The notes under the pieces were generated by a model, which did not search any database, had not been told where the DNA came from, and was given only the letters and a program-made list of their open reading frames with translations. Positions 1 to 64,000 of a stretch of 64,000 nt of DNA are shown one piece after another. The position numbers and the translations under genes are program-made. Within the stretch, counting starts at the first letter, position 1. Every line of letters starts with the position of its first letter. Origin of the DNA: Anaerolinea thermolimosa (lineage in GTDB: Bacteria > Chloroflexota > Anaerolineae > Anaerolineales > Anaerolineaceae); assembly GCF_001050195.2 (NCBI RefSeq), contig NZ_DF967965.1:2263982-2327981 (forward strand), written 5' to 3'.

Positions 1-88
1 ATCCACTGCCATTAATTTATGGTATGATTTTCCCGCACTTGCCAACCGGCTGTGCACTGCCTTTTTAAGCATAGTTGGAGTGAACGTT

Positions 89-451
89 ATGGACGAAAAA
101 ATCACCATCATCGAAGGCCCACCACCAGTTTTTGAGTCGGTTATGGATGGCTGGGCGCTGGGTTTGAATGAGAGTCCTCGCCTTTACAACCTGATGCTCA
201 CCCGTGTGCGAACTTTCAACGGGCATGCACTGGTTGAGCGTTGTAATCGAGCCTGGCGGTCAAAAGGGGTCATTTATCTGCATTACCGCAACCCCCTGGG
301 AATGGAAGAACGTGCCCCCATTCTCGCCGCCCGCAACGTAGAAACTGAGGAAGGCCATGTACTCCTCCTGTGGTGCCGCCGCCGTCCAGAAGATATCGAT
401 GAAGAACTCGATTTCGGTGATGAAAACGACCAGGAAGAAGACGAATCATGA
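89..451 (+). CDS. hypothetical acidic-tailed protein
   Basis: I do not recognise this family. The protein has 120 residues from ATG 89; GTG 80 would add three. ATG 89 is chosen because GGAG at 77-80 sits eight bases upstream of it and overlaps the GTG. There is no signal peptide or membrane helix. The last 20 or so residues are almost all Asp and Glu. The stop overlaps the next start as ATGA (448-451), so it is probably translationally coupled to the aminotransferase gene. Everything from 230 onward belongs to the 583-bp unit that is repeated just downstream, so its C-terminal coding part occurs twice. Confidence 0.7.
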   Translation: MDEKITIIEGPPPVFESVMDGWALGLNESPRLYNLMLTRVRTFNGHALVERCNRAWRSKGVIYLHYRNPLGMEERAPILAARNVETEEGHVLLLWCRRRPEDIDEELDFGDENDQEEDES

Positions 452-924
452 CGCTTGACATTGCTGCCATTCGTTCCCATTTTCCGGCACTTCAACAGCC
501 GGCAATCTTTTTAGACAACCCCGGCGGAACACAAATTGCCCGCCAGAGTCTTGAACGGATACATACCTATCTGACCAGGACCAATGCCAATCACGGGGGT
601 GAGTTCGCAACCAGCCGGGCCTCAGATGCCACCATCGATGCCGCCCGTGCCGCCATGGCCGATTTTCTCAACGCTTCACGTCCTGAGGAAATCGTTTTTG
701 GCCCCAACATGACATCGCTCACCTTTAACCTCAGTCGAGCCCTGGCACGAACCTTCCAACCGGGAGACCTTCTGGTAGTCACTCATCTCGACCACGATGC
801 AAATATTTCTCCCTGGTTGAGCGTTGTAATCGAGCCTGGCGGTCAAAAGGGGTCATTTATCTGCATTACCGCAACCCCCTGGGAATGGAAGAACGTGCCC
901 CCATTCTCGCCGCCCGCAACGTAG
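448..924 (+). pseudogene. truncated class V aminotransferase copy
   Basis: The first 122 codons are identical to the intact aminotransferase at 1031-2290. At the duplication junction (813) the frame enters the repeated 3' part of the upstream gene in the wrong frame, giving about 36 unrelated residues and a stop at 924. The PLP-binding lysine and the whole C-terminal half are absent, so no enzyme activity is expected. It keeps the ATGA start overlap with the upstream gene, so it would still be translated if the duplication is real. Confidence 0.85.
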
Positions 925-1034
925 AAACTGAGGAAGGCCATGTACTCCTCCTGTGGTGCCGCCGCCGTCCAGAAGATATCGATGAAGAACTCGATTTCGG
1001 TGATGAAAACGACCAGGAAGAAGACGAATCATGA
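813..1034 (+). pseudogene. 3' remnant of the acidic hypothetical gene
   Basis: This is the second copy of bases 230-451. It keeps the original reading frame (Leu-Val-Glu-Arg onward) and the acidic tail, but has no start codon or ribosome-binding site of its own. It ends as ATGA on the start of the intact aminotransferase gene. Confidence 0.85.
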
Positions 1035-2290
1035 CGCTTGACATTGCTGCCATTCGTTCCCATTTTCCGGCACTTCAACAGCCGGCAATCTTTTTAGACA
1101 ACCCCGGCGGAACACAAATTGCCCGCCAGAGTCTTGAACGGATACATACCTATCTGACCAGGACCAATGCCAATCACGGGGGTGAGTTCGCAACCAGCCG
1201 GGCCTCAGATGCCACCATCGATGCCGCCCGTGCCGCCATGGCCGATTTTCTCAACGCTTCACGTCCTGAGGAAATCGTTTTTGGCCCCAACATGACATCG
1301 CTCACCTTTAACCTCAGTCGAGCCCTGGCACGAACCTTCCAACCGGGAGACCTTCTGGTAGTCACTCATCTCGACCACGATGCAAATATTTCTCCCTGGT
1401 TACATGTGGCTGAAGATCGTGGGTGTCGGGTACGTTGGGTCGATTTTAACCCCCATACGGGCATGCTAGACCTGGATGACTTCCGCTCCGCATTGGAAGA
1501 AAGGCCCAAACTGGTAGCCTTTGGATATGCCTCCAATGCGCTGGGGACGATTAACCCGGTCTATGAGATGACCTCTCTGGCTAAAAGAGCCGGGGCTCTG
1601 GTATACATCGATGCGGTGCAATACGCCGCCCACGGGCCCATCGATGTGCAGAAAATCGGGTGTGACTTTTTAGTCTGTTCGGCTTACAAATTCTTCGGGC
1701 CACATGTGGGTGTGCTCTACGGGCGGTATGACCTGCTGGACCGCCTGTCAGCCTACCGGGTGCGTCCGGCACCGGCTGACCCACCGGGTAAATTTGAAAC
1801 AGGCACCGGTAACTTTGAGGGGTATGCCGGGGTGCTTGGCGCTTTAGAATATTTTGAATGGCTTGGCAAGAATTTTGGCCATGACTTTCTCGAACTCTAT
1901 TCGGGTGAATACACAGGCAGAAGGCTGGTCTTCAAACAGGCCATGGCGGCGGTGCGGGCCTATGAAGCTGAACTCTCGCGCGCCATTCTAGAGGGGCTCC
2001 ACTCTATCCCGGGCGTTCATATCTACGGCCCTGCCACCCCAGACCTGATTGATCATCGTGTGCCTACCATTTCTTTCACCATGGAGGGGCATTCACCGCA
2101 GGAGATTGCCCGCAGGCTTGACCAAGAGGGAATTTACGTCTGGAATGGGAACTTCTACGCTCTTGCCGTCACCACCCGCCTTGGACTGGAAGACAAAGGC
2201 GGCCTGCTGCGAGTTGGCGCCACCCATTACAATTCTCTGGATGAAATAGCCCGCCTCATCACCGCTCTCGAGCGAATGGCTTCAAAATAA
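1031..2290 (+). CDS. class V aminotransferase / cysteine desulfurase-like protein
   Basis: A complete PLP enzyme of 419 residues, the usual length for NifS/SufS-like fold-type I proteins. The PLP lysine is K220 in SAYKFFGPHVG, preceded by the cofactor-binding stretch YIDAVQYAAHG near 200. N-terminal LDNPGGTQ and the overall pattern fit the VC1184-type subfamily of cysteine desulfurase-like proteins, whose substrate is not settled. I see no clear catalytic-loop cysteine that would prove desulfurase activity. It probably follows the acidic protein in a two-gene unit and is followed by a strong terminator at 2298-2327. Confidence 0.88.
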   Translation: MTLDIAAIRSHFPALQQPAIFLDNPGGTQIARQSLERIHTYLTRTNANHGGEFATSRASDATIDAARAAMADFLNASRPEEIVFGPNMTSLTFNLSRALARTFQPGDLLVVTHLDHDANISPWLHVAEDRGCRVRWVDFNPHTGMLDLDDFRSALEERPKLVAFGYASNALGTINPVYEMTSLAKRAGALVYIDAVQYAAHGPIDVQKIGCDFLVCSAYKFFGPHVGVLYGRYDLLDRLSAYRVRPAPADPPGKFETGTGNFEGYAGVLGALEYFEWLGKNFGHDFLELYSGEYTGRRLVFKQAMAAVRAYEAELSRAILEGLHSIPGVHIYGPATPDLIDHRVPTISFTMEGHSPQEIARRLDQEGIYVWNGNFYALAVTTRLGLEDKGGLLRVGATHYNSLDEIARLITALERMASK

Positions 2291-2297
2291 CCTTGAA

Positions 2298-2327
2298 GGG
2301 TCGCCTCAACAGCGACCCTGTCTTTTT
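2298..2327 (+). terminator. intrinsic terminator after the aminotransferase
   Basis: GGGTCGC (2298-2304) pairs perfectly with GCGACCC (2312-2318) across a seven-base loop and is followed by a T run at 2323-2327. It lies eight bases after the aminotransferase stop. Confidence 0.85.
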
Positions 2328-2455
2328 AAATGGCAAACGCCAGAGTGAGGGGGGCACCCTGACGTTTACCGGGATTATTTTACCCCAACTTTCTGAAAAC
2401 ATCAAGCGGAAACATTACAATTTCATAATTAAATACTAATTTTAATCGCACATCA

Positions 2456-2704
2456 CCCACACCCTTCCGGGTGCTCTCAACCTGGATAAAAAAAATGCCC
2501 CAGGAGGGATTCGAATACCACACCCTTCCGGGTGCTCTCAACCTGGATAAAAAAAATGCCCCGGGAGGGATTCGAATACCACACCCTTCCGGGTACTCTC
2601 AACCTGGATAAAAAAAATGTCCCAGGCGGGATTCGAATACCACACCCTTCCGGGTGCTCTCAACCTGAATAAAAAAATGCCCCAGGAGGGATTCGAACTC
2701 TCAA
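2456..2704 (-). repeat. 61-bp tandem array derived from the tRNA-Arg 3' end
   Basis: Three full 61-bp units (from 2461, 2522 and 2583) and a fourth (from 2644) that merges into the tRNA gene. Read on the minus strand, each unit holds the tRNA variable-loop/T-stem start (AGGTTGAGAG), a 19-base insert with the hairpin CACCC-GGAA-GGGTG, the tRNA T-loop, 3' T-stem and acceptor strand (TTCGAATCCC to GGGGCA), and a run of eight T. The real tRNA has the same flanks without the 19-base insert. Units differ by a few substitutions. No protein is encoded. Confidence 0.9.
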
Positions 2705-2751
2705 CCTAGGCGTTAGGAGTGCCTTGCTCTGTCCTGTTGAGCTACTGGGGC
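2678..2751 (-). tRNA. tRNA-Arg (anticodon CCT)
   Basis: Read on the minus strand, a full cloverleaf is present. The 7-bp acceptor is GCCCCAG/CTGGGGC with discriminator A, the D-stem is GCTC/GAGC, the anticodon loop is CTCCTAA (CCT, reading AGG), and the T-loop is TTCGAAT. The anticodon stem has one A-C mismatch next to the loop and the T-stem one A-C mismatch. CCA is not encoded. A T run follows directly, then the 3'-end-derived repeat array. A TATAAT-like box lies just upstream on this strand. A reading frame for the transporter that would start at 2724 crosses this tRNA and was rejected. Confidence 0.88.
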
Positions 2752-2810
2752 GTCTTCCCAATTATACTATAATACTCCCAAGACTGAATCGCCTGAGGGA
2801 GCCCCTTTCT

Positions 2811-4118
2811 ATGGATGAAAAACAACATAAACGAGCTATCTGGGCCTGGACGTTCTACGACTGGGCCAATTCGGCCTTTGCCACGACCATCATGGCCGCC
2901 GTTTTACCCGTGTATTATGCCTCAGTAGCCGGCGCTACCCTGCCAGGTAACCTGGCCACGGTTTACTGGGCCTACACAACATCCATCAGTCTGCTCATCG
3001 CGGCGGTGCTTAGCCCCATCCTGGGCGCAGTTGCCGACTTCACCGGGGGTAAAAAGCGTTTTCTTACCATCTTTATGCTCCTCGGGGTAGCTGGAACAGC
3101 CCTGTTATACTTCGTCCGCACCGGTGACTGGCTCATGGCTTCCATTTTCTTCATTCTTGGAGATGTCGGTTTTGCCGGTTCCCTCGTGTTCTACGACGCT
3201 CTCCTTCCTCATGTGGCACGACCCGACGAAATTGATCAGGTCTCTTCGCGTGGATATGCCATCGGGTACCTGGGCGGAGGACTGCTTCTGGCCATCAATC
3301 TGGCAATGATCATGCTGGCGCCCCCCGAATTAACCGGCCTCATGACCCGGCTTTCGTTTCTCAGTGTTGCCCTCTGGTGGTTTGTATTTTCCATTCCCCT
3401 CCTGCGCATCGTTCAGGAACCCCCACGCCGCATTCAGGCCGGTGAACTGGGGGTTAATCCGGTGCGGGTATCATTTCAGCGACTGGCGCACACCTTTCGC
3501 GAAATCACCCACTTTCGCGATCTGTTCCTTTTCCTGGTCGCCTTCTGGTTCTACAACGACGGCATTGGTACCATTATTAAAATGGCCACCATTTACGGCG
3601 CCGAGATTGGAATTGGCCAGACCACCCTCATTGGAACGCTCCTCATGGTGCAATTCGTGGGCATTCCTTTTGCGTTTCTTTTCGGCTGGCTGGCCAAACG
3701 GATTGGGACGAAAACCTCCATCTACATCAGCCTGCTGGTTTACACGGGTATTTCCATTGCAGGCTTTTTTATGTCGCAAGAATGGCATTTTTGGGCGCTG
3801 GGGTTCGCTGTGGCTACCGTACAGGGGGGCAGTCAGGCACTCAGTCGCTCGTTGTTTGGCCGCATGGTGCCCCGCAGTAAGTCTGCCGAATTTTTTGGTT
3901 TCTTCTCGGTGAGTGAAAAATTCGCTGGCATTGCTGGCCCATTTGTCTTTGGTGTAGTTGGGCAGATTGTCGGCCACAGCCGGTTGAGTATTATTTCGCT
4001 GATCATCTTCTTTGTTATCGGGGCGGCTCTGCTCACCCGTGTCAATGAACAGGAAGGCATCCGGGCCGCAGAAGCTGAAGAGACCAGCTTAATTGCCGCC
4101 TCGATGCCAACTCAATAA
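2811..4118 (+). CDS. UMF1/Atg22-type MFS transporter
   Basis: A 435-residue inner-membrane protein with about 12 hydrophobic segments. The opening WAWTFYDWANSAFATT is typical of the UMF1 (Atg22-like) branch of the major facilitator superfamily; the substrate is unknown. ATG 2811 is chosen because the longer frame from 2724 overlaps the tRNA gene, and GAGGGAG lies upstream of 2811. A TATAAT box stands at 2768-2773. From codon 153 on, the gene lies inside the 1025-bp duplicated unit. GGAGGAGG after the stop is the ribosome-binding site of the next frame. Confidence 0.87.
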   Translation: MDEKQHKRAIWAWTFYDWANSAFATTIMAAVLPVYYASVAGATLPGNLATVYWAYTTSISLLIAAVLSPILGAVADFTGGKKRFLTIFMLLGVAGTALLYFVRTGDWLMASIFFILGDVGFAGSLVFYDALLPHVARPDEIDQVSSRGYAIGYLGGGLLLAINLAMIMLAPPELTGLMTRLSFLSVALWWFVFSIPLLRIVQEPPRRIQAGELGVNPVRVSFQRLAHTFREITHFRDLFLFLVAFWFYNDGIGTIIKMATIYGAEIGIGQTTLIGTLLMVQFVGIPFAFLFGWLAKRIGTKTSIYISLLVYTGISIAGFFMSQEWHFWALGFAVATVQGGSQALSRSLFGRMVPRSKSAEFFGFFSVSEKFAGIAGPFVFGVVGQIVGHSRLSIISLIIFFVIGAALLTRVNEQEGIRAAEAEETSLIAASMPTQ

Positions 4119-5317
4119 CCCGGAGGAGGATCATGATGCCCCAAGACCCCATTCGTGTGGCCATTGTCGGAACCAGCAAGCGTTCCAGTTATTTATACGC
4201 TCCCCTGCTTCGCGCTTTACCCCGCGAAGTAAAACTTGTCTCCATCTGGGGGCGCAGTGAAGCGAGCGCCCGGGCCCTGGGAGAACAACTCAACCTGGGC
4301 GGAGGACTGCTTCTGGCCATCAATCTGGCAATGATCATGCTGGCGCCCCCCGAATTAACCGGCCTCATGACCCGGCTTTCGTTTCTCAGTGTTGCCCTCT
4401 GGTGGTTTGTATTTTCCATTCCCCTCCTGCGCATCGTTCAGGAACCCCCACGCCGCATTCAGGCCGGTGAACTGGGGGTTAATCCGGTGCGGGTATCATT
4501 TCAGCGACTGGCGCACACCTTTCGCGAAATCACCCACTTTCGCGATCTGTTCCTTTTCCTGGTCGCCTTCTGGTTCTACAACGACGGCATTGGTACCATT
4601 ATTAAAATGGCCACCATTTACGGCGCCGAGATTGGAATTGGCCAGACCACCCTCATTGGAACGCTCCTCATGGTGCAATTCGTGGGCATTCCTTTTGCGT
4701 TTCTTTTCGGCTGGCTGGCCAAACGGATTGGGACGAAAACCTCCATCTACATCAGCCTGCTGGTTTACACGGGTATTTCCATTGCAGGCTTTTTTATGTC
4801 GCAAGAATGGCATTTTTGGGCGCTGGGGTTCGCTGTGGCTACCGTACAGGGGGGCAGTCAGGCACTCAGTCGCTCGTTGTTTGGCCGCATGGTGCCCCGC
4901 AGTAAGTCTGCCGAATTTTTTGGTTTCTTCTCGGTGAGTGAAAAATTCGCTGGCATTGCTGGCCCATTTGTCTTTGGTGTAGTTGGGCAGATTGTCGGCC
5001 ACAGCCGGTTGAGTATTATTTCGCTGATCATCTTCTTTGTTATCGGGGCGGCTCTGCTCACCCGTGTCAATGAACAGGAAGGCATCCGGGCCGCAGAAGC
5101 TGAAGAGACCAGCTTAATTGCCGCCTCGATGCCAACTCAATAACCCGGAGGAGGATCATGATGCCCCAAGACCCCATTCGTGTGGCCATTGTCGGAACCA
5201 GCAAGCGTTCCAGTTATTTATACGCTCCCCTGCTTCGCGCTTTACCCCGCGAAGTAAAACTTGTCTCCATCTGGGGGCGCAGTGAAGCGAGCGCCCGGGC
5301 CCTGGGAGAACAACTCA
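3268..5317. repeat. perfect 1025-bp tandem duplication
   Basis: Bases 3268-4292 recur as 4293-5317 without visible change. ACCTG occurs at 3268-3272, at the junction 4293-4297 and at the end 5318-5322, again a microhomology signature. The unit carries the last two thirds of the UMF1 transporter gene and the first 53 codons of the oxidoreductase gene. Intact copies of both genes remain (2811-4118 and 5158-6312), with a chimeric frame between them. Confidence 0.95.
4133..5143 (+). pseudogene. chimeric ORF: oxidoreductase N-terminus fused to MFS C-terminus
   Basis: An open 336-codon frame made by the duplication. The first 55 residues are the Rossmann-fold start of the Gfo/Idh/MocA protein (VAIVGTSKRSS), joined in frame to the last 281 residues of the UMF1 transporter. 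It keeps a strong ribosome-binding site (GGAGGAGG) and could be translated. It lacks the oxidoreductase catalytic half and the first five or so transporter helices, so function is unlikely. I class it as a duplication by-product. Confidence 0.8.
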
Positions 5318-6312
5318 ACCTGCCATGGTACACCGACCTCGACCGGTTAATGCGAGAAACCGCCCCTCAGATTGGGGTTGTCAGTGTGGCTTATGCCGCT
5401 AACGGCGAGGTGGGGCTCATGGCGGTGGAGGCTGGCCTGAACGTCCTACTGGAGACCCCCATTGCTCACCGGCTACGAGAGGCAGATGCCATCATAACCG
5501 CCGCCGCCCGGCGTGGCTTGAAGATCGAGGTTGCCGAACAGTTTCACCGCCGCCCACTGGAGCAAATTAAACTGAAACTGATCGAAAGTGGAATCTTCGG
5601 GCGGGTTTACGCCTCATTCAACGACTTTGCCGGCCACGGCTATCATGGAGTCAGTGTGATGCGTTCCTATATTGGCTTCGGGGTTCGTCCCCTGCAGGTG
5701 ACCGGCTCAGTGCACGATTACGAACTGGCCTCTCACTGGTCTCGCCTGGCCGGAATACATGGCCCGCGCCGCGAAACTCAGGAACATGCCCTGATAGAAT
5801 TCGAAGGTGGACAAACCGGCGTGTTCCACTGGACCAGCGTGGGTTATGACTCTCCCCTGCGCTGGTGGAGAAGCAGCCGCTTCCTTGCGGAGAAGGGGAT
5901 GGGTATTACCACCGGCGTGGGCCTGGACGTTGAAGAGCACCTCTCTCTCCTCTCACCTGACGGAGAAGCCCCCCTCTTTATTACCCTGGAGCGCCGCTGG
6001 GAACGCGTGGATGGTGGAGCTCTGGTGGCCATGGTAGCTCACACTGGTGATTCATCCCTTCCTACCCTCACCTGGGAAAACCCTTTCCGTCCTGTCCCTC
6101 AAGGGCACGGCCAGCAGTGGCACGACGATGAAATTGGCGTAGCCGGTTGTTTACTGAGCCTGATCAACGCCGTGAGGAACGGTGGAGAACCCACCTATGG
6201 GCCATTCCAGGCACGCCTTGACCAGGAAATTACACTGGCCATGAGGCTTTCAGCCAGGCAAGGCGGGAGACCCGTTCCGCTCCCTCTCGATCCTGATCTG
6301 CCGATCGATTAA
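5158..6312 (+). CDS. Gfo/Idh/MocA family oxidoreductase
   Basis: A 384-residue NAD(P)-dependent oxidoreductase of the glucose-fructose oxidoreductase family. The N-terminal Rossmann fold begins VAIVGTSKRSS. The family's ExP motif appears as LLETPIAH, with Thr in place of the usual Lys of EKP, which may lower or change dehydrogenase activity. A C-terminal substrate domain with GVFHWTSVGYDSPLRWWRSSR follows. The substrate is probably a sugar or cyclitol but cannot be named. GGAGGAGG lies before ATG 5158. The gene sits downstream of the transporter, suggesting uptake and oxidation of one substrate. Confidence 0.83.
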   Translation: MMPQDPIRVAIVGTSKRSSYLYAPLLRALPREVKLVSIWGRSEASARALGEQLNLPWYTDLDRLMRETAPQIGVVSVAYAANGEVGLMAVEAGLNVLLETPIAHRLREADAIITAAARRGLKIEVAEQFHRRPLEQIKLKLIESGIFGRVYASFNDFAGHGYHGVSVMRSYIGFGVRPLQVTGSVHDYELASHWSRLAGIHGPRRETQEHALIEFEGGQTGVFHWTSVGYDSPLRWWRSSRFLAEKGMGITTGVGLDVEEHLSLLSPDGEAPLFITLERRWERVDGGALVAMVAHTGDSSLPTLTWENPFRPVPQGHGQQWHDDEIGVAGCLLSLINAVRNGGEPTYGPFQARLDQEITLAMRLSARQGGRPVPLPLDPDLPID

Positions 6313-6328
6313 GAAAAATACCCCCCTC

Positions 6329-6366
6329 ACGTTCAGACGAGAGAGTACAGTCTCTCGTCTGAACGT
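6329..6366 (+). terminator. long perfect hairpin, probable terminator
   Basis: A 16-bp perfect inverted repeat: ACGTTCAGACGAGAGA at 6329-6344 and its complement at 6351-6366, with a six-base loop. It starts 16 bases after the oxidoreductase stop. The downstream T tract is weak (ATTTCTAT), so it may act as an RNA end or processing hairpin rather than a textbook intrinsic terminator. Confidence 0.6.
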
Positions 6367-6405
6367 ATTTCTATCTAAGAATCATATAAGACTCACCAGT
6401 TTCTA

Positions 6406-6433
6406 TTGAATCGCCATCCCTATTTGTTATAAT
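6406..6433 (+). promoter_or_regulatory. predicted sigma-70 promoter of the site-2 protease gene
   Basis: TTGAAT at 6406-6411, a 16-base spacer, and a perfect TATAAT at 6428-6433. The GTG start lies at 6489, with AAAGGAGA just before it. Confidence 0.6.
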
Positions 6434-6488
6434 AAATTAGATAATATTCTTTTTTATTATCGGTGAGTTCTTACGAAAGGAGACACTG

Positions 6489-7622
6489 GTGATCAAAGGC
6501 TTCTCTCTGGGGCGCATCTGGAAAGTCCCCATTCAATTACACTCCAGCTGGTTTGTCATCATTGCACTGGTTACCTGGGGCCTGGCAACAGGTTACTTCC
6601 CTGCCGCCTACCCAACGCTGAACACCCTCGCAATCTGGTTGCTTGGCGGATTGACGGCCCTTCTTTTCGCCGCATCTGTGCTCTTGCATGAACTGGGGCA
6701 CGTCGCTGTGGCTCTTCGCGAGAAAATTCCCGTGAAAGGGGTGACGCTTTTCATGTTTGGTGGAATGGCTCAGATGGAGCGCGAACCCCAGACTCCTGGC
6801 AGCGAATTCCGCATCGCCATTGCCGGCCCTCTGGTCAGTTTCTCGCTTGCTGGCTTTTTCGGCCTGCTCTGGGCCCTCGACCAGGCCATTCCATGGCTCG
6901 CAGCTCCCAGCGAATACCTCATGCGCATCAACCTGATCCTTGCAATCTTTAACCTGGTTCCCGGTTTCCCACTGGATGGAGGCCGGGTGCTCAGAGCAGT
7001 GATCTGGCAGATCACCCGCAGCCGATTCAAAGCCACTCGCATTGCATCACTGACAGGCCAGTTGTTCGCCATGGGATTCATCGGATTTGGCATCCTTACC
7101 GCCATAACAGGAAACATCTTCAACGGCCTCTGGATGGCCATGGTCGGCTGGCTCCTGAAAAACGCAGCTACCACCGTGTACCAGCAGGCAGGTATTGAGC
7201 AATCCCTTTCAGGGGTGACCGTCTCTCAGGTCATGGACAACCAGATGGTCGAGATTAACGGCCTGACCTCCATTCAGCAATTGGTCAATGAACACATTCT
7301 TCCAGATCGTCAACAGCAATTCCTTGTCCGTGATGGAGACAAAGTCGATGGGCTGGTTATGCTTGAAAACATTGTATCCATTCCACAACGACAGTGGCCC
7401 TATCTCACAGTCAGACAGGTGATGGCCTCCATCGATCATCTGGATGGTGTTGACCCGACCACTGAGCTCCTGACAGCCATCCATAAAATGGAGACCGAAA
7501 ACCGCTCGGTTCTTCCCGTTCTCCAGAATCACCATCTGGTAGGAATCTTACGAAAAGATCAGATTATCCGATTTCTTAACCTTGGGCTGGACACGGGAAT
7601 GAGAAACAGTTTTCAGGGTTAA
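6489..7622 (+). CDS. site-2 protease (M50 family) with CBS domains
   Basis: A 377-residue intramembrane zinc metalloprotease. Zinc ligands are H67 and H71 in HELGH (with catalytic E68) and D163 in NLVPGFPLDGGR. About six membrane helices fill residues 15-220. The C-terminal third (about 240-370) resembles a CBS pair, as in the SpoIVFB/MJ0392-like group, where CBS domains are thought to sense nucleotides. GTG 6489 follows AAAGGAGACACTG closely. Likely substrates are membrane-bound anti-sigma factors or signal-peptide remnants; none is encoded next to it. Confidence 0.88.
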   Translation: MIKGFSLGRIWKVPIQLHSSWFVIIALVTWGLATGYFPAAYPTLNTLAIWLLGGLTALLFAASVLLHELGHVAVALREKIPVKGVTLFMFGGMAQMEREPQTPGSEFRIAIAGPLVSFSLAGFFGLLWALDQAIPWLAAPSEYLMRINLILAIFNLVPGFPLDGGRVLRAVIWQITRSRFKATRIASLTGQLFAMGFIGFGILTAITGNIFNGLWMAMVGWLLKNAATTVYQQAGIEQSLSGVTVSQVMDNQMVEINGLTSIQQLVNEHILPDRQQQFLVRDGDKVDGLVMLENIVSIPQRQWPYLTVRQVMASIDHLDGVDPTTELLTAIHKMETENRSVLPVLQNHHLVGILRKDQIIRFLNLGLDTGMRNSFQG

Positions 7623-7672
7623 TCCTGCAGTACCGGGAGAAGAAGTTAATAAAAACTTCAACAAACCAAAGG

Positions 7673-7701
7673 TTGACAAATCAGATGGCCGCTGGTAAGA
7701 T
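7673..7701 (+). promoter_or_regulatory. his operon promoter
   Basis: TTGACA (7673-7678), a 17-base spacer and TAAGAT (7696-7701): a near-consensus sigma-70 promoter. Counting from the -10 box, transcription should start at 7708-7709, exactly at the ATG of the leader peptide, so that message would be leaderless. Confidence 0.8.
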
Positions 7702-7708
7702 AGGCACC

Positions 7709-7762
7709 ATGCAGTTCAACATTTCCCTGCGCCATCATCATACCAGCCTCCCCCCAGCCTGA
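7709..7762 (+). CDS. hisL: his leader peptide with three His codons
   Basis: ATG 7709 opens a 17-codon frame translating as MQFNISLRHHHTSLPPA and ending in TGA 7760-7762. Three consecutive CAT codons (7733-7741) are the histidine sensor. The peptide sits between a strong promoter and an intrinsic terminator upstream of hisG, the arrangement of enterobacterial hisL. The frame is also open upstream to ATG 7685, but that lies inside the promoter spacer. No ribosome-binding site precedes ATG 7709, consistent with leaderless initiation. Confidence 0.85.
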   Translation: MQFNISLRHHHTSLPPA

Positions 7763-7830
7763 CCGGAGGTCGGTAGTCTTTTCGTACATCCAGAAACAGA
7801 ACTATCCCCCGGTCACCGGGGGATTTTTTT
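7742..7830 (+). promoter_or_regulatory. transcription attenuator of the his operon
   Basis: Four mutually exclusive segments are visible. Segment 1, ACCAGCCTCC (7742-7751), directly follows the His codons and pairs with segment 2, GGAGGTCGGT (7765-7774), with one mismatch and one G-U pair. The overlapping form of segment 2, TGACCGGAGG (7760-7769), pairs with segment 3, CCCCCGGTCA (7806-7815), with one mismatch. Segment 3 also forms the terminator CCCCCGG-TCA-CCGGGGG (7806-7822), followed by seven T at 7824-7830. A ribosome stalled at the His codons would cover segment 1, free segment 2 to form the antiterminator and let transcription reach hisG. Confidence 0.85.
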
Positions 7831-7855
7831 ATTCTCAATAACTCAGGAGTCATGG

Positions 7856-8869
7856 ATGAGTAACCTTTCAACCTTTCCACCCCTTCGTCTCTCACTCCCT
7901 TCCAAAGGGCGGCTGGCCGAAGACGCTGTAGAGTTTCTCAATGCCTGTGGTTTACGCATTTACAAGCCTAACCCGCGGCAGTATGAGGCTACCATTCCGG
8001 CACTCCCCGGCCTGAATGTACTCTTTCAACGCCCGGCGGATATTGTCGTCAGTGTGCGTGATGGCAGCGTGGACTTTGGAATCACTGGAATCGATGTCAT
8101 CGCCGAACGCCGCGGAGAAAACGGCCACCTGATGATTCTGCATGAGGCCCTCGGTTTTGGGGCTTGCTCTTTAAGACTGGCGGTACCCGAAAGCTGGAGT
8201 GAAGTAAACGACCTCGCCGCATTACGGGCCCACACAGTGATGCTGGGGCGGCCCCTCCGGGTAGCTACCAAATATCCTCTCCTAACCGGCAATTTCCTCA
8301 ACCGCGCTAACATTGAGCATATCCTGATCTCAGCTGAAGGGACGCTGGAAACTGCACCGGCCATCGGTTATGCCGATATTATTTCTGACCTGGTATCTTC
8401 CGGCCAAACCCTGCGAGATAATCGCCTGAAACCCCTCCAGGATGGGCTGATTCAAGATTCGCAGGCCGCCCTCATTGCCAACCGGCAGAGCCTTAAAAAC
8501 AACCCTGCGGCCCTGCAAATGGCCCGCCAGCTCCTTGAATACTTTGAAGCCCACCTGCGTGCAAGCGAAGAACTGGCCATTTTTGCCAACATCCGAGGCG
8601 CTTCTCCAGAAGCCATTGCCGAACTTATCTTTACCCAGCCCACCATTGCTGGCCTGCAAGGCCCAACCATTTCGCGTGTAGTGGTACGCTCCGGCGATCC
8701 AAACTGGTATGCGGTCAATATTATTGTGCCGCGTGCCCGTCTTTTTCAGGCCGTGAATGAATTGCGGGCAATTGGTGGAAGCGGCGTAGTGGTAATGCCC
8801 GTCAGTTACATCTTTGAAGAGGAACCCCCGCGTTACAGCGCCATGCTCCGTATGCTGGAAGAAAGGTAG
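7856..8869 (+). CDS. hisG: ATP phosphoribosyltransferase, long form
   Basis: First enzyme of histidine biosynthesis: it joins ATP and PRPP to give phosphoribosyl-ATP. It has 337 residues, longer than the roughly 300 usual for the long form. The catalytic part starts [12 protein letters not shown] and includes the PRPP-loop-like stretch [21 protein letters not shown]. The C-terminal part ([28 protein letters not shown]) matches the ACT-like His-binding regulatory domain, which explains the absence of hisZ. Start ATG 7856 has AGGAG at 7845-7849; an earlier ATG at 7852 meets a stop after three codons. First structural gene of the operon. Confidence 0.95.
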
Positions 8870-8874
8870 ACCCC

Positions 8875-10197
8875 ATGTTAAAACGCTACGATCCTGAGAC
8901 AGCCCGGCAGACCATCCTCAAGCGCACCCCACTGGATGATATGGAGGTGCCCGTTGCTGTGATTGAGAGCCTTCAGAAGCTTTTTGGTGAACCTCTGACA
9001 CCCGATCAGGCCGTACAGCGCATCCTTCGAGATGTGCGAACACGCGGCGATACCGCCCTGCGAGAGTGGACGACCCGTCTTGACGGACAAACCCCGCAGA
9101 GTTTCCGCATCTCCCCCGACGAGACCAGAACTGCTCTGAAAAAAATTACCCCGGCTCAGCGTGAGGCTCTGGAACTGGCAGCTGACCGCATTCGGCGTTT
9201 TCATCAGGCACAGCCGGTCACCAGCTGGATGACCAACCAGCTGGGAGGAACGCTTGGCCAGTTCATCCGTCCAATTCGCCGGGTGGGAGTGTACGTTCCC
9301 GGAGGGAGCGCCCCCCTGCCCTCTTCGGTGTTAATGTCCGTCGTGCCAGCACAGGTAGCCGGAGTACAAGAGATCGTCGTGGTTGCTCCTCCTCAACGTG
9401 GAACCGGCCAGATAGCCCCCATCATCCTGGCCGCCTGTGCTCTGGTGGGGGTCGAGGAGGTTTATGCCCTGGGTGGCGCGCAGGCCATTGCCGCTCTGGC
9501 GTTCGGCACCGAAAGTATTCCCCGGGTGGATAAAATTTTTGGCCCCGGCAATCTTTTTGTGACTCTGGCGAAGAAACAAGTTTATGGAGTGGTGGGCATC
9601 GATGGCCTGGCCGGCCCCACTGAGACCCTGGTGATCGCCGACGAAACTGCCAACCCTGAATGGGTTGCAGCCGACTTGCTGGCCCAGGCCGAACATGACG
9701 TGCTCGCTTCGGCAATCCTTTTGACCCCCTCTGCAACGCTGGCCGAACAGACCGCTTTGGCGGTTGCCCGCCAGCTGGAACAACGGTCGCGCGCCGAAGT
9801 TATTTCCCAATCGCTGGCCAACCGCAGCGGCGCCGTAGTTACCAGAGACCTGGATGAAGCCGTTATGTTGGCCAATGAATACGCCCCTGAGCATCTTTGC
9901 CTGGCTGTTCGTGATCCATGGCGTCTGGCGGAACGCATCCATGCCGCGGGGGGAGTCTTCCTGGGGGAACACTCCTTCGAAGTGCTTGGCGATTACGTGG
10001 CCGGCCCAAGCCATGTAATGCCTACCGGCGGTTCAGCGCGGTTCGCCTCACCACTGAATGTGTTGGATTTCATCCACATCGTCAGCCTTATTGCCCTGGA
10101 CGAAACCACCACCCGGCAAATCGCCCCAAAAGCGGCGGAGATCGCCCACGCGGAGGGATTAGACGCCCATGCCTTTTCTGCGGAGGTGCGCCTGTGA
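8875..10197 (+). CDS. hisD: histidinol dehydrogenase
   Basis: Zinc-dependent NAD+ oxidoreductase that converts L-histidinol to L-histidine in the last two steps. The 440 residues are of normal length. Signature stretches include [52 protein letters not shown] and [29 protein letters not shown], with the C-terminal [18 protein letters not shown]. It starts five bases after hisG and its stop overlaps the hisC start as GTGA. Confidence 0.97.
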
Positions 10198-11300
10198 AAC
10201 CCGCCCAACGGTTCGAGACTTTTCCTCCCTATACCCCTATTGAACCTTTCGAGGTACTGTCGGAGCGACTGGGAATCCCCCCCGATCGCATTGTTAAACT
10301 CGATGCGAACGAAAACCCTTACGGCCCTTCACCCAAAGCCCGTGCGGCTCTGGCGAACCTCGCCTATGCGCATATTTACCCCGACCCCGAAAGCCGCGCC
10401 CTGAGGAACGCTCTTTCTGCCTTCACCCATGTACCGGTAGATTACCTGATGGCCGGTTCCGGTGCCGATGAGTTAATCGACCTTGTCCTTCGTGTAATTC
10501 TTGACCCCGGCGATTGTGTCCTTCATTGCCCGCCCACTTTTGGAATGTATTCTTTTGACACCCTGCTTAATGGCGGTCAGGTGATCGATGTGCCGCGTCG
10601 GGCCGATTTTTCTCTGGATCTACCACGCATCCAACAGGTAATCGCCGACCGCGCGCCCCGGGTAATCTTCCTTACCGCTCCCAACAACCCCGACGGACGC
10701 TTTCCAACCTGTGAAGAAGTGAACACCGTCCTTGATAGCCCCAGCCTGGTCGTTATAGATGAAGCCTATATTGAGTTCACTCATGGAGATGGACGCCTCG
10801 GCCAGGGTCGCAGCCTCATCCGCCAGGTAGTAGAGCGTGAAAATCTGATCGTCCTTCGCACCTTCAGCAAATGGGCAGGGCTGGCCGGGCTTCGTGTCGG
10901 TTATGGGGCTTTTCCCCGCTGGCTCATGCCCATCCTCTGGAAAGCCAAACAACCCTACAACGTGAATGTCGCCGCCAGTGAGGCTGCGATTGCCTCCTTA
11001 CAGGACCTGGACATACTGGCCGAAAATGTGGAGAGAATTAAAACCGAGCGTACACGCCTCTTTCAGAAACTCTCCGAAATTTCGTACCTGCGCCCTTTTC
11101 CCTCTGAAGCCAATTTTATCCTCTGCCGGGTAGAAGGCCTCGACGCCGCCGGGCTGAAGAGAATCCTCGCCGCGCAGGGGATTCTGGTACGCCATTATGC
11201 CACTCCCCTGCTCCAGAATTTCATTCGCATTTCGGTCGGCCGGCCACAGGATACCGACATCCTTCTGGAAACCTTGCGAAAGATTGAGGAAACCCTATGA
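10194..11300 (+). CDS. hisC: histidinol-phosphate aminotransferase
   Basis: PLP-dependent class I/II aminotransferase acting on imidazole acetol phosphate. It has 368 residues from GTG 10194, chosen because it overlaps the hisD stop as GTGA and has GGAGG at 10182-10186. The frame is open further upstream, but that part is inside hisD. Motifs: [13 protein letters not shown] at the N-terminus, [17 protein letters not shown], and the PLP lysine in [16 protein letters not shown]. Its stop overlaps the next gene as ATGA. Confidence 0.95.
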
Positions 11301-12442
11301 AAGTTGCTGTGATCCTTTATGATGGATTTTCCAGTCTGGAATTTTCTACCCTCTACGAGCCCCTTGCCCGGGCCGCATGGAATGCTCCCGGTCTCCTTCA
11401 ATGCGACCTTTGCTCTCCTTACAGCGAAGTCTTTGACGCTTATGGATTGCACTACTATCCCACCCGTATGACTTCCTCCCTGCAAGGGTATGATCTTCTC
11501 TGTGTTCCCGGCGGTCCGGGGGCTTCGAAGCAGGTTGAAAATCCTTCCTTCCTCTCCTGGCTCGCCACTGCCCGAGACACCCCGCAAATCCTCCTCATTG
11601 GGCATGGAGCCCTTTTACTGGCAGCTGCGGGTCTATTAAAGGGGCACGAAATTGCTTCACCGCCAGAAGTAGAAGCCAGGCTCTCCAGCCTGGGAGTTCA
11701 TCCCTCGCCTCAACCGTTGGTTTTGGACGGCCCGGTGCTCAGCGCCAGTGATATCCGAGCAGCACTCGACCTGGCGCAGGCGGTAGCACGCAGTTTAATT
11801 CAGGGTATGCCCCTGCGCAGTATATCAGGGGCATCAGACGCTACCTTGCCTCAGCCTCGGCTGGTCACCACCGAGCGAAAAACCGCCGAGACAAACATTA
11901 CCGTCCGGCTTAACCTGGACGGATGCGGAAAACACCAGATTCAAACCGGTCTCCCGTTCCTTGACCACATGTTAACCCAGGTAGCCGTGCATGGTCTATT
12001 TGACCTGCAGGTGGATGCACAGGGCGACCTGCAAATTGACGCTCATCATACCCTGGAAGACGTCGCTCTCACCCTGGGGTTGGCCTTCCAACAGGCGCTT
12101 GGAGATCGCGCTGGAATTGTACGAATGGCTTCCGCAGAAGTTCCCATGGACGACAGCCTGGCCCGGGTCACCGTAGATTTCTCTGGAAGACCGTACTGCG
12201 TTTTTCAGGGGAATTGGACACTTCCATCCGTTGGCGGGATACCCAATACTCTTTTTGTCCATTTTTTCGAAAGCCTTGCACAGAACGCCCGCTGCAATTT
12301 GCACGCCATCATCCAGTACGGGAACGACGACCACCACAAAGCCGAAGCCCTCTTTAAAGCTCTCGGCAGAGCCTTCTGCACTGCCACCCGGCTTGATCCG
12401 CGTCGGGGGAGCTTCATTCCCTCCAGTAAGGGGGTCTTATGA
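11297..12442 (+). CDS. hisB: fusion of a degenerate DJ-1/PfpI domain with imidazoleglycerol-phosphate dehydratase
   Basis: 381 residues, twice the normal HisB length. Residues about 190-381 are a complete HisB, with metal-binding motifs DHML, HHTLEDV and DDHHKAEALFK; it dehydrates imidazoleglycerol phosphate in the sixth step. Residues 1 to about 175 read as a DJ-1/PfpI glutamine-amidotransferase-like domain (VAVILYDGFSSLEFSTLYEPL, CVPGGPGA, LLLAAAGLL). At the nucleophile elbow the usual Cys-His-Gly reads Gly-His-Gly, with G102 replacing the catalytic Cys, so the domain should be non-enzymatic. The frame is continuous with no internal ribosome-binding site, and both ends overlap neighbours by ATGA. 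Confidence 0.88.
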   Translation: MKVAVILYDGFSSLEFSTLYEPLARAAWNAPGLLQCDLCSPYSEVFDAYGLHYYPTRMTSSLQGYDLLCVPGGPGASKQVENPSFLSWLATARDTPQILLIGHGALLLAAAGLLKGHEIASPPEVEARLSSLGVHPSPQPLVLDGPVLSASDIRAALDLAQAVARSLIQGMPLRSISGASDATLPQPRLVTTERKTAETNITVRLNLDGCGKHQIQTGLPFLDHMLTQVAVHGLFDLQVDAQGDLQIDAHHTLEDVALTLGLAFQQALGDRAGIVRMASAEVPMDDSLARVTVDFSGRPYCVFQGNWTLPSVGGIPNTLFVHFFESLAQNARCNLHAIIQYGNDDHHKAEALFKALGRAFCTATRLDPRRGSFIPSSKGVL

Positions 12443-13053
12443 ACCGGATAGACGCCATCCTGATCGATGCTGGAACCGGCAATCTGCATTCGGTTCACCA
12501 TGCCCTGCAAGCCCTGGGGTATCGGATTCACGTCACTTCCGATCCCCATGACCTCCAGCAAGGGGGTAGAGTTATTTTACCGGGTGTGGGTGCTTTCGGC
12601 GCTTTTATGCAGGGATTGAAAGAGCACGCTCTGGACGAGGTTGTGCGTGAAGTTTTCCAGCGTGGCGACCCACTCTTTGGAATTTGCGTGGGTATGCAGG
12701 CTTTCTTCGAATCCAGCGCAGAGTCGGGCGATCACCCCGGCCTTGGTTTACTACCCGGGCGGGTGGTACGTTTTCCTGCTTTCAATGGGCTAAAAATTCC
12801 TCACACAGGATGGAATCAACTTCACTTCACCCACCCTTCCCCTCTATTTACTGACCTGGAGTCCGGTGTGTACGTTTACTTCAATCATTCCTATTTCTGT
12901 GATGCCACCCCCCCTGATGTGATCGCCCTGACGGATTATGGATTGGATTACTGCAGTGCCGTTCAACATGGCAACCTCTTTGGGGTACAATTTCACCCCG
13001 AAAAGAGCCAGAAAGTTGGCCGCAGGGTTCTGGAGAATTTCTTTAAAATATGA
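12439..13053 (+). CDS. hisH: imidazole glycerol phosphate synthase, glutaminase subunit
   Basis: Class I glutamine amidotransferase that feeds ammonia to HisF. The 204 residues are normal. The oxyanion and nucleophile motifs are LPGVGAFGAFM and GICVGMQAFFE (catalytic Cys). The His-x-Glu pair is in VQFHPEKSQ. The opening DAGTGNLHSV is typical. ATGA overlaps on both sides tie it to hisB and hisA. Confidence 0.96.
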   Translation: MNRIDAILIDAGTGNLHSVHHALQALGYRIHVTSDPHDLQQGGRVILPGVGAFGAFMQGLKEHALDEVVREVFQRGDPLFGICVGMQAFFESSAESGDHPGLGLLPGRVVRFPAFNGLKIPHTGWNQLHFTHPSPLFTDLESGVYVYFNHSYFCDATPPDVIALTDYGLDYCSAVQHGNLFGVQFHPEKSQKVGRRVLENFFKI

Positions 13054-13775
13054 GCGAATTTATTGTGTTTCCAGCCATCGATTTACGCGGTGGTAAGGTG
13101 GTGCGCCTCCAGGAAGGCGACCCTGAACGCCTTACAGCTTATTCCGACGATCCGGCCGCAGTTGCTGAACGATGGCTTACGGCCGGTGCACGCTGGCTTC
13201 ACGTAGTCAACCTTGATGGCGCTTTCGATCAGCCCGATTCGGCCAATCGTGAGGCATTGCGCGCTATCCTCCAGGTAGGAAAACGGTATCATGCCCGGGT
13301 TCAATTCGGCGGCGGTCTTCGCCATCTCCAGGCCGTTGAGCAGGTGCTCGAGCTGGGGGTAAGCCGGGTGGTTCTGGGGACCCTTGCCATCAAAGACCCC
13401 GCGACGCTTACCGAGGCCTTGAAACGCTGGGGCGAAGACCGCATCGCTGCCAGCCTGGATGCCCGCGATGGGCTTGTGCGGGTGCACGGCTGGCAACAGA
13501 CCACGGGTGTCTCTGCTCTGCAGGCCGCACTCATCCTGCGCCAGGCGGGGTTACACTGGCTTGTATTTACAGATATTGCCCGTGATGGCCTGCAAACCGG
13601 CCTTAACCTGCAGGCCACCTGCCAGATAGCCCGTGAAAGCGGGCTCGCAGTGGTTGCCTCCGGGGGAATCAGCAGTGCCGGTGAAGTTCAGGCTGTGCGG
13701 CAGGCCAACCTGGCGGGAGTCATCATCGGGCGGGCCCTTTATGAAGGCGCCATTCGCCTGGAGGAGGTGGTATAA
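13050..13775 (+). CDS. hisA: phosphoribosylformimino-AICAR-P isomerase
   Basis: A TIM-barrel isomerase of 241 residues that opens the ring of ProFAR to PRFAR. The N-terminal catalytic Asp lies in [18 protein letters not shown] and the second in [12 protein letters not shown]. Phosphate-binding loops are QFGGGLR and [12 protein letters not shown]. It is homologous to HisF, encoded next, with two bases between them. Confidence 0.96.
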
Positions 13776-13777
13776 AA

Positions 13778-14551
13778 ATGCTGGCAAAACGGATTATCCC
13801 CTGTATGGATATCGCCAATGGACGCATTGTTAAAGGAGTGCGTTTCACCAACCTTCGCGATGCGGGAGACCCCGTAGAACAGGCCCGGGCTTACGACGAA
13901 GCCGGAGCCGACGAACTGGCCTTTCTGGATATCTCTGCTACCCATGAGGGGCGTGAAACCGTGGTGGACACCGTGCGTCGGGTTGCCGAACAGGTTTTCC
14001 TGCCCCTCACGGTGGGCGGAGGAATTCGGAGTGTGGAGGATATGCGCCGCCTTCTGCTGGCCGGTGCCGATAAAGTGAGCATCAATTCTGCCGCGGTGCG
14101 TAACCCGAACCTGCTTAGAGAAGGAGCAGACCGATTTGGCAGTCAGTGTATTCTCCTCGCTATCGACGCGCGCCGTGTTTCCCATGCCCAGAAGGCACTC
14201 CGCTGGGAGGTGATCATCAACGGGGGACGGTTGCCCACCGGCCTGGATGCCGTCGAATGGGCCACGCGTGGCGTGGCTCTTGGCGCCGGTGAAATTCTTC
14301 TGACCAGCATGGATGCCGATGGCACTCTCTCTGGCTTCGATTTGGAATTAACCCGGGCCATCGCTGATGCCGTACCGGTGCCGGTGATCGCTTCGGGAGG
14401 TGCAGGAGCTCCGGAACACTTTGCCGCTGTGCTTACCGAGGGCCACGCTGACGCCGCTCTTGCGGCTTCGCTTTTCCATGATGGCAAATTACGTATTCCA
14501 GACCTCAAGGACTACCTTTTTGCCCGGGGTATTCCGGTGCGAAAGACTTAG
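13778..14551 (+). CDS. hisF: imidazole glycerol phosphate synthase, cyclase subunit
   Basis: A TIM-barrel cyclase of 257 residues that works with HisH to give imidazole glycerol phosphate and AICAR. Catalytic Asp residues lie in [18 protein letters not shown] and [14 protein letters not shown]. Phosphate loops are TVGGGIRS and [18 protein letters not shown] near the end of hisA serves as its ribosome-binding site. Confidence 0.97.
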
Positions 14552-14566
14552 AAAGGTTCTGTTCCC

Positions 14567-14911
14567 ATGGAAACCGAAATCCACTTTGATGAACGCGGCC
14601 TTATCCCAGCCATCGTTCAGGATACCTCTACCGGAGAGGTGCTCATGCTTGCTTATATGAATCGTGAAGCACTGGAACGCACTCTGGCCACCGGCGAGAC
14701 CCACTTCTGGTCGCGCAGTCGGAAGGAACTCTGGCATAAGGGGGCCACCTCTGGAAACGTGCAGTACGTCACTTCAATCATGCTGGATTGTGACCAGGAT
14801 ACGTTACTGATCAAAGTCCACCCTGCCGGGCCTGCCTGCCATACCGGTGCCATCAGTTGTTTTTTCACCCCCCTACCCCTCAAAGAAAAGAACAGCCCCC
14901 ATGACTCTTGA
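14567..14911 (+). CDS. hisI: phosphoribosyl-AMP cyclohydrolase
   Basis: Third step of the pathway, opening the purine ring of PR-AMP. It has 114 residues and is a stand-alone enzyme, not fused to HisE. Motifs: [27 protein letters not shown], and the zinc/magnesium site [12 protein letters not shown] with GPACHTG. The last 11 bases overlap the hisE start. Confidence 0.95.
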
Positions 14912-15185
14912 AGAACTCTACCAGATCATCTGTGAACGCCGTGACCATCCAGTTGAGAATTCCTACACCAACCACCTTTTCAAGGCGGGAGAAGATGAGA
15001 TTCTCAAAAAAATTGGAGAAGAAGCAGTAGAGGTCATCCTCGCGGCCAAAGCCCAGGGAGACGAACGGCTGATCGAAGAAGTGGCCGATCTTGCCTATCA
15101 TACCCTCGTTTTACTGGCCTTCCGTGGCCTTTCACCTGCAGATATCTCAGCAGAATTAGGCCGGCGACATAAAAATAAAAAATGA
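14901..15185 (+). CDS. hisE: phosphoribosyl-ATP pyrophosphatase
   Basis: Second step, converting PR-ATP to PR-AMP. It has 94 residues from ATG 14901; the frame is open upstream but that part lies in hisI. It is an all-alpha MazG-like fold with the metal-binding motif [15 protein letters not shown] and [13 protein letters not shown]. Last gene of the operon; the terminator hairpin starts inside its final codons. No histidinol-phosphatase gene (hisN) is visible in the operon. Confidence 0.95.
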
Positions 15186-15217
15186 ACAACAGCCTCACCT
15201 GACGCTGTTGTTCTTCT
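15184..15217 (+). terminator. his operon terminator
   Basis: GAACAACAGC (15184-15193) pairs perfectly with GCTGTTGTTC (15204-15213) across a ten-base loop, followed by TTCTTCC. It overlaps the hisE stop. Confidence 0.75.
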
Positions 15218-15224
15218 TCCGAAA

Positions 15225-15410
15225 AGGTTCACCCCGCCATGCCGTGTGCTGCGGAGTTTTGAACCTGCTCTCGCAGGTGGGTGCCTACCCGGTAGCTTTG
15301 CCTTGGCCGAGACCTAACGCATTGCATCCGTGAGATTGACACCCTTTTTTTAAGTGTTGGCTCAAAACCGGTGATGCGGCATCACGAGCACAGCAGGGCT
15401 AACGCAAAGA
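15225..15410 (+). ncRNA. candidate structured RNA, possibly 6S-like
   Basis: A 292-base gap without a gene shows several helices. GTTTTGA (15256-15262) pairs with TCAAAAC (15362-15368), and TGTGCT (15245-15250) with AGCACA (15387-15392), giving a long rod. Inside lie the perfect hairpin ACCTGC-TCTC-GCAGGT (15263-15278) and, on the 3' strand, GTGAT-GCGGC-ATCAC (15371-15385). A rod with a central bubble and a small 3'-strand hairpin resembles 6S RNA, and the TTTTGAACC...GGTGGG stretch recalls 6S genes from memory. I see no strong promoter. Strand and ends are inferred. It could also be an unrelated RNA. Confidence 0.42.
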
Positions 15411-15477
15411 TACCACAAAAAATCGCGGTTGTGAAGGTAAAAATGAATCGCCTCAACCGCAAATCAGATTGCACGCT

Positions 15478-15699
15478 TTATTCGGACTTTATCTCTCCAC
15501 GCAGACGTGCCAGTTGTTCTTCAAGTTCCTGACGACGTTCCTCAGCCGCCAGTTCAATTTCCCGGCGCACCTGATCGGTGTACCCCTGAATATCGGCACG
15601 CAGCTGACGCCCCGAAGACGGTGCCAGCAAAAGGCCAATGGCCGTTCCCACAATTGCCCCGGCCATCCAACCAAGCATCCCACTTAAAACCTTGTTCAT
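15478..15699 (-). CDS. YtxH-domain small membrane protein
   Basis: 73 residues from ATG 15699, which has AAAGGAGG just upstream; a longer frame to 15789 lacks this and was rejected. An N-terminal helix MLGWMAGAIVGTAIGLLLAPSSGRQLR matches the YtxH family (one membrane segment with the LLLAPxSG motif), followed by a charged coiled-coil tail. YtxH proteins are associated with general stress; the role is not known. Same strand as the PAP2 gene upstream, with a 35-bp gap. Confidence 0.8.
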   Translation of the reverse strand: MNKVLSGMLGWMAGAIVGTAIGLLLAPSSGRQLRADIQGYTDQVRREIELAAEERRQELEEQLARLRGEIKSE

Positions 15700-15734
15700 C
15701 TTGCCTCCTTTTATTTCCTGCGCCGAAACTACTT

Positions 15735-16715
15735 TTATTGTACCAGACGAAGACGACTCAAGAGCCAGGGGGTTCCGGCAGAAACCCATCCCCCTACCAG
15801 AGTATATCGAAGAAAACGCAATCCATAACTCAATCCATCAGCACCCCTGGGAAACACCAGCCCAAGCCCGTACCAGAAAATAACCACCCCCACTAACCCC
15901 AGGAGATACCCGAGCACCCGCCGCTCCCAGCTACGATGCGGGCGAAAGCCACCCATTCGCCGGAATACCCAGCCTGCGCCACAGGTGAAGCCCAGAAAAG
16001 TGCCGCCCAGGGTAAAAATACCGTCCAGAGAACGTGGGGCGGGTATTTCTGCCCCTGCCTGCACCGCCTGACCCGCCCAGGAGAGAGGCACCTGCCAGTC
16101 CTTCAGTCCCTCATTAACACCCAAAATTAATCCCATTAAGAAAACTGTTCCGGCTACGCAAACCCCCATCAGCCTCCAAAAGCTCAATCTGGAAATCCAG
16201 GTGCTCACCAGAGGGTCTACCTTTTGAAACACCCAAAGCAATACTCCCCCTACCAGCCACCCGACCAGCACATCTGAGAAGTAGTGCACTCCCAGCACCA
16301 GCCTGGAGAAACCGATTAGCCCGATGAGGATAATGGATAGAATGTAGATACTCTTCTTATTTGCCACTCCACTCAGCCAGCCCCAAACAGCAACAGCATT
16401 CTGAGCATGGCCTGAGGGTATTCCAAAAGAGGGTTCACTGGCAAATGCGCGCACCTGTGGATCAACCCAGTAGGGACGCGGCGCATGGAACACCAGCTTA
16501 AGCATGGCGTTCAATCCATTCGAGAGGGTCAAAATCAGGGCCACCCGCACTCCAAGACCTGCATCCAGGCACCAGTAAAGCGCTGGCATGATTAAAAAGA
16601 AAAAATCCTCCGAACCCAGAAACGTCAGCCCACGGGCCAGGACTACCAGCCATGTCCCCAGAGATTGCAGCCAGAGATTAATCACTACTTCAAGCGAATG
16701 AAGAGCATCCATCAT
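15735..16715 (-). CDS. PAP2-family phosphatase, membrane-bound
   Basis: 326 residues from ATG 16715 (16712 is a second possible start), preceded by AAGGAGG; the longer frame to 16847 crosses the tgpA promoter and was rejected. The three acid-phosphatase motifs are present: KLVFHAPRPYW, PSGHAQN and SRLVLGVHYFSD, with catalytic His in the last two. At least eight membrane helices follow. It probably dephosphorylates a lipid phosphate such as undecaprenyl pyrophosphate or phosphatidic acid; the substrate cannot be fixed. Confidence 0.87.
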   Translation of the reverse strand: MMDALHSLEVVINLWLQSLGTWLVVLARGLTFLGSEDFFFLIMPALYWCLDAGLGVRVALILTLSNGLNAMLKLVFHAPRPYWVDPQVRAFASEPSFGIPSGHAQNAVAVWGWLSGVANKKSIYILSIILIGLIGFSRLVLGVHYFSDVLVGWLVGGVLLWVFQKVDPLVSTWISRLSFWRLMGVCVAGTVFLMGLILGVNEGLKDWQVPLSWAGQAVQAGAEIPAPRSLDGIFTLGGTFLGFTCGAGWVFRRMGGFRPHRSWERRVLGYLLGLVGVVIFWYGLGLVFPRGADGLSYGLRFLRYTLVGGWVSAGTPWLLSRLRLVQ

Positions 16716-16795
16716 AAAGAGTAATCCTCCTTCAATGGGTTGAGCGGTTTGGCTGCTATTCATGCCAGCCAACAGGCTTTTCGGGCCTGCACTCG

Positions 16796-16825
16796 TTGAC
16801 GACTCATGCGTTTTTATTGTACACT
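16796..16825 (+). promoter_or_regulatory. predicted leaderless promoter of tgpA
   Basis: TTGACG (16796-16801), 18-base spacer, TACACT (16820-16825). The predicted transcription start is 16832, the A of the ATG, and no ribosome-binding site is present. On the other strand TACAAT (16816-16821) overlaps it and may serve the PAP2 gene. Confidence 0.55.
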
Positions 16826-16831
16826 CAAAAC

Positions 16832-19153
16832 ATGAGCACCAAACCAACGCGCTGGTGGGACCTGCCCGCGGTGATCTTTTTAATCATCGCATTATCTTCT
16901 TCTTCCCTCCGTTTACAAACTACGAACTGGACTGAACACCTCGGGCTCACCCAGTGGATGATCTGGATCGGGGTTGCTCTGGGCCTCGCACTGGGGCAAA
17001 GCCGCTTCAAAGCCGGCCTGAGTTTTTTCTTTGGATTGATCTACACTCTTTGTATTGTCCCCTGGTCTCTTCTGACCCTGATTAAATCGGAATTATGGTT
17101 GGAACGGCTTCAGAGCCTGGTGGGAAGGCTTTCCATCGCCATCGGACAGCTTGCCTCCAATCAGCCTGTGAAAGATTCGATCCTGGTGCTGACGTTTTTC
17201 TGTTTACTTTACTGGCTGGCCGCCTTTACTGCGGGCTATCAGCTTACCCGTCATGCCCGCCCCTGGGGTGGGCTGATTGCCGCCGGCATTGTGGTGTTGA
17301 TCGTGGATTACTCCTTTGAAATGTTCTCCGCGCCTGACGGTGGTACAGCGCTGAGCCTGATCTTTCTCCTTTTCAGCATCATTCTTGTCGGCCGCATTTT
17401 TTATTTACGCTCGCGTTCCGACTGGAGCCGACACGGGCAAATGATTGAAAGTGAAGTGGGATTTGATATCAGTCGGGGAGCCGCCGTAACCGCCCTGGCG
17501 TTGGTTTTACTCGCCTGGTATTCTCCCCGCATCGTCCGCGCTGTCACACCGGGCACCGCCGAACAACGCCGCCTCGCCGCCCAGTTCCAGGCATTTCGAG
17601 AGAGGGTATCCAATGCTGTATCCTCATTGAGAAGCCAGGCTCCGGTAGTAGTCGAGTCGCTCTCTGAATCACTCGCCCTCGGGAGAGGAACCAACCTGAG
17701 CGATTCGATCGTTTTCACCGTCAAGCCTGAAGGGGGGCGCCTTATCGGAGGGCGGTTTTACTGGGCCGGCCGCATCTATGATACCTATCATGATGCTCAA
17801 TGGACTTCTACCGGCACGCGGTCGCTCCTTTTCGGTCCCAACAGTGAACCCATACCCTACAACTGGCAGGGACGGCGTGAAGTAACCGTAGAAGTGAGCA
17901 ATCGCATCTCCCTTCTGGGAACCCTGTACTTTCCTTCGATACCGCTTTCGGTCACCCGCCCGGTCAGTTTAGAAGCCTTCCCCTCCCCACCGGGTGAGCC
18001 CGATATTACCGCCCTGATCAGTGATCCCCCCCTGCCCGCCGGAGAAAGTTACCGGGTTCAGGCGGCTATCAGCACTCCAACTATCGAAATGCTCCGTGCC
18101 TCAGCCGATCAACCTTATCCCGACTGGGTCATCAAACGCTACACCCAGCTCCCCTCCGATTTCTCTCCCCGGGTGACAAACCTGGCCGCCGAAATTACCC
18201 AGGGGAAAGAAACTCCCTACGACCGCACAGTGGCCATTACCGATTGGCTGCGTTTAAATATCCGCTACCAGCCCACCATGCCAGAAATTCCTCCCAACAC
18301 CGACACCATGGAATGGCTTTTATTTGATGTACGTCAGGGATTCTGCAATTATTACGCCACTGCCGAAGTGCTCATGCTGCGGTCTCTGGGCATCCCTGCC
18401 CGTATGGTTGTGGGATACGCCCAGGGAACGTGGGATTCAGACGCGGGAGAATATCGTGTCCAGGGAAAAGATTTCCATGCCTGGCCTGAGGTTTATTTCC
18501 CGGGGATTGGCTGGGTACCTTTTGAACCTACTGCCGCCCAGCCCTCTCTGACTTACCCCAACACCAGTACTACCAGCGCTTCTTCGGGCCCTGGTTTAGA
18601 AATCCCTACCCCGTTCATTCCTCCCAGTCCGGGTTCGATAGCTAACCTGGAAGAGATTCAGGCCATCGCCGAAGCTCAGGCCCGGCAACGCACAACCACT
18701 ACTGTACTTTCCATCACCGCAGGTATCATTTCCCTGGGTTTACTCGGGTTTGCTTTTTACCGCTGGAAAAAATACAGCCTCAGAGACCTGCCCATCCCAA
18801 CCTGGTTTGAAAAAACCATGTCCCAGCGCGGATTACGCCCCCCACGCTGGCTCATCCGCTGGTCTATCCGCGCCCGGCGCACACCCATGGAACGATTATT
18901 TGCCCGTGTCCCTGAATTACTGCGTGCCTGGGGAGAAGAGCCTGCGCTCGATCAGACTCCCGCCGAACAGGTGAAACGACTTTCAGAAATCGTCCCCGAG
19001 ATCGCTCCCTACGCACAGGCCTTGCTTAGAGAATATCAGCTGGCCATGTACAGCCCACATAAAGCCGATTTAATCCGGGCGCGCCGGGCTGCAATCGAAC
19101 TTCGCCAGAAAGGATTCCAGCTCTGGTTCCAGCACTTACTCCACGCTAATTGA
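16832..19153 (+). CDS. TgpA-like transmembrane transglutaminase-domain protein
   Basis: 773 residues from ATG 16832. The N-terminal 250 residues hold about six membrane helices (DUF3488/TgpA-N type). A periplasmic transglutaminase-like core follows, with the catalytic Cys in RQGFCNYYATAEVLMLRSLGIPARMVVGYA and the His in DFHAWPEVYFPGIGWVPFEPT. One more helix (about 640-660) precedes a C-terminal DUF4129-like segment. In Pseudomonas aeruginosa TgpA is essential, but the substrate is unresolved. The adenylate cyclase gene starts ten bases after it. Confidence 0.85.
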   Translation: MSTKPTRWWDLPAVIFLIIALSSSSLRLQTTNWTEHLGLTQWMIWIGVALGLALGQSRFKAGLSFFFGLIYTLCIVPWSLLTLIKSELWLERLQSLVGRLSIAIGQLASNQPVKDSILVLTFFCLLYWLAAFTAGYQLTRHARPWGGLIAAGIVVLIVDYSFEMFSAPDGGTALSLIFLLFSIILVGRIFYLRSRSDWSRHGQMIESEVGFDISRGAAVTALALVLLAWYSPRIVRAVTPGTAEQRRLAAQFQAFRERVSNAVSSLRSQAPVVVESLSESLALGRGTNLSDSIVFTVKPEGGRLIGGRFYWAGRIYDTYHDAQWTSTGTRSLLFGPNSEPIPYNWQGRREVTVEVSNRISLLGTLYFPSIPLSVTRPVSLEAFPSPPGEPDITALISDPPLPAGESYRVQAAISTPTIEMLRASADQPYPDWVIKRYTQLPSDFSPRVTNLAAEITQGKETPYDRTVAITDWLRLNIRYQPTMPEIPPNTDTMEWLLFDVRQGFCNYYATAEVLMLRSLGIPARMVVGYAQGTWDSDAGEYRVQGKDFHAWPEVYFPGIGWVPFEPTAAQPSLTYPNTSTTSASSGPGLEIPTPFIPPSPGSIANLEEIQAIAEAQARQRTTTTVLSITAGIISLGLLGFAFYRWKKYSLRDLPIPTWFEKTMSQRGLRPPRWLIRWSIRARRTPMERLFARVPELLRAWGEEPALDQTPAEQVKRLSEIVPEIAPYAQALLREYQLAMYSPHKADLIRARRAAIELRQKGFQLWFQHLLHAN

Positions 19154-19163
19154 GAGATATTCT

Positions 19164-20882
19164 GTGGCATCCCTTACCAACCTCACCACCTCTACCCTGG
19201 TATCCGTTGACCAGCAGCTCAATTCTCTGATCGAACTGTTTCATGAGGTCGAGAATTATCTGAAAACCTATCGGCCTGCCTTCATCCCGGACCATGTTTA
19301 CCAGGCGGTCGAAGGTACCGCTGCAAGCCTGCCTTCACTGCGGAAACAGATCTCTGCGTTAGAAGCCGAGTGGCGTAATCTGCGCTCCCTGGCACAGATC
19401 GGCTCAGTGGTCAACTCATCTCTGGACCTTGACCGCGTGCTCCAGGTGGTCATGGACACCATCATTCAAATCACCGGCGCCGAGCGGGGATTCCTCATGC
19501 TGAAGAACAACGAAACCGGTGAAATGGATGTCCGCGTTGCCCGGAACTGGTCTCACGAGTCGCTAGAACCAGGCGAACTCAACATCAGTCAGACAGTCAT
19601 TCGCCGGGTGCTCAACAGTGGGCAACCCGTCATGACCACCGATGCCCAGGAAGACCCGCGCTTTGCCGGACAGGAAAGTGTTGTCCTGCATAATTTGCGC
19701 TCCATCCTCTGCGTCCCTCTGCACGTTAAACAGGAGTTGACGGGGGTCATCTATGTCGATAATCGGGTGCGGGCTGGCATTTTTACCCGCCGTCATCTGG
19801 AACTGCTCATCGGGTTCTCCAATCAGGCGGGCGTAGCCATCGCCAATGCTCATCTATACAACTCGATCCGCTCCACCCTCGAAGAGGTCACCGAGTTAAA
19901 AAAGTTGATGGATAATGTTTTTTCTTCCATCCCGAGTGGCGTCATTTCAACCACCCCAGACGGGCGAATTCGTCTGTGTAACCGGGCCGCAACCCAGATT
20001 TTGGGCATTCCCGCTGACCACCTGGTGAATCTCCCTCTGAGCGACGTCCTCCCGGAATTGCAGGATACCGCGGCGAGTGTTACTGTCGGCGGGTATACCG
20101 TGGTCGGTTTTGAGTTTACCCGTGAGAGATCCAGCCTGTTGAAACAGCATTTGCGCGCAAGCCTCTCTCCCATTCAGGATGAGAACGGGCATGCCCATGG
20201 GCTGGTCATTGTCATGGAAGACCTGACCGAACAACGCCGGCTCGAGGCGCGCCAGAGTCTCTTCTCCCGCATGGTTGCCCCGGCTGTCATTGACCAGATC
20301 GAATTACATGCCATGCACACCGGGGGAGAGCGGCGTGAAATCACCATCCTGTTCGCTGACCTCCGCGGATTTACCAGTTATAGCGAACTGGTACAGCCCG
20401 AAGAACTGGTGAGTGTTCTCAATCGTTACCTTTCTGCCGCAGCCGATGCCATCCTTCAGGAAGGTGGGACGATTGACAAATTCCTGGGTGACGCCGTAAT
20501 GGCCTGGTTTAATGCTCCCCTCCCTCAAGTGGATCATACCTTGCGTGCAGTGCGAGCCGCTCTGTCCATTCGCGACTCGGTGCAACAGCTCAATGCTGAA
20601 TCATCTCACGGAGAATATCTCTCCTTTGGAGTGGGTATTCACGTCGGTGAAGCCGTGCTCGGGTTAATTGGAACGGAAAAACGATTGGACTACACAGCCA
20701 TCGGCGATAGTGTCAACACCGCACGTCGAATTCAAGAGAATGCCATCGGAGGGCAAATTCTTATCAGCAAGGCGGCCTACGAGCGGGTTGCTCACCGCGT
20801 TAAGGCCGGTCAGGTCTTCCCCCTGCGGGCGTATGGGAAGCGTGAGCCGGTGGTTGTGGTTGAAGTAGCTGGCCTGCGTTAA
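19164..20882 (+). CDS. GAF-PAS class III adenylate cyclase
   Basis: 572 residues, soluble. Domains in order: N-terminal helical stretch, GAF (about 75-235), PAS (about 240-345), cyclase homology domain (about 370-570). Metal Asp residues lie in TILFADLRGFTSYSE and DKFLGDAVMAWFNAP. Lys in DKFLGD and Asp in LDYTAIGDSVNTA are the purine-selecting pair typical of adenylate rather than guanylate cyclases. Start GTG 19164 follows tgpA by ten bases, so they are probably co-transcribed. It likely turns a small-molecule or redox signal into cAMP. Confidence 0.88.
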   Translation: MASLTNLTTSTLVSVDQQLNSLIELFHEVENYLKTYRPAFIPDHVYQAVEGTAASLPSLRKQISALEAEWRNLRSLAQIGSVVNSSLDLDRVLQVVMDTIIQITGAERGFLMLKNNETGEMDVRVARNWSHESLEPGELNISQTVIRRVLNSGQPVMTTDAQEDPRFAGQESVVLHNLRSILCVPLHVKQELTGVIYVDNRVRAGIFTRRHLELLIGFSNQAGVAIANAHLYNSIRSTLEEVTELKKLMDNVFSSIPSGVISTTPDGRIRLCNRAATQILGIPADHLVNLPLSDVLPELQDTAASVTVGGYTVVGFEFTRERSSLLKQHLRASLSPIQDENGHAHGLVIVMEDLTEQRRLEARQSLFSRMVAPAVIDQIELHAMHTGGERREITILFADLRGFTSYSELVQPEELVSVLNRYLSAAADAILQEGGTIDKFLGDAVMAWFNAPLPQVDHTLRAVRAALSIRDSVQQLNAESSHGEYLSFGVGIHVGEAVLGLIGTEKRLDYTAIGDSVNTARRIQENAIGGQILISKAAYERVAHRVKAGQVFPLRAYGKREPVVVVEVAGLR

Positions 20883-20895
20883 CGATTTCTTCTCT

Positions 20896-21444
20896 TTATT
20901 TCACCCTGATATCAATAAAGATAGGATCGCCAAAGGGTTGACCGTCAGGGTTATAGGCCTGCCAGGCCGAGCGGTATGAACCCGCCTCTGCCGGAGCCTG
21001 AAAGACGATGCGTATCGTCACCTGAGCGCCACTGCGTGCCGGGTAAAGCGCCTGCTCCTGAGCCGCCCCCATCGCTGGCCCGGCAATCAACCGGAGGCGG
21101 TAACGTTCGTCCCAGTTACAATTCCCACTGTTTTTCACTTCCCAGCGCTTATCCATGGTAGAGTTTGGCTCCACCTCCGATCCATCGGGAATGGTGGCAT
21201 CAGCCAGAAAAGTGAGGTTGTCTATACATACCGGAGTAGACAACGCCTGAGAAAGAGCAGCCGCTTCTACCGCCGGAGTAGCAGTTGCAGCAACAGGAGG
21301 AGCCGGGCGATAAGTTTGCGGTGTGGCAGTCACCGGGGGCGGGCGCAACACAGGCCGACATCCTGCCAGAACAAGGAGCAGGAAGGCAACCCCCCACCAT
21401 ACCCGTGGAAGTTTTAGCCTCGCATTAAATTTCTTCGGCGTCAT
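20896..21444 (-). CDS. NBR1-Ig-like domain lipoprotein
   Basis: 182 residues from ATG 21444, inside the last codons of recA (20-base overlap). A lipoprotein signal ends in LLVLAGC. A Thr/Pro/Ala-rich linker follows, then an Ig-like NBR1 four-tryptophan-type domain ([41 protein letters not shown]). In bacteria this domain is found in surface proteins and is frequent in Anaerolineae; its ligand is not known. Expression is probably coupled to recA. Confidence 0.82.
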
Positions 21445-22513
21445 CACCATCACCAGCAATGGGTAATGGCAGTTCACCACTCAACGCGCGTTGACGTACT
21501 GCCAGTTCAATCTCATTGCAGATATCCCGGTTCTGGCGCAGGAATTCTTTGGCATTTTCGCGACCCTGACCCAGGCGAATGTCACCATAGGAGAAAAATG
21601 CACCTCGTTTAGTGACAATCTCCAGACCGGTCGCCAGATCAATGATATCTCCCTCCTTGGAAATTCCTTCATTGTACATAATATCGAATTCAGCGGTACG
21701 GAACGGAGCCGCGACTTTATTCTTCACCACCCGCACCCGTACCCGGTTTCCGATAATCTCTGGCCCCACTTTAATGGATTGAATTCGCCGCGTGTCCAGC
21801 CGAACTGAGGCATAAAACTTGAGCGCCATACCGCCCGGGGTCGTCTCAGGGTTTCCAAACATAACCCCTATTTTTTGACGTAACTGGTTGGTGAAGATCA
21901 CCGCCGTTTTGGTCTGATTGATTGCCCCGGAAAGTTTCCGCAATGCCTGAGACATCAGGCGGGCCTGCATGCCCATACTGGCATCTCCCATATCCCCTTC
22001 AATTTCAGCCCGCGGCACCAGTGCTGCCACCGAGTCGATCACCACCACATCAATGGCGCCAGAACGAACCAGCGTTTCGGCAATTTCCAGTGCTTGTTCG
22101 CCAGTATCAGGTTGAGAGATCAGCAAATCATCCACATTCACACCACACCGTGCTGCATAGGCCGGATCGAGGGCATGTTCCATGTCAATATAAGCCGCCA
22201 TGCCACCCAGACGCTGGGCTTCAGCCACAATATGCTGACAGATCGTTGTCTTCCCGGACGACTCAGGCCCGTAAATCTCCGTGATGCGGCCACGGGGTAC
22301 GCCACCAATTCCCAGAGCTATATCCAGCGAAAGTGAACCGGTGGGAATCGAGGCCACTTGCATATGAACGGCCTCACCCATTCGCATAATGGCCCCTTCG
22401 CCATAACGCTTGGTTATATCGCTGAGGGCTTTATCCAGAACTGCCCGGCGGGCTTCATCCATCGGGTCCTGGCTCGGTAAAGGTTGAGAAGGAGGTTGAG
22501 ATTTTCGGGCCAT
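21425..22513 (-). CDS. recA: recombinase RecA
   Basis: 362 residues. Walker A is GPESSGKTT at 82-90, Walker [12 protein letters not shown]1 loop [24 protein letters not shown] and L2 [20 protein letters not shown]. It drives homologous recombination and LexA self-cleavage. AGGAG lies before ATG 22513. The promoter upstream carries a candidate LexA operator in its spacer. The acidic C-terminal end DGDDAEEI overlaps the start of the lipoprotein gene. Confidence 0.98.
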
Positions 22514-22588
22514 GCAGGTCTCCTGTTGATCTTTCCATCATTATATACGAAAGCAAACTTCTTCACAGTTCGATTTATTCCTGTTTCT

Positions 22589-22616
22589 ATTATAGTACAT
22601 TTGTTCAACAGGTCAA
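22589..22616 (-). promoter_or_regulatory. recA promoter with SOS-box-like operator
   Basis: On the minus strand TTGACC (22611-22616), a 16-base spacer and TATAAT (22589-22594). The spacer contains GAAC-AAAT-GTAC (22595-22606), one base from the GAAC-N4-GTTC core of Gram-positive-type LexA boxes. LexA binding there would block both promoter elements. Confidence 0.6.
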
Positions 22617-22673
22617 GGAACTTCCCGGGGTAGAGAAATTCCCGCGTCTTTCACCCATCTTCCAGAACGAATA

Positions 22674-22705
22674 GAAAACCCCCTTCCTGAACGTCAGGAA
22701 GGGGG
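22674..22705 (-). terminator. htrA terminator
   Basis: A 12-bp perfect stem: CCCCCTTCCTGA at 22679-22690 and its complement at 22694-22705, loop of three. Read on the minus strand it ends in TTTTC. It stands 27 bases after the htrA stop. Confidence 0.85.
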
Positions 22706-22731
22706 AGCACAGGGGGAGATGAAGAATGCTT

Positions 22732-24375
22732 TTATTGAGATCGAGATCCCAGCGTGACTGGTAGCTCAATCTGTTTCCCGTTTCGTAACACGGTAATAGT
22801 CACCTCGTCACCCGGGTTATGCTGGCTCAGGGCATTCTGGAGGTCCGTAATGGTATTCAACGTCACATCATCCATTTTCTGGAGAACATCCCCACCCACA
22901 AGAATGATCTGTCCATTTACCAGCGCAGGGCGGCTTCCTCCAAGGATACCAGCCTCACCTGCCGGACCATTTGGATCAACTCGCTGAACCAGTAAACCAC
23001 GCGTGGTGGATTTTAAGCCCACACTGCGGGCAATCGAGGCATCCAGTTCGATTACTGAGACCCCCAGATAAGCCTCACTAGCCTGCGAAGAAGACTGTGA
23101 TTGCCGGGTCTCCTGACTCGGGCGTGCGGCCAGAACAACCTCCAGGGTTTGTTCCTTACCATCCCGCAAAATGGTCAGGGTTACTTTCTGTCCAACAACG
23201 GTGTCTGTCGCCAGGTACGAGATCAGGTCTTCGATCTTCCGGACAGGTTGCCCATCAATAGCAGTGATTACGTCTCCACCCTTCGGCAACTGTTGCCCGT
23301 CCACCTCTACCGTTTGATCGCTCCCCTTAAGGCCCGCCTTTTCTGCCGGGCTTCCCGGCGTAACCTCACCGATAAGAACGCCGCGTTGATTCTCGTCAAG
23401 GTTCGAGGCTTTGGCGAGGGTTGGGGTAAGGCTCACCCCGCTGATTCCCAGCCAGGAATGCTCATATTTCCCGTCTTTAATCAATACCGGAACAACCTTG
23501 CTCACGACCTGAGAGGGGATCACAAACCCGATACCCGCATTTGCCCGAACCGGAGATTCAATGGCCGAGGTCACTCCGATCACCTCTCCACGATCATTCA
23601 CCAGTACCCCGCCGGAATTTCCCGGGTTGATGGGGGCATCTGTCTGAATAATATTCGGGATAGAGTAAGTGCCACCGCTAGCACTGGCACTGCCGGCAGG
23701 GAGAGTTCTGCCCAGAGCACTGATGATGCCCACGGTCATGGTGTTCTGCAAACCAAAGGGGTTACCAATCGCGATGGCTAATTGTCCTACCTTTACCTGA
23801 GTTGAGTCGCCCATTTGCACCGGCTGTAACTGGTCAGCCGGTACATCTACCTTAAGGACAGCCAGATCACTATCCGGATCAGCCCCAACGAGAGTAGCAT
23901 TCACTATCGTACCGTCACTAAAGGTTACCTCGATTTTGTCTGCCCCGTCTACCACATGGTTGTTGGTGACAATGTGACCTTCTTTATCCCAGACAAACCC
24001 CGACCCCACTCCTTCCTGATATTGAGGGGTATTGTCCTGGGGAGAACCAAAGGGAAAACCCGGCAACGTAGAGGAAGACACCTGACTGACTACCCGGATA
24101 TACACCACCGATGGATTAACCCGGTTAAAAATCTCGGAAAGCACCCCCTCATAGGCCGACAGGACTGCCTGCCCGCTGGTAGATATTGCCGATTGCGGGA
24201 TTGCCGGCTGGGTAGGGCTACTGGTGGGCACCGGCTCCTGGGTCGATGACACACTCGGTGATGTTCCCGTCAGGCTTCCTGAAGAAAGCAGAGGAAGAGT
24301 ACTGCAGGCCGGTAATACTGCCAGCGCCAAAATTACCAGAAACGAAGTGATAAATACCATTTTACGGTTTTTCAT
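22732..24375 (-). CDS. HtrA/DegP-type serine protease, lipid-anchored, two PDZ domains
   Basis: 547 residues from ATG 24375, which has AAGGAGG upstream; an in-frame TTG further up is inside that site. A lipoprotein-like signal ends LAVLPACS, followed by a Ser/Thr/Pro linker. Trypsin-fold catalytic residues: His in VTNNHVVDGAD, Asp in DPDSDLAVLKVD, Ser in NPGNSGGVLVN. Two PDZ domains follow (about 310-420 and 440-540, each ending with a GDEVTIT/GQKVTLT type strand). It degrades misfolded exported proteins. The nearby two-component system and upstream 11-bp repeats suggest CssRS-like control. Confidence 0.92.
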   Translation of the reverse strand: MKNRKMVFITSFLVILALAVLPACSTLPLLSSGSLTGTSPSVSSTQEPVPTSSPTQPAIPQSAISTSGQAVLSAYEGVLSEIFNRVNPSVVYIRVVSQVSSSTLPGFPFGSPQDNTPQYQEGVGSGFVWDKEGHIVTNNHVVDGADKIEVTFSDGTIVNATLVGADPDSDLAVLKVDVPADQLQPVQMGDSTQVKVGQLAIAIGNPFGLQNTMTVGIISALGRTLPAGSASASGGTYSIPNIIQTDAPINPGNSGGVLVNDRGEVIGVTSAIESPVRANAGIGFVIPSQVVSKVVPVLIKDGKYEHSWLGISGVSLTPTLAKASNLDENQRGVLIGEVTPGSPAEKAGLKGSDQTVEVDGQQLPKGGDVITAIDGQPVRKIEDLISYLATDTVVGQKVTLTILRDGKEQTLEVVLAARPSQETRQSQSSSQASEAYLGVSVIELDASIARSVGLKSTTRGLLVQRVDPNGPAGEAGILGGSRPALVNGQIILVGGDVLQKMDDVTLNTITDLQNALSQHNPGDEVTITVLRNGKQIELPVTLGSRSQ

Positions 24376-24389
24376 ACAAGCAACCTCCT

Positions 24390-24611
24390 TCAAACCAGAA
24401 AGAATCTATTAACCGAGGCTCTTCCCAGTGCCACCCACAGGAAGATAATCAACCCGAGGCTGGCCAGGAAAAGCAGGAAAAGATAAATCCAGTCTTCTCC
24501 AACCTCAGCCCAGATTCGCTTGAATCGCTGGGGCTTCAGAGAGAGCCCCGGCCGCGATCGGATTGCGGCCCACCATCTTTCCAGAGAAGATCGGGACATC
24601 GTTTTCCTCAT
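24390..24611 (-). CDS. small single-pass membrane protein upstream of htrA
   Basis: 73 residues from ATG 24611, or 69 from ATG 24599, which has GAGG seven bases upstream. A basic N-terminus is followed by one hydrophobic helix (IYLFLLFLASLGLIIFLWVAL). No family recognised. Its stop lies next to the htrA ribosome-binding site, so the two are probably co-transcribed. It may be an HtrA partner or anchor (inference). It could still be a chance frame. Confidence 0.5.
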   Translation of the reverse strand: MRKTMSRSSLERWWAAIRSRPGLSLKPQRFKRIWAEVGEDWIYLFLLFLASLGLIIFLWVALGRASVNRFFLV

Positions 24612-24640
24612 CGATTTGCATCATAAAAGAGATTTGCCAG

Positions 24641-24684
24641 GAAGTCTTTAAGAAAACCGAAAGGCAACCTTATGAAAACCTTAA
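24641..24684 (-). promoter_or_regulatory. four 11-bp direct repeats, candidate response-regulator site
   Basis: Plus-strand units GAAGTCTTTAA, GAAAACCGAAA, GGCAACCTTAT and GAAAACCTTAA follow each other with exact 11-bp period. Such phasing is typical of OmpR/PhoB-family operators. They abut a possible -10 box (minus-strand TATGAT, 24620-24625) upstream of the small membrane protein and htrA. The OmpR-type regulator gene at 26228-26914 is the obvious candidate ligand. Confidence 0.55.
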
Positions 24685-24730
24685 GAATAAGCTCCATGAG
24701 AAATGCCCTTATGAGGGTTCAAATCAAAAA

Positions 24731-24765
24731 AGAAAAAACTCCCTTCACTTCACTGTGAAGGGAGT
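24731..24765 (-). terminator. terminator of the two-component operon
   Basis: An 11-bp perfect stem (ACTCCCTTCAC at 24738-24748 with GTGAAGGGAGT at 24755-24765). On the minus strand it is followed by TTTTTTCTTTTTTG. It ends the regulator-kinase operon 28 bases after the kinase stop. Confidence 0.88.
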
Positions 24766-24792
24766 CGGCCTATCGCTCAACCTGTTAGAAGG

Positions 24793-26223
24793 TTACTTCT
24801 TGTCAGATGCCACTGGCAAAAAAAGGGCAAACTGACTCCCGTTTGCATCACTCTCTTCCAGGATCAACCTTCCCCCGTGAGCCGAGATCAGATCTCTGGC
24901 AATGCTCAGCCCCAGTCCCATTCCCTCGGCAAACCTTTTTCCATGATGCCCGCGATAAAAGGGGGTAAAGATTTTCTCCCGCTCCTCTTCAGCGATTCCA
25001 GGCCCTTCATCCTTAACTCGAATCCACGCTTCGTTACGGTCAAATCCCGCTGAAACCTCCACGGCCTTACCAACCGGTGTGAACTTGAGTGCATTACTGA
25101 GCAGGTTGCCCACCGCCTGTCCCAGCCTGATGGGATCGGCCTTCACCTCCGGAAGATCGGTTGCTAAAGCAACGCGAAACTGGATATTTTTTTCCCTTGC
25201 CACAGCCTGCCAGGGTGCAAGCATTTCGGGCAACCATTCCTGAAGAGAAAGGGGCTGCAGCGCCAGTTCCAAACTTCCCATAACCTGATCGTATAACTGA
25301 GTTAAATCTGCCAGCAGGCGTTGCAGGCGCACCAGCTCATCATCCATCCCGCGAAGCAATTCGTTCGCTAATGAGGGGTCCTGCGCGGCTCCTTTCAACA
25401 TGGCCTGAACGGCTGATCTGAGCGCTCCCAGTGGACGCCCAAGTTCATGAACCAGATTCGCAAGTAAATGCCGGCGGGCTTCTTCCATGCTCCGAAGACG
25501 ATCAACCAGGGCGTTCACGGCTTCTTCCAGGCTCCGTAATTCAACAATCCTCGATTTCTGCAAAGCCATCGAACGATCGCCCTGAACCAGTTTATTGACC
25601 ACCTCAGTGACCTTTTGAAGAGGTCTGGCAATGCTCACCGCCAGAGAAAGGCCCAGCGCCCCACCCATGACCAGTCCCACCAGAAGGACGGCCACAATTA
25701 ATAGGCGAAGCTGTACAAATTGCTCGATCAGGCTGGTAAAACTATACGTGATCCGGACAATACCAATTACCTGGCCAAAGCGGTTATCAAGAACCGGTTC
25801 CCAGATATCCAGCGCTTCTCCCTGTAATTGCCGATTATAGAAAATCCTCCAGTAAACCTTTCCTTCCTGAGCAACATCCAGCGCAGGGTTGACAATGAAT
25901 TTGGTCAGGTTTTCCAGGTCATTGGGATCGCTGGAGGCCATTAACCGTCCGCTGGCAGATATAAACATCACCCGGGCCGGAAGCCTGGGGCTGACTCTTG
26001 CAAGGATAGTCTGGGCATAAATCGGGTCTGTCCAGATCTGGTATTGATCCTGGGTAATTTCAGCGACCAGTGCAGCGCTTCCCTGGTAGGCACGCAAAAA
26101 CCCCGGTAAAAGAACCTGGGTTTCGAGGGCGTAAATGAGGCCAATTCCAATTAATGGGACGATTACCAGAAGTGGTATCAAATGGCTTAGAACAAGCCGT
26201 GTGCGCAAGGTGTTGATTTTCAT
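24793..26223 (-). CDS. sensor histidine kinase
   Basis: 476 residues. TM1 near 10-30, an extracytoplasmic sensor of about 140 residues, TM2 near 175-200, HAMP, HisKA with the phospho-acceptor His in LVHELGRPLGAL, and an HATPase domain with NLLSNALKF, DEGPGIAEEE and GMGLGLSIARDL. It starts four bases after the response regulator. The sensor region is not recognised; location next to htrA suggests envelope stress. Confidence 0.92.
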   Translation of the reverse strand: MKINTLRTRLVLSHLIPLLVIVPLIGIGLIYALETQVLLPGFLRAYQGSAALVAEITQDQYQIWTDPIYAQTILARVSPRLPARVMFISASGRLMASSDPNDLENLTKFIVNPALDVAQEGKVYWRIFYNRQLQGEALDIWEPVLDNRFGQVIGIVRITYSFTSLIEQFVQLRLLIVAVLLVGLVMGGALGLSLAVSIARPLQKVTEVVNKLVQGDRSMALQKSRIVELRSLEEAVNALVDRLRSMEEARRHLLANLVHELGRPLGALRSAVQAMLKGAAQDPSLANELLRGMDDELVRLQRLLADLTQLYDQVMGSLELALQPLSLQEWLPEMLAPWQAVAREKNIQFRVALATDLPEVKADPIRLGQAVGNLLSNALKFTPVGKAVEVSAGFDRNEAWIRVKDEGPGIAEEEREKIFTPFYRGHHGKRFAEGMGLGLSIARDLISAHGGRLILEESDANGSQFALFLPVASDKK

Positions 26224-26227
26224 TTTT

Positions 26228-26914
26228 TTACACCAGTTTATAGCCGACTCCCCTCACGGTCAGAATGTGCCTGGGCCGGTTGGGATCTTCCTCAAGCTTT
26301 TCTCTCAGCCAGCGAATATGCACATAGAGGGCCTGTGGCTCACCTTCGAATTCTGCACCCCATACTCTGGCAATCAATTCGTCGGCTGAAACCACTTTCC
26401 CGGCATTGAGAGCCAGCGCATAAAGGAGATCAAATTCCTTTGGTGAGAGATCAATTTCCTTACCGCTTATGGAAACAGTATGTGCCCCCGGATCAATCCG
26501 GATATCGCCAATTTCAAGAGTTGAAGCAGGAGAAGTATCAACAGAGGGAGGATTTGCTCTGCGTAAGGTTGCCTTAATTCGGGCGAGAAGCACATCAAAA
26601 TCAAAAGGTTTGGTGACGTAGTCGTCAGCTCCAAGTTCCAATCCAAGAATTTCGTCAAGTTCTCGCCTTCTGGCCGTCACAAAAATTACTGGAGCTTTCG
26701 TTTGTTCTCGAAAGTGCTTCAATGCATCCAGTCCGTCCATCCCTGGCATATTGATATCCAGAAGAATCAGGTCAGGTGGTTGCTGTTGTGCAATTAAGAG
26801 GCCATCCTCGGCTGTAGCTGCAGTGAAAACATCGAATCCAGCTTTTTCGAGATTAAATCCCAGGCTTCGACGTAACAGCACGTCATCATCAATGATGAGA
26901 ATACGTTTGGACAT
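26228..26914 (-). CDS. OmpR-family response regulator
   Basis: 228 residues. Receiver domain with acidic pocket IDDD, phospho-acceptor Asp in ILLDINMPGMDG, Thr in FVTARR and Lys in VTKPFDF. A C-terminal winged helix (LSPKEFDLLYALALNAGKVVS ... VRGVGYKLV) follows. It is the first gene of the operon with the kinase. Its own upstream region holds TTCTATAGAA (26927-26936) and two ATAGAACA copies 21 bp apart. Confidence 0.94.
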   Translation of the reverse strand: MSKRILIIDDDVLLRRSLGFNLEKAGFDVFTAATAEDGLLIAQQQPPDLILLDINMPGMDGLDALKHFREQTKAPVIFVTARRRELDEILGLELGADDYVTKPFDFDVLLARIKATLRRANPPSVDTSPASTLEIGDIRIDPGAHTVSISGKEIDLSPKEFDLLYALALNAGKVVSADELIARVWGAEFEGEPQALYVHIRWLREKLEEDPNRPRHILTVRGVGYKLV

Positions 26915-26943
26915 AAACTGGCTGAATTCTATAGAACATGATC

Positions 26944-26972
26944 TTGCATAAATAGAACAAGTGTACTATAAT
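26944..26972 (+). promoter_or_regulatory. promoter of the radical SAM/AAA+ module
   Basis: TTGCAT (26944-26949), 17-base spacer, TATAAT (26967-26972). The predicted start is near 26979, leaving a 5' leader of about 16 bases with only a weak GAGAG. An inverted repeat, CCATAGA (26975-26981) and TCTATGG (26992-26998), encloses this leader and covers the ATG. Confidence 0.65.
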
Positions 26973-26994
26973 CTCCATAGAGAGTATTTTTTCT

Positions 26995-27633
26995 ATGGCC
27001 TATTTCAATTCTAACCCAGGATTTCTTAATATTGCGGCTTTTTATTCCGAAACTTACGCCCTTGGGCCTGGAGCCAGAGCTGCAGTCTGGGTTCAGGGTT
27101 GTATTTTTCATTGCCCGGGCTGCATTGCCCCCGATTGGATTCCACAAAAAAAAGCCATATTAATTAAACCCGAAGATCTGGCAAACAAGGTTACCGAAAA
27201 TCCACGAATTTCAGGGGTTACCCTCTCTGGCGGTGAACCCATGCTACAGGCTGCTCTCCTTTATGAATTTCTAATTCATTGTAAGTCGAAGCGCGATCTG
27301 GATGTAATTCTATTTACAGGTTTCCAGTATGAAGTTTTACTCCAAAAAGATGAACAGACGGGAATTCCTCAACTTCTAAGTCTGACCGATGTATTAATTG
27401 ACGGTCCATACGTTCAGGCTAAAAATGATGGGGTCGGGTTACGAGGTTCATCCAATCAACGGATTTTATATTTAACGAATCGCCTAAAAAACCAGATATT
27501 AGAAACCTTTCCAAGGCAAATTGAATATCAATTTACCGGAAGTGAAACCCTTATTGTAGGAATACCACCGCTTCAATGGCCGAATATTGATCTATTACAG
27601 CATGGTTCCATGCGCCAGGAAAGGATTGGATGA
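26995..27633 (+). CDS. NrdG-like radical SAM activase-type protein
   Basis: 212 residues. The 4Fe-4S/SAM motif reads CIFHCPGC (CX3CX2C), with SGGEPM downstream as the SAM-binding GGE motif; length and layout match the small glycyl-radical activase group (NrdG/PflA-like). No glycyl-radical enzyme gene is nearby, and its neighbours are a coiled-coil protein and an AAA+ ATPase, so its target is unknown. Base composition is clearly AT-richer than in the his or recA regions. Its stop overlaps the next start as ATGA. Confidence 0.85.
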   Translation: MAYFNSNPGFLNIAAFYSETYALGPGARAAVWVQGCIFHCPGCIAPDWIPQKKAILIKPEDLANKVTENPRISGVTLSGGEPMLQAALLYEFLIHCKSKRDLDVILFTGFQYEVLLQKDEQTGIPQLLSLTDVLIDGPYVQAKNDGVGLRGSSNQRILYLTNRLKNQILETFPRQIEYQFTGSETLIVGIPPLQWPNIDLLQHGSMRQERIG

Positions 27634-28994
27634 ATATGTCCGGGCATAAACGTGCTACTGTTACGATCAGTCAGGAAGAATATCGCCGGTTATACGAAGC
27701 TGAACAGCGGAATTACTTTGACCTGCTAGCCATCCCTGATGACATCGCCAGTCAATCTCGACTAGAGCAGGAGTCACAGATAACCCGGGTTTATGATGAG
27801 CTTGTATCACGACAGAAAAAATACGAGCAATTCTTAAAATTAATGGATGAGCGTATCCAGGAAGTCGAATTAACTACCGCACAACAGTTGCTGGATACAC
27901 AGGCCGATGTTTTTTCCCATTTCATAAACGAATCCGAAGGCTGGTTTCTAGAGACCCATAAAAAAATTGAACAATACCAGCAGGAATTTTCACAAAGGAT
28001 CGAAAGCGAACATGCCAGATTCAAGCATGAATTTCTCAAACATCAGAAAGCCCTTCAAAAAATAGAAGATTTTAAACATTCTACTCAACAATTGGCTCTG
28101 GATTGGATCAACAACACCCAGGATTTGATTCATTTTATCGACCGGGAATACCCACCCGAAATTGTTGACCTTACCATCGAGACTTCCATGCTACAGCAAG
28201 CCATTGAGAACTTTCAAAAGGGCCTGTTTGAATCCTGTATTGCTCTGTGCCAGTCAACCTTTTATCAATTATCCAGACAGCGAGTGCAGGCGGAAAAGAA
28301 GATCAACCTTCTGCAGACATTAACTCTGACTGTGGAACAATCCTTTAACCTGCTAATTGAAAGAATAAATTCCAATCGATATGTTCAAGCAATTGATCAG
28401 GAAGGAAATTTCCTTGAGACTACGATTGACGTGGACTTTTGGAGCAGTGGGAAACTTTCCGAATTATTGAATGAAGTTCAAAACGTCTACACCGAAATTC
28501 AACATCATCCTTACTCACTTTCAGAAAACAACCTGGCTGAAATCCTCGAAAAACGAACTCCAGAATGGAGTAGTCTTCTGGTGGAAATTGTTCATGAAGC
28601 CAGAAGAACAGCGTTAAATGCACAGATTCGTTATAGTTTGGCGCATTTGATTCTTGAATCCGCATTAACTCAGGGGTATAGACCTGTCGCAGGAGAATAT
28701 GAAGAGAAGGATTATCGTAAAGCGTATATCGCCAGAGCCATCGGAATAGATGGAAGTGAAATCAGAATAAAGATCGACCCTTTAGAAAACCTGTCATTCT
28801 CAATGTCATTGGAGAATAACCCGGGTTCTCATATCTCCGAAGCGGAAATGAAACAGCGAATGATGGAATTAATCCACAGTGTCAGCCAATCTGGCTTCGA
28901 CCTTGGGAAAATCGAGGCTGTTCAATTAAGGACGGAACCAACAGAAGAAGAGTTCGCCAAACCTATCCGAGTCAGACAGTCTGTGAGCCGGTAA
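27630..28994 (+). CDS. coiled-coil protein of unknown function
   Basis: 454 residues, no signal or membrane helix. Residues about 40-240 are long amphipathic helices rich in Gln, Glu and Lys (coiled coil). The C-terminal third (about 300-454) is more globular, with YRKAYIARAIGIDGSEIRIKIDPLENLSFSMSLE. I do not recognise a family. It is locked between the radical SAM gene (ATGA overlap) and the AAA+ gene (10-base gap), so it is probably an adaptor or substrate of that machine (inference). Confidence 0.75.
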   Translation: MNMSGHKRATVTISQEEYRRLYEAEQRNYFDLLAIPDDIASQSRLEQESQITRVYDELVSRQKKYEQFLKLMDERIQEVELTTAQQLLDTQADVFSHFINESEGWFLETHKKIEQYQQEFSQRIESEHARFKHEFLKHQKALQKIEDFKHSTQQLALDWINNTQDLIHFIDREYPPEIVDLTIETSMLQQAIENFQKGLFESCIALCQSTFYQLSRQRVQAEKKINLLQTLTLTVEQSFNLLIERINSNRYVQAIDQEGNFLETTIDVDFWSSGKLSELLNEVQNVYTEIQHHPYSLSENNLAEILEKRTPEWSSLLVEIVHEARRTALNAQIRYSLAHLILESALTQGYRPVAGEYEEKDYRKAYIARAIGIDGSEIRIKIDPLENLSFSMSLENNPGSHISEAEMKQRMMELIHSVSQSGFDLGKIEAVQLRTEPTEEEFAKPIRVRQSVSR

Positions 28995-29004
28995 AGGGTG
29001 TCCT

Positions 29005-31626
29005 ATGGAAAGAATTCGAACTGCCCTCAACCAATTATCCACGAACCGTTTTCTGGTTTGCTTTGGAAATGGAATAGAAGACTCCTTTCTCTCACCCCAG
29101 GGAAATGAACTTTCCATTTACCAGGCAATGGGGAAAGTTTTAAAACAACAGGGATACCAAAGAATACTTTTCTCTTCACTGGAAAATCCAATTGAATTTT
29201 ATGATGAAGAATCTCGCCAGTTATCTTCCGAGTTTCTATGGGCTCTTGACCCTGAAAGGAGAGAATCCTCCATTCGGTCCACCCTTGAGCCCGGGCCTTT
29301 TGGATCGCAACTCATAACGCCGGTGTTGCCCCGAGTGGAGATAAAGGGATTTGCATTGGGTGACACTCATGCCCTGAGGTGGATTGAGCAAATTCTTCTT
29401 GATGAAAGCACTTACAGGACCTGTGTCATTTTTAAACAATTTGAAAGTTATTCACGTCATTTCACCGATCAACGTACACTGGTTAGCGTAATTTCTAATT
29501 TGTATAAATGCCCAACCAGTAATCCTCATCGCGTAATCTTTTTATTTTCATCATCATCCCTGGAATTACTCCGTGAATCAGCTCGAGTGTTTCCTGTCCC
29601 TGAAATTCGATCCATCATTCTTGATCCACAAAACAACAAAACAGGTTCTCCCATTTGCGAAATTAAATATCCCGGTATAGATGAATTGGGAATCCTCCTG
29701 CAAAAGAGAAGTCATTTTTTGCAACAACATTTATCCCCAAATAGCAGTAAACGTATAGCCCGGATTCTTTATGCAGAGAATCAACCTTTAAAAACCTGGG
29801 TACACCGCCTAAATTCCATTCAAATTCTTGAAATGGATGAATTGAGAAAACATGGTTGGCTTTCCTCTACCCGATCTGTAGATCACTCCGCATGGAATTC
29901 TCTCATGGGTCTTGTGGGGCTTGAACCCATTAAAACAAGAATAAAAGAATGGCTTGATTGGGTTGAAATCCATGAGCGCTATTCGATTGAGGGAAAGCCC
30001 ACTTTCCACATGATATTTATGGGTAATCCAGGAACTGGGAAAACCACCGTGGCAAGGTTAATTGGTGAAATATTTCAGGATTTTGGCATCCTGAAAAAGG
30101 GGCACCTCGTTGAAGTGAAAGCCGCCGATCTGGTAGCCGATTATGTCGGGGGCACTGCAATCAAAACAAATCAGGTTATTGAACAGGCCTTGTATGGTGT
30201 TCTTTTTATCGATGAAGCTTACGCCCTCGCTGAAAAAGAACGTGGTGGTTTTGGAGCTGAAGCCCTGGAAACCCTCCTCACACGCATGGAAAACGATCGT
30301 GAAAATATGGTCGTCATCCTCGCCGGATATAAAGATCCTATCGAGCACCTCCTCCGCTCTAATCCGGGATTATCCAGACGTTTTCCCAGTGAAAATCGGT
30401 TTATTTTTCCAGATTTTTCAACCGATCAGCTGTTAAACATTCTTTTAAAAATGCTGGAAACGAAAGGGATTCGCGTTGAACCTGATATGATCCCTATCCT
30501 GTCTTCCATTATCCAGGAAATGAGTTCGCTTAAAGGGGGTAATTTTGGGAACGCCGGTGAAATGCGGAATTTTTCCGATAGCCTGGAAAGATTATGTTTT
30601 TCACGATACAGTAAAAACAACCTGCACCCACCCTTTATTCTCCACCCCGATGACATAAGTGAAGAATACCGATCCTATATCCAACCAATCACCCCGGAAT
30701 TATCCGGAATTTTAGGGGAACTCGATTCCCTTATTGGGCTTGAACCAGTAAAGCGATGGTTACGCAAACAGGTTGCCCGGGTGCTCTTTGAACGTTATCG
30801 CGAAAGCCAGGTACCTCATAAAGGAACTAAACAATTACTCAAGCATATGGTTTTCACTGGCAATCCTGGCACTGGAAAAACCACGGTTGCGAGAATGATC
30901 GGCAAAATTTACCAGGCTCTCGGTTTATTGAGAAAGGGTCACCTAGTGGAGGTATCCTTACCAGACCTGGTAGCTGGTTATGTCGGCCAAACCCCGGCAA
31001 AGGTGATGGATCAAGTACATCGTGCTCTGGATGGGGTTTTATTTATTGATGAAGCTTATTCACTAACCCGCATGGCAGGGCATGAAAATGCATCCTTTGG
31101 ACAGGAGGTGGTTGACACACTTGTAAAGGTCATGGAAGACTATAAGGGGCAAATTTTAATTATTCTCGCAGGATATCCCGAAGAGATGGCGCACTTCCTT
31201 CGTACCAACCCGGGATTAAGCTCACGCTTCACCACCCCTATTCTTTTTCCCGACTTTGACCGAGAAAGTATGAAAAAACTTCTACAACATCTGGCTCATC
31301 AAGATCAATTAAGATTGTCCGAGGAAGTTCTAGAAATAGCGGTTGACCATCTGGTTACCACACAGTCCATGAATCCCTCAACATTCGGTAATGCACGTCA
31401 GGTTATTGCGTTATACGAACAAATGAAGGACAACCTCGCTGAAAGGGTCATGGCAACCGACCACTCAAATGATGGATTAATCTTATCAAACCAGGATCTT
31501 TCCTTTCTTCCGGAAGATCTTTACGGAAGTGAGATGACCGTTGTGGTACAGGCTATCCCCAGAAATACTCGCAACACTGTTCCGATGCAATCCTGGGTTC
31601 TACCCAAAAAGCCCAACTCCCCTTAG
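29005..31626 (+). CDS. tandem CbbX/SpoVK-type AAA+ ATPase
   Basis: 873 residues with two complete AAA+ modules of the CbbX/EccA-like family. The first has Walker A GNPGTGKTT near 340, Walker B GVLFIDEAYAL and Arg-finger region NPGLSRRF. The second has Walker A near 619, GVLFIDEAYSL and NPGLSSRF. Residues 1-290 look like a degenerate P-loop domain of the kind found N-terminal in Ycf46-like ATPases, without a Walker A. Probably a remodelling machine; partners are likely the two proteins encoded upstream. AT-rich like them. Its stop TAG interlocks with the stop of the convergent gene (TTAG). Confidence 0.87.
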   Translation: MERIRTALNQLSTNRFLVCFGNGIEDSFLSPQGNELSIYQAMGKVLKQQGYQRILFSSLENPIEFYDEESRQLSSEFLWALDPERRESSIRSTLEPGPFGSQLITPVLPRVEIKGFALGDTHALRWIEQILLDESTYRTCVIFKQFESYSRHFTDQRTLVSVISNLYKCPTSNPHRVIFLFSSSSLELLRESARVFPVPEIRSIILDPQNNKTGSPICEIKYPGIDELGILLQKRSHFLQQHLSPNSSKRIARILYAENQPLKTWVHRLNSIQILEMDELRKHGWLSSTRSVDHSAWNSLMGLVGLEPIKTRIKEWLDWVEIHERYSIEGKPTFHMIFMGNPGTGKTTVARLIGEIFQDFGILKKGHLVEVKAADLVADYVGGTAIKTNQVIEQALYGVLFIDEAYALAEKERGGFGAEALETLLTRMENDRENMVVILAGYKDPIEHLLRSNPGLSRRFPSENRFIFPDFSTDQLLNILLKMLETKGIRVEPDMIPILSSIIQEMSSLKGGNFGNAGEMRNFSDSLERLCFSRYSKNNLHPPFILHPDDISEEYRSYIQPITPELSGILGELDSLIGLEPVKRWLRKQVARVLFERYRESQVPHKGTKQLLKHMVFTGNPGTGKTTVARMIGKIYQALGLLRKGHLVEVSLPDLVAGYVGQTPAKVMDQVHRALDGVLFIDEAYSLTRMAGHENASFGQEVVDTLVKVMEDYKGQILIILAGYPEEMAHFLRTNPGLSSRFTTPILFPDFDRESMKKLLQHLAHQDQLRLSEEVLEIAVDHLVTTQSMNPSTFGNARQVIALYEQMKDNLAERVMATDHSNDGLILSNQDLSFLPEDLYGSEMTVVVQAIPRNTRNTVPMQSWVLPKKPNSP

Positions 31627-32612
31627 GCTTTCTCCCGCATCATCTGCTCGAGAGCCGCCTTCATGATCCTTGCCGTGTTTTCATACCAGTCCCGGCGATT
31701 TGCATCTCCTGCACGGTCGGATTGGGTTCGTAAATCCTGGAAGGTTTCCGTTGCATCCACCCAGCTGCGGATTGCCCGATCTTTTTCACCCGGTACGGAC
31801 CACAACGCCACCCCTATCATCCACCGCACCACCGCCCATGGATGGCTCCAGGGGGTGAATGCTGCCGCCCCCCTTGACCAGTATTCCACTGCCCAGCGAG
31901 GATTTCCCATTTGGTGAGCCGCCAGCCCAATGACTACCCAGACTTCCGCAGTCTCTGCTGGATCCAATCGATTGGTGCTGATTCCTGCCAGTAAATTACC
32001 AATTTCATACGCCTGTGCATACTTTTTCTGGACTATTTCCTCGGTAATCTGTTTGGCAAATTGTTTCGCCGGGTCACTCAAACGGCTTGGTTCAAAAAGA
32101 TTCAGCCAGTAATAAGCCTCTTCTGCGGTACAGGCCATATCCAGGCGCATCTTATCAATCTGTTTGTAATACCACCGCACCATATCCGAGGCCGAGACCC
32201 TTCCCTTTTCAACCGCACACCTTTGAAAAATCTCCCTGGCATGGAACCAGTTGGCGTAAGCCTGATTGTTATTCATCAACTTCCATTCAACAATTCCAAG
32301 CATCCATTTTGCCACCGCCGCACGGTGGCTAATGGGCCGATATCGCCGTACTGCTTCCACCAAATCCTGGCGAGCGGCGGCATAATCTCCCTTTTCATAC
32401 TCATAACGGGCAATGGTCACCAGTACCTCTAGCCCTTCCAGCACATCTCTGCTGGAATGGCTGTTTGCACGCAACTGCCTTACCAGTGCTTCTTTATGAC
32501 TCTCTGGAACATGCACATCCTGTAACTGATAAAGCGACAAGAGGTTAACATTGCTCAAGTGACTGCGGTCATCTACATTTAACCAGCTGAATGCTTCGCC
32601 GATGGTAATCAT
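31623..32612 (-). CDS. TPR-like helical repeat protein
   Basis: 329 residues from ATG 32612; the frame is open upstream but that part overlaps the SPFH gene's end. It is all-helical with degenerate TPR-like repeats (YEKGDYAAARQDLVEAVRRY, GNPRWAVEYWSRGAAAF) and many Trp residues in AWxxW-type helices. No signal peptide. No family recognised. It is the last gene of the SPFH operon and converges on the AAA+ gene with a 4-base overlap. Confidence 0.75.
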   Translation of the reverse strand: MITIGEAFSWLNVDDRSHLSNVNLLSLYQLQDVHVPESHKEALVRQLRANSHSSRDVLEGLEVLVTIARYEYEKGDYAAARQDLVEAVRRYRPISHRAAVAKWMLGIVEWKLMNNNQAYANWFHAREIFQRCAVEKGRVSASDMVRWYYKQIDKMRLDMACTAEEAYYWLNLFEPSRLSDPAKQFAKQITEEIVQKKYAQAYEIGNLLAGISTNRLDPAETAEVWVVIGLAAHQMGNPRWAVEYWSRGAAAFTPWSHPWAVVRWMIGVALWSVPGEKDRAIRSWVDATETFQDLRTQSDRAGDANRRDWYENTARIMKAALEQMMREKA

Positions 32613-32634
32613 CCTTCCCTTCCCTGATGCATTC

Positions 32635-33909
32635 CTATTTTTCAACCCCTTTGCCCAATTCCTTCTTGCTGGATTCAGCCAGGGTCTCAAGAAGCTGTGA
32701 AGTGTGGCTCAACAACACGGTTCGCACACTCTCTACCGCATTGACCCCGTTCATGTCCGCATTTTCAAGGGCATTGGCAATTGCCATGATTAACTCGGCC
32801 TGTGCCTCTGCCCGGCCTAATTCCTGATACACCAGCCGTTTGGCCTCACCATAAGCCTTGACCACCTGAGCATTCCCCAACCAGTCAGCCGCCCAGGTTG
32901 CCGTGCGCTGCTCATCCACAAGGTCTGAATCAATGGCAAAATGCCCCACATCCACATAAATTAACTCGGCCCCCAGGTTACGGAGCGCGGTACGGGTAGG
33001 CCCATGAAACAAACTGTATCTCAACTCACGCCGCGGATCCTGGCCCGCCTCGCGGGGAGCCGTAAGGGCATCGATATCATGAGCGTTGATATAGTCGGTG
33101 ATTCCCCCCACAATGGCGCGAGAAACGGCTGTCTTCCAAGCTTCCAGCCCTTTTTCATCGACCGCCAGATTATAAGCCATGTTCCAGAGGGCTTTCTCAT
33201 CGAATGGATATGGATTCTGGAGGGTTCGACGTTTGGGCTTTCCTCCTTCCAGTTCAGGAAAAAGCCGGTACCGATAATGAATATCTCGTACCGTTACTCG
33301 AATGCCGTCACGGGTAAGGGCCTTGACGTCATCCCGGCTGCCCTGTTGCTCTTCCAGGCTGGCGATCTGCCCGATGGTTTCAAAGGGAGCCAAAAAATAG
33401 GTTTCCCGCAGGGTGATATTAGAAGGTTGACGCAGTTTTCGAAATAAAACGGCATTTCCCGGGTGGATGTGAACATATCCCGGCCCACCAATTACATCCA
33501 GAAGGTTGATTTCTCCCTTGGGAATCTTCTTCGCCCCACCATCGATCAGCAGGGTCGGATAATTCAATCCGGTCATCGAAGAAAGGATATATTTCAATCC
33601 TAAACGCAACTGAGGGAGGGCATAAATATCCCGGATGTAAGCCCCTGCCCATAAAAACACCCCCACCGTGGCCGCCAGAGGTGCAAGATAATACCGCATA
33701 CTTGCCGGGCTGAACAACACCGCCAGGATCGTCCCCAGCGGGTCCTTCATCAGGCTTTCTGACGCAAGATACAGATCCCAGCTTTCAAACCGAAATGTTC
33801 CCCAAAATACCATGGACAGAGCTAAAAAGCCTGCCCCTAAAATCCTGAGCCAGCCATAAACTTGCTGCCGTGAGGCGATATCTGTCTGGGTAGCACGCAA
33901 ATGACTCAA
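32635..33909 (-). CDS. SPFH-like membrane protein B
   Basis: 424 residues. Start TTG 33909 is chosen because it overlaps the upstream stop as TTGA and has GGAGG six bases before it. Two or three hydrophobic segments lie in the first 100 residues. A band-7/SPFH-like domain follows (about 150-360: DGIRVTVRDIHYRYRLFP, NLAVDEKGLEAWKTAVSRAIVGGITDYI), then a helical tail. It is divergent from standard flotillin or prohibitin. It probably forms a membrane scaffold with the adjacent paralogue-like protein A. Confidence 0.68.
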   Translation of the reverse strand: MSHLRATQTDIASRQQVYGWLRILGAGFLALSMVFWGTFRFESWDLYLASESLMKDPLGTILAVLFSPASMRYYLAPLAATVGVFLWAGAYIRDIYALPQLRLGLKYILSSMTGLNYPTLLIDGGAKKIPKGEINLLDVIGGPGYVHIHPGNAVLFRKLRQPSNITLRETYFLAPFETIGQIASLEEQQGSRDDVKALTRDGIRVTVRDIHYRYRLFPELEGGKPKRRTLQNPYPFDEKALWNMAYNLAVDEKGLEAWKTAVSRAIVGGITDYINAHDIDALTAPREAGQDPRRELRYSLFHGPTRTALRNLGAELIYVDVGHFAIDSDLVDEQRTATWAADWLGNAQVVKAYGEAKRLVYQELGRAEAQAELIMAIANALENADMNGVNAVESVRTVLLSHTSQLLETLAESSKKELGKGVEK

Positions 33910-35576
33910 GCTCCACCTCCCTGGGGTAAATCAGGTGGCTGAGGGGGTGGCGGCGGATTAATCTCCCCCATGGAAAGCAACTGATGCGCATGTTTCATTA
34001 AGTCCAGCGTATTGCCCGGTAAAAGCTGCCTTGTTTGCGGATCAGAAGCGACACGATCGAAGGCCTGCATTAATCGCACCGCCAGCACCTCTTGATGGCT
34101 GGTGGTTTGATAAATTTGCTTCAAATGCGCTACCAGGTCTTGTTGAGCCAGTGCCCGCGCGCGAGCACGTATCCGAGAGGCCTCTAATTCCCGGGCCGCA
34201 CTGATGATTTCGGCATCACGCTGCCAGGGGGCACGCCAGCTTTCCAGCCGGTGGCGGTAAACAGCCTCAGAGACCGGGGTAATATCCCCAAACCCGCTGG
34301 CGATCACCTTAATCCCACGGTCACGTAAAATTTTAGAGTTCATCAGCGGGCGCACCTCAGAAACAATGAGGTCAGCCTCCCGATAAACCCTGCGGACGCT
34401 AAATGGCTCACCCGAGGCCAGAAAGACCAGTCGAAAAGAAAGCAGCCCATTGTTTCGCATCGTCTGTCGCAGGCGTGCTTTATACCGGTTTAAAGGGAGC
34501 GGAAGGATACTCCCGGGCTGGTAGAGATCATCATAACTTACCTGAGAGATGATCTCCCGGAAGATACTTGCCGCGAGACGGGTTGGGAGCTCCGTCCATG
34601 GCCTGGGATTTTCATCTTCTCCCCTGGCTTCTGCATACGCAGCGGCAAATACACGCTCTCGATTGAACACCGGTAATGCCGAAGGCTCAGGCAACGGCGT
34701 GTACGGTTTCACAGCATGGGTATATTCAAGAACGTGAAAGAAATGGTGAATTTCCTGACGATCCAGACGATCCAATTCGTCACTCATCGAGATAAGCCGC
34801 AAATGCCCATCGGGTAACTTCTCAAACAGTAGCACCCTCAAATTTTCAGGACGATGCTCACCATCATAAGAGACCTGCACCACATCCGGTTCCTGCCCAA
34901 TGGTAAAGATCGACCAGACATTTGCAGAAACTTCAATCCCGTTACGGGTATAGCCGGTAACGTCTTTTATCACCCTGAATTGCCTGCGTAAATCGACGGC
35001 CGTTTTAATGCGCTCCCGCGGACGTAAAAACACAATTCCCGGCCCCATCACCCGGGGTGATTCCGCCCGGTCGGCCAGACCAAGCGACCACATCAACCGA
35101 TGCATGAGGCTGTCAAACCCAGAACCAATACCCGGGGGCGGCAGCCGCTCTTCGAGGACGATAGCCGAATTGAAGTCCACCACGGCTACCCCCGGGCCGT
35201 CCCGATTATCTTCCTTCGTTGAAAGCACGCGGCCATCTTTAACAAAAACCGCCTGCCCGTGCTGTCCAAGAATGAACACGAGAAACTGAAATGCTGCCCG
35301 CAGTCGTTCACGCGCAGTTGACACCGGTAAAAGTGCCTGTTGTGAGATAAGGATTACCCAGAAGCCAAAAAACACCAGGAATTCCAGAAGCTGATACCCC
35401 AGCTTTCCTGTGGATTCCAGCCTGGCTTCTGTAAGTCCGCCGGGAGATCCCAGAAAAATCGCAAAAAAATCTGAAAGTTCGCGCCAGAATAAAACGATAA
35501 AGAGCAGAGCAAGAACGATGATCGTTCCGCTGATGATCAAACGCCTGCGCTTGTTAGATGCCTCTTCGATGTACAT
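33906..35576 (-). CDS. SPFH-like membrane protein A
   Basis: 556 residues. Two membrane helices (about 14-36 and 62-82), then an SPFH-like domain (about 95-330: VAVVDFNSAIVLEERLPPPG, KDVTGYTRNGIEVSANVWSIFTIG). A long helical region with a second band-7-like stretch (ILRDRGIKVIASGFGDITPVSEAVYRHRLESWRAPWQRDAEIISAARELEAS) and a Pro-rich tail follow. First gene of the operon. A strong promoter and a symmetrical operator lie upstream. Function not known beyond membrane organisation. Confidence 0.7.
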   Translation of the reverse strand: MYIEEASNKRRRLIISGTIIVLALLFIVLFWRELSDFFAIFLGSPGGLTEARLESTGKLGYQLLEFLVFFGFWVILISQQALLPVSTARERLRAAFQFLVFILGQHGQAVFVKDGRVLSTKEDNRDGPGVAVVDFNSAIVLEERLPPPGIGSGFDSLMHRLMWSLGLADRAESPRVMGPGIVFLRPRERIKTAVDLRRQFRVIKDVTGYTRNGIEVSANVWSIFTIGQEPDVVQVSYDGEHRPENLRVLLFEKLPDGHLRLISMSDELDRLDRQEIHHFFHVLEYTHAVKPYTPLPEPSALPVFNRERVFAAAYAEARGEDENPRPWTELPTRLAASIFREIISQVSYDDLYQPGSILPLPLNRYKARLRQTMRNNGLLSFRLVFLASGEPFSVRRVYREADLIVSEVRPLMNSKILRDRGIKVIASGFGDITPVSEAVYRHRLESWRAPWQRDAEIISAARELEASRIRARARALAQQDLVAHLKQIYQTTSHQEVLAVRLMQAFDRVASDPQTRQLLPGNTLDLMKHAHQLLSMGEINPPPPPQPPDLPQGGGA

Positions 35577-35594
35577 AGGCTGGAATCAGGAAAA

Positions 35595-35644
35595 ATGTTC
35601 GATGAACATGAATCAGTATATCCTTTTTTTAAAAGGAATGTCAA
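35595..35644 (-). promoter_or_regulatory. promoter and operator of the SPFH operon
   Basis: On the minus strand TTGACA (35639-35644), an 18-base spacer and TATACT (35615-35620). The predicted start is near 35608. The inverted repeat ATGTTC-ATC-GAACAT (35595-35609) sits on that start, a typical repressor position. Its GTTC/GAAC arms resemble a LexA-type core with three instead of four central bases. Confidence 0.65.
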
Positions 35645-35665
35645 GTCGTGCCAGTTCCAAAAAAT

Positions 35666-37312
35666 TTACTTCGAGAACACAAAAATCAACAGGGAAAGGA
35701 ATGCCCCGCCACCACTTGCCAGCGCCAGGTTCACGTCGCCGTTCAAATAAAGCTGGATTCCCCCGAGAAAAAACGCGGCAAACAAAATTCCCCACGATAA
35801 CCGCCGAATAGATTTTTCTACTCGCCGAATATCCTCTTTCAGTTCAGGGGTCTGCACCGTCAACTTTCCCTGTTCTATTCGGTTCAACAATGCATCACTG
35901 CGGCGCGGCAAACCGATCAAAATCCGAAGTGTATCGGTCACCTCAGTTGTCAAAAACCTTAACCCGTTTCCGCGATCATTTTCTACCAGTTTTTGGGTAT
36001 AGGGGGTGATCTGCTCCCAGATGTTGAAATCCGGGTCCAGTCCACTGCAAATGCCCGAAAGAATACTCACACATCGACCCAGAAGGATAAAATTCTCCGG
36101 CACCTGGAAGGGCATCTCATACAGCACATCCCTGAATTCTCTGGCAAAATCCAGAATTTCTTCCCGGGCCATTCCTGTCAGTTCCGGGGCAGTGCGTCCC
36201 CAAAACCGTGAGAACGCCTCAGCGCTGGCTTTTTCAATCAATTCCAGGTCAGCACCCGGAAGCAAAATATGAAGCTGTTGATAGGCACGTACCAGCCTGC
36301 CGGCATCCTGAGTGCCAATAGCAATCAAGGCCTCCCGTAAACCAGAAAGCGTGGTCTCGGTTAAATGGCCCACCATTCCGAAATCCACAAAAATTAATTT
36401 CCAGGGTTCTCCAGTCTCCTGAGATGGCGGTGAGACGAACAAATTCCCCGGATGGGGGTCGGCATGGAAAAAGCGATCCTCAAAAATTTGCTTGAGGTAA
36501 GTGGCAAACAAGCGCTCGGCCACTTCTTTACGGTTCAGGCCAGCGGTTTCAATGGCCGCGTAATCGGTGATTTTAATTGCGCGCACATCCTCCAGCGTGA
36601 GAACGCGCCGTGTAGTGTGTGACCAGATCACCCGTGGGACACATACTCCCGCATCTCCGGCAAAGTTCTCAGCAAATGTCTCGGCGTGTTTTCCCTCAAG
36701 CAGGTAATCCATTTCTTCGTAAAGCGAGTGGCTGAACTCTTCCAACAGAGCCGGAACATGCGCTCGCTTGCGCACAGGTTCGTACCATTGAATCCAGCGG
36801 CCCACCACCCGTAGAGCAGCAAGGTCTACGGCAACAATCTGATCAATGCCCGGGCGCTGCACTTTCACCACCACCCCGGTACAGGGAACACCCTCCTCTG
36901 CCCTCAATCGAGCATGATGTACCTGGCCGATGGAGGCTGCTGCCAGTGGTTCAGGATTGAACCATTCAAAACGGCTCTCCAACGCCTCCCCAAATTCTTC
37001 TTCGATCACCCGGCGAATATCCTCAAAGCGTTCGGGGCGCACTTCATCCTGTAAGTTGACCAGTTCATCGGTTATTTCGCGGGGTAGCACATCCAGACGG
37101 GCAGAGAGGAATTGCCCCACTTTAATCATGACTCCTCCCATCTGAATAGCCATCGCCCGAAACGAAGCCGCAATGCTCCTTAACCGCCGGGTACGGTTAC
37201 GAACGGCCATCCAACGCAACCCCATGGCCGGCAGAAAAATATCCCAGAGGAGCACCTGAAGCAGCACTCTTCCAAAAAACCATAAGATCCGAAGATAGCG
37301 CGAACGAAGCAT
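35666..37312 (-). CDS. UbiB/AarF-type atypical kinase (ABC1 family)
   Basis: 548 residues. Hallmarks: KVGQFLSARLDVLP (KxGQ motif), the Ala-rich nucleotide loop AAASIGQVHHA, VVKVQRPG, catalytic loop HADPHPGNLF and metal-binding FVDFGMVG. Two C-terminal membrane helices follow. The family supports isoprenoid quinone or other lipid pathways as an ATPase; here no quinone genes are nearby. The start ATG 37312 lies six bases after a minus-strand TATAAT (37319-37324), so the message should be leaderless. Confidence 0.9.
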   Translation of the reverse strand: MLRSRYLRILWFFGRVLLQVLLWDIFLPAMGLRWMAVRNRTRRLRSIAASFRAMAIQMGGVMIKVGQFLSARLDVLPREITDELVNLQDEVRPERFEDIRRVIEEEFGEALESRFEWFNPEPLAAASIGQVHHARLRAEEGVPCTGVVVKVQRPGIDQIVAVDLAALRVVGRWIQWYEPVRKRAHVPALLEEFSHSLYEEMDYLLEGKHAETFAENFAGDAGVCVPRVIWSHTTRRVLTLEDVRAIKITDYAAIETAGLNRKEVAERLFATYLKQIFEDRFFHADPHPGNLFVSPPSQETGEPWKLIFVDFGMVGHLTETTLSGLREALIAIGTQDAGRLVRAYQQLHILLPGADLELIEKASAEAFSRFWGRTAPELTGMAREEILDFAREFRDVLYEMPFQVPENFILLGRCVSILSGICSGLDPDFNIWEQITPYTQKLVENDRGNGLRFLTTEVTDTLRILIGLPRRSDALLNRIEQGKLTVQTPELKEDIRRVEKSIRRLSWGILFAAFFLGGIQLYLNGDVNLALASGGGAFLSLLIFVFSK

Positions 37313-37356
37313 AAAGTTATTATAAATCTCCCTGGATGGTCAGCTATAATCAGTCT
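37313..37356. promoter_or_regulatory. 44-bp divergent, interleaved leaderless promoters
   Basis: Minus-strand TATAAT at 37319-37324 ends six bases before ATG 37312. Plus-strand TATAAT at 37345-37350 ends six bases before GTG 37357. With 17-base spacers each -35 region falls on the other gene's -10 box. Neither gene has a ribosome-binding site. Confidence 0.65.
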
Positions 37357-38592
37357 GTGAATCCTGCTCCAGCCATTGAGCTTCTGGTCATCGGTGGTGG
37401 GCCAGCCGGTTTTTTCGCCGCCCTCACCCTTGCGGAAGCACGGCCCCGTTCCTCAATCGTGATCCTTGAGAAAGCCTCCACGGTTTTAGGTAAAGTGCGC
37501 ATTTCAGGTGGGGGGCGTTGTAACGTCACTCACGCCTGCTTCGACCCGGCGATTCTCACCCGGTTCTACCCCCGGGGTGGGAGGGAATTGCGCGGGGTCT
37601 TTGCCCGCTTTCAACCCGCCGATACCATACGCTGGTTCGAATCTCATGGGGTTTTATTGAAAACTGAGGAAGATGGACGAGTGTTCCCGGTGAGCAACTC
37701 CTCTGAGACCATCATCTCCTGCTTAACCGGAGAAGCCGCCAGGCAGGGAATAGAGGTCCATACGCACACCCGGGTAAAGAGCCTTGAACGAACACCAGAG
37801 GGTACCTTTGTGGCAACCTGCCACGATGGAACGCTCTGGCATACCCGAAGAGTCATCCTTGCTACCGGCGGAGAAGGCGGCTTCCATCTGGCTGCCGGGC
37901 TGGGCCACACCATTCAGCCCCCTGTACCTTCCCTCTTTACCTTCAAAATCCATGACCCCCGCTTTGAGGGGCTTCAGGGAATCAGCATTCCAGCTGTGCG
38001 TCTTTGGCTGCCAACAGCTAACATCCACAGTGAGGGTGCGTTATTAATCACTCATTGGGGGCTCTCCGGGCCGGCAGTGCTACGACTCTCCGCATGGGGA
38101 GCGCGCGTTCTTCATCAACACAACTACCAGCTGGCATTAACCATCCACTGGCTACCCGGATTATCAGAAGACGGGGTAATGGCCCACCTTAAAAACCAGC
38201 GTAGTCATCATGGGCGTAAACGTGTCACGGCATGGTGTCCTTTTGAAGCAATAGCCCAGCGCTTGTGGCAAAAGCTGGTGCTTTCCGCAGAGATTCCCGA
38301 AACCACAACCTGGTCCACCCTCACCCGGCAACAAATAGTCCGTCTGGCCCAGGAATTAACCGCCGGCAGGTATGAAATTGCCGGAAAAGCGCCTTTCAAA
38401 GATGAATTTGTCACCTGTGGGGGCGTAACCCTTGACGAAGTGGATTTTCGAACTCTGGAAAGCCGCCTGGTTCCGGGCCTCTTCCTGGCAGGCGAAGTCC
38501 TCGATATCGATGGCCTGACCGGTGGATTCAACCTGCAAAACGCATGGAGCACGGGCTGGGTTGCGGGAAGGGCAATCGCCGGGAAAACGTAG
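37357..38592 (+). CDS. HI0933/BaiN-family NAD(P)/FAD-dependent oxidoreductase
   Basis: 411 residues from GTG 37357, chosen because the in-frame ATG at 37336 lies upstream of the -10 box. FAD-binding LLVIGGGPAGFFAALTLAE at the N-terminus, GGRCNVTH, ATGGEGGFHLAAG, CGGVTLDEVD and the C-terminal GGFNLQNAWSTGWVAGRAIA are the family signatures. The substrate of most members is unknown; BaiN acts in bile-acid dehydroxylation. Hairpins follow at 38611-38648 and 38671-38702. Confidence 0.9.
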   Translation: MNPAPAIELLVIGGGPAGFFAALTLAEARPRSSIVILEKASTVLGKVRISGGGRCNVTHACFDPAILTRFYPRGGRELRGVFARFQPADTIRWFESHGVLLKTEEDGRVFPVSNSSETIISCLTGEAARQGIEVHTHTRVKSLERTPEGTFVATCHDGTLWHTRRVILATGGEGGFHLAAGLGHTIQPPVPSLFTFKIHDPRFEGLQGISIPAVRLWLPTANIHSEGALLITHWGLSGPAVLRLSAWGARVLHQHNYQLALTIHWLPGLSEDGVMAHLKNQRSHHGRKRVTAWCPFEAIAQRLWQKLVLSAEIPETTTWSTLTRQQIVRLAQELTAGRYEIAGKAPFKDEFVTCGGVTLDEVDFRTLESRLVPGLFLAGEVLDIDGLTGGFNLQNAWSTGWVAGRAIAGKT

Positions 38593-38670
38593 GTAGATCG
38601 TCAAGCAAAATCGCCCGGTGCTTGTTACGATACAGACAACGGGCGACTTCACTTCTTCTTCTCCTCCGAT

Positions 38671-38702
38671 GTAAGGACCGGTCAGGCGTAACCGGTCCTT
38701 AC
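38671..38702. terminator. perfect hairpin between convergent genes
   Basis: GTAAGGACCGGT (38671-38682) pairs with ACCGGTCCTTAC (38691-38702), eight-base loop, between the flavoprotein and MoaD-like genes. Neither side has a long T run, so termination is likely but not certain. Confidence 0.55.
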
Positions 38703-38715
38703 CAGTTAAACCACC

Positions 38716-38997
38716 TTATTCACCACCCCCGATGGGGGGAAAAATATCTATCTTATCGCCAGGGGCAATTTGGGCGTCCAGGCCTTCAGGAAGGAAGACG
38801 GCATCCCGGCCATTGACGAAAACGCGAACGTGGGAGACAATGGAGCCATCCCCATCCAGAATCTTTCCTTGAAGCGATGGATAAGACTCTGTCAGCCGAG
38901 TCAAAAGTCCCCGAAGTGTTAAATCGGGTTGCCACGCCAGCTCCAGCTTCTTCTGACCTACCAGCGAGCGTAAAGTTGCATACAGGTTAATCTCCAT
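38716..38997 (-). CDS. MoaD/ThiS-family ubiquitin-like protein
   Basis: 93 residues from ATG 38997. Beta-grasp pattern (INLYATLRSLVG, VRVFVNGRDAVFL, APGDKIDIFPPIGGGE). MoaD-like carriers normally end in Gly-Gly, which is adenylated; here a Glu follows GGG, so cleavage or a different mode would be needed. The family carries sulfur for molybdopterin, thiamine or other thio-compounds. A promoter TTGACT-17-TACAAT (minus strand, 39008-39036) places the transcript start three or four bases before the ATG. Confidence 0.8.
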   Translation of the reverse strand: MEINLYATLRSLVGQKKLELAWQPDLTLRGLLTRLTESYPSLQGKILDGDGSIVSHVRVFVNGRDAVFLPEGLDAQIAPGDKIDIFPPIGGGE

Positions 38998-39007
38998 GAT
39001 AGAAACC

Positions 39008-39036
39008 ATTGTAATCAGGCAACTCAGGCCAGTCAA
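39008..39036 (-). promoter_or_regulatory. promoter of the MoaD-like gene
   Basis: Minus-strand TTGACT (39031-39036), 17-base spacer, TACAAT (39008-39013). The predicted start is 39000-39001; the ATG is at 38997, so the leader is only three or four bases with no ribosome-binding site. Confidence 0.6.
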
Positions 39037-39135
39037 TGATCTGGCTTCATCCCAATTCCTCATCGGGACAGAAGCTGGTATTCACTCCCGTGAAAGGATT
39101 CATCCCTGTTTTCCATTGTTCTCAAGGAGCTTTCT

Positions 39136-39990
39136 ATGAATCCCCCCAATGATCAAGAGATCATTACCGACTATCTGCATCATGGGCCCATGACCGATCC
39201 GCGATCTTTCGCCCAACTCTACCATCCCCTCCCCAACGATGTTCCCGCTTTAGTAAAAACAGTTCAGGGTCTGATGGTGCATATCTTTTGGGCCGGGGCT
39301 TATCAGCTCCAACTCACCCCTGAGCGTGAAACGGAGGTCACCCTGCGGCCTGTGTGGCGTAAATTGGCCCGCATACTGGAGCTTGACCCTTCTCCCCTCA
39401 CCCAGCCCCGCGAGAAAGAACAAAAGCTGGTGGGGAATTGCCGCGATTTCACCGTGCTCACAGTATCTATCTTGCGCGCCCGGGGGTTCCCGGCCCGCTC
39501 ACGCTGCGGCTTCGGCACTTATTTTTTACCGAATCATTATGAAGATCACTGGGTGCTGGAATACTGGAACGAACCTCAGAAACGCTGGGTGATGGTCGAT
39601 GCTCAGCTCGATGAGCTCCAGCAGGAGAAACTCAAACTGGCGATTGATCCTCTCGACATGCCTGCCGGAGTCTTCGTCACCGGTGGAGAAGCCTGGTTAA
39701 TGGCCAGGGAGGGGAAAGCTGACCCGGACCATTTTGGCATCTTTGATTACCACGGCATGGATTTTATTAAAGGCAATCTTCTCCGTGATTTACTTGCCCT
39801 CAACCGGTTTGAAGTGCTACCCTGGGACATCTGGGGGATTTTAGAGAAACCGGTCGCCGAAATGAGTGCGCAAGAACTTGCCCAGCTGGATGAATGCGCC
39901 AGGATATGCCAGCGGGCTGATGTTCCTGCCGCGCGCGCATTCTACGAGACCCATCCGGCTTATCATGCTCCACTGGAGTGGGCAGATTAA
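39136..39990 (+). CDS. transglutaminase-like superfamily protein
   Basis: 284 residues, no signal peptide. The Cys-His-Asp triad is visible: GNCRDFTVLTVSILRARGFPAR (Cys), EDHWVLEYWN (His) and MVDAQLDEL (Asp). It is probably a cytoplasmic peptidase-like or deamidating enzyme rather than a cross-linker; the substrate is unknown. AAGGAG precedes ATG 39136. It converges on the hydrolase gene with a nine-base gap. Confidence 0.82.
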   Translation: MNPPNDQEIITDYLHHGPMTDPRSFAQLYHPLPNDVPALVKTVQGLMVHIFWAGAYQLQLTPERETEVTLRPVWRKLARILELDPSPLTQPREKEQKLVGNCRDFTVLTVSILRARGFPARSRCGFGTYFLPNHYEDHWVLEYWNEPQKRWVMVDAQLDELQQEKLKLAIDPLDMPAGVFVTGGEAWLMAREGKADPDHFGIFDYHGMDFIKGNLLRDLLALNRFEVLPWDIWGILEKPVAEMSAQELAQLDECARICQRADVPAARAFYETHPAYHAPLEWAD

Positions 39991-39999
39991 GGAAGCGGG

Positions 40000-41016
40000 C
40001 TATTTACTCCCCTTCCAGAAGCCATCCATCACTTCTACGGTATCTTGCAGGCGTTCAAAATGGGGCATTCCCAGGCTGGGTACCAGCCTCACGGCCTGCC
40101 AGGCAGGGTTTTTAATTAACAAATCGGGCAATGCCCCAAAATTGGAATAGGGATCGCGATCATAAATCACCAGCGTGGGGGTGCGTAGCCGTTCATAAAT
40201 GGCCACACGCACCTGAGGGGTGAACAACTTTCCGCTGAGGAAATAGAGCGGTGCGTGCTCGGCCCCCGGCTGGTGGGCACTTGCATAGGCATATTCCACA
40301 AAACCAGGGGGAATGGGCCCATAGAAGCTTTTACTCAGAAAAAATTCGATGCTTGATCGGGTAGCGATCAAATCAAAGATCGGCCGGGACCATAACGGAA
40401 AGGAAAGGATCAAGTGAAAGATATTACTGAGCCCATACATTCGGCTGAATGCACTGCTTGCACTTCCGCTCATTCGGCTTAATCCGGTAGGCGAGAGGAA
40501 AATAAGCGAATTGACCAGATCAGGACGGGTATATGCTACTCGCGCGGCGAACTCACAACCGAGAGACAGGGCAACGATATCAACCGCTTCTCCCAACCCT
40601 GACTCGATGAATTCCTGAAGGGCAAAAGTGTACAATTCTGGGGAATAGATGCGTTCAGAACGGTCCGAAAAACCAAATCCGGGTAGATCAAGAGCATAAA
40701 CCGGACGTTTGCCACGATAATATGCAAATAACGGCCCCATTTCGTAAGCGCTGGCGGCGGCATTGATGCTGTGCACCAGCACCAGCGGTCGCCCGGTTCC
40801 AGAACGGTCTGCATAGACATTTAACCGCCCGGCTGATCGGCTCTGAAAACTCTCACGTTCAGCGGGGATTGCATCACCAACAGGCATGGCGTGATTAATT
40901 CCGTAGTGGCTGTAAACAATCCAGCCCCCGGCCATGGCAAGGAGCAAACTTCCCGCCGGGAAACCCGAACGCCGCCCCCCATGTGTCTGAATCATCTCTT
41001 TCGATTTTCTGGTCAT
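40000..41016 (-). CDS. alpha/beta hydrolase
   Basis: 338 residues. An N-terminal hydrophobic segment (about 17-35) may anchor it in the membrane. Hydrolase landmarks: oxyanion region LVLVHSINAAA, nucleophile elbow ALSLGCEF (Ser), acid YDRDPYSNFG (Asp) and GMPHFERL (His). The cap domain is helical. Probably an esterase or lipase-like enzyme. CGGAGG precedes ATG 41016, with TATAAT further upstream. Confidence 0.82.
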   Translation of the reverse strand: MTRKSKEMIQTHGGRRSGFPAGSLLLAMAGGWIVYSHYGINHAMPVGDAIPAERESFQSRSAGRLNVYADRSGTGRPLVLVHSINAAASAYEMGPLFAYYRGKRPVYALDLPGFGFSDRSERIYSPELYTFALQEFIESGLGEAVDIVALSLGCEFAARVAYTRPDLVNSLIFLSPTGLSRMSGSASSAFSRMYGLSNIFHLILSFPLWSRPIFDLIATRSSIEFFLSKSFYGPIPPGFVEYAYASAHQPGAEHAPLYFLSGKLFTPQVRVAIYERLRTPTLVIYDRDPYSNFGALPDLLIKNPAWQAVRLVPSLGMPHFERLQDTVEVMDGFWKGSK

Positions 41017-41095
41017 GGCAACCTCCGCTTCATCAAGTCCTTTGAATTATAAAGGGAAACGGAGGACTGTGGAAAAAATCACCCTTTGGTCTGGC

Positions 41096-42352
41096 TCATT
41101 TTAATCGCCTCAGGAAAGGTGCCCGTAACCAGGTCATCAGAGAAGATCCCAGTACAATTACGCCAAAGATCGTAACCGCCAGTGGAGCGCCAACCCGCGC
41201 TGCAAGATTCCCGATCAGTAACCCACCAAGGGGTTGTCCCCCGAATAAAATCAACACAAACAGGCCCATCACCCGGCCGCGTAATTCGTCAGGGGCCTCC
41301 GTTTGCAGGAGCGCATTGGTAACATTCCCCCAGATCAGCATCCCCAGACCCATCATAGCCATCAAAGCCAGAGAAACCGGCAACCAGTGCAATTGGGCAA
41401 ACACCAGCGTAGCCACTGGCAGGATGAGCATGGCCATAGAGAGTAAGCGTCCTCGAATACCCTTCCTTCCGGTAGAGGCAACCAGCAACGCCGCCACCAG
41501 CGACCCAACTCCGCGAGCCGAAAGGAGCAAACCATTGGTGCGAACATCTCCCCCAAGCACATCCACTGCCCAGGCCGGGATAATGGTAGTCAGGCTGAAC
41601 CCGAAAATGGCGAAAACCGCCAGGTTGATCAGCAAAGTGCGAATAGTCTCCTGGCTCAATGCATATTGAATGCCTTCTCGTAATTCCATGAGCGCCGAAG
41701 CCGCCCTTTGGCGCACGGGAGGCGCCGGCAAATGCATCCGCCACAGGGCAAAAAGCATGGCTACAAACGAAAGGCCGTTGGCAGCAAAACACCACCCCGG
41801 ACCGAGCGCCGCGTATGCCAGACCACCTACCGCCGGTCCAAGGATCGTTGCCAGGTGAAAAATAGTGGCATTGAGAGCAATGGCGTTGGTTAAATCCTCG
41901 CGCCCAACCAGTTCCATGATAAAACCATTCCGGGAAGGCCCATCAAAAGCATTGGCCACCCCGGATAACACCGCCATCACCAGAATATGCCAGGGTTGTA
42001 CCACCCCTGCAAAAACAAGCCCTGAGATAATAAAAGAAAGGCTCATCAAAAGGGTGTTGGTGAGGAACAACATCGTCCGGCGGGGAACTCGATCTGCAAC
42101 CACCCCACCATACAGAGAAAAGAGCCAGATGGGAATTCCCCAGGCAAAACTCACGTAACCGAGATAGGCGGTAGACTGGGTAAGATCATAGATCAGATAC
42201 CCCTGGGCAGTGTTTTGCATCCACCCACCGATCGAAGAGATAAACTGCCCCACCGACCAGATACGATAATTGGGATGCCGCATGGCGGCAAAGGTATCCA
42301 GTGCGCGCAGGCGTAACCCTGCCCGTGCATCAGAAAGCGCTTTTACATCCAT
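41096..42352 (-). CDS. MFS transporter, EntS-like exporter type
   Basis: 418 residues with about 12 membrane helices. Opening RHPNYRIWSVGQFISSIGGWMQNTAQGYLIYDLT and the loop GGVVADRVPRRTMLF are typical of the MFS_3 group that exports siderophores or drugs. The substrate is unknown. Probably co-transcribed with the HD-domain gene just upstream (28-base gap). Confidence 0.87.
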   Translation of the reverse strand: MDVKALSDARAGLRLRALDTFAAMRHPNYRIWSVGQFISSIGGWMQNTAQGYLIYDLTQSTAYLGYVSFAWGIPIWLFSLYGGVVADRVPRRTMLFLTNTLLMSLSFIISGLVFAGVVQPWHILVMAVLSGVANAFDGPSRNGFIMELVGREDLTNAIALNATIFHLATILGPAVGGLAYAALGPGWCFAANGLSFVAMLFALWRMHLPAPPVRQRAASALMELREGIQYALSQETIRTLLINLAVFAIFGFSLTTIIPAWAVDVLGGDVRTNGLLLSARGVGSLVAALLVASTGRKGIRGRLLSMAMLILPVATLVFAQLHWLPVSLALMAMMGLGMLIWGNVTNALLQTEAPDELRGRVMGLFVLILFGGQPLGGLLIGNLAARVGAPLAVTIFGVIVLGSSLMTWLRAPFLRRLK

Positions 42353-42380
42353 GTCTTCTGCAACGATTTATCGATTTTTA

Positions 42381-42920
42381 TCACCCATAACCGGGTTGAA
42401 TTTGCTTCCAATCAATCCCCCAGCGTTCCAGAATTTCGACTGCCACATGCCCGTTCCTCGCTCGCGCCGATGCCCAGGCAATGGTCTCCGGTTCACGCGC
42501 ATGGGGAGTGCACAACCATCGGGGATCAGGTTGAATCCCCACCCGTTCCAGGTCAAGCCGGTCGGCATCCAGACACACCTGCACCGTCACATTTCCGTCA
42601 CAGGCTCCCCCGGTATGCCGGCTCATCGCCTGTTCCAGGAATACGAACCCTTCTTCATCCAGATCGATCCATGGGTTACGGAATGCACTGGCAAACTGGA
42701 CTGCTCTGGCCCCATGGTATTCATCCAAGCCATCATCCAGACGGCGTGAATCGTGCAGCAGAGCAAAATACTCAACCACATCCAGGCGTGCACCACATTC
42801 CGCCGCAAGGCGCATTCCGTTTTCCATGACCCGCGCCCAGTGAAACACACCATGAATTCCCCCGATGGGAAGGGAAAATTGATCAAGCACAATTTTCACA
42901 AAACGAGGATCAACACCCAT
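42381..42920 (-). CDS. HD-domain phosphohydrolase
   Basis: 179 residues from ATG 42920. An earlier ATG at 42935 lies within the TATAAT box (42934-42939), so it cannot be on a message started there. HD residues: His in GVFHWARV, HD in FALLHDSRRLDD, His in MSRHTGG and Asp in CLDADRLDL. Probably a metal-dependent phosphohydrolase or nucleotidase; the substrate is unknown. Confidence 0.78.
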   Translation of the reverse strand: MGVDPRFVKIVLDQFSLPIGGIHGVFHWARVMENGMRLAAECGARLDVVEYFALLHDSRRLDDGLDEYHGARAVQFASAFRNPWIDLDEEGFVFLEQAMSRHTGGACDGNVTVQVCLDADRLDLERVGIQPDPRWLCTPHAREPETIAWASARARNGHVAVEILERWGIDWKQIQPGYG

Positions 42921-43040
42921 ATTCCTGCCTTTCATTATACATGATCCCCTGTAACAAGACCGCCCCGGCAGGAAGAAAACTCCTCACCTCTGGCAGAAAA
43001 GCGTGTTACACTTGCCTCGAATCAACCTGGAAGACCCATC

Positions 43041-43586
43041 ATGAATCCAATTGGTGCCAGACTCCTGTTTCTCATCTCATTCCTCGGATTGCTCTTCGGG
43101 CTGGTATCGGTTGCTCAGGCTTCCTGGCAGGGCGCCCATTTTTTGCAGGAAGTCACAGAGGAACCTTACCCTGGCCTTACAGAGGAGCCAACCCTCGATT
43201 CGGGATACGCCCCGCCTACCGGGGAATTCTCCCCTACTGTGGAAGAGAACACGCCCTCACCCGACACATCCGTGCAAACTCCTTCTCCAACCTCTTCGCC
43301 TGCGTTCCAGACTCTCACCCCTACACCCAACCTTGCAAGGAACTGGCTCCTCACCGAAGATGCCGAAATGCGCAACGCCCGGGTCACTCCTCCAGCCAAT
43401 GCCCTCGTCCTACCGAACATCACCATGACCGCTTCCCCCACCCCCTCTCCTTCACCCGCAGCTTCCGGGGGTTTTATCTTCAACCAGCGCTGGTTTACCG
43501 CCGGTCTAATCATCCCCCTCGTATTATTCGGATTGGGATGGTTAGGCTACCGATGGGCTCACTCACCCGAATTTTCCGAAAAATAA
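43041..43586 (+). CDS. exported Thr/Pro-rich protein with C-terminal anchor
   Basis: 181 residues. Signal peptide (about 1-28, FLISFLGLLFGLVSVAQA). A low-complexity Pro/Thr/Ser/Glu-rich middle with no recognisable fold, then a C-terminal membrane helix (WFTAGLIIPLVLFGLGWLGY) and a short basic tail. Probably a surface-exposed stalk or linker. The frame is supported by the signal and anchor; two other open frames across it are shadows. Confidence 0.7.
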   Translation: MNPIGARLLFLISFLGLLFGLVSVAQASWQGAHFLQEVTEEPYPGLTEEPTLDSGYAPPTGEFSPTVEENTPSPDTSVQTPSPTSSPAFQTLTPTPNLARNWLLTEDAEMRNARVTPPANALVLPNITMTASPTPSPSPAASGGFIFNQRWFTAGLIIPLVLFGLGWLGYRWAHSPEFSEK

Positions 43587-43597
43587 TCGCCAAAAGA

Positions 43598-43626
43598 TTA
43601 CAAATTTACTCCGATTAAGGTATAAT
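43598..43626 (+). promoter_or_regulatory. promoter of the Cys-rich small protein
   Basis: TTACAA (43598-43603), exactly 17 bases, TATAAT (43621-43626). A leader of about 45 bases carries AAGGAGAGAG before ATG 43677. Confidence 0.65.
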
Positions 43627-43676
43627 AAAGTACGGTCCGGCTGACCGATCCTATCTGTATCTAAGGAGAGAGACTT

Positions 43677-43859
43677 ATGACCGAGAGTGGATGTGCCTGT
43701 GGTGGAACCTGCGGCTGCGGGGGTAATCATGCCAGCACCGAACAGGTGTACCTGAGCAAAGAAGAATACATCACCCGCCTGGAGCAATACCTTGCTGACC
43801 TTAAAGCCGAAATCGCGGCCGTCGAAGAAGAGCTTTCTCAGCTTCGCCAGCCTGCCTGA
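43677..43859 (+). CDS. 60-residue Cys/Gly-rich helical protein
   Basis: The N-terminus holds four Cys in CACGGTCGCGG and a possible His ligand (GNHAS), suggesting metal binding. Residues 25-58 form one long charged coiled-coil helix (SKEEYITRLEQYLADLKAEI). Strong promoter, good ribosome-binding site and a clear terminator (43910-43944) make it a real single-gene unit. I do not recognise the family; coiled-coil metal carrier is a guess. Confidence 0.75.
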   Translation: MTESGCACGGTCGCGGNHASTEQVYLSKEEYITRLEQYLADLKAEIAAVEEELSQLRQPA

Positions 43860-43909
43860 AGGGAATTTGTTGGTGATTCATCGTTCACCCTGAACGAAAC
43901 ATTAATCTC

Positions 43910-43944
43910 CCCCTCTTCTCAAACCGGAAGAGGGGTTTTATTTT
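43910..43944 (+). terminator. terminator after the Cys-rich small protein
   Basis: CCCCTCTTC (43910-43918) pairs with GAAGAGGGG (43927-43935), eight-base loop, followed by TTTTATTTT. Confidence 0.88.
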
Positions 43945-44093
43945 CAGGATGCGCCGCGGTTCTGCAAAGTTATCGATTTTGTTAAGAGAAGCCCTGCCCG
44001 TTTATGCTTTAATAATGGTGTTTCCAGGTAGAAATCGTTCTTTCATCACTGCCGGGCGTGAGCGGGCACGCCGGTTCTCAGGGTCGGACTTGC

Positions 44094-47000
44094 ATGCGCA
44101 TCATTCACCGCCTGCTGATCATGTTGGGAGTGCTGGGGCTACTCTTTCTGGCTGCCTTTTACATCCAGGACAAAAATCAACATACCCAGATCGCCCTTTT
44201 TTACCAGGATCAAAAAGAAAAACTCTCCCGTCTTTTCAGTCAAGTCATTTCACTCGAAAGCAGTGCCCTGGAAGGGTCGGTTTTTAATTTAACCTACTGG
44301 GATGAATTGATCGATTTCACCCGGGGTAAGAACCCTTCCTTTGCCACCCAGGTGCTAGACCATGCCATTGGCACTGGCGGGATCGATTTTTTATGGGTTT
44401 TCGATCAAAACACCCAAAAAGTTTATTTCAACAGCCTTTATGGGCCTTCTCCTTATGTCAACCTCCCGTTCGAACCTGAAGATCTCCCCGATCTTTTCGC
44501 AAACTCGCCTTTCATTCACTTCCATTTTATGCTGCCCGGAGGATTACTCGTAGAGGTCCGCGGGGCCACCCTTCATCCCAGCAACGATTCAGCCCACCAA
44601 ACCCCTGCTCAGGGGTATGTTTTTGCCGGTCAATTATGGGGTGATTCACGTCTGGCCCATTTATCCGAGCTCACCGGCAGTAAGGTAGAGGTTATCGACC
44701 GCACACAACTTCCGCCACAAAGCAATGACCCTTTCGATCCCATCGTGGTAGCCGAACCGCTCCCGTCACTTTCGGGTGAACCGATTGGATTTGTCCAGGG
44801 CACTTTCCAAAACCAGTTTGCTGCCGGCTACCGGCAGGTTCGCCAACGTGATCTTACCTTTTACATTTTGTTCGCCGGCCTGTTTCTCGGTTTACTTGTG
44901 GGGGGATTAACGCTGTGGGTCACTTCACCGCTACGCCTCCTCTCAGCCAGCCTGGAGCGCAATTCACGAGAACCTCTCAAGCCTCTGTTGAACAACCGCA
45001 CTGAATTTGGATACATCGCCCGGCAGATTGACCTCTCGTTCGACCAGCAAGAACTGATGGCCATCGCTCTCCGGCGCCACGAGGCAACCGAGAAAGCCTT
45101 GCGGGAATCAGAAGAGCGTTATCGTATCGTCACTGAATTGATATCGGATGCCGCTTTTGCCCTGCATATCACTCCAGATGGGAAAATTCACCTGGACTGG
45201 GGGATAGAGGGCCTCTCCCGCCTCACCGGCTATCAGGGTGAAGCCTTTTCAGAGCTCGATTCGATCCGCTCCCTGATCCTGCCTGAAGATCTTCCTCAGC
45301 TGGACGCCCGACTGGATCAACTCCGCGCAGGCCAGCCTCTTGCTATTGAACTCCGCATTCTCCATGCCGACGGGCAAATTCGCTGGGTCAGGCTCCATCT
45401 CTATCCTGTACTTGCCCCGTCGAGTAAAACTCTGGAGCACATCTTTGGCGCCGCTCAGGATATTACCGCCAGAAAGAATGCCCAGGCAGCCTACCGCGAA
45501 CTGGTTGAAAACTCACCCCTGGGGCTGGCTATTTTCCAGGAGGGGGTGATCCGGTTTTCCAACACTGCCCTTCAGCAGTTTTCTGGTTATTCTGCAGAAG
45601 AAATCCTTTCCTTCACCCCCTCTCAGGTCATGCAACTCATTCACCCCGGCGACCGGGTAGGGATCGAAGAAGCGATCCAGCGCGCATTTCAATCTACCAA
45701 ACCTCGTCACGCCATGGAGTTACGTATCCGCGCCCGCGATGGCGGCTGGCACTGGTTCGAGGTTATGGCCGCACCCATTGATTATCAGGGCAAACCTGCC
45801 CTGCAAATTGCCTTCAATGACATTTCGGGCCGGAAGAAAGCTGAACATGCGCTCATGCAACAGCAGGAATATGCCTCCGCCATCCTGAACACGGTCGACA
45901 CACTGGTCATGGTGTGCGACCGGCACGGGTTCATTCTCCACATCAACCCTGCCGGGTTACGTATCCTGCACCTCAATGAGCCAGAGGTTCTCGGAAAGTC
46001 CCTCTGGGAGGTTTTCAGCATTCCCATCGATTCGCCGCTGGCCGAGAAGCATTTCAGGGAGTTAATCGAAACCCGGAGCCCCGTACGCAACCTTGATCTG
46101 TGGTTGCGCCATCCCGATGGGAGAGTATGGCTCTCCTGGTCACAAAGTTACCTGCTCGATGATGATGGCGACGTGATGGCTGTGGTGGGAACAGCCAATG
46201 ACATCAACGAACGTAAACTACGTGAACGGCAGCGTGAAGCCATCACCGCCATTGCCTCGGCGGTACGCGCCAGCTCTACCCGCCGTGATGTTGCCAACCT
46301 CACTCTCAAAGCTGTGAATGACTTCATGCAGGTAGAAAGTATCGCCGTGGGCTTCCCCGATCCTCAGGCCCAGTACATTTACCTGGAATATGTGGCTGGC
46401 TCTTTACAGGATCGCCTGTTGAATCAAAAGCTCCCCATGGAAAACAGTATCTCCGGGGAGGTTTTTCGCACAGGCAAACCTTACCTTACCAACAATCTTA
46501 AGGCCGAGCGTGATTTCTACACGAAAGACCTGCTCGGCGCACTCAATGCCGCGGCCTGGGTTCCAATGATGGCCGACGGAAATGTGCTCGGGATCATTCT
46601 GGTCAGCAGCAGCCATCCTATCGATGTCGATGAATTCAACGCCCTTCTGCCCATTGCCGATATGGCCGCAAGTGCCATTCACCGCGCCATGCTGGCTGAA
46701 CAAATGCAACAACGCCTGCAACACCTCACGGCTCTGCGAACCATCAACGTCTCGATCAGTTCCAGTTTTGACCTGCGCGTTACCCTCAACGTGCTGGTTA
46801 ATCAGATTCATACTCAGCTGGGGGTCGATGCGGTTTGTGTCCTGCTCCTGGAGCCCAACACCCGTCTTTTACGCTATGTGGCCGGAACAGGGTTCAGGTC
46901 AAGGGCAGTGGAAGAATTGAGATTCTGGCTCGGAGAAGGGCAGGCCGGGCGGGTGGCCCTGGAACGGCGTGGACAGCAAATTTATGACCCCTCGGGGATT

Positions 47001-47816
47001 CAATCCTATTTCATTAATCGTGAATGGCTGGCGTTGGAAGATTTTGTAGCCTATCACGCGGTTCCTCTCGTAGTCAAAGGAGAAATTAAAGGCGTTCTGG
47101 AAACTTTCCATCGGCCACCCTTTACTCACCAGAGTGACTTCATGCAGTTACTCGAAGCACTTGCTCTCGAAACCGCCATTGCCATCGACAAAGCCGAACT
47201 GCTCGAAATGCTCCAGCGCTCCAACCAGGACCTGATCATCGCATACGATAAAACCATCGAGGGTTGGGCACATGCTCTCGAATTGCGCGATCAGGATACC
47301 GAAGGCCATACCCGCCGGGTAGCTGAATGGACCACCCGCCTGGCGCAGGCCTGCGGAATTACCGGCGCGCAGCTCATGCACATTCGCCGGGGCGCCTTCC
47401 TTCACGATCTGGGAAAAATCGGTGTTCCGGATGAAATCCTCCGGAAGGACGGCTCACTTTCTCCTGAAGAATGGGAAATCATGCGCCAGCATCCGCGGCT
47501 GGCTTACGAAATGCTCTCGTCGATTGAATTCCTTCGCCCGGCGCTGGAAATTCCTTACTGTCATCATGAACACTGGGATGGGAGCGGTTACCCGCGCGGA
47601 CTGGCAGGAGATGAAATTCCTCTATCGGCCCGCATTTTCTCGGTAATTGACGTATGGGATGCCCTGCGTCACGACCGGCCCTACCGCAAGGCCTGGACAG
47701 AAGCTGAAACGGTGGCTTACTTAAAAGAGCAGGCGGGGAAAGTCCTCGATCCTGAGATCGTACGTATCTTTCTGGAGCTACGCGCGCTAATTACCCGCCC
47801 GGCCCCGGAAGGTTAA
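44094..47816 (+). CDS. CHASE4-PAS-GAF-HD-GYP sensor, putative c-di-GMP phosphodiesterase
   Basis: 1240 residues from ATG 44094 (GTG 44058 would add 12). TM1 at 5-25, CHASE4-type periplasmic sensor (ALEGSVFNLTYWDELIDF), TM2 near 255-278, HAMP-like linker, three PAS domains (about 340-720), two GAF domains (about 735-1040) and HD-GYP (about 1050-1230). The HD-GYP motifs are intact: DTEGHTRRVAEW, GAFLHDLGKIGVPDEIL, HHEHWDGSGYPRGL, FSVIDVWDALRHDRPYRKAW. It should hydrolyse c-di-GMP or a related dinucleotide. Its stop interlocks (TTAA) with the convergent small gene. Confidence 0.88.
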   Translation: MRIIHRLLIMLGVLGLLFLAAFYIQDKNQHTQIALFYQDQKEKLSRLFSQVISLESSALEGSVFNLTYWDELIDFTRGKNPSFATQVLDHAIGTGGIDFLWVFDQNTQKVYFNSLYGPSPYVNLPFEPEDLPDLFANSPFIHFHFMLPGGLLVEVRGATLHPSNDSAHQTPAQGYVFAGQLWGDSRLAHLSELTGSKVEVIDRTQLPPQSNDPFDPIVVAEPLPSLSGEPIGFVQGTFQNQFAAGYRQVRQRDLTFYILFAGLFLGLLVGGLTLWVTSPLRLLSASLERNSREPLKPLLNNRTEFGYIARQIDLSFDQQELMAIALRRHEATEKALRESEERYRIVTELISDAAFALHITPDGKIHLDWGIEGLSRLTGYQGEAFSELDSIRSLILPEDLPQLDARLDQLRAGQPLAIELRILHADGQIRWVRLHLYPVLAPSSKTLEHIFGAAQDITARKNAQAAYRELVENSPLGLAIFQEGVIRFSNTALQQFSGYSAEEILSFTPSQVMQLIHPGDRVGIEEAIQRAFQSTKPRHAMELRIRARDGGWHWFEVMAAPIDYQGKPALQIAFNDISGRKKAEHALMQQQEYASAILNTVDTLVMVCDRHGFILHINPAGLRILHLNEPEVLGKSLWEVFSIPIDSPLAEKHFRELIETRSPVRNLDLWLRHPDGRVWLSWSQSYLLDDDGDVMAVVGTANDINERKLRERQREAITAIASAVRASSTRRDVANLTLKAVNDFMQVESIAVGFPDPQAQYIYLEYVAGSLQDRLLNQKLPMENSISGEVFRTGKPYLTNNLKAERDFYTKDLLGALNAAAWVPMMADGNVLGIILVSSSHPIDVDEFNALLPIADMAASAIHRAMLAEQMQQRLQHLTALRTINVSISSSFDLRVTLNVLVNQIHTQLGVDAVCVLLLEPNTRLLRYVAGTGFRSRAVEELRFWLGEGQAGRVALERRGQQIYDPSGIQSYFINREWLALEDFVAYHAVPLVVKGEIKGVLETFHRPPFTHQSDFMQLLEALALETAIAIDKAELLEMLQRSNQDLIIAYDKTIEGWAHALELRDQDTEGHTRRVAEWTTRLAQACGITGAQLMHIRRGAFLHDLGKIGVPDEILRKDGSLSPEEWEIMRQHPRLAYEMLSSIEFLRPALEIPYCHHEHWDGSGYPRGLAGDEIPLSARIFSVIDVWDALRHDRPYRKAWTEAETVAYLKEQAGKVLDPEIVRIFLELRALITRPAPEG

Positions 47817-48043
47817 AGCGGAAGCACCACCTTTTCGAAAGCAATCAGACACAGAGACCCCAGCAGGCAAACCATCATGAAAAGCAACAGGGTGATGATA
47901 AACCGCTGAGCCGGGGTCATTCCCAGAAAGTGCTGCCGGCGTTGCCGGTGTGTGACCACCCCCGAAAGTTCACCCTCCAGGGTTGAAGATTCGGGGGTTT
48001 CCTCGAACGAAGAAGAAGCTTCATTGCGAAGATCATCCAGCAT
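47813..48043 (-). CDS. small C-terminal-anchored membrane protein
   Basis: 76 residues. An acidic/polar N-terminal half is followed by one membrane helix (FIITLLLFMMVCLLGSLCLIAF). No family recognised. GTGAGGTGAC before ATG 48043 is a plausible ribosome-binding site. It lies 19 bases after birA on the same strand, so probably the same transcript. Confidence 0.6.
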   Translation of the reverse strand: MLDDLRNEASSSFEETPESSTLEGELSGVVTHRQRRQHFLGMTPAQRFIITLLLFMMVCLLGSLCLIAFEKVVLPL

Positions 48044-48062
48044 AATGTCACCTCACGTTGTT

Positions 48063-48842
48063 TCAAGTCACTGGCCGCAGGTTGATATCTCCGGCGGCCA
48101 GCTTGATTTCCTCTCCACCGGCCAGCTGTAAACGTAAATTCCCTTCCCCGTCCACCCCAAGTAGCCGCCCCCGCAGAGAAGACTGGCCCGGGGGTTGTAC
48201 TACCACTTCTTCCTCAAGGAATGCCAGACGTTCCTGCCAGGCCTTCATGAAGTGGTCTGACCCCAACTCGTGCCGCCACCGCCTGAAGGCCAGCAAAATT
48301 GCTTCCAGCACCGCCATCCGATCCACCGGGTGGCCAGTGATCTCCTCCACACTGGTCGCCGGATAGATCAACCACTCATCGGGTGGCACTGCAGAGGGTG
48401 CAACATTCACGCCAATCCCAACCACCAGCGCCGTGAGCCGCTCCCCCGTCCAGGACGCCTCCACCAGTATCCCACAAACCTTTCTTCGATTCAACAAGAC
48501 ATCATTCGGCCATTTCACCTGAGGTTGCAGACCCAGGTCTTCCAGCGCACTGGCCACACTCAGCGCACCCAGCGGAGAAAAAAGCTCCAGGCGTTCCTCT
48601 TCCCGGGATCGCGGGCGAAGAACCAGGCTGAATGCCAGCGCCGACCCCTTCCGGGTGATCCAGGAGCGCCCCATGCGCCCCCGTCCACGTGTCTGATAGT
48701 CTGCCACGACCAGCGTCTCATCTGGAGCTCCCGCTTCCGCCAGACGTAGCGCTTCATCGTTGGTAGAAGTGGTCTCCTCTAAAAATACTGCCGGTGGCAA
48801 TCCAAGCTTCTGGGTTAAAGCCTGAATAAGGAGAGCATTCAT
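48063..48842 (-). CDS. birA: biotin--[acetyl-CoA-carboxylase] ligase
   Basis: 259 residues, catalytic domain only, with no N-terminal DNA-binding HTH, so it is not a repressor. The ATP/biotin loop is TRGRGRMGRSW; VKWPNDVLLNRRKVCGILVEA and the C-terminal SH3-like part (SSLRGRLLGVDGEGNLRLQL) are present. It attaches biotin to carboxylase carrier domains. Minus-strand TACAAT (48850-48855) is seven bases before ATG 48842: leaderless or one-base leader. Confidence 0.93.
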   Translation of the reverse strand: MNALLIQALTQKLGLPPAVFLEETTSTNDEALRLAEAGAPDETLVVADYQTRGRGRMGRSWITRKGSALAFSLVLRPRSREEERLELFSPLGALSVASALEDLGLQPQVKWPNDVLLNRRKVCGILVEASWTGERLTALVVGIGVNVAPSAVPPDEWLIYPATSVEEITGHPVDRMAVLEAILLAFRRWRHELGSDHFMKAWQERLAFLEEEVVVQPPGQSSLRGRLLGVDGEGNLRLQLAGGEEIKLAAGDINLRPVT

Positions 48843-48886
48843 ACAATGGATTGTACACGAAATTCCCTCCGTGTTAGAATGCTTCT
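48843..48886. promoter_or_regulatory. second 44-bp divergent leaderless promoter pair
   Basis: Plus strand: TTGTAC (48851-48856), 18 bases, TAGAAT (48875-48880), start predicted at 48887, the A of the P450 ATG. Minus strand: TACAAT (48850-48855), start predicted at 48843, one base before the birA ATG. Each gene's -35 region coincides with the other's -10. TACAAT-GG-ATTGTA (48842-48855) is a small inverted repeat over the birA start. Confidence 0.65.
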
Positions 48887-50227
48887 ATGAGCAAGACATT
48901 CCCTCCTGGCCCTACCTCGCAAGAATTGTTGCGTCGCATTCCGTCGATTCAATCGGATACCCTCACTTTTTTAACCGATATCTCACAACGCTTTGGCAGG
49001 GTGGTCGGTTTCCATATCGCGGGGTTGCCCATCATCGTCATTAACCATCCCGAGGGAATTAAACACGTTCTCCTGGACGAACATCGCCGGTATAGCAAGG
49101 ATACTCTCCAATACAGAGCTCTTTCCACCGTCACCGGTCGGGGGCTTCTCACCAATGATGGTGAGTCCTGGTTACAGCAGCGTCGCCTTGCCCAGCCAGC
49201 GTTCTCCCGGCAAAGGTTGGCTCACCTTGATGATATCGTCATACCGGCTACCGAAGCCATGCTCGAGGGCTGGGAGCCTCTCGCACAATCTGGCCAGCCT
49301 GTAGATATCGATGCAGCCATGATGCACCTTACCCTTCAAATTGTTGGCAAGGCGCTCTTTTCCATCGACCTCAGCCGCGACGCGGTGAACCTCACCCGGG
49401 CCACACTCACCGCGCTGGATACAATCATCTACCGGGCCCGTAATGTGTTTACGCCACCCGCTTTCATTCCCACCCTCCGTAACCTGAAATTCCGCCGCGC
49501 TCTGAAGACCCTTAATCATGCAGTGGCAGAGATGGTCTCCAGCCGTCGAAATGCTGGCCAGCCGGGAGATGACCTTCTCGGAATGTTTTTACGGGCGCGC
49601 GATGAAGACACCGGTGCCTCCATGTCTGACCAGCAGGTACGTGACGAAATTATGACCATGTTAATTGCCGGACACGAAACTGTGGCCAGCGCCCTCACCT
49701 GGACATGGTATCTTCTCTCCCGCCATCCTGAAGAAAGCATCCGGGCGCGGGATGAGATTAACCGGGTTCTTGGAAAGCGGCCGCCAACTGTGAGCGATCT
49801 CGAACACCTGCCCGGTGTGGGAAGGATCTTTTCTGAAGCATTGCGGCTCTATCCCCCGGCCTGGGTCATTTCACGAAAAGCCCTCGAAGAAGATGAAGTA
49901 CTCGGTTTTAACATTCCCAGGAATGCCCTGGTGGTGATCAGCCCGTATGTGGTTCATCGCCAGGCAGAATTCTGGCCCGAACCGGAGCAATTTCACCCCG
50001 AGCGCTTTCTCTCAGGCCCACCCCACCGCTTTGCCTACCTTCCCTTTGGAGCCGGACCCCGCCTTTGCATCGGTTATCAGTTTGCCACTCTCGAAGCTCA
50101 GCTTATCATTACGCGGGTTCTTCAACAATACACCCTGGAATGGGCCCATCCGCAGGCTGTTCGTATGGATGCTCTGGTAACGCTTCGTCCACACGGAGGC
50201 TTGCCCATGCACCTGCGTAAAATCTGA
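48887..50227 (+). CDS. cytochrome P450
   Basis: 446 residues, soluble. I-helix oxygen-binding motif AGHETVASALTW, K-helix ExxR in EALRLYPP, and heme loop FGAGPRLCIGYQFA with the Cys thiolate ligand. Substrate unknown; no ferredoxin or reductase gene is adjacent. It implies access to oxygen, unlike strictly anaerobic Anaerolineae. Leaderless start at ATG 48887. Confidence 0.93.
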   Translation: MSKTFPPGPTSQELLRRIPSIQSDTLTFLTDISQRFGRVVGFHIAGLPIIVINHPEGIKHVLLDEHRRYSKDTLQYRALSTVTGRGLLTNDGESWLQQRRLAQPAFSRQRLAHLDDIVIPATEAMLEGWEPLAQSGQPVDIDAAMMHLTLQIVGKALFSIDLSRDAVNLTRATLTALDTIIYRARNVFTPPAFIPTLRNLKFRRALKTLNHAVAEMVSSRRNAGQPGDDLLGMFLRARDEDTGASMSDQQVRDEIMTMLIAGHETVASALTWTWYLLSRHPEESIRARDEINRVLGKRPPTVSDLEHLPGVGRIFSEALRLYPPAWVISRKALEEDEVLGFNIPRNALVVISPYVVHRQAEFWPEPEQFHPERFLSGPPHRFAYLPFGAGPRLCIGYQFATLEAQLIITRVLQQYTLEWAHPQAVRMDALVTLRPHGGLPMHLRKI

Positions 50228-50331
50228 TCTCAACAGGCAACCTCGCCCGGCTATTTTCTTGATCAATTGTTGACCTGCCGCCTGCAAGCGAGCGGTTATC
50301 ATCACGAATAGAATGAATAAGGAGTGTCTCC

Positions 50332-51387
50332 ATGAACGTTCAATCCCTGACCCAAATTCTGGTTGGGATCACCTGGGTCGCTGTGGTGATCGCCTTTGTC
50401 GTTGTAGTCATGCGTGCCTCACGCAATCAACCCACCCATGGCAGTGGCCGCATCATCGGTGGGCTGATCCTCCTGGCCCTGGTGTTTACAACCATGAGTT
50501 CAGGCCTGGTATTTATTAATCCCGAAGAACGCGGGGTTGTGATTTCAGCCATTGCACCGAAAGGGTATCGCGAACAGGCCCTCGAACCCGGTCTGAAGTT
50601 CATTGTCCCCTTTGCTGAAACGGTGGTACGGTATCCCATCTCCCGCCAAACATACACCATGTCCATTGCCACATCCGAGGGAGCCATCAAAGGGGATGAC
50701 TCCATCGCCGCACGCACCGCTGATGGTCAGGAAATTCTCGTTGATGCCTCAGTGATCTATCAGATCGACCCGGCAAAGGTCGTTCAGGTGCATATTCAAT
50801 GGCAGGACCGTTATATGAATGACCTGGTTCGTCCCCAGGCCCGCGGTATCATCCGCGATGTGGTTTCCCAATTTGGGGTGGAAGAGGTGGTTTCGAGCAA
50901 ACGGGATGAGATGGTGAATGAACTGAATACCCGCATGGCCAAGAAACTGGAAGAAAACGGCTTCATCCTGGTAGACTTTGTCCTCCGGAATATCACCTTT
51001 TCTCCTGAATACGCCGCCTCGGTGGAACAAAAGCAAATCGCCGAACAACAGGCACAGCAGGCGCGTTTCGTAGTGGAAACAAAAAGACAGGAAGCCGAAC
51101 AGGCTCGTCAGATTGCTCAGGGACAGGCCGATGCTGTGGTCATCAAGGCCAAGGCCGATGCCGAGGCACGCATCATCCAGGCTGAAGCTGAGGCCAAATC
51201 TCTGGCACTCATCTCCAACGCATTGAAAGAAAACCCCGACCTGTTAAATTACCAGTACATCAACAAGCTTTCTCCCAACCTGCAAGTCATGCTCCTGCCG
51301 GCCAACAGCCCGTTCCTGTTGCCTTTCCCCGGTCAGATCACCACCCCCACCCCCATTCCTACCCCTGTAACCCAGCCTCAGCCCTGA
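50332..51387 (+). CDS. prohibitin/SPFH family membrane protein
   Basis: 351 residues. N-terminal hydrophobic segments (about 8-25 and 40-60), SPFH domain (about 65-230: NPEERGVVISAIAPKGYREQALEPGLKF, RTADGQEILVDASVIYQID), then a long Ala/Glu/Gln coiled coil (about 240-310) and a Pro/Thr tail. It belongs to the prohibitin-like group that forms large rings in the membrane. AAGGAG precedes ATG 50332. It is a different type from the SPFH pair at 32.6-35.6 kb. A terminator follows. Confidence 0.9.
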   Translation: MNVQSLTQILVGITWVAVVIAFVVVVMRASRNQPTHGSGRIIGGLILLALVFTTMSSGLVFINPEERGVVISAIAPKGYREQALEPGLKFIVPFAETVVRYPISRQTYTMSIATSEGAIKGDDSIAARTADGQEILVDASVIYQIDPAKVVQVHIQWQDRYMNDLVRPQARGIIRDVVSQFGVEEVVSSKRDEMVNELNTRMAKKLEENGFILVDFVLRNITFSPEYAASVEQKQIAEQQAQQARFVVETKRQEAEQARQIAQGQADAVVIKAKADAEARIIQAEAEAKSLALISNALKENPDLLNYQYINKLSPNLQVMLLPANSPFLLPFPGQITTPTPIPTPVTQPQP

Positions 51388-51411
51388 TACCCACTTTCAC
51401 CCGGCTCTGTC

Positions 51412-51447
51412 AGCCTGCGGAAGGCACTCCTCCGCAGGCTATTTTTT
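51412..51447 (+). terminator. terminator after the prohibitin-like gene
   Basis: AGCCTGCGGA (51412-51421) pairs perfectly with TCCGCAGGCT (51431-51440), nine-base loop, followed by ATTTTTT. Confidence 0.92.
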
Positions 51448-51468
51448 CTTCGAGGAAAGAACGAAAGG

Positions 51469-51474
51469 TATAAT
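51469..51474 (+). promoter_or_regulatory. -10 box of selD
   Basis: TATAAT at 51469-51474 in the context GGTATAATAAAG. No good -35 is seen. The ATG of selD follows at 51506, with AGGAAGGAAGG just before it. Confidence 0.5.
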
Positions 51475-51505
51475 AAAGAGCAAACATCCTCAGGAAGGAA
51501 GGACG

Positions 51506-52582
51506 ATGGAGCAGCAAAACCAGGCACCCGCGCCCAACGGGAAGCAAATCCGCCTGACCAGCCTCTCAAGCTGTGCGGGTTGAGCATCGAAACTCAACGC
51601 GGAAACGCTGGCGCACGTGTTGCGCCCCGTTCAATCGATTTTCGCCCCTGATAATTACCCCGATCTTCTGATCGGGCTGGGCGAACCCGACGATGCCGCT
51701 CTCTGGCGCATCGCCGACGATCGTGCGCTGGTACTGACCGTTGACTTTTTCACTCCTGTAGTGGATGATCCCTACGATTATGGAGCTATCGCGGCCGCCA
51801 ACAGCCTTTCGGACGTATACGCCATGGGCGGGAACCCTTTCCTGGCGCTCAATATCGCCGCACTGCCACCCAACCTGCCGGTTGAATTCCTGGGAGACAT
51901 TCTCCGTGGAGGGGCTGAAAAAGCCCGTGAAGCTGGGGTCGTCATCGCGGGAGGGCATACGGTGCAGGATAAAGAGCCCAAGTACGGCCTGGTGGTAGTG
52001 GGTATGGTCAATCCGCAAAAAGCCCTCACAAAAGGCGGCGCCCGTCCCGGTGACCAGCTGGTGCTGACAAAACCTCTGGGTTTTGGAGTGACTACCACCG
52101 CCCTGAAACGCGATATTGCCACTCCCCACGATGTAACCGAAGTAGTCGAATGGATGAAACGCCTTAATCGTTACGCCGCCCATCTGGCCACACAATTGGG
52201 CCTGCGCGGAGGTACCGATATCACCGGATACAGCCTGCTTGGCCATGGCATTGAAATGGCCGAAGCTTCTGGGGTGGGGCTGCGCCTGGATTTTCATCGA
52301 ATCCCCTTTGTTTCTTGCGCCCGGAAATACGCCGAATTGTGGACCTTCCCGGGCGGGGCAAGTGATAATCGTCTGTTCTATGCTTCGCACGTCACCTTCG
52401 ATGCTTCCATTGACGAAGCCGATCAAATGCTTCTGTTCGATCCTCAAACCAGTGGTGGGCTGCTCCTGGCGGTTCCCCCGCACACATTATCTCTCTTCCT
52501 GGAAGAGGCCGCTCGCAAGGGGCAGGCGGTCTGGCCAGTGGGTGAAGTAACCGACCGATCCGGGATCGAAGTCCGTCCTTGA
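51506..52582 (+). CDS. selD: selenide, water dikinase, selenocysteine-containing
   Basis: Makes selenophosphate from selenide and ATP. A normal frame search starts at 51617, but the same frame is open from ATG 51506 except for one TGA (51581-51583). The context SLSSCAG-TGA-ASK is the SelD active-site loop in which Cys or Sec precedes the catalytic Lys, so residue 26 is read as Sec, giving 358 residues. A SECIS-like hairpin follows at 51610-51626. Downstream DFFTPVVDDPYDYGAIAAANSLSDVYAMGG and GGHT are classic SelD. AGGAAGG precedes the ATG. Confidence 0.9.
51610..51626 (+). promoter_or_regulatory. bacterial SECIS-like hairpin in selD
   Basis: GGCGCA-CGTGT-TGCGCC: a perfect 6-bp stem and five-base loop. 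The loop starts 33 bases after the TGA, inside the known window for bacterial SECIS, and has G among its first two bases, as SelB requires. Confidence 0.7.
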
Positions 52583-52610
52583 ATCAAAGCTTCCTCATCA
52601 GGGTGTTCCT

Positions 52611-53372
52611 ATGCAGGCCTATCATGAATCATTTGCTCGAGTTTACAATCTGCGGTGGGGCGGGTGGGCCAAATCCATCGCTCCTCACCTGGAAAAGTTT
52701 TTTTCTGCTTTCTCCGGCATTTCTGAACAACCCACCCTCCTGGATTTGTGTTGTGGAACCGGCCAGCTGGCACTTCACTTCCTCCAGCGGGGATTCCGCG
52801 TCACCGGGATTGATCTTTCGGCGGCGATGTTGCGCTATGCCCGGGAAAACTGCAACGAGTTTCTCGAATCAGGACTCGCACAGTTCATTCACGCAGATGC
52901 CACGGCTTTCACCCTGGAAGAACCAGTTCGGTTTGCCATATCCACCTATGATGCCTTAAACCACCTGGCTGACCTGGAGGCACTCAAAAAATGTCTGCAA
53001 TGTGTGCACCAGGCTTTGATGGATGAAGGAGTGTTCATTTTTGACCTGAATACCCGGCTTGGGCTTCGCCGTTGGGCTACCCTTCGCATTGAAGAAGACC
53101 CCAAACTTACCCTGATGCAAAGCGGTCTGTGGGATGAAGCCGGAGGGAAAGCCTGGGTGCGCATCTGGGGGTTTCTTCGCTCTGAAGACGGGCGTTATGA
53201 TCGGTTTGAAGAGACGGTTTTCAATACCGCCTTTCATCTTGCCGACGTAAGCAGGGTTTTAAGAGAAACCGGCTGGCATCGCTGGCATTTTTCCAGATTG
53301 GATGATCTGACCACCCCGCTGGAGGATCCAGAGCAGGAAGCGCGGGTGTTTGTTGTTGCCTATAAGGATTAA
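52611..53372 (+). CDS. class I SAM-dependent methyltransferase
   Basis: 253 residues. Motif I LLDLCCGTGQLALHFLQRGF, motif II VTGIDLSAAML, and the motif around ISTYDALNHL fit Methyltransf_25-type enzymes. Substrate unknown. It starts 28 bases after selD with AGGGTG upstream, so co-transcription with selD is likely; a role in selenium methylation is possible but unsupported. Confidence 0.85.
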   Translation: MQAYHESFARVYNLRWGGWAKSIAPHLEKFFSAFSGISEQPTLLDLCCGTGQLALHFLQRGFRVTGIDLSAAMLRYARENCNEFLESGLAQFIHADATAFTLEEPVRFAISTYDALNHLADLEALKKCLQCVHQALMDEGVFIFDLNTRLGLRRWATLRIEEDPKLTLMQSGLWDEAGGKAWVRIWGFLRSEDGRYDRFEETVFNTAFHLADVSRVLRETGWHRWHFSRLDDLTTPLEDPEQEARVFVVAYKD

Positions 53373-53413
53373 TCTTCCATTCTTTTCTCCAGGATGAACC
53401 CCTGAACCTCTGC

Positions 53414-55066
53414 ATGAAAAGAGAACCCATGATCACCAATTCCTTTGAAAACAATTCTCGCCGTGCACCCATTATCAGCCGGTATGGTATGGTAGCAGCC
53501 TCACAACCCCTGGCCGTAGCCGCCGGGTTACGCCTGCTTACACAGGGGGGAAACGCCGCCGACGCAGCAGTAGCAGTTGCCGCAGCGCTGAACGTCACCG
53601 AACCTGGCAGTACCGGACTGGGTGGTGACGCCTTCTGTCTTTACTTTGAGGCCTCCACTCAAAAAGTCTACGCCCTCAATGGGTCAGGCCGGGCACCTGC
53701 CGCCCTGACTCTTGAACGCTTACGTAAAGAGGGCCTGGGTGAAAGTCTCCCTCCCTATCATCCTTATACGATCACCGTCCCGGGCGCCTGTGCTGCCTGG
53801 TGTGATCTTCTGGATCGCTTTGGAAAATTACCCAGAAGCCAGGTACTGGCTCCGGCTATTGAACTGGCACACGAAGGTTTTCCTGTAGCTCCGCAGACCG
53901 CCTTCCTCTGGCAAAATGCCGCCGCTCGTGGCCAGCTTGCCAGTGCAGTCAACGGGAAGGAGCTAACCATCGACGGGCGTGGTCCTCAGCCCGGTGAAAT
54001 TTTCCGTAACCCCGGGCTGGCCAGAGCCCTCACCCTGATCGCCTTTGAAGGAAAAGAGGCCTTTTATCGCGGAGCCATTGCTGAAAGTATCGTTGAGATC
54101 ATCCGCGAGGCTGGTGGATGTCTGTCGCTGGATGACCTCGCCGCCCACGAGAGCACCTGGGATGAACCCATTTCTATCACCTACCGTGGATTGCGCTTCT
54201 GGGAATGCCCCCCCAACGGGCAGGGGCTGGCGGCCCTTCTGGCGCTTAACCTTCTGGAAGGATTCGATCTGACTGAACAGGAGCCCCTCTCTGCCGGGCG
54301 TCTTCACCTCCTCATCGAGGCGATGCGGCTGGCCTTCGCAGATGCACGACGATATATCGCCGACCCCCGAGTCTCAGCTGTGCCTGTTCAGGAACTCCTT
54401 TCCAAGGAGTATGCAGCTGAACGACGAAAACTTATCGACCCTGCCCGGGCGAATCCGGCCATCCGCTACGGGGTTCCGCTTGCACACAGTGACACGGTCT
54501 ACCTGAGCGTGGTAGACGGCCAGGGCAATGCCTGTTCCTTCATCAACAGCAATTACATGGGATTCGGCACCGGCATAGTACCCCGCGGCTGGGGCTTTAG
54601 TTTGCAAAATCGCGGGCATAACTTCAGCCTGGTAGAAGGACATCCCAATCAGCTTGAACCCCGTAAGCGTCCCTATCACACCATCATCCCCGCGATGATC
54701 ACCCGGGAGGCTGACGGTAGTCTTTTTGCCAGTTATGGTGTGATGGGCGGGTTCATGCAACCTCAGGGGCACATGCAGGTAGCCATCGCCCTTACCGATG
54801 ATCAACTCGACCCTCAATCGGCTCTCGACCGGCCACGTTTTTGCATTGAGCCAGACGAGAACGCCAGTCTGGTCTCTTTGGAAGAGGGCATTCCCCTGAG
54901 AGTCATGGCATCGCTGGCCGATATGGGGCACCGGATTCGCCCGGTGAGCGGGGCGGGGCGTTTGCTCTTTGGTCGCGGGCAGGTGATTTATCGGGATCCC
55001 GACAGCGGAGTGCTCTGGGGCGGGAGTGATCCGCGCTCGGATGGCTGCGCCATGACTGCGATATAA
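53414..55066 (+). CDS. gamma-glutamyltransferase family protein
   Basis: 550 residues from ATG 53414 (ATG 53429 is an alternative; neither has a strong ribosome-binding site). N-terminal Ntn-hydrolase signatures GGNAADAAVAVAAALNVTEPGSTGLGGDAF and TVPGACAAWCDLL are present. The self-cleavage Thr is probably in HSDTVYLSVVDGQGNACSFINSNYMGFG. No signal peptide is seen, so it may be one of the cytoplasmic members acting on gamma-glutamyl or cephalosporin-like amides. Substrate not assigned. Confidence 0.87.
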   Translation: MKREPMITNSFENNSRRAPIISRYGMVAASQPLAVAAGLRLLTQGGNAADAAVAVAAALNVTEPGSTGLGGDAFCLYFEASTQKVYALNGSGRAPAALTLERLRKEGLGESLPPYHPYTITVPGACAAWCDLLDRFGKLPRSQVLAPAIELAHEGFPVAPQTAFLWQNAAARGQLASAVNGKELTIDGRGPQPGEIFRNPGLARALTLIAFEGKEAFYRGAIAESIVEIIREAGGCLSLDDLAAHESTWDEPISITYRGLRFWECPPNGQGLAALLALNLLEGFDLTEQEPLSAGRLHLLIEAMRLAFADARRYIADPRVSAVPVQELLSKEYAAERRKLIDPARANPAIRYGVPLAHSDTVYLSVVDGQGNACSFINSNYMGFGTGIVPRGWGFSLQNRGHNFSLVEGHPNQLEPRKRPYHTIIPAMITREADGSLFASYGVMGGFMQPQGHMQVAIALTDDQLDPQSALDRPRFCIEPDENASLVSLEEGIPLRVMASLADMGHRIRPVSGAGRLLFGRGQVIYRDPDSGVLWGGSDPRSDGCAMTAI

Positions 55067-55141
55067 TGGGATAGCTCAAGTGGAAAGGTCTCCCCTTCCC
55101 TGCAGCTCCGGCCAGTGGATGCCGTAATATCTCTGTTCTGT

Positions 55142-57004
55142 ATGATCCAATTATCCGATCATCTCCGTCAAATTCTCGAAACCCTGCCCCCGCGGCCAGG
55201 CTGTTACCTGTACAAAGATGAACAGGGGGAGATCATTTATGTCGGAAAAGCCATCAACCTGCGTAACCGGGTGCGCTCTTATTTTCACGACGGCCCTCAG
55301 GATCATAAAACCCGCCAGCTTGTCAAACGCATTGCTCATATAGACTGGATCGTTGTAGATTCTGAGCTTGAGGCCCTCATCCTCGAGATGAATCTCATCA
55401 AAAAGCACCGCCCGCGCTTCAATATTCGCCTCAAGGATGATAAGCGTTACCCGTACATCAAAGTCCACTGGGCCGATGCTTTTCCCAAAGTTACCGTCAC
55501 GCGCATGATGGTGCGCGATGGCTCCCGATATTTTGGCCCCTACACCAGCGTATGGGCTGTTCACCAGACCCTGGATGTACTTCGGCGCATTTTCCCTTAC
55601 CTCACCTGCGATCGAGAAATCACCGGAAAGGACCCCCGCCCCTGCCTGTACTACGATATTAAACTCTGTTCTGGCCCCTGCATCGGTGCCATTCAACAGG
55701 AAGAATACCGCCGGATGATCGATGATCTGTGCAACTTCCTGCAGGGACGAACTGAACCCATCGTAAACCGCCTGCGGGCTGAAATGGAACAGGCCGCCGA
55801 AGCCCTGAACTTTGAAAAAGCGGCTGCCTTACGAGACCAGATCAATGCCATCGAGCGCGTGGTAGAACGGCAACGCATTATCTCAAGCGAGAAGATGGAC
55901 TCAGATGTCATTGCCATGGCGCGCGCCAACGGCGAAGCGTGTGTGCAGATTTTCTTCATCCGGGGCGGGAAATTAATCGGACGAGAATACTTCATCCTTG
56001 AAGGTACGCACGAGGAAGCCGACTCCGAAATTGTCAGTGAGTTCATCAAGCAATTCTATTCTGAAGCCGCCAATGTGCCCCCTGAGGTGCTCCTGCCCCA
56101 AGAAATTGAAGAGGCACGGATCATCGAACAGTGGCTTAAATCTCAAACCGGTGGACAGAAAGTAGAACTGGTCGTGCCCCGCGAGGGAAGCGAACAGGAT
56201 TTAATTCAGATGGCCACTGAAAACGCCCTGGAGACCCTTGCCGCACTCAAAGCCCAATGGGAAGCCGACACCAACAAACAACAACAGGCCCTGACCGAAC
56301 TCCAGCAGGCCCTGAACCTGCCTGAACCACCCAATAAGATCGAATGCTTCGACATTTCCAACACCCAGGGCACCGCTATGGTGGCCAGTATGGTGGTCTT
56401 TGAACAGGGCACACCCAGCAAGAAACACTACCGGCATTTCAACATTCAAAACGTGATCGGGCCGGATGATTTTGCCAGTATGGAAGAAGTACTCACACGG
56501 CGCTTCAAGCGTTGGCAGGCAGCACAGGAAGGTCAGTTTGAGCCTGGTAAGAAACCTGACCCCGCGTTTGCTGTTTTGCCCGATCTTCTGGTCATTGACG
56601 GGGGAAAGGGGCAGCTCGGTCGAGCAGTGCGCGTTCTGGAGCAATTCGGCCTGCAAGACCGGGTACCGGTGATTGGCCTGGCCAAGCAACAGGAAGAAAT
56701 CTTCGTCCCGGGGCGCAGCCAGTCCATTCTGTTGCCACGTCATTCCCAAGGGTTATACTTGCTTCAACGCATTCGAGATGAAGCTCATCGATTCGCCATC
56801 ACCGCTCATCGCAAACAGCGCACCCGTCAGGGAATGGCATCTGTGCTGGATAAAATCCCCGGCATTGGCCCGGCGCGCCGCCGCTGGTTGCTCACCCATT
56901 TTGGCTCTCTGGAGGCCATTCGTGAGGCCAGCCTCGAAGAACTTACCGCGGCCCCCGGCATCACTCTTGACCTGGCTCAAAAAATAAAGGAACACCTTGA
57001 ATAA
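55142..57004 (+). CDS. uvrC: excinuclease ABC subunit C
   Basis: 620 residues from ATG 55142 (an in-frame GTG at 55115 would add nine). N-terminal GIY-YIG nuclease (GCYLYKDEQGEIIYVGKAINLRNRV), Cys-rich linker (LTCDREITGKDPRPCLYYDIKLCSGPCIG), UVR motif (AAEALNFEKAAALRDQI), RNase H-like second nuclease (IECFDISNTQGT, LLVIDGGKGQL) and a C-terminal HhH pair (IPGIGPARRRWLLTHFGS). It makes both incisions in nucleotide excision repair. No strong ribosome-binding site; a TAATAT box is 11 bases upstream. Confidence 0.97.
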   Translation: MIQLSDHLRQILETLPPRPGCYLYKDEQGEIIYVGKAINLRNRVRSYFHDGPQDHKTRQLVKRIAHIDWIVVDSELEALILEMNLIKKHRPRFNIRLKDDKRYPYIKVHWADAFPKVTVTRMMVRDGSRYFGPYTSVWAVHQTLDVLRRIFPYLTCDREITGKDPRPCLYYDIKLCSGPCIGAIQQEEYRRMIDDLCNFLQGRTEPIVNRLRAEMEQAAEALNFEKAAALRDQINAIERVVERQRIISSEKMDSDVIAMARANGEACVQIFFIRGGKLIGREYFILEGTHEEADSEIVSEFIKQFYSEAANVPPEVLLPQEIEEARIIEQWLKSQTGGQKVELVVPREGSEQDLIQMATENALETLAALKAQWEADTNKQQQALTELQQALNLPEPPNKIECFDISNTQGTAMVASMVVFEQGTPSKKHYRHFNIQNVIGPDDFASMEEVLTRRFKRWQAAQEGQFEPGKKPDPAFAVLPDLLVIDGGKGQLGRAVRVLEQFGLQDRVPVIGLAKQQEEIFVPGRSQSILLPRHSQGLYLLQRIRDEAHRFAITAHRKQRTRQGMASVLDKIPGIGPARRRWLLTHFGSLEAIREASLEELTAAPGITLDLAQKIKEHLE

Positions 57005-58631
57005 TTCCATGAATTCCGTCGAGAATACTTCCAGCCCGAAAAACGGTGTCTCAAATCACCATCCCTGGCCTTTTGTGTGGCTCACCGGTTTAATCCTTGC
57101 CTGGGCAGTCGACTTCCTCTTTTGGAATCAGCGCGTGGGGTTGTCCTTCCCAATCTGGGTTGCCCTGGCCATTGCCGGGCTTCTGTTCACAGCATTCCGA
57201 GAAAAACAACGACTACCGTTGGCAAGTTATGGGCTTGCTCTCCTCAGTCTGGCTCTTTCCATCACCCCCTTCCTGCGCTCCGAGCCTTTCAGCGCTGTCT
57301 TTTGCAGCCTGGGTGCACTCACCCTACTCGGCCTGCTTGCGGCCACCCTGGTTCATGGCCACTGGGTTCATTACCGGATCGGAGATTTCCTTCTGGCAGG
57401 CCTCAGACTTTTAGCCGCAACCCTGGTTCGCGCCGGACAGGAACTCGTTCGCAAGCCCGATCTCGCCTCCCGGCCGAAGAAGGGCACTTTCTGGGAGGAA
57501 TTTCGACAGCGTGGGTTACCCATCCTGCGCGGGTTGATCCTGGCCATCCCGATTCTGGCAGTATTAGGTACCCTGCTGGCTGCAGCAGACCCTGTGTTTG
57601 CCCGGTTACTCAAGAACCTCTTGAGCGCCTTCAACATTGAGCGCCTCCCAGAATACCTGTTCCGGTTGACATACATCCTCATTTTTACCTACGGCTTCAC
57701 CGGGGTGTTGCTTTCGGCCATTCACCCAGAACCCCCTGAGGAACGCCCTAACCCACACCAGCCTTGGATGATGCGTTTCCTGGGCGCCACCGAAACATGG
57801 ATCATCCTCGGAAGCGTAGTTCTCCTTTTTGGAGTTTTCGTCGTGCTCCAGATACGCTATCTGTTCGGGGGACAGGCAAATATCAACGAAACCGGTTTTA
57901 CCTATTCCGAGTATGCCCGGCGTGGTTTCTTTGAACTGGTCTGGGTTGCCGTGCTCAGCCTGGGCTTATACACCGGCCTCAGTACTGTGACCGTCCGGAA
58001 GAGCCGCTCTCAGGAGCTGGCGTTCACCATCCTCACCGTGGTGTTACTCAGCCTGGTGCTGGTGATTCTGGCCTCTGCTTTACAGCGCCTGGTGCTCTAC
58101 GAAAATGCCTACGGTTTTACCCGACTGCGCACTTACACCCACCTGTTCATTCCATGGCTGGGGCTGCTCCTGGTGGCTACTCTTGTCCTTCAGGCTACCG
58201 GACAACGAGGACGCCTTGGCCTGGCAATATTGATTTTTCTAACCGGCTTCAGCTTGACGTTCACCATAGTCAATGTAGATGCTCTGATCGCCCGCCTTAA
58301 TCTTCAACGTGCTCGCGCCGGTCAGGAACTGGATGCCGCCCATTTACTCACCCTGTCCAATGATGCTCTGCCAGTCCTGGTCACTGCCTATCAAGACCCG
58401 TCTCTGCCCGCCGCCGACCGGGATCGAATTGGCGCAGTGCTGACCTGCCGGAAACTCCAGCCTGCCTACTCAGCAGATTGGCGATCTACCCGCCTTAGCG
58501 AAATGAGAGCCTCCCGCCTTCTCTCTTCTCTCGATTTAACCCCCTATCAGGTCAAGAACCTGGACTCTTCCCCATTCGTGGTTCTTGGGGCAGAGGAATT
58601 TCACTGTTTCCAGGAAATTCTGGATGAATAG
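56997..58631 (+). CDS. DUF4173 multi-pass membrane protein
   Basis: 544 residues from TTG 56997, which overlaps the end of uvrC and has AAAGGAA four bases upstream; ATG 57009 is the alternative. About a dozen membrane helices. The segment FLGATETWIILGSVVLLFGVFVVLQIRYLFGG and TYSEYARRGFFELVWVA are typical of DUF4153/DUF4173 proteins, of unknown function. A soluble C-terminal tail with LDAAHLLTLSNDALPVL follows. Translationally coupled to uvrC. Confidence 0.83.
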   Translation: MNNSMNSVENTSSPKNGVSNHHPWPFVWLTGLILAWAVDFLFWNQRVGLSFPIWVALAIAGLLFTAFREKQRLPLASYGLALLSLALSITPFLRSEPFSAVFCSLGALTLLGLLAATLVHGHWVHYRIGDFLLAGLRLLAATLVRAGQELVRKPDLASRPKKGTFWEEFRQRGLPILRGLILAIPILAVLGTLLAAADPVFARLLKNLLSAFNIERLPEYLFRLTYILIFTYGFTGVLLSAIHPEPPEERPNPHQPWMMRFLGATETWIILGSVVLLFGVFVVLQIRYLFGGQANINETGFTYSEYARRGFFELVWVAVLSLGLYTGLSTVTVRKSRSQELAFTILTVVLLSLVLVILASALQRLVLYENAYGFTRLRTYTHLFIPWLGLLLVATLVLQATGQRGRLGLAILIFLTGFSLTFTIVNVDALIARLNLQRARAGQELDAAHLLTLSNDALPVLVTAYQDPSLPAADRDRIGAVLTCRKLQPAYSADWRSTRLSEMRASRLLSSLDLTPYQVKNLDSSPFVVLGAEEFHCFQEILDE

Positions 58632-58697
58632 TTGAGCGGAACCTCTTTCCAGACAGAGCGGAGAATATGTGCATTAAAAAACTGTACAAAACACCCG

Positions 58698-58723
58698 ATG
58701 CTCGTAAACGAGCATGATATAAT
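58698..58723 (+). promoter_or_regulatory. inverted repeat and -10 box before the metallo-hydrolase
   Basis: ATGCTCG-TAAA-CGAGCAT (58698-58715) is a perfect 7-bp inverted repeat ending three bases before TATAAT (58718-58723). It covers the spacer of any promoter using that -10 box. The ATG follows at 58743 without a clear ribosome-binding site. Confidence 0.55.
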
Positions 58724-58742
58724 TCCAGCCCGGATTTTTTTT

Positions 58743-59495
58743 ATGAAACTAATTTTGCTTGGTACCAATGGCTGGTTCGATACGGAGACAGGGAACACAC
58801 CCTGTGTTCTGCTCCAGACGGAGCAGTTCGACGTGATATTCGATGCCGGGTACGGCTTCACCAAAGTTGATCGGTATATCGATGGTAGTAAACCGGTGTA
58901 TCTCTTTCTCAGCCATTTTCATCTGGATCACTTAATTGGCCTGCATACCCTTCCCAAAAACCATTTTCCGCGCGGGCTCACCATTCTGGGGCAACCTGGC
59001 ACAAAGGATGCCCTGAACGAATTACTCGGCCCCCCTTTTTCGGTACCTCTGTCTACCCACCGCTACCCGGTGCAGATTCAGGAACTTATGAACGGTACCC
59101 GTCCGCATCTGCCTTTTAATCTCACTGCCCTTCCCCTGGTGCACAGCGGACCCTGCCTGGGTTACCGGCTTGAAACGAATGGGAAAGTCGTCACCTACTG
59201 CACCGATACCGGTTACTGTGAAAATGCCGTGACTCTGGCACATCAGGCCGACCTTTTCATGACCGAATGTGCTCTTGCTCCGGGAGCCGAGCCTCATCCC
59301 GGCTGGCCTCACCTTAACCCGGCAGAGGCGGCACGGATCGCTGTCGAGGCCCAGGCTCAGCGCCTGATTTTAATTCATTTTGATCCTACCCAGTATCCCA
59401 CCCTCTCTCACCGAAAACTGGCCGAGGAAGAGGCGCGAAAAATCTTCCCCCAGAGCTTTGCCGGGTACGACGGCATGGAGTTCTCGTTGAAATGA
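58743..59495 (+). CDS. metallo-beta-lactamase-fold hydrolase
   Basis: 250 residues from ATG 58743. Zinc motif SHFHLDHLIGL (HxHxDH), a further His in PLVHSGP, Asp in CTDTGYCENA and His in ILIHFDPTQYP give the two-metal site of the RNase Z/phosphodiesterase-like branch. Longer upstream frames cross the promoter. Its stop overlaps the kinase start as ATGA. With a cyclase in the window it could be a cyclic-nucleotide phosphodiesterase, but that is inference. Confidence 0.83.
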   Translation: MKLILLGTNGWFDTETGNTPCVLLQTEQFDVIFDAGYGFTKVDRYIDGSKPVYLFLSHFHLDHLIGLHTLPKNHFPRGLTILGQPGTKDALNELLGPPFSVPLSTHRYPVQIQELMNGTRPHLPFNLTALPLVHSGPCLGYRLETNGKVVTYCTDTGYCENAVTLAHQADLFMTECALAPGAEPHPGWPHLNPAEAARIAVEAQAQRLILIHFDPTQYPTLSHRKLAEEEARKIFPQSFAGYDGMEFSLK

Positions 59496-62488
59496 CGTCC
59501 TTGATGACTGAAACCGGTGTGGTTTCAGGGCAAAAAACTGGCTGGAGCCTGCTGCGCAAGCTCGGTGAGGGTGACGCGGGAGAAGTCTACCTGGTTGAGT
59601 CTCTGCTGGAGCATCGCATCGGCATCCTCAAACGCCCTGTGCGATCGGTTTTCACCGGCGAGATTCGTCGTCAGGCAGAACAAATTCACACCGAGGGGCG
59701 TATTCTGCGAGCGCTTGCAGAAATTCTCCCTCCGCAGGCTAATCCTGCCATTCGTACTCCGCATCTCCTCGATGAAAGTAAATCCGGCAGCGAGTTCAGT
59801 GAACGTTACTTCATCGTCATCGAACGCGCCAGCGGGTTTGACCTGGCCACGCTGGCTCGAACTGCTCGCCTGGGGCTGGACGAGACCCACGAGCCCCCCC
59901 TTGATCCATCCGATAGAGTTTTCCTCCAGCATATTGCCCGGCAAGGACAGGTGCCTCCGCGCATCCTGTTGGCGGCGCTGGATGCTGTGCTGACTACCCT
60001 CACTCTGATTCACCAAACCGCTGTGGATGGAGCATCGGGTATTCTGTGGAATGATGTCAAGCCTGATCACCTCTTCTGGGATCCGTCCACCGCCAGTATG
60101 ATGATGATCGACTGGGGCAACGGACGGTTTCTTGAGGAAAGCGGTTTTACCCGCGACATGCGTTACACCGCCGCCGGTGATTATCGCCAGTTTCTCGATG
60201 AAATGGGCCGATTCCTCAAACAGGTTGCCCCTGACCTTTACACCAGCCTTGCCTGGCCTGAACCGGGGCACCTTTATGAAGACATCACCCCTTTGATTGA
60301 ATCACTGCAGGAACGACTGCAAGCCTCGCTCGCTCAGGCCTCACATTTGATCAAAGATGCCCGCGCTCGCGAAGTTGAACTCCTCACCCCCAACCTTGAA
60401 ACCGGGTTAAATCTCTCTGCGCTCGAACAGGTTCATGAACAAATCTTAGCTCTGGGTGAACTACCGGATTACCCCGCGGCCCTGCGGCAGGTTTCTCTGG
60501 TGGCGGCCAATCTCGCTCTCGCCGGTGATATGGGCGCGATTCGAGACCTGAGCCAGTGGGCTGCGGAGCTCCCTGGCGCCTCTCATGATGCCCTGAAACT
60601 TCTGGCAGACCTGGCTCACATTGCAGCTACCACCCCGGGTTCTGCCTACATCCCCCTGACCGAAGCCGTGAAATCTGCCGCCAATCAGGACTGGCCTGGA
60701 ACACTCTGGGGCATGCTTAAAGCTCTTGAAAATTTTCCTGAACCGGACTGGTGGAACGATTTACTGATCCCGGTGCGTCGTCTGGCTTCTGACGATGTTA
60801 CGGCTTCTATCCGACCTTTATTACAGCTACGCCGTATCCACCTGACGTTACAAACCCGGCGGCAAAACCTGGAAGACCTGGTCTCTCGTGAGCCTTCTCA
60901 GGAAAAAGAAAAGGAAATTGAACACCTTCAGGTCGTTCTCAAAGCTATTCAGGAAGTGATCCATCGCTGGGTACAACCTGAGCCATCGCCACCCTACTCA
61001 ACTCTGGCTTACCAGGATGTAGAGGAACTGGTGAATGAAATTGAAACACTGCTCCCCGGAAGTGGAAGCCGCTTGTGGAACGAGCTGGAATCGGCCCGGG
61101 CCTGCATCCATGATGTAATGGAAGCCTGGGGACGGAAAGCATTTGTCGATGCCCGCCGACTTCTACGGCAGGCTCTCCTCTTTGACCCTGACCGACGCCG
61201 CCTTTTACGCGCCGATCAGGCCATAGCCGCTGCCCCAGACTGGCTTGAGCGAGTACATCATGGGCCTCAACCTGATGAAAAGTTACTCGATGTCATCACT
61301 GACCTGGAATATGAGGGACGGGAACTGCGCAACCAGGTAGGCCCGGCCGGCTGGCTGGACGGAAGCCTGGAAGCTCTCAAAGCCATCCGCCGGGGTACAT
61401 GGCCCGGAGATTTATTACGCCAGCAGCCCGTGCTCCTCACCGAACTCCCCTGGCTGGCGCAATTTGAACGCATTGAAATCCTTCATCAACTTCTGAGTTC
61501 CAATCACGCTTCCTCCAACCATCTTCCTTCCATTCAGGAAGTTCGTGAAGCCCGCTTTGGCCCCGAAAGCGAAATTTCGTTCATTGAGCCACTGGATGCA
61601 TGGATTCCGGAGGCGCGGGGATCTTCAGCCCGCGTATATCTGGTGCAATACCGCGCTGGAAACGGCGAACAGCGCGAGGCCGCCATTAAATTAATGCGCC
61701 GAGACAAGGCGGAATACGCCCTGCCTCTTTTCCGCGAAGAGGTCCAGATCCTCCACATCCTGCAGGATGTGCCCGGCATTTCGCGCATGATAGAGTGTGG
61801 ATTCCTTTGGATGGGAGATTCCCCCGAACTCCCTCCCGACCATGACCTGAACGCCATTCATGCCATGCGCGGAGAAGCCCTGCGTATGGCTCCTGAAGTT
61901 GCTTCCCAGTTTCTCGATCTGCTTGAACCTCGCGTTAAAGAAGGCTGGACACCCTATTTACTGATCGAACGTCAGCGTCGCGAAGATAACCTGCTGTTAA
62001 TGTGCGACGCCAGCCTCAACCGGGGTAAATTCCTGCCGGTGAGGCAATTGTTATTCATGTCCATTCAGATCTGTGATCTGCTCTCCATTGCTCATCAACG
62101 CAATATTGTATACCGCGATCATAAGATCCTGCATTATTACTGGAGAAAAGAAAACAACGGCGTCTCGGTGATCGACTGGAATGTGGCCCGCTACCACCCT
62201 GAGGGTCTCTCTCCGCTCGACATTCACATGGATCTCGTGCAGTTCGGTGCAAGAGGCTTGCACCACATCCTCACCGGTCGAACAGCCCCGGGGGCTTTAC
62301 CGCTTGGCCCAACCCGCCCCGAAGAGATCGAACAGGCCGAACAATCCTACCAGACACAATGGACGTATGATGACCAGCGCCTCTCCCTCCAGATCCGCTC
62401 TATCCTCGAGCAGTTACTCTCCGGGGCATACACCTCTGCCAGCGACCTGCGCGATGACCTGAAGCGCGCCTACCTGGAGGATCACTAA
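59492..62488 (+). CDS. tandem atypical protein-kinase-like protein
   Basis: 998 residues with two kinase-like domains. The first (about 8-290) has a Gly-rich loop LGEGDAGEVYLV, catalytic-loop NDVKPDH and metal motif MIDWGNGRF. The second (about 695-995) has SSARVYLVQYR, AAIKLMRRDK, YRDHKILH and VIDWNVARY. In both, the HRDxKxxN loop has His for the Asn and DFG is replaced by DW(G/N), closer to aminoglycoside/choline-kinase-like IDW motifs. The middle (about 300-690) is helical, TPR-like. Start overlaps the metallo-hydrolase stop. No membrane helix. Confidence 0.8.
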   Translation: MTSLMTETGVVSGQKTGWSLLRKLGEGDAGEVYLVESLLEHRIGILKRPVRSVFTGEIRRQAEQIHTEGRILRALAEILPPQANPAIRTPHLLDESKSGSEFSERYFIVIERASGFDLATLARTARLGLDETHEPPLDPSDRVFLQHIARQGQVPPRILLAALDAVLTTLTLIHQTAVDGASGILWNDVKPDHLFWDPSTASMMMIDWGNGRFLEESGFTRDMRYTAAGDYRQFLDEMGRFLKQVAPDLYTSLAWPEPGHLYEDITPLIESLQERLQASLAQASHLIKDARAREVELLTPNLETGLNLSALEQVHEQILALGELPDYPAALRQVSLVAANLALAGDMGAIRDLSQWAAELPGASHDALKLLADLAHIAATTPGSAYIPLTEAVKSAANQDWPGTLWGMLKALENFPEPDWWNDLLIPVRRLASDDVTASIRPLLQLRRIHLTLQTRRQNLEDLVSREPSQEKEKEIEHLQVVLKAIQEVIHRWVQPEPSPPYSTLAYQDVEELVNEIETLLPGSGSRLWNELESARACIHDVMEAWGRKAFVDARRLLRQALLFDPDRRRLLRADQAIAAAPDWLERVHHGPQPDEKLLDVITDLEYEGRELRNQVGPAGWLDGSLEALKAIRRGTWPGDLLRQQPVLLTELPWLAQFERIEILHQLLSSNHASSNHLPSIQEVREARFGPESEISFIEPLDAWIPEARGSSARVYLVQYRAGNGEQREAAIKLMRRDKAEYALPLFREEVQILHILQDVPGISRMIECGFLWMGDSPELPPDHDLNAIHAMRGEALRMAPEVASQFLDLLEPRVKEGWTPYLLIERQRREDNLLLMCDASLNRGKFLPVRQLLFMSIQICDLLSIAHQRNIVYRDHKILHYYWRKENNGVSVIDWNVARYHPEGLSPLDIHMDLVQFGARGLHHILTGRTAPGALPLGPTRPEEIEQAEQSYQTQWTYDDQRLSLQIRSILEQLLSGAYTSASDLRDDLKRAYLEDH

Positions 62489-62566
62489 TTTCTCTCGGGA
62501 ATTACATATCCCGATCGGGCTTTCTACTGCTTTTATGGTTTAATTACGCCCGGAGGAATCAATTCG

Positions 62567-64000
62567 ATGAAAAACTTCGATGATCTTCTCAGCCGTGTTG
62601 ACCGCCTTCTGGAACAGAGTTCTCCCTCTGCCGGTGAATTACGCCGGCTTTCGGTAGACCTCGACGATCTGATCCATTCCCCTGAATTTCAAAACCTGGA
62701 TGCTGATCAGCGGAATGCCATTCAAAAAAGGTTTCAAGAGGTACGCGCACGCCTCAGAGGTGGCGAGAAGATAGAAGTTCCTCTCCCCAACCTCATGCCT
62801 CCACTGCCCAATGCCGAGACCAGGCCCCCCTCACGAACCCATACAGAAGAACGTCAACATAACCCCCTTGCCCAGGAAACCATGGAAGAGGCAGAAAAGC
62901 TTTTTTATGGTGGGCGCTATGCCGAAGCTATTCGCCTGTATGATCAGGTATTGACGATCGAACCCGATTGGGATCGCGCTCGACAGCACCGCAGTGAGGC
63001 CGAGAACTACCTGCGCACCGGGCACATACCCGCAGTTGCGCTGCCTGCTGAGGCCGCCAGTGCCTTTGGAAAAGCTCAGTCAGCCGCACGGCTTGGCCGC
63101 TACCAGGATGCCATGGCCCTGCTCATGCGTGCCCAAAACATCCTGCAACAATACGGGATTCAACGCTGGCAGGAAGGCGCCGAATTTGAGCAAAAACTCC
63201 AGCAGAACATCGATGCTGAAAATGTATTCAACGAAGGACTGCAACGGTTTGCTCAGGGGCAACTCGATGAAGGAATAGACCGGGTTGAAGCCGCGGCTCA
63301 GGCCACCGGTTTACCCCGTTATACCGAACGTCTCCAGACCATGCTTAAAGAACGCGAGCAGATTCAACAGAGTATTGAAGCTCTGAATGCTACCGTGCTT
63401 GATCCACGCGCCGTCGCCCAGGCAAAATCCACCCTCGACAGCCTGAGCCTCAAATACGGCCAGAACCCGATTCTCATGCAATTACGCAGTCAACTGGAGG
63501 TCGCTGCACCGCGTATTGCCGTTCCCCTCAAAGAACAGGTTCAGTCTCTGAAGACCCAGGCGCTGCGTGCCCAGACCATCGAAGCCGCCCGCAATCGAGC
63601 CAGGCAGGCCCGTCAGATTCTCGATCAGATTCGGAGCCTGGGTTACAACGGAGATGACCTGGATGATCTGCAGGAAGAGGTGGAAAAAACCCTCACAGAA
63701 ATTGCACGCTACGAAGACCAGCTAGAACAGGCACGCTCGGTGCTGGATGCCAACCGCACCTGGCCCGCTGCCGCCGCTCGCCTCAGCGCCGACCTGCGCG
63801 CTCGGTACCCCAATGATCCGGGAGTGATCGAATTGAATCGCGCCCTGGCGCCTTACAACAACACCATCCTGGGGTTGAAGATCGGCGCTGGTCTGCTGGC
63901 CGTGGCAGTGCTATTCTTGCTGATCGTCCTGGGGGCCAATCAGGTTCGGGCTTATATCATCTCTTTAACTCCCACAGCCACCCCCACCCCAACGGCCACA
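62567..64000 (+). CDS. TPR-like membrane protein, truncated by the window end
   Basis: 478 codons are visible from ATG 62567 (CGGAGGAATC upstream). A helical region with TPR-like repeats (AEKLFYGGRYAEAIRLYDQVLTIEPDWDRA, AQSAARLGRYQDAMALLMRAQ) is followed by long coiled helices. One membrane helix (ILGLKIGAGLLAVAVLFLLIVLG) is followed by a Thr-Pro-rich stretch entering the outside. It lies 78 bases after the kinase gene and probably completes the same operon, perhaps as the kinase's membrane target. Confidence 0.78.
   Translation, partial: MKNFDDLLSRVDRLLEQSSPSAGELRRLSVDLDDLIHSPEFQNLDADQRNAIQKRFQEVRARLRGGEKIEVPLPNLMPPLPNAETRPPSRTHTEERQHNPLAQETMEEAEKLFYGGRYAEAIRLYDQVLTIEPDWDRARQHRSEAENYLRTGHIPAVALPAEAASAFGKAQSAARLGRYQDAMALLMRAQNILQQYGIQRWQEGAEFEQKLQQNIDAENVFNEGLQRFAQGQLDEGIDRVEAAAQATGLPRYTERLQTMLKEREQIQQSIEALNATVLDPRAVAQAKSTLDSLSLKYGQNPILMQLRSQLEVAAPRIAVPLKEQVQSLKTQALRAQTIEAARNRARQARQILDQIRSLGYNGDDLDDLQEEVEKTLTEIARYEDQLEQARSVLDANRTWPAAAARLSADLRARYPNDPGVIELNRALAPYNNTILGLKIGAGLLAVAVLFLLIVLGANQVRAYIISLTPTATPTPTAT

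Follow-up and report, generated by a model that had tools for sequence, protein, structure and literature searches.

The enterobacterial hisL leader is an attenuator whose leader peptide is translated from a Shine-Dalgarno site. In Firmicutes, comparative prediction has placed leader-peptide attenuators before his genes, with three to five consecutive His codons followed by attenuator and terminator hairpins (PMC9413887). Leader ORFs can also lie at the very 5′ end of their message or lack a ribosome-binding site: the Sinorhizobium meliloti trpL transcript starts at the ATG of the leader ORF and undergoes ribosome-dependent transcription attenuation (PMC7298713), mycobacteria carry leaderless polycysteine short ORFs (Canestrari 2020, as cited in PMC9031893 and PMC13236596), and the Corynebacterium glutamicum ilvBNC leader has no ribosome-binding site (Morbach 2000, in the references of PMC4046766). 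Arginine is sensed through Arg codons of a leader ORF at Salmonella orf34-speF (PMC6386406). Within Chloroflexi, 4 of 12 genomes have been predicted to hold leaderless genes, which make up 4.0-5.7% of their genes (PMC3160421).

We analysed a 64,000-nt stretch of Anaerolinea thermolimosa DNA (the window). Comparison of its sequence with related genomes makes it highly likely that positions 7673-7830 form a leader-peptide attenuator of the his operon, with a predicted mRNA start at the leader AUG or immediately 5′ of it.

The his leader and its distribution

The A. thermolimosa genome comprises 4.17 Mb, and the nearest named relatives of its HisG belong to Anaerolinea (Chloroflexota). A sequence-only reading had described, ahead of a his operon, a near-consensus promoter, a 17-codon peptide with three consecutive His codons and three alternative helices. 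All of these are present. The promoter matches the consensus hexamers at 10 of 12 positions, with a TG preceding the -10 box; the coordinates of the helices check out, with mismatches on refolding; and all nine his genes are found by profile match. The features are as follows.

Ends at 7622: upstream gene preceding the promoter-like site; from its HELGH motif we take it to resemble a site-2 protease with CBS domains
7673..7701, plus strand: sigma-70-like promoter with -35 TTGACA (7673-7678), 17-nt spacer, TG and -10 TAAGAT (7696-7701), read in the sequence; its spacing to the ATG is conserved in relatives
7707..7709, plus strand: predicted transcription start, at or 1-2 nt 5′ of the leader ATG, placed from the 7-nt distance between -10 box and ATG
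7709..7762, plus strand: leader ORF of 17 codons, MQFNISLRHHHTSLPPA, with stop codon TGA at 7760-7762, read in the sequence
7733..7741, plus strand: His codons CAT CAT CAT, the predicted stall site, read in the sequence; His-rich clusters are conserved
7742..7751, plus strand: segment 1, pairing with 7765-7774 (best local fold -13.7 kcal/mol, one internal mismatch)
7760..7774, plus strand: segment 2, holding the stop codon; its TGACCGGAGG (7760-7769) pairs with 7806-7815 as the antiterminator
7804..7830, plus strand: intrinsic terminator (7804-7824) with a T tract of seven T (7824-7830); its 5′ arm is segment 3
7845-7849, plus strand: AGGAG, Shine-Dalgarno-like site of hisG, read in the sequence
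7856..8869, plus strand: hisG, long form with C-terminal domain (TIGR00070, TIGR03455)
8875..10197, plus strand: hisD (TIGR00069)
10179..11300, plus strand: hisC, start codon uncertain (TIGR01141)
11297..12442, plus strand: hisB with N-terminal DJ-1/PfpI domain (NF002116; PF01965, PF00475)
12439..13053, plus strand: hisH (TIGR01855)
13050..13775, plus strand: hisA (TIGR00007)
13778..14551, plus strand: hisF (TIGR00735)
14567..14911, plus strand: hisI (NF000768)
14904..15185, plus strand: hisE, start uncertain (TIGR03188)

As in hisL-type leaders, a short ORF containing consecutive His codons thus lies between a promoter and the first his gene, and the nine-gene operon that follows leader and terminator is complete, in the order hisGDCBHAFIE. 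The DJ-1/PfpI form of HisB has full-length matches in three other loci (L002, L004 and L007), and six further loci match its C-terminal part only. Directly past hisE lies a 6S RNA (15227-15402, minus strand). Elsewhere in the window, positions 3268-4592 hold a direct repeat whose two copies, each at least 300 nt long, are identical and spaced by 1025. The repeat doubles a portion of an Atg22-like MFS gene, thereby creating a chimeric ORF (4133-5143); it is either a recent duplication or an assembly artefact.

To follow the leader across relatives, we looked for HisG in 61 genomes of the order, 150 of the class and 201 of the phylum (the A. thermolimosa genome being in each set), as well as in a collection of named genomes. 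A His-rich leader ORF lies 5′ of hisG in 34 of the 35 same-order genomes with upstream sequence, A. thermolimosa included and counting two leaders whose His cluster is interrupted (L038 and L041); a 36th HisG match ends at a contig end and stands outside this count. No leader was detectable in the same-order genome L123. Four more loci of the order (L114, L144, L145 and L147) and three named ones (L005, L006 and L010) also carry a His-rich leader.

At the level of the class, we read the upstream regions from 80 of the 114 genomes with a HisG, plus G000, G047 and G060, which came through the order search. His-rich leaders precede 8 of the 33 other class loci whose HisG is nearest the window's; among these 33 long-form loci, L106 has too little upstream sequence, and in L096 the ORF is leaderless and its His run is just HH. 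Where long-form loci lack a leader, hisG in many cases sits close behind another reading frame. None of the 46 class loci whose HisG most resembles a short-form query (L044) has such a leader, nor do any of 18 loci outside the class, taken from the best 30 of 155 phylum matches. An archaeal HisG of 28% identity (L011) was left out.

For the further comparisons of his leaders we used 49 leader loci, selected on the presence of a short, His-rich ORF before hisG after 12 loci repeating another had been dropped; because the sequences are related, counts of these loci are not independent. The same His-rich-ORF rule found nothing in 51 upstream regions of ilvB, trpE, argG and cysK from related genomes, and it was satisfied by 2 of the 49 antisense strands and by 10 of 980 mononucleotide shuffles.

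Promoter spacing and the predicted leaderless start

The -10 box of a bacterial promoter usually ends about 6-7 nt before the transcription start. At the his leader, only 7 nt separate the end of the -10 box (7701) from the leader ATG (7709), a spacing that the sequence-only reading had left unremarked. A -10 box immediately 5′ of the start codon, with no Shine-Dalgarno site, is the arrangement by which leaderless mRNAs are recognized. Judged from the promoter consensus, the his leader ORF is very probably leaderless, and its 5′ untranslated region would measure about 0-5 nt; with the -10 box so near the ATG, there would be no room for a Shine-Dalgarno site.

The same spacing recurs among relatives. 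A promoter with at least 9 of 12 matches and a -10 box ending 5-10 nt before the ATG is found at 40 of the 49 leaders, compared with 7 of 3083 other ATGs in the same loci, where the in-frame ATG of each leader was picked partly by its promoter. Because this choice leaned on the promoter, we retested the 27 loci that have a single in-frame ATG before the His cluster. In every one of them, the best promoter in a scan of 0-60 nt ends 6-11 nt before that ATG, and in 24 it has at least 9 matches. Two weak leaders (L125 and L126) have weak or unusual promoters.

These measurements bear on whether the locus could instead be a classical attenuator led by a Shine-Dalgarno site, with transcription starting further upstream and a conventional 5′ untranslated region. 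Enterobacterial hisL works in this way, and three same-genus argG leaders (L170, L173 and L174) have their ATG 21-24 nt past a TATAAT, with Shine-Dalgarno-like purine words in between. The uniform placement of the best promoter in the single-ATG loci speaks against such an arrangement for his, as does the finding that none of the 49 his leaders has a Shine-Dalgarno-like site, compared with 33 of the 49 hisG starts. We therefore consider a start further upstream unlikely and retain the predicted leaderless start.

Alternative helices and the proposed mechanism

The terminator at 7804-7824 has 9 bp and a UCA loop, with a folding energy of -16.5 to -17.0 kcal/mol. The competing antiterminator (7760-7769 with 7806-7815) contains an A:C mismatch (7767/7808) and reaches -12.6 kcal/mol alone and about -22 kcal/mol with the neighbouring stem. 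The antiterminator arm TGACCGGAGG opens with the stop codon TGA, which lies in the TGACCGG of segment 2; the arm is identical in 7 of 7 aligned loci. In 47 of the 49 loci, the interval from the leader stop to hisG holds a terminator of -12 kcal/mol or stronger, compared with 14 of 294 dinucleotide shuffles. The rule missed L020 and L041 and, at L018, chose a hairpin over the stop codon; each of these three has a terminator-like hairpin nearer hisG by eye. L020 and L041 are absent from the 47- and 46-locus folding counts given below, and L018 is also absent from the 46-locus ones.

Column-wise covariation in a 13-sequence alignment was dropped, because the length of the terminator loop varies and shifts the register of the antiterminator. 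It was replaced by folding each locus separately alongside shuffles. One compensatory case is seen at L026, where segment 2 reads GATCGGC and the terminator arm GCCGATC.

We then computed the probability that the 5′ arm of the terminator is captured by upstream RNA for a ribosome footprint at either of two positions, the first His codon and the stop codon. Averaged over 46 loci, capture is 0.92 with the ribosome at His and 0.34 with the ribosome at the stop, compared with 0.63 and 0.51 for shuffled spacers. The difference between the two positions, 0.58, exceeds that of the shuffles (0.12 +/- 0.04, maximum 0.21). Other footprints give differences that are likewise far above the shuffles, with capture at His and at the stop of 0.89 and 0.42 for 10 nt, and of 0.93 and 0.30 for 16 nt. 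With the ribosome at the stop codon, the antiterminator is still present in 10 of 47 loci (20 of 46 with the 10-nt footprint and 12 of 46 with the 16-nt one).

Conservation of the peptide frame and of the pairings had been named beforehand as a point on which the sequence-only reading should be judged, and the His codons, the terminator and the stall-dependent antiterminator are all conserved in relatives. That reading had also proposed that a ribosome stalled at the His codons masks segment 1 and so allows antitermination. The stall-dependent antiterminator does appear in the folds; the masking of segment 1 is not decisive, as the antiterminator wins even when no ribosome is placed. At equilibrium without a ribosome its probability is 0.99 in A. 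thermolimosa and above 0.5 in 36 of 47 loci, which leaves a classical protector role for helix 1:2 unsupported, though in A. thermolimosa this helix would form first as the RNA emerges. Since the ribosome-free equilibrium favours the antiterminator, the equilibrium folds argue for a ribosome on the stop codon, within segment 2, as a better account of the off-state than a protector helix.

Together, these features suggest the following sequence of events. A ribosome would load on the raw 5′ end of the leader mRNA and read the three His codons, and its position on the leader would decide between termination ahead of hisG and readthrough. When charged tRNA-His is plentiful, the ribosome would reach the UGA at 7760 and cover segment 2, and the terminator (-17 kcal/mol) would form. 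When charged tRNA-His is scarce, the ribosome would stall at 7733-7741, leaving segment 2 free to pair with the emerging 5′ arm of the terminator, so that transcription would continue into hisGDCBHAFIE.

Some leader ORFs are arrest peptides. A specific nascent peptide, or else a small-molecule aptamer, might accordingly be what is sensed here, rather than occupancy of the His codons, and RNA elements such as TGACCGGAGG are indeed conserved in near relatives. Outside the His cluster, however, the peptides vary widely across the 49 leaders (for example MNAIFCQFHHHTSRPPA and MKYALKHHHHHIQPPHGREVYVRVPVTK). Codon choice within the leaders is skewed towards CAT (153 CAT and 56 CAC, compared with 77 CAT and 138 CAC in hisG stretches of up to 870 nt from the same loci, shorter where a locus ends; Fisher p = 7e-15), which would suit a sensor based on decoding. 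Rfam scans of the window, the locus and eight related loci (seven his and one argG) gave no cis-regulator above cut-off at the leaders; the His_leader family RF00514 scored 21.5 bits at the his leader against a gathering cut-off of 49, and the T-box family RF00230 had no match at the his locus. An arrest peptide or riboswitch is, on these grounds, very improbable. Least probable of all is a constitutive terminator of the upstream gene combined with a chance ORF and no regulation: some terminator is required for the gene that ends at 7622, but a promoter-like site sits between that gene and the terminator, and leader, promoter spacing and antiterminator all show conservation far beyond the controls.

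Similar leaders before other genes and comparison with known systems

An exact-pattern scan of the A. thermolimosa genome for TTGACA-N16-18-TANNNT-N5-8-ATG returned 17 places, compared with 3 for the reversed pattern. Besides his, these places include argG (MMMLDLKLRRKLTLSYTYQGTVGLSLHIQ, with CGA CGA and then a terminator) and two identical copies of cysK (MKLVNFGVLRSIACMCPWRGPVTLPR).

An argG above the family cut-off is present in 19 of 25 genomes. The counts that follow leave out two of these loci, L175 and L188, which have too little upstream sequence (L188 being cut before the start), as well as argG-like matches below the family cut-off. At all 17 argG loci with upstream sequence (L170-L187; that of A. 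thermolimosa is L171, G000:C1:1955656 onward), an Arg-containing leader ORF is followed by a terminator hairpin, which folds at -12 to -24 kcal/mol in 16 loci and was recognized by eye in L187. By the promoter rule, 12 of the 17 leaders, L187 among them, lie at leaderless promoter spacing. The antiterminator of the stalled state exceeds 0.5 in 15 of 16 loci (L173 fails, at 0.08) and survives a ribosome on the stop codon in 4 of 16, both computed without a shuffle control. The RxR criterion is loose and the leader starts were hand-picked, so that, taken alone, compelling cases are limited to the long Arg runs (RRRRR, RRRVRR, RRARR and RRSSRR). From its sequence, we regard the argG leader as a candidate arginine attenuator.

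For cysK, a leaderless leader encoding CMCP was found at the two A. thermolimosa copies and in three same-genus genomes (L241, L242 and L244), out of 17 loci; L251 has a weaker version with CIC. The same-genus locus L245 has no cysK leader, and 5 of the 17 loci gave no start motif. In A. thermolimosa, the cysK region occurs twice on contig C6 (the cysK leader loci are L142, L143 and L240-L244). By the promoter rule, leaderless leaders were found neither before ilvB (15 loci) nor before trpE (10 loci). Both trpE loci scanned carry a T-box (L225 from A. thermolimosa and L223 from a same-genus relative), from which the A. thermolimosa genome appears to mix T-box and leader-peptide sensing. At L127 (G000:C1:391880), a leaderless ORF of 29 codons followed by a terminator-like hairpin lies ahead of a gene.

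The his attenuator is probably one of several such leaders, and the occurrence of the same build with Arg codons before argG and, within the genus, with a Cys-containing leader before cysK suggests that it may be a habit of the class. A broader proposal, which we judge could equally well prove right or wrong, is that Anaerolineae run like-built sensors, each a promoter fused to a leaderless mini-gene that holds the sensed codons and is followed by an intrinsic terminator, for histidine (hisG), arginine (argG, with runs up to LRRRRRM) and cysteine (cysK, CMCP). Lacking an initiation region, leaderless messages would leave the operon on, as the default state, whenever initiation fails, and only ribosomes finishing the mini-gene would shut it, the reverse of the enterobacterial default. 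If the predicted his attenuator proves real, leader-peptide attenuation by amino acids would extend to a class of Chloroflexota, in a conserved variant with the sensor ORF at the very 5′ end of the transcript. Such a variant yields a testable prediction as to what initiation on a leaderless message does to an attenuator's default state. The his, argG and cysK leaders are short ORFs likely to escape gene callers, and in a group that has received little study they would supply three natural reporters of charged tRNA.

On sequence grounds, then, the his attenuator is ordinary in its logic and new in its place and build, being widely conserved, predicted leaderless and located in Anaerolineae. The sequence-only reading had known of no well-described his attenuator in Chloroflexota, and none is reported in the accessible portions of the open-licence literature searched, which likewise yielded no report of a leaderless his leader or of a leader-peptide attenuator before argG; as the search covered open-licence papers only, it speaks but weakly for a true absence. 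His attenuation on the one hand and leaderless leader peptides on the other have been described before, and no report of the two combined was found in the accessible portions of that same literature.

Each of the described systems shares part of this build. Salmonella orf34-speF has Arg codons in its leader ORF in common with the argG leaders of Anaerolineae, and differs in controlling putrescine synthesis through Rho, access to the ribosome-binding site and RNase G, rather than arginine synthesis through an intrinsic terminator (PMC6386406). The mycobacterial Cys ORFs and the C. glutamicum ilvBNC leader are likewise amino-acid-sensing leader ORFs without a Shine-Dalgarno site, but concern other amino acids in another phylum, and the mycobacterial case is described as acting on downstream translation. 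S. meliloti trpL, an experimentally studied system, belongs to Alphaproteobacteria and senses tryptophan (PMC7298713). The his attenuators of Firmicutes share a comparatively predicted leader with a His run and hairpins; they differ in phylum, and the accessible portions of that paper describe no leaderless leaders (PMC9413887). The hisL leader of E. coli and Salmonella (RF00514) has in common a leader peptide with consecutive His codons, an antiterminator and a rho-independent terminator ahead of the his operon (PMC3896937). Of the enterobacterial logic that had been assumed for the Anaerolinea locus, the codons, the terminator and, in computed folds, the antiterminator hold, whereas the leader itself departs from hisL: it has three His codons to the seven of hisL, is predicted to be leaderless, and shows no clear ribosome-free protector state.
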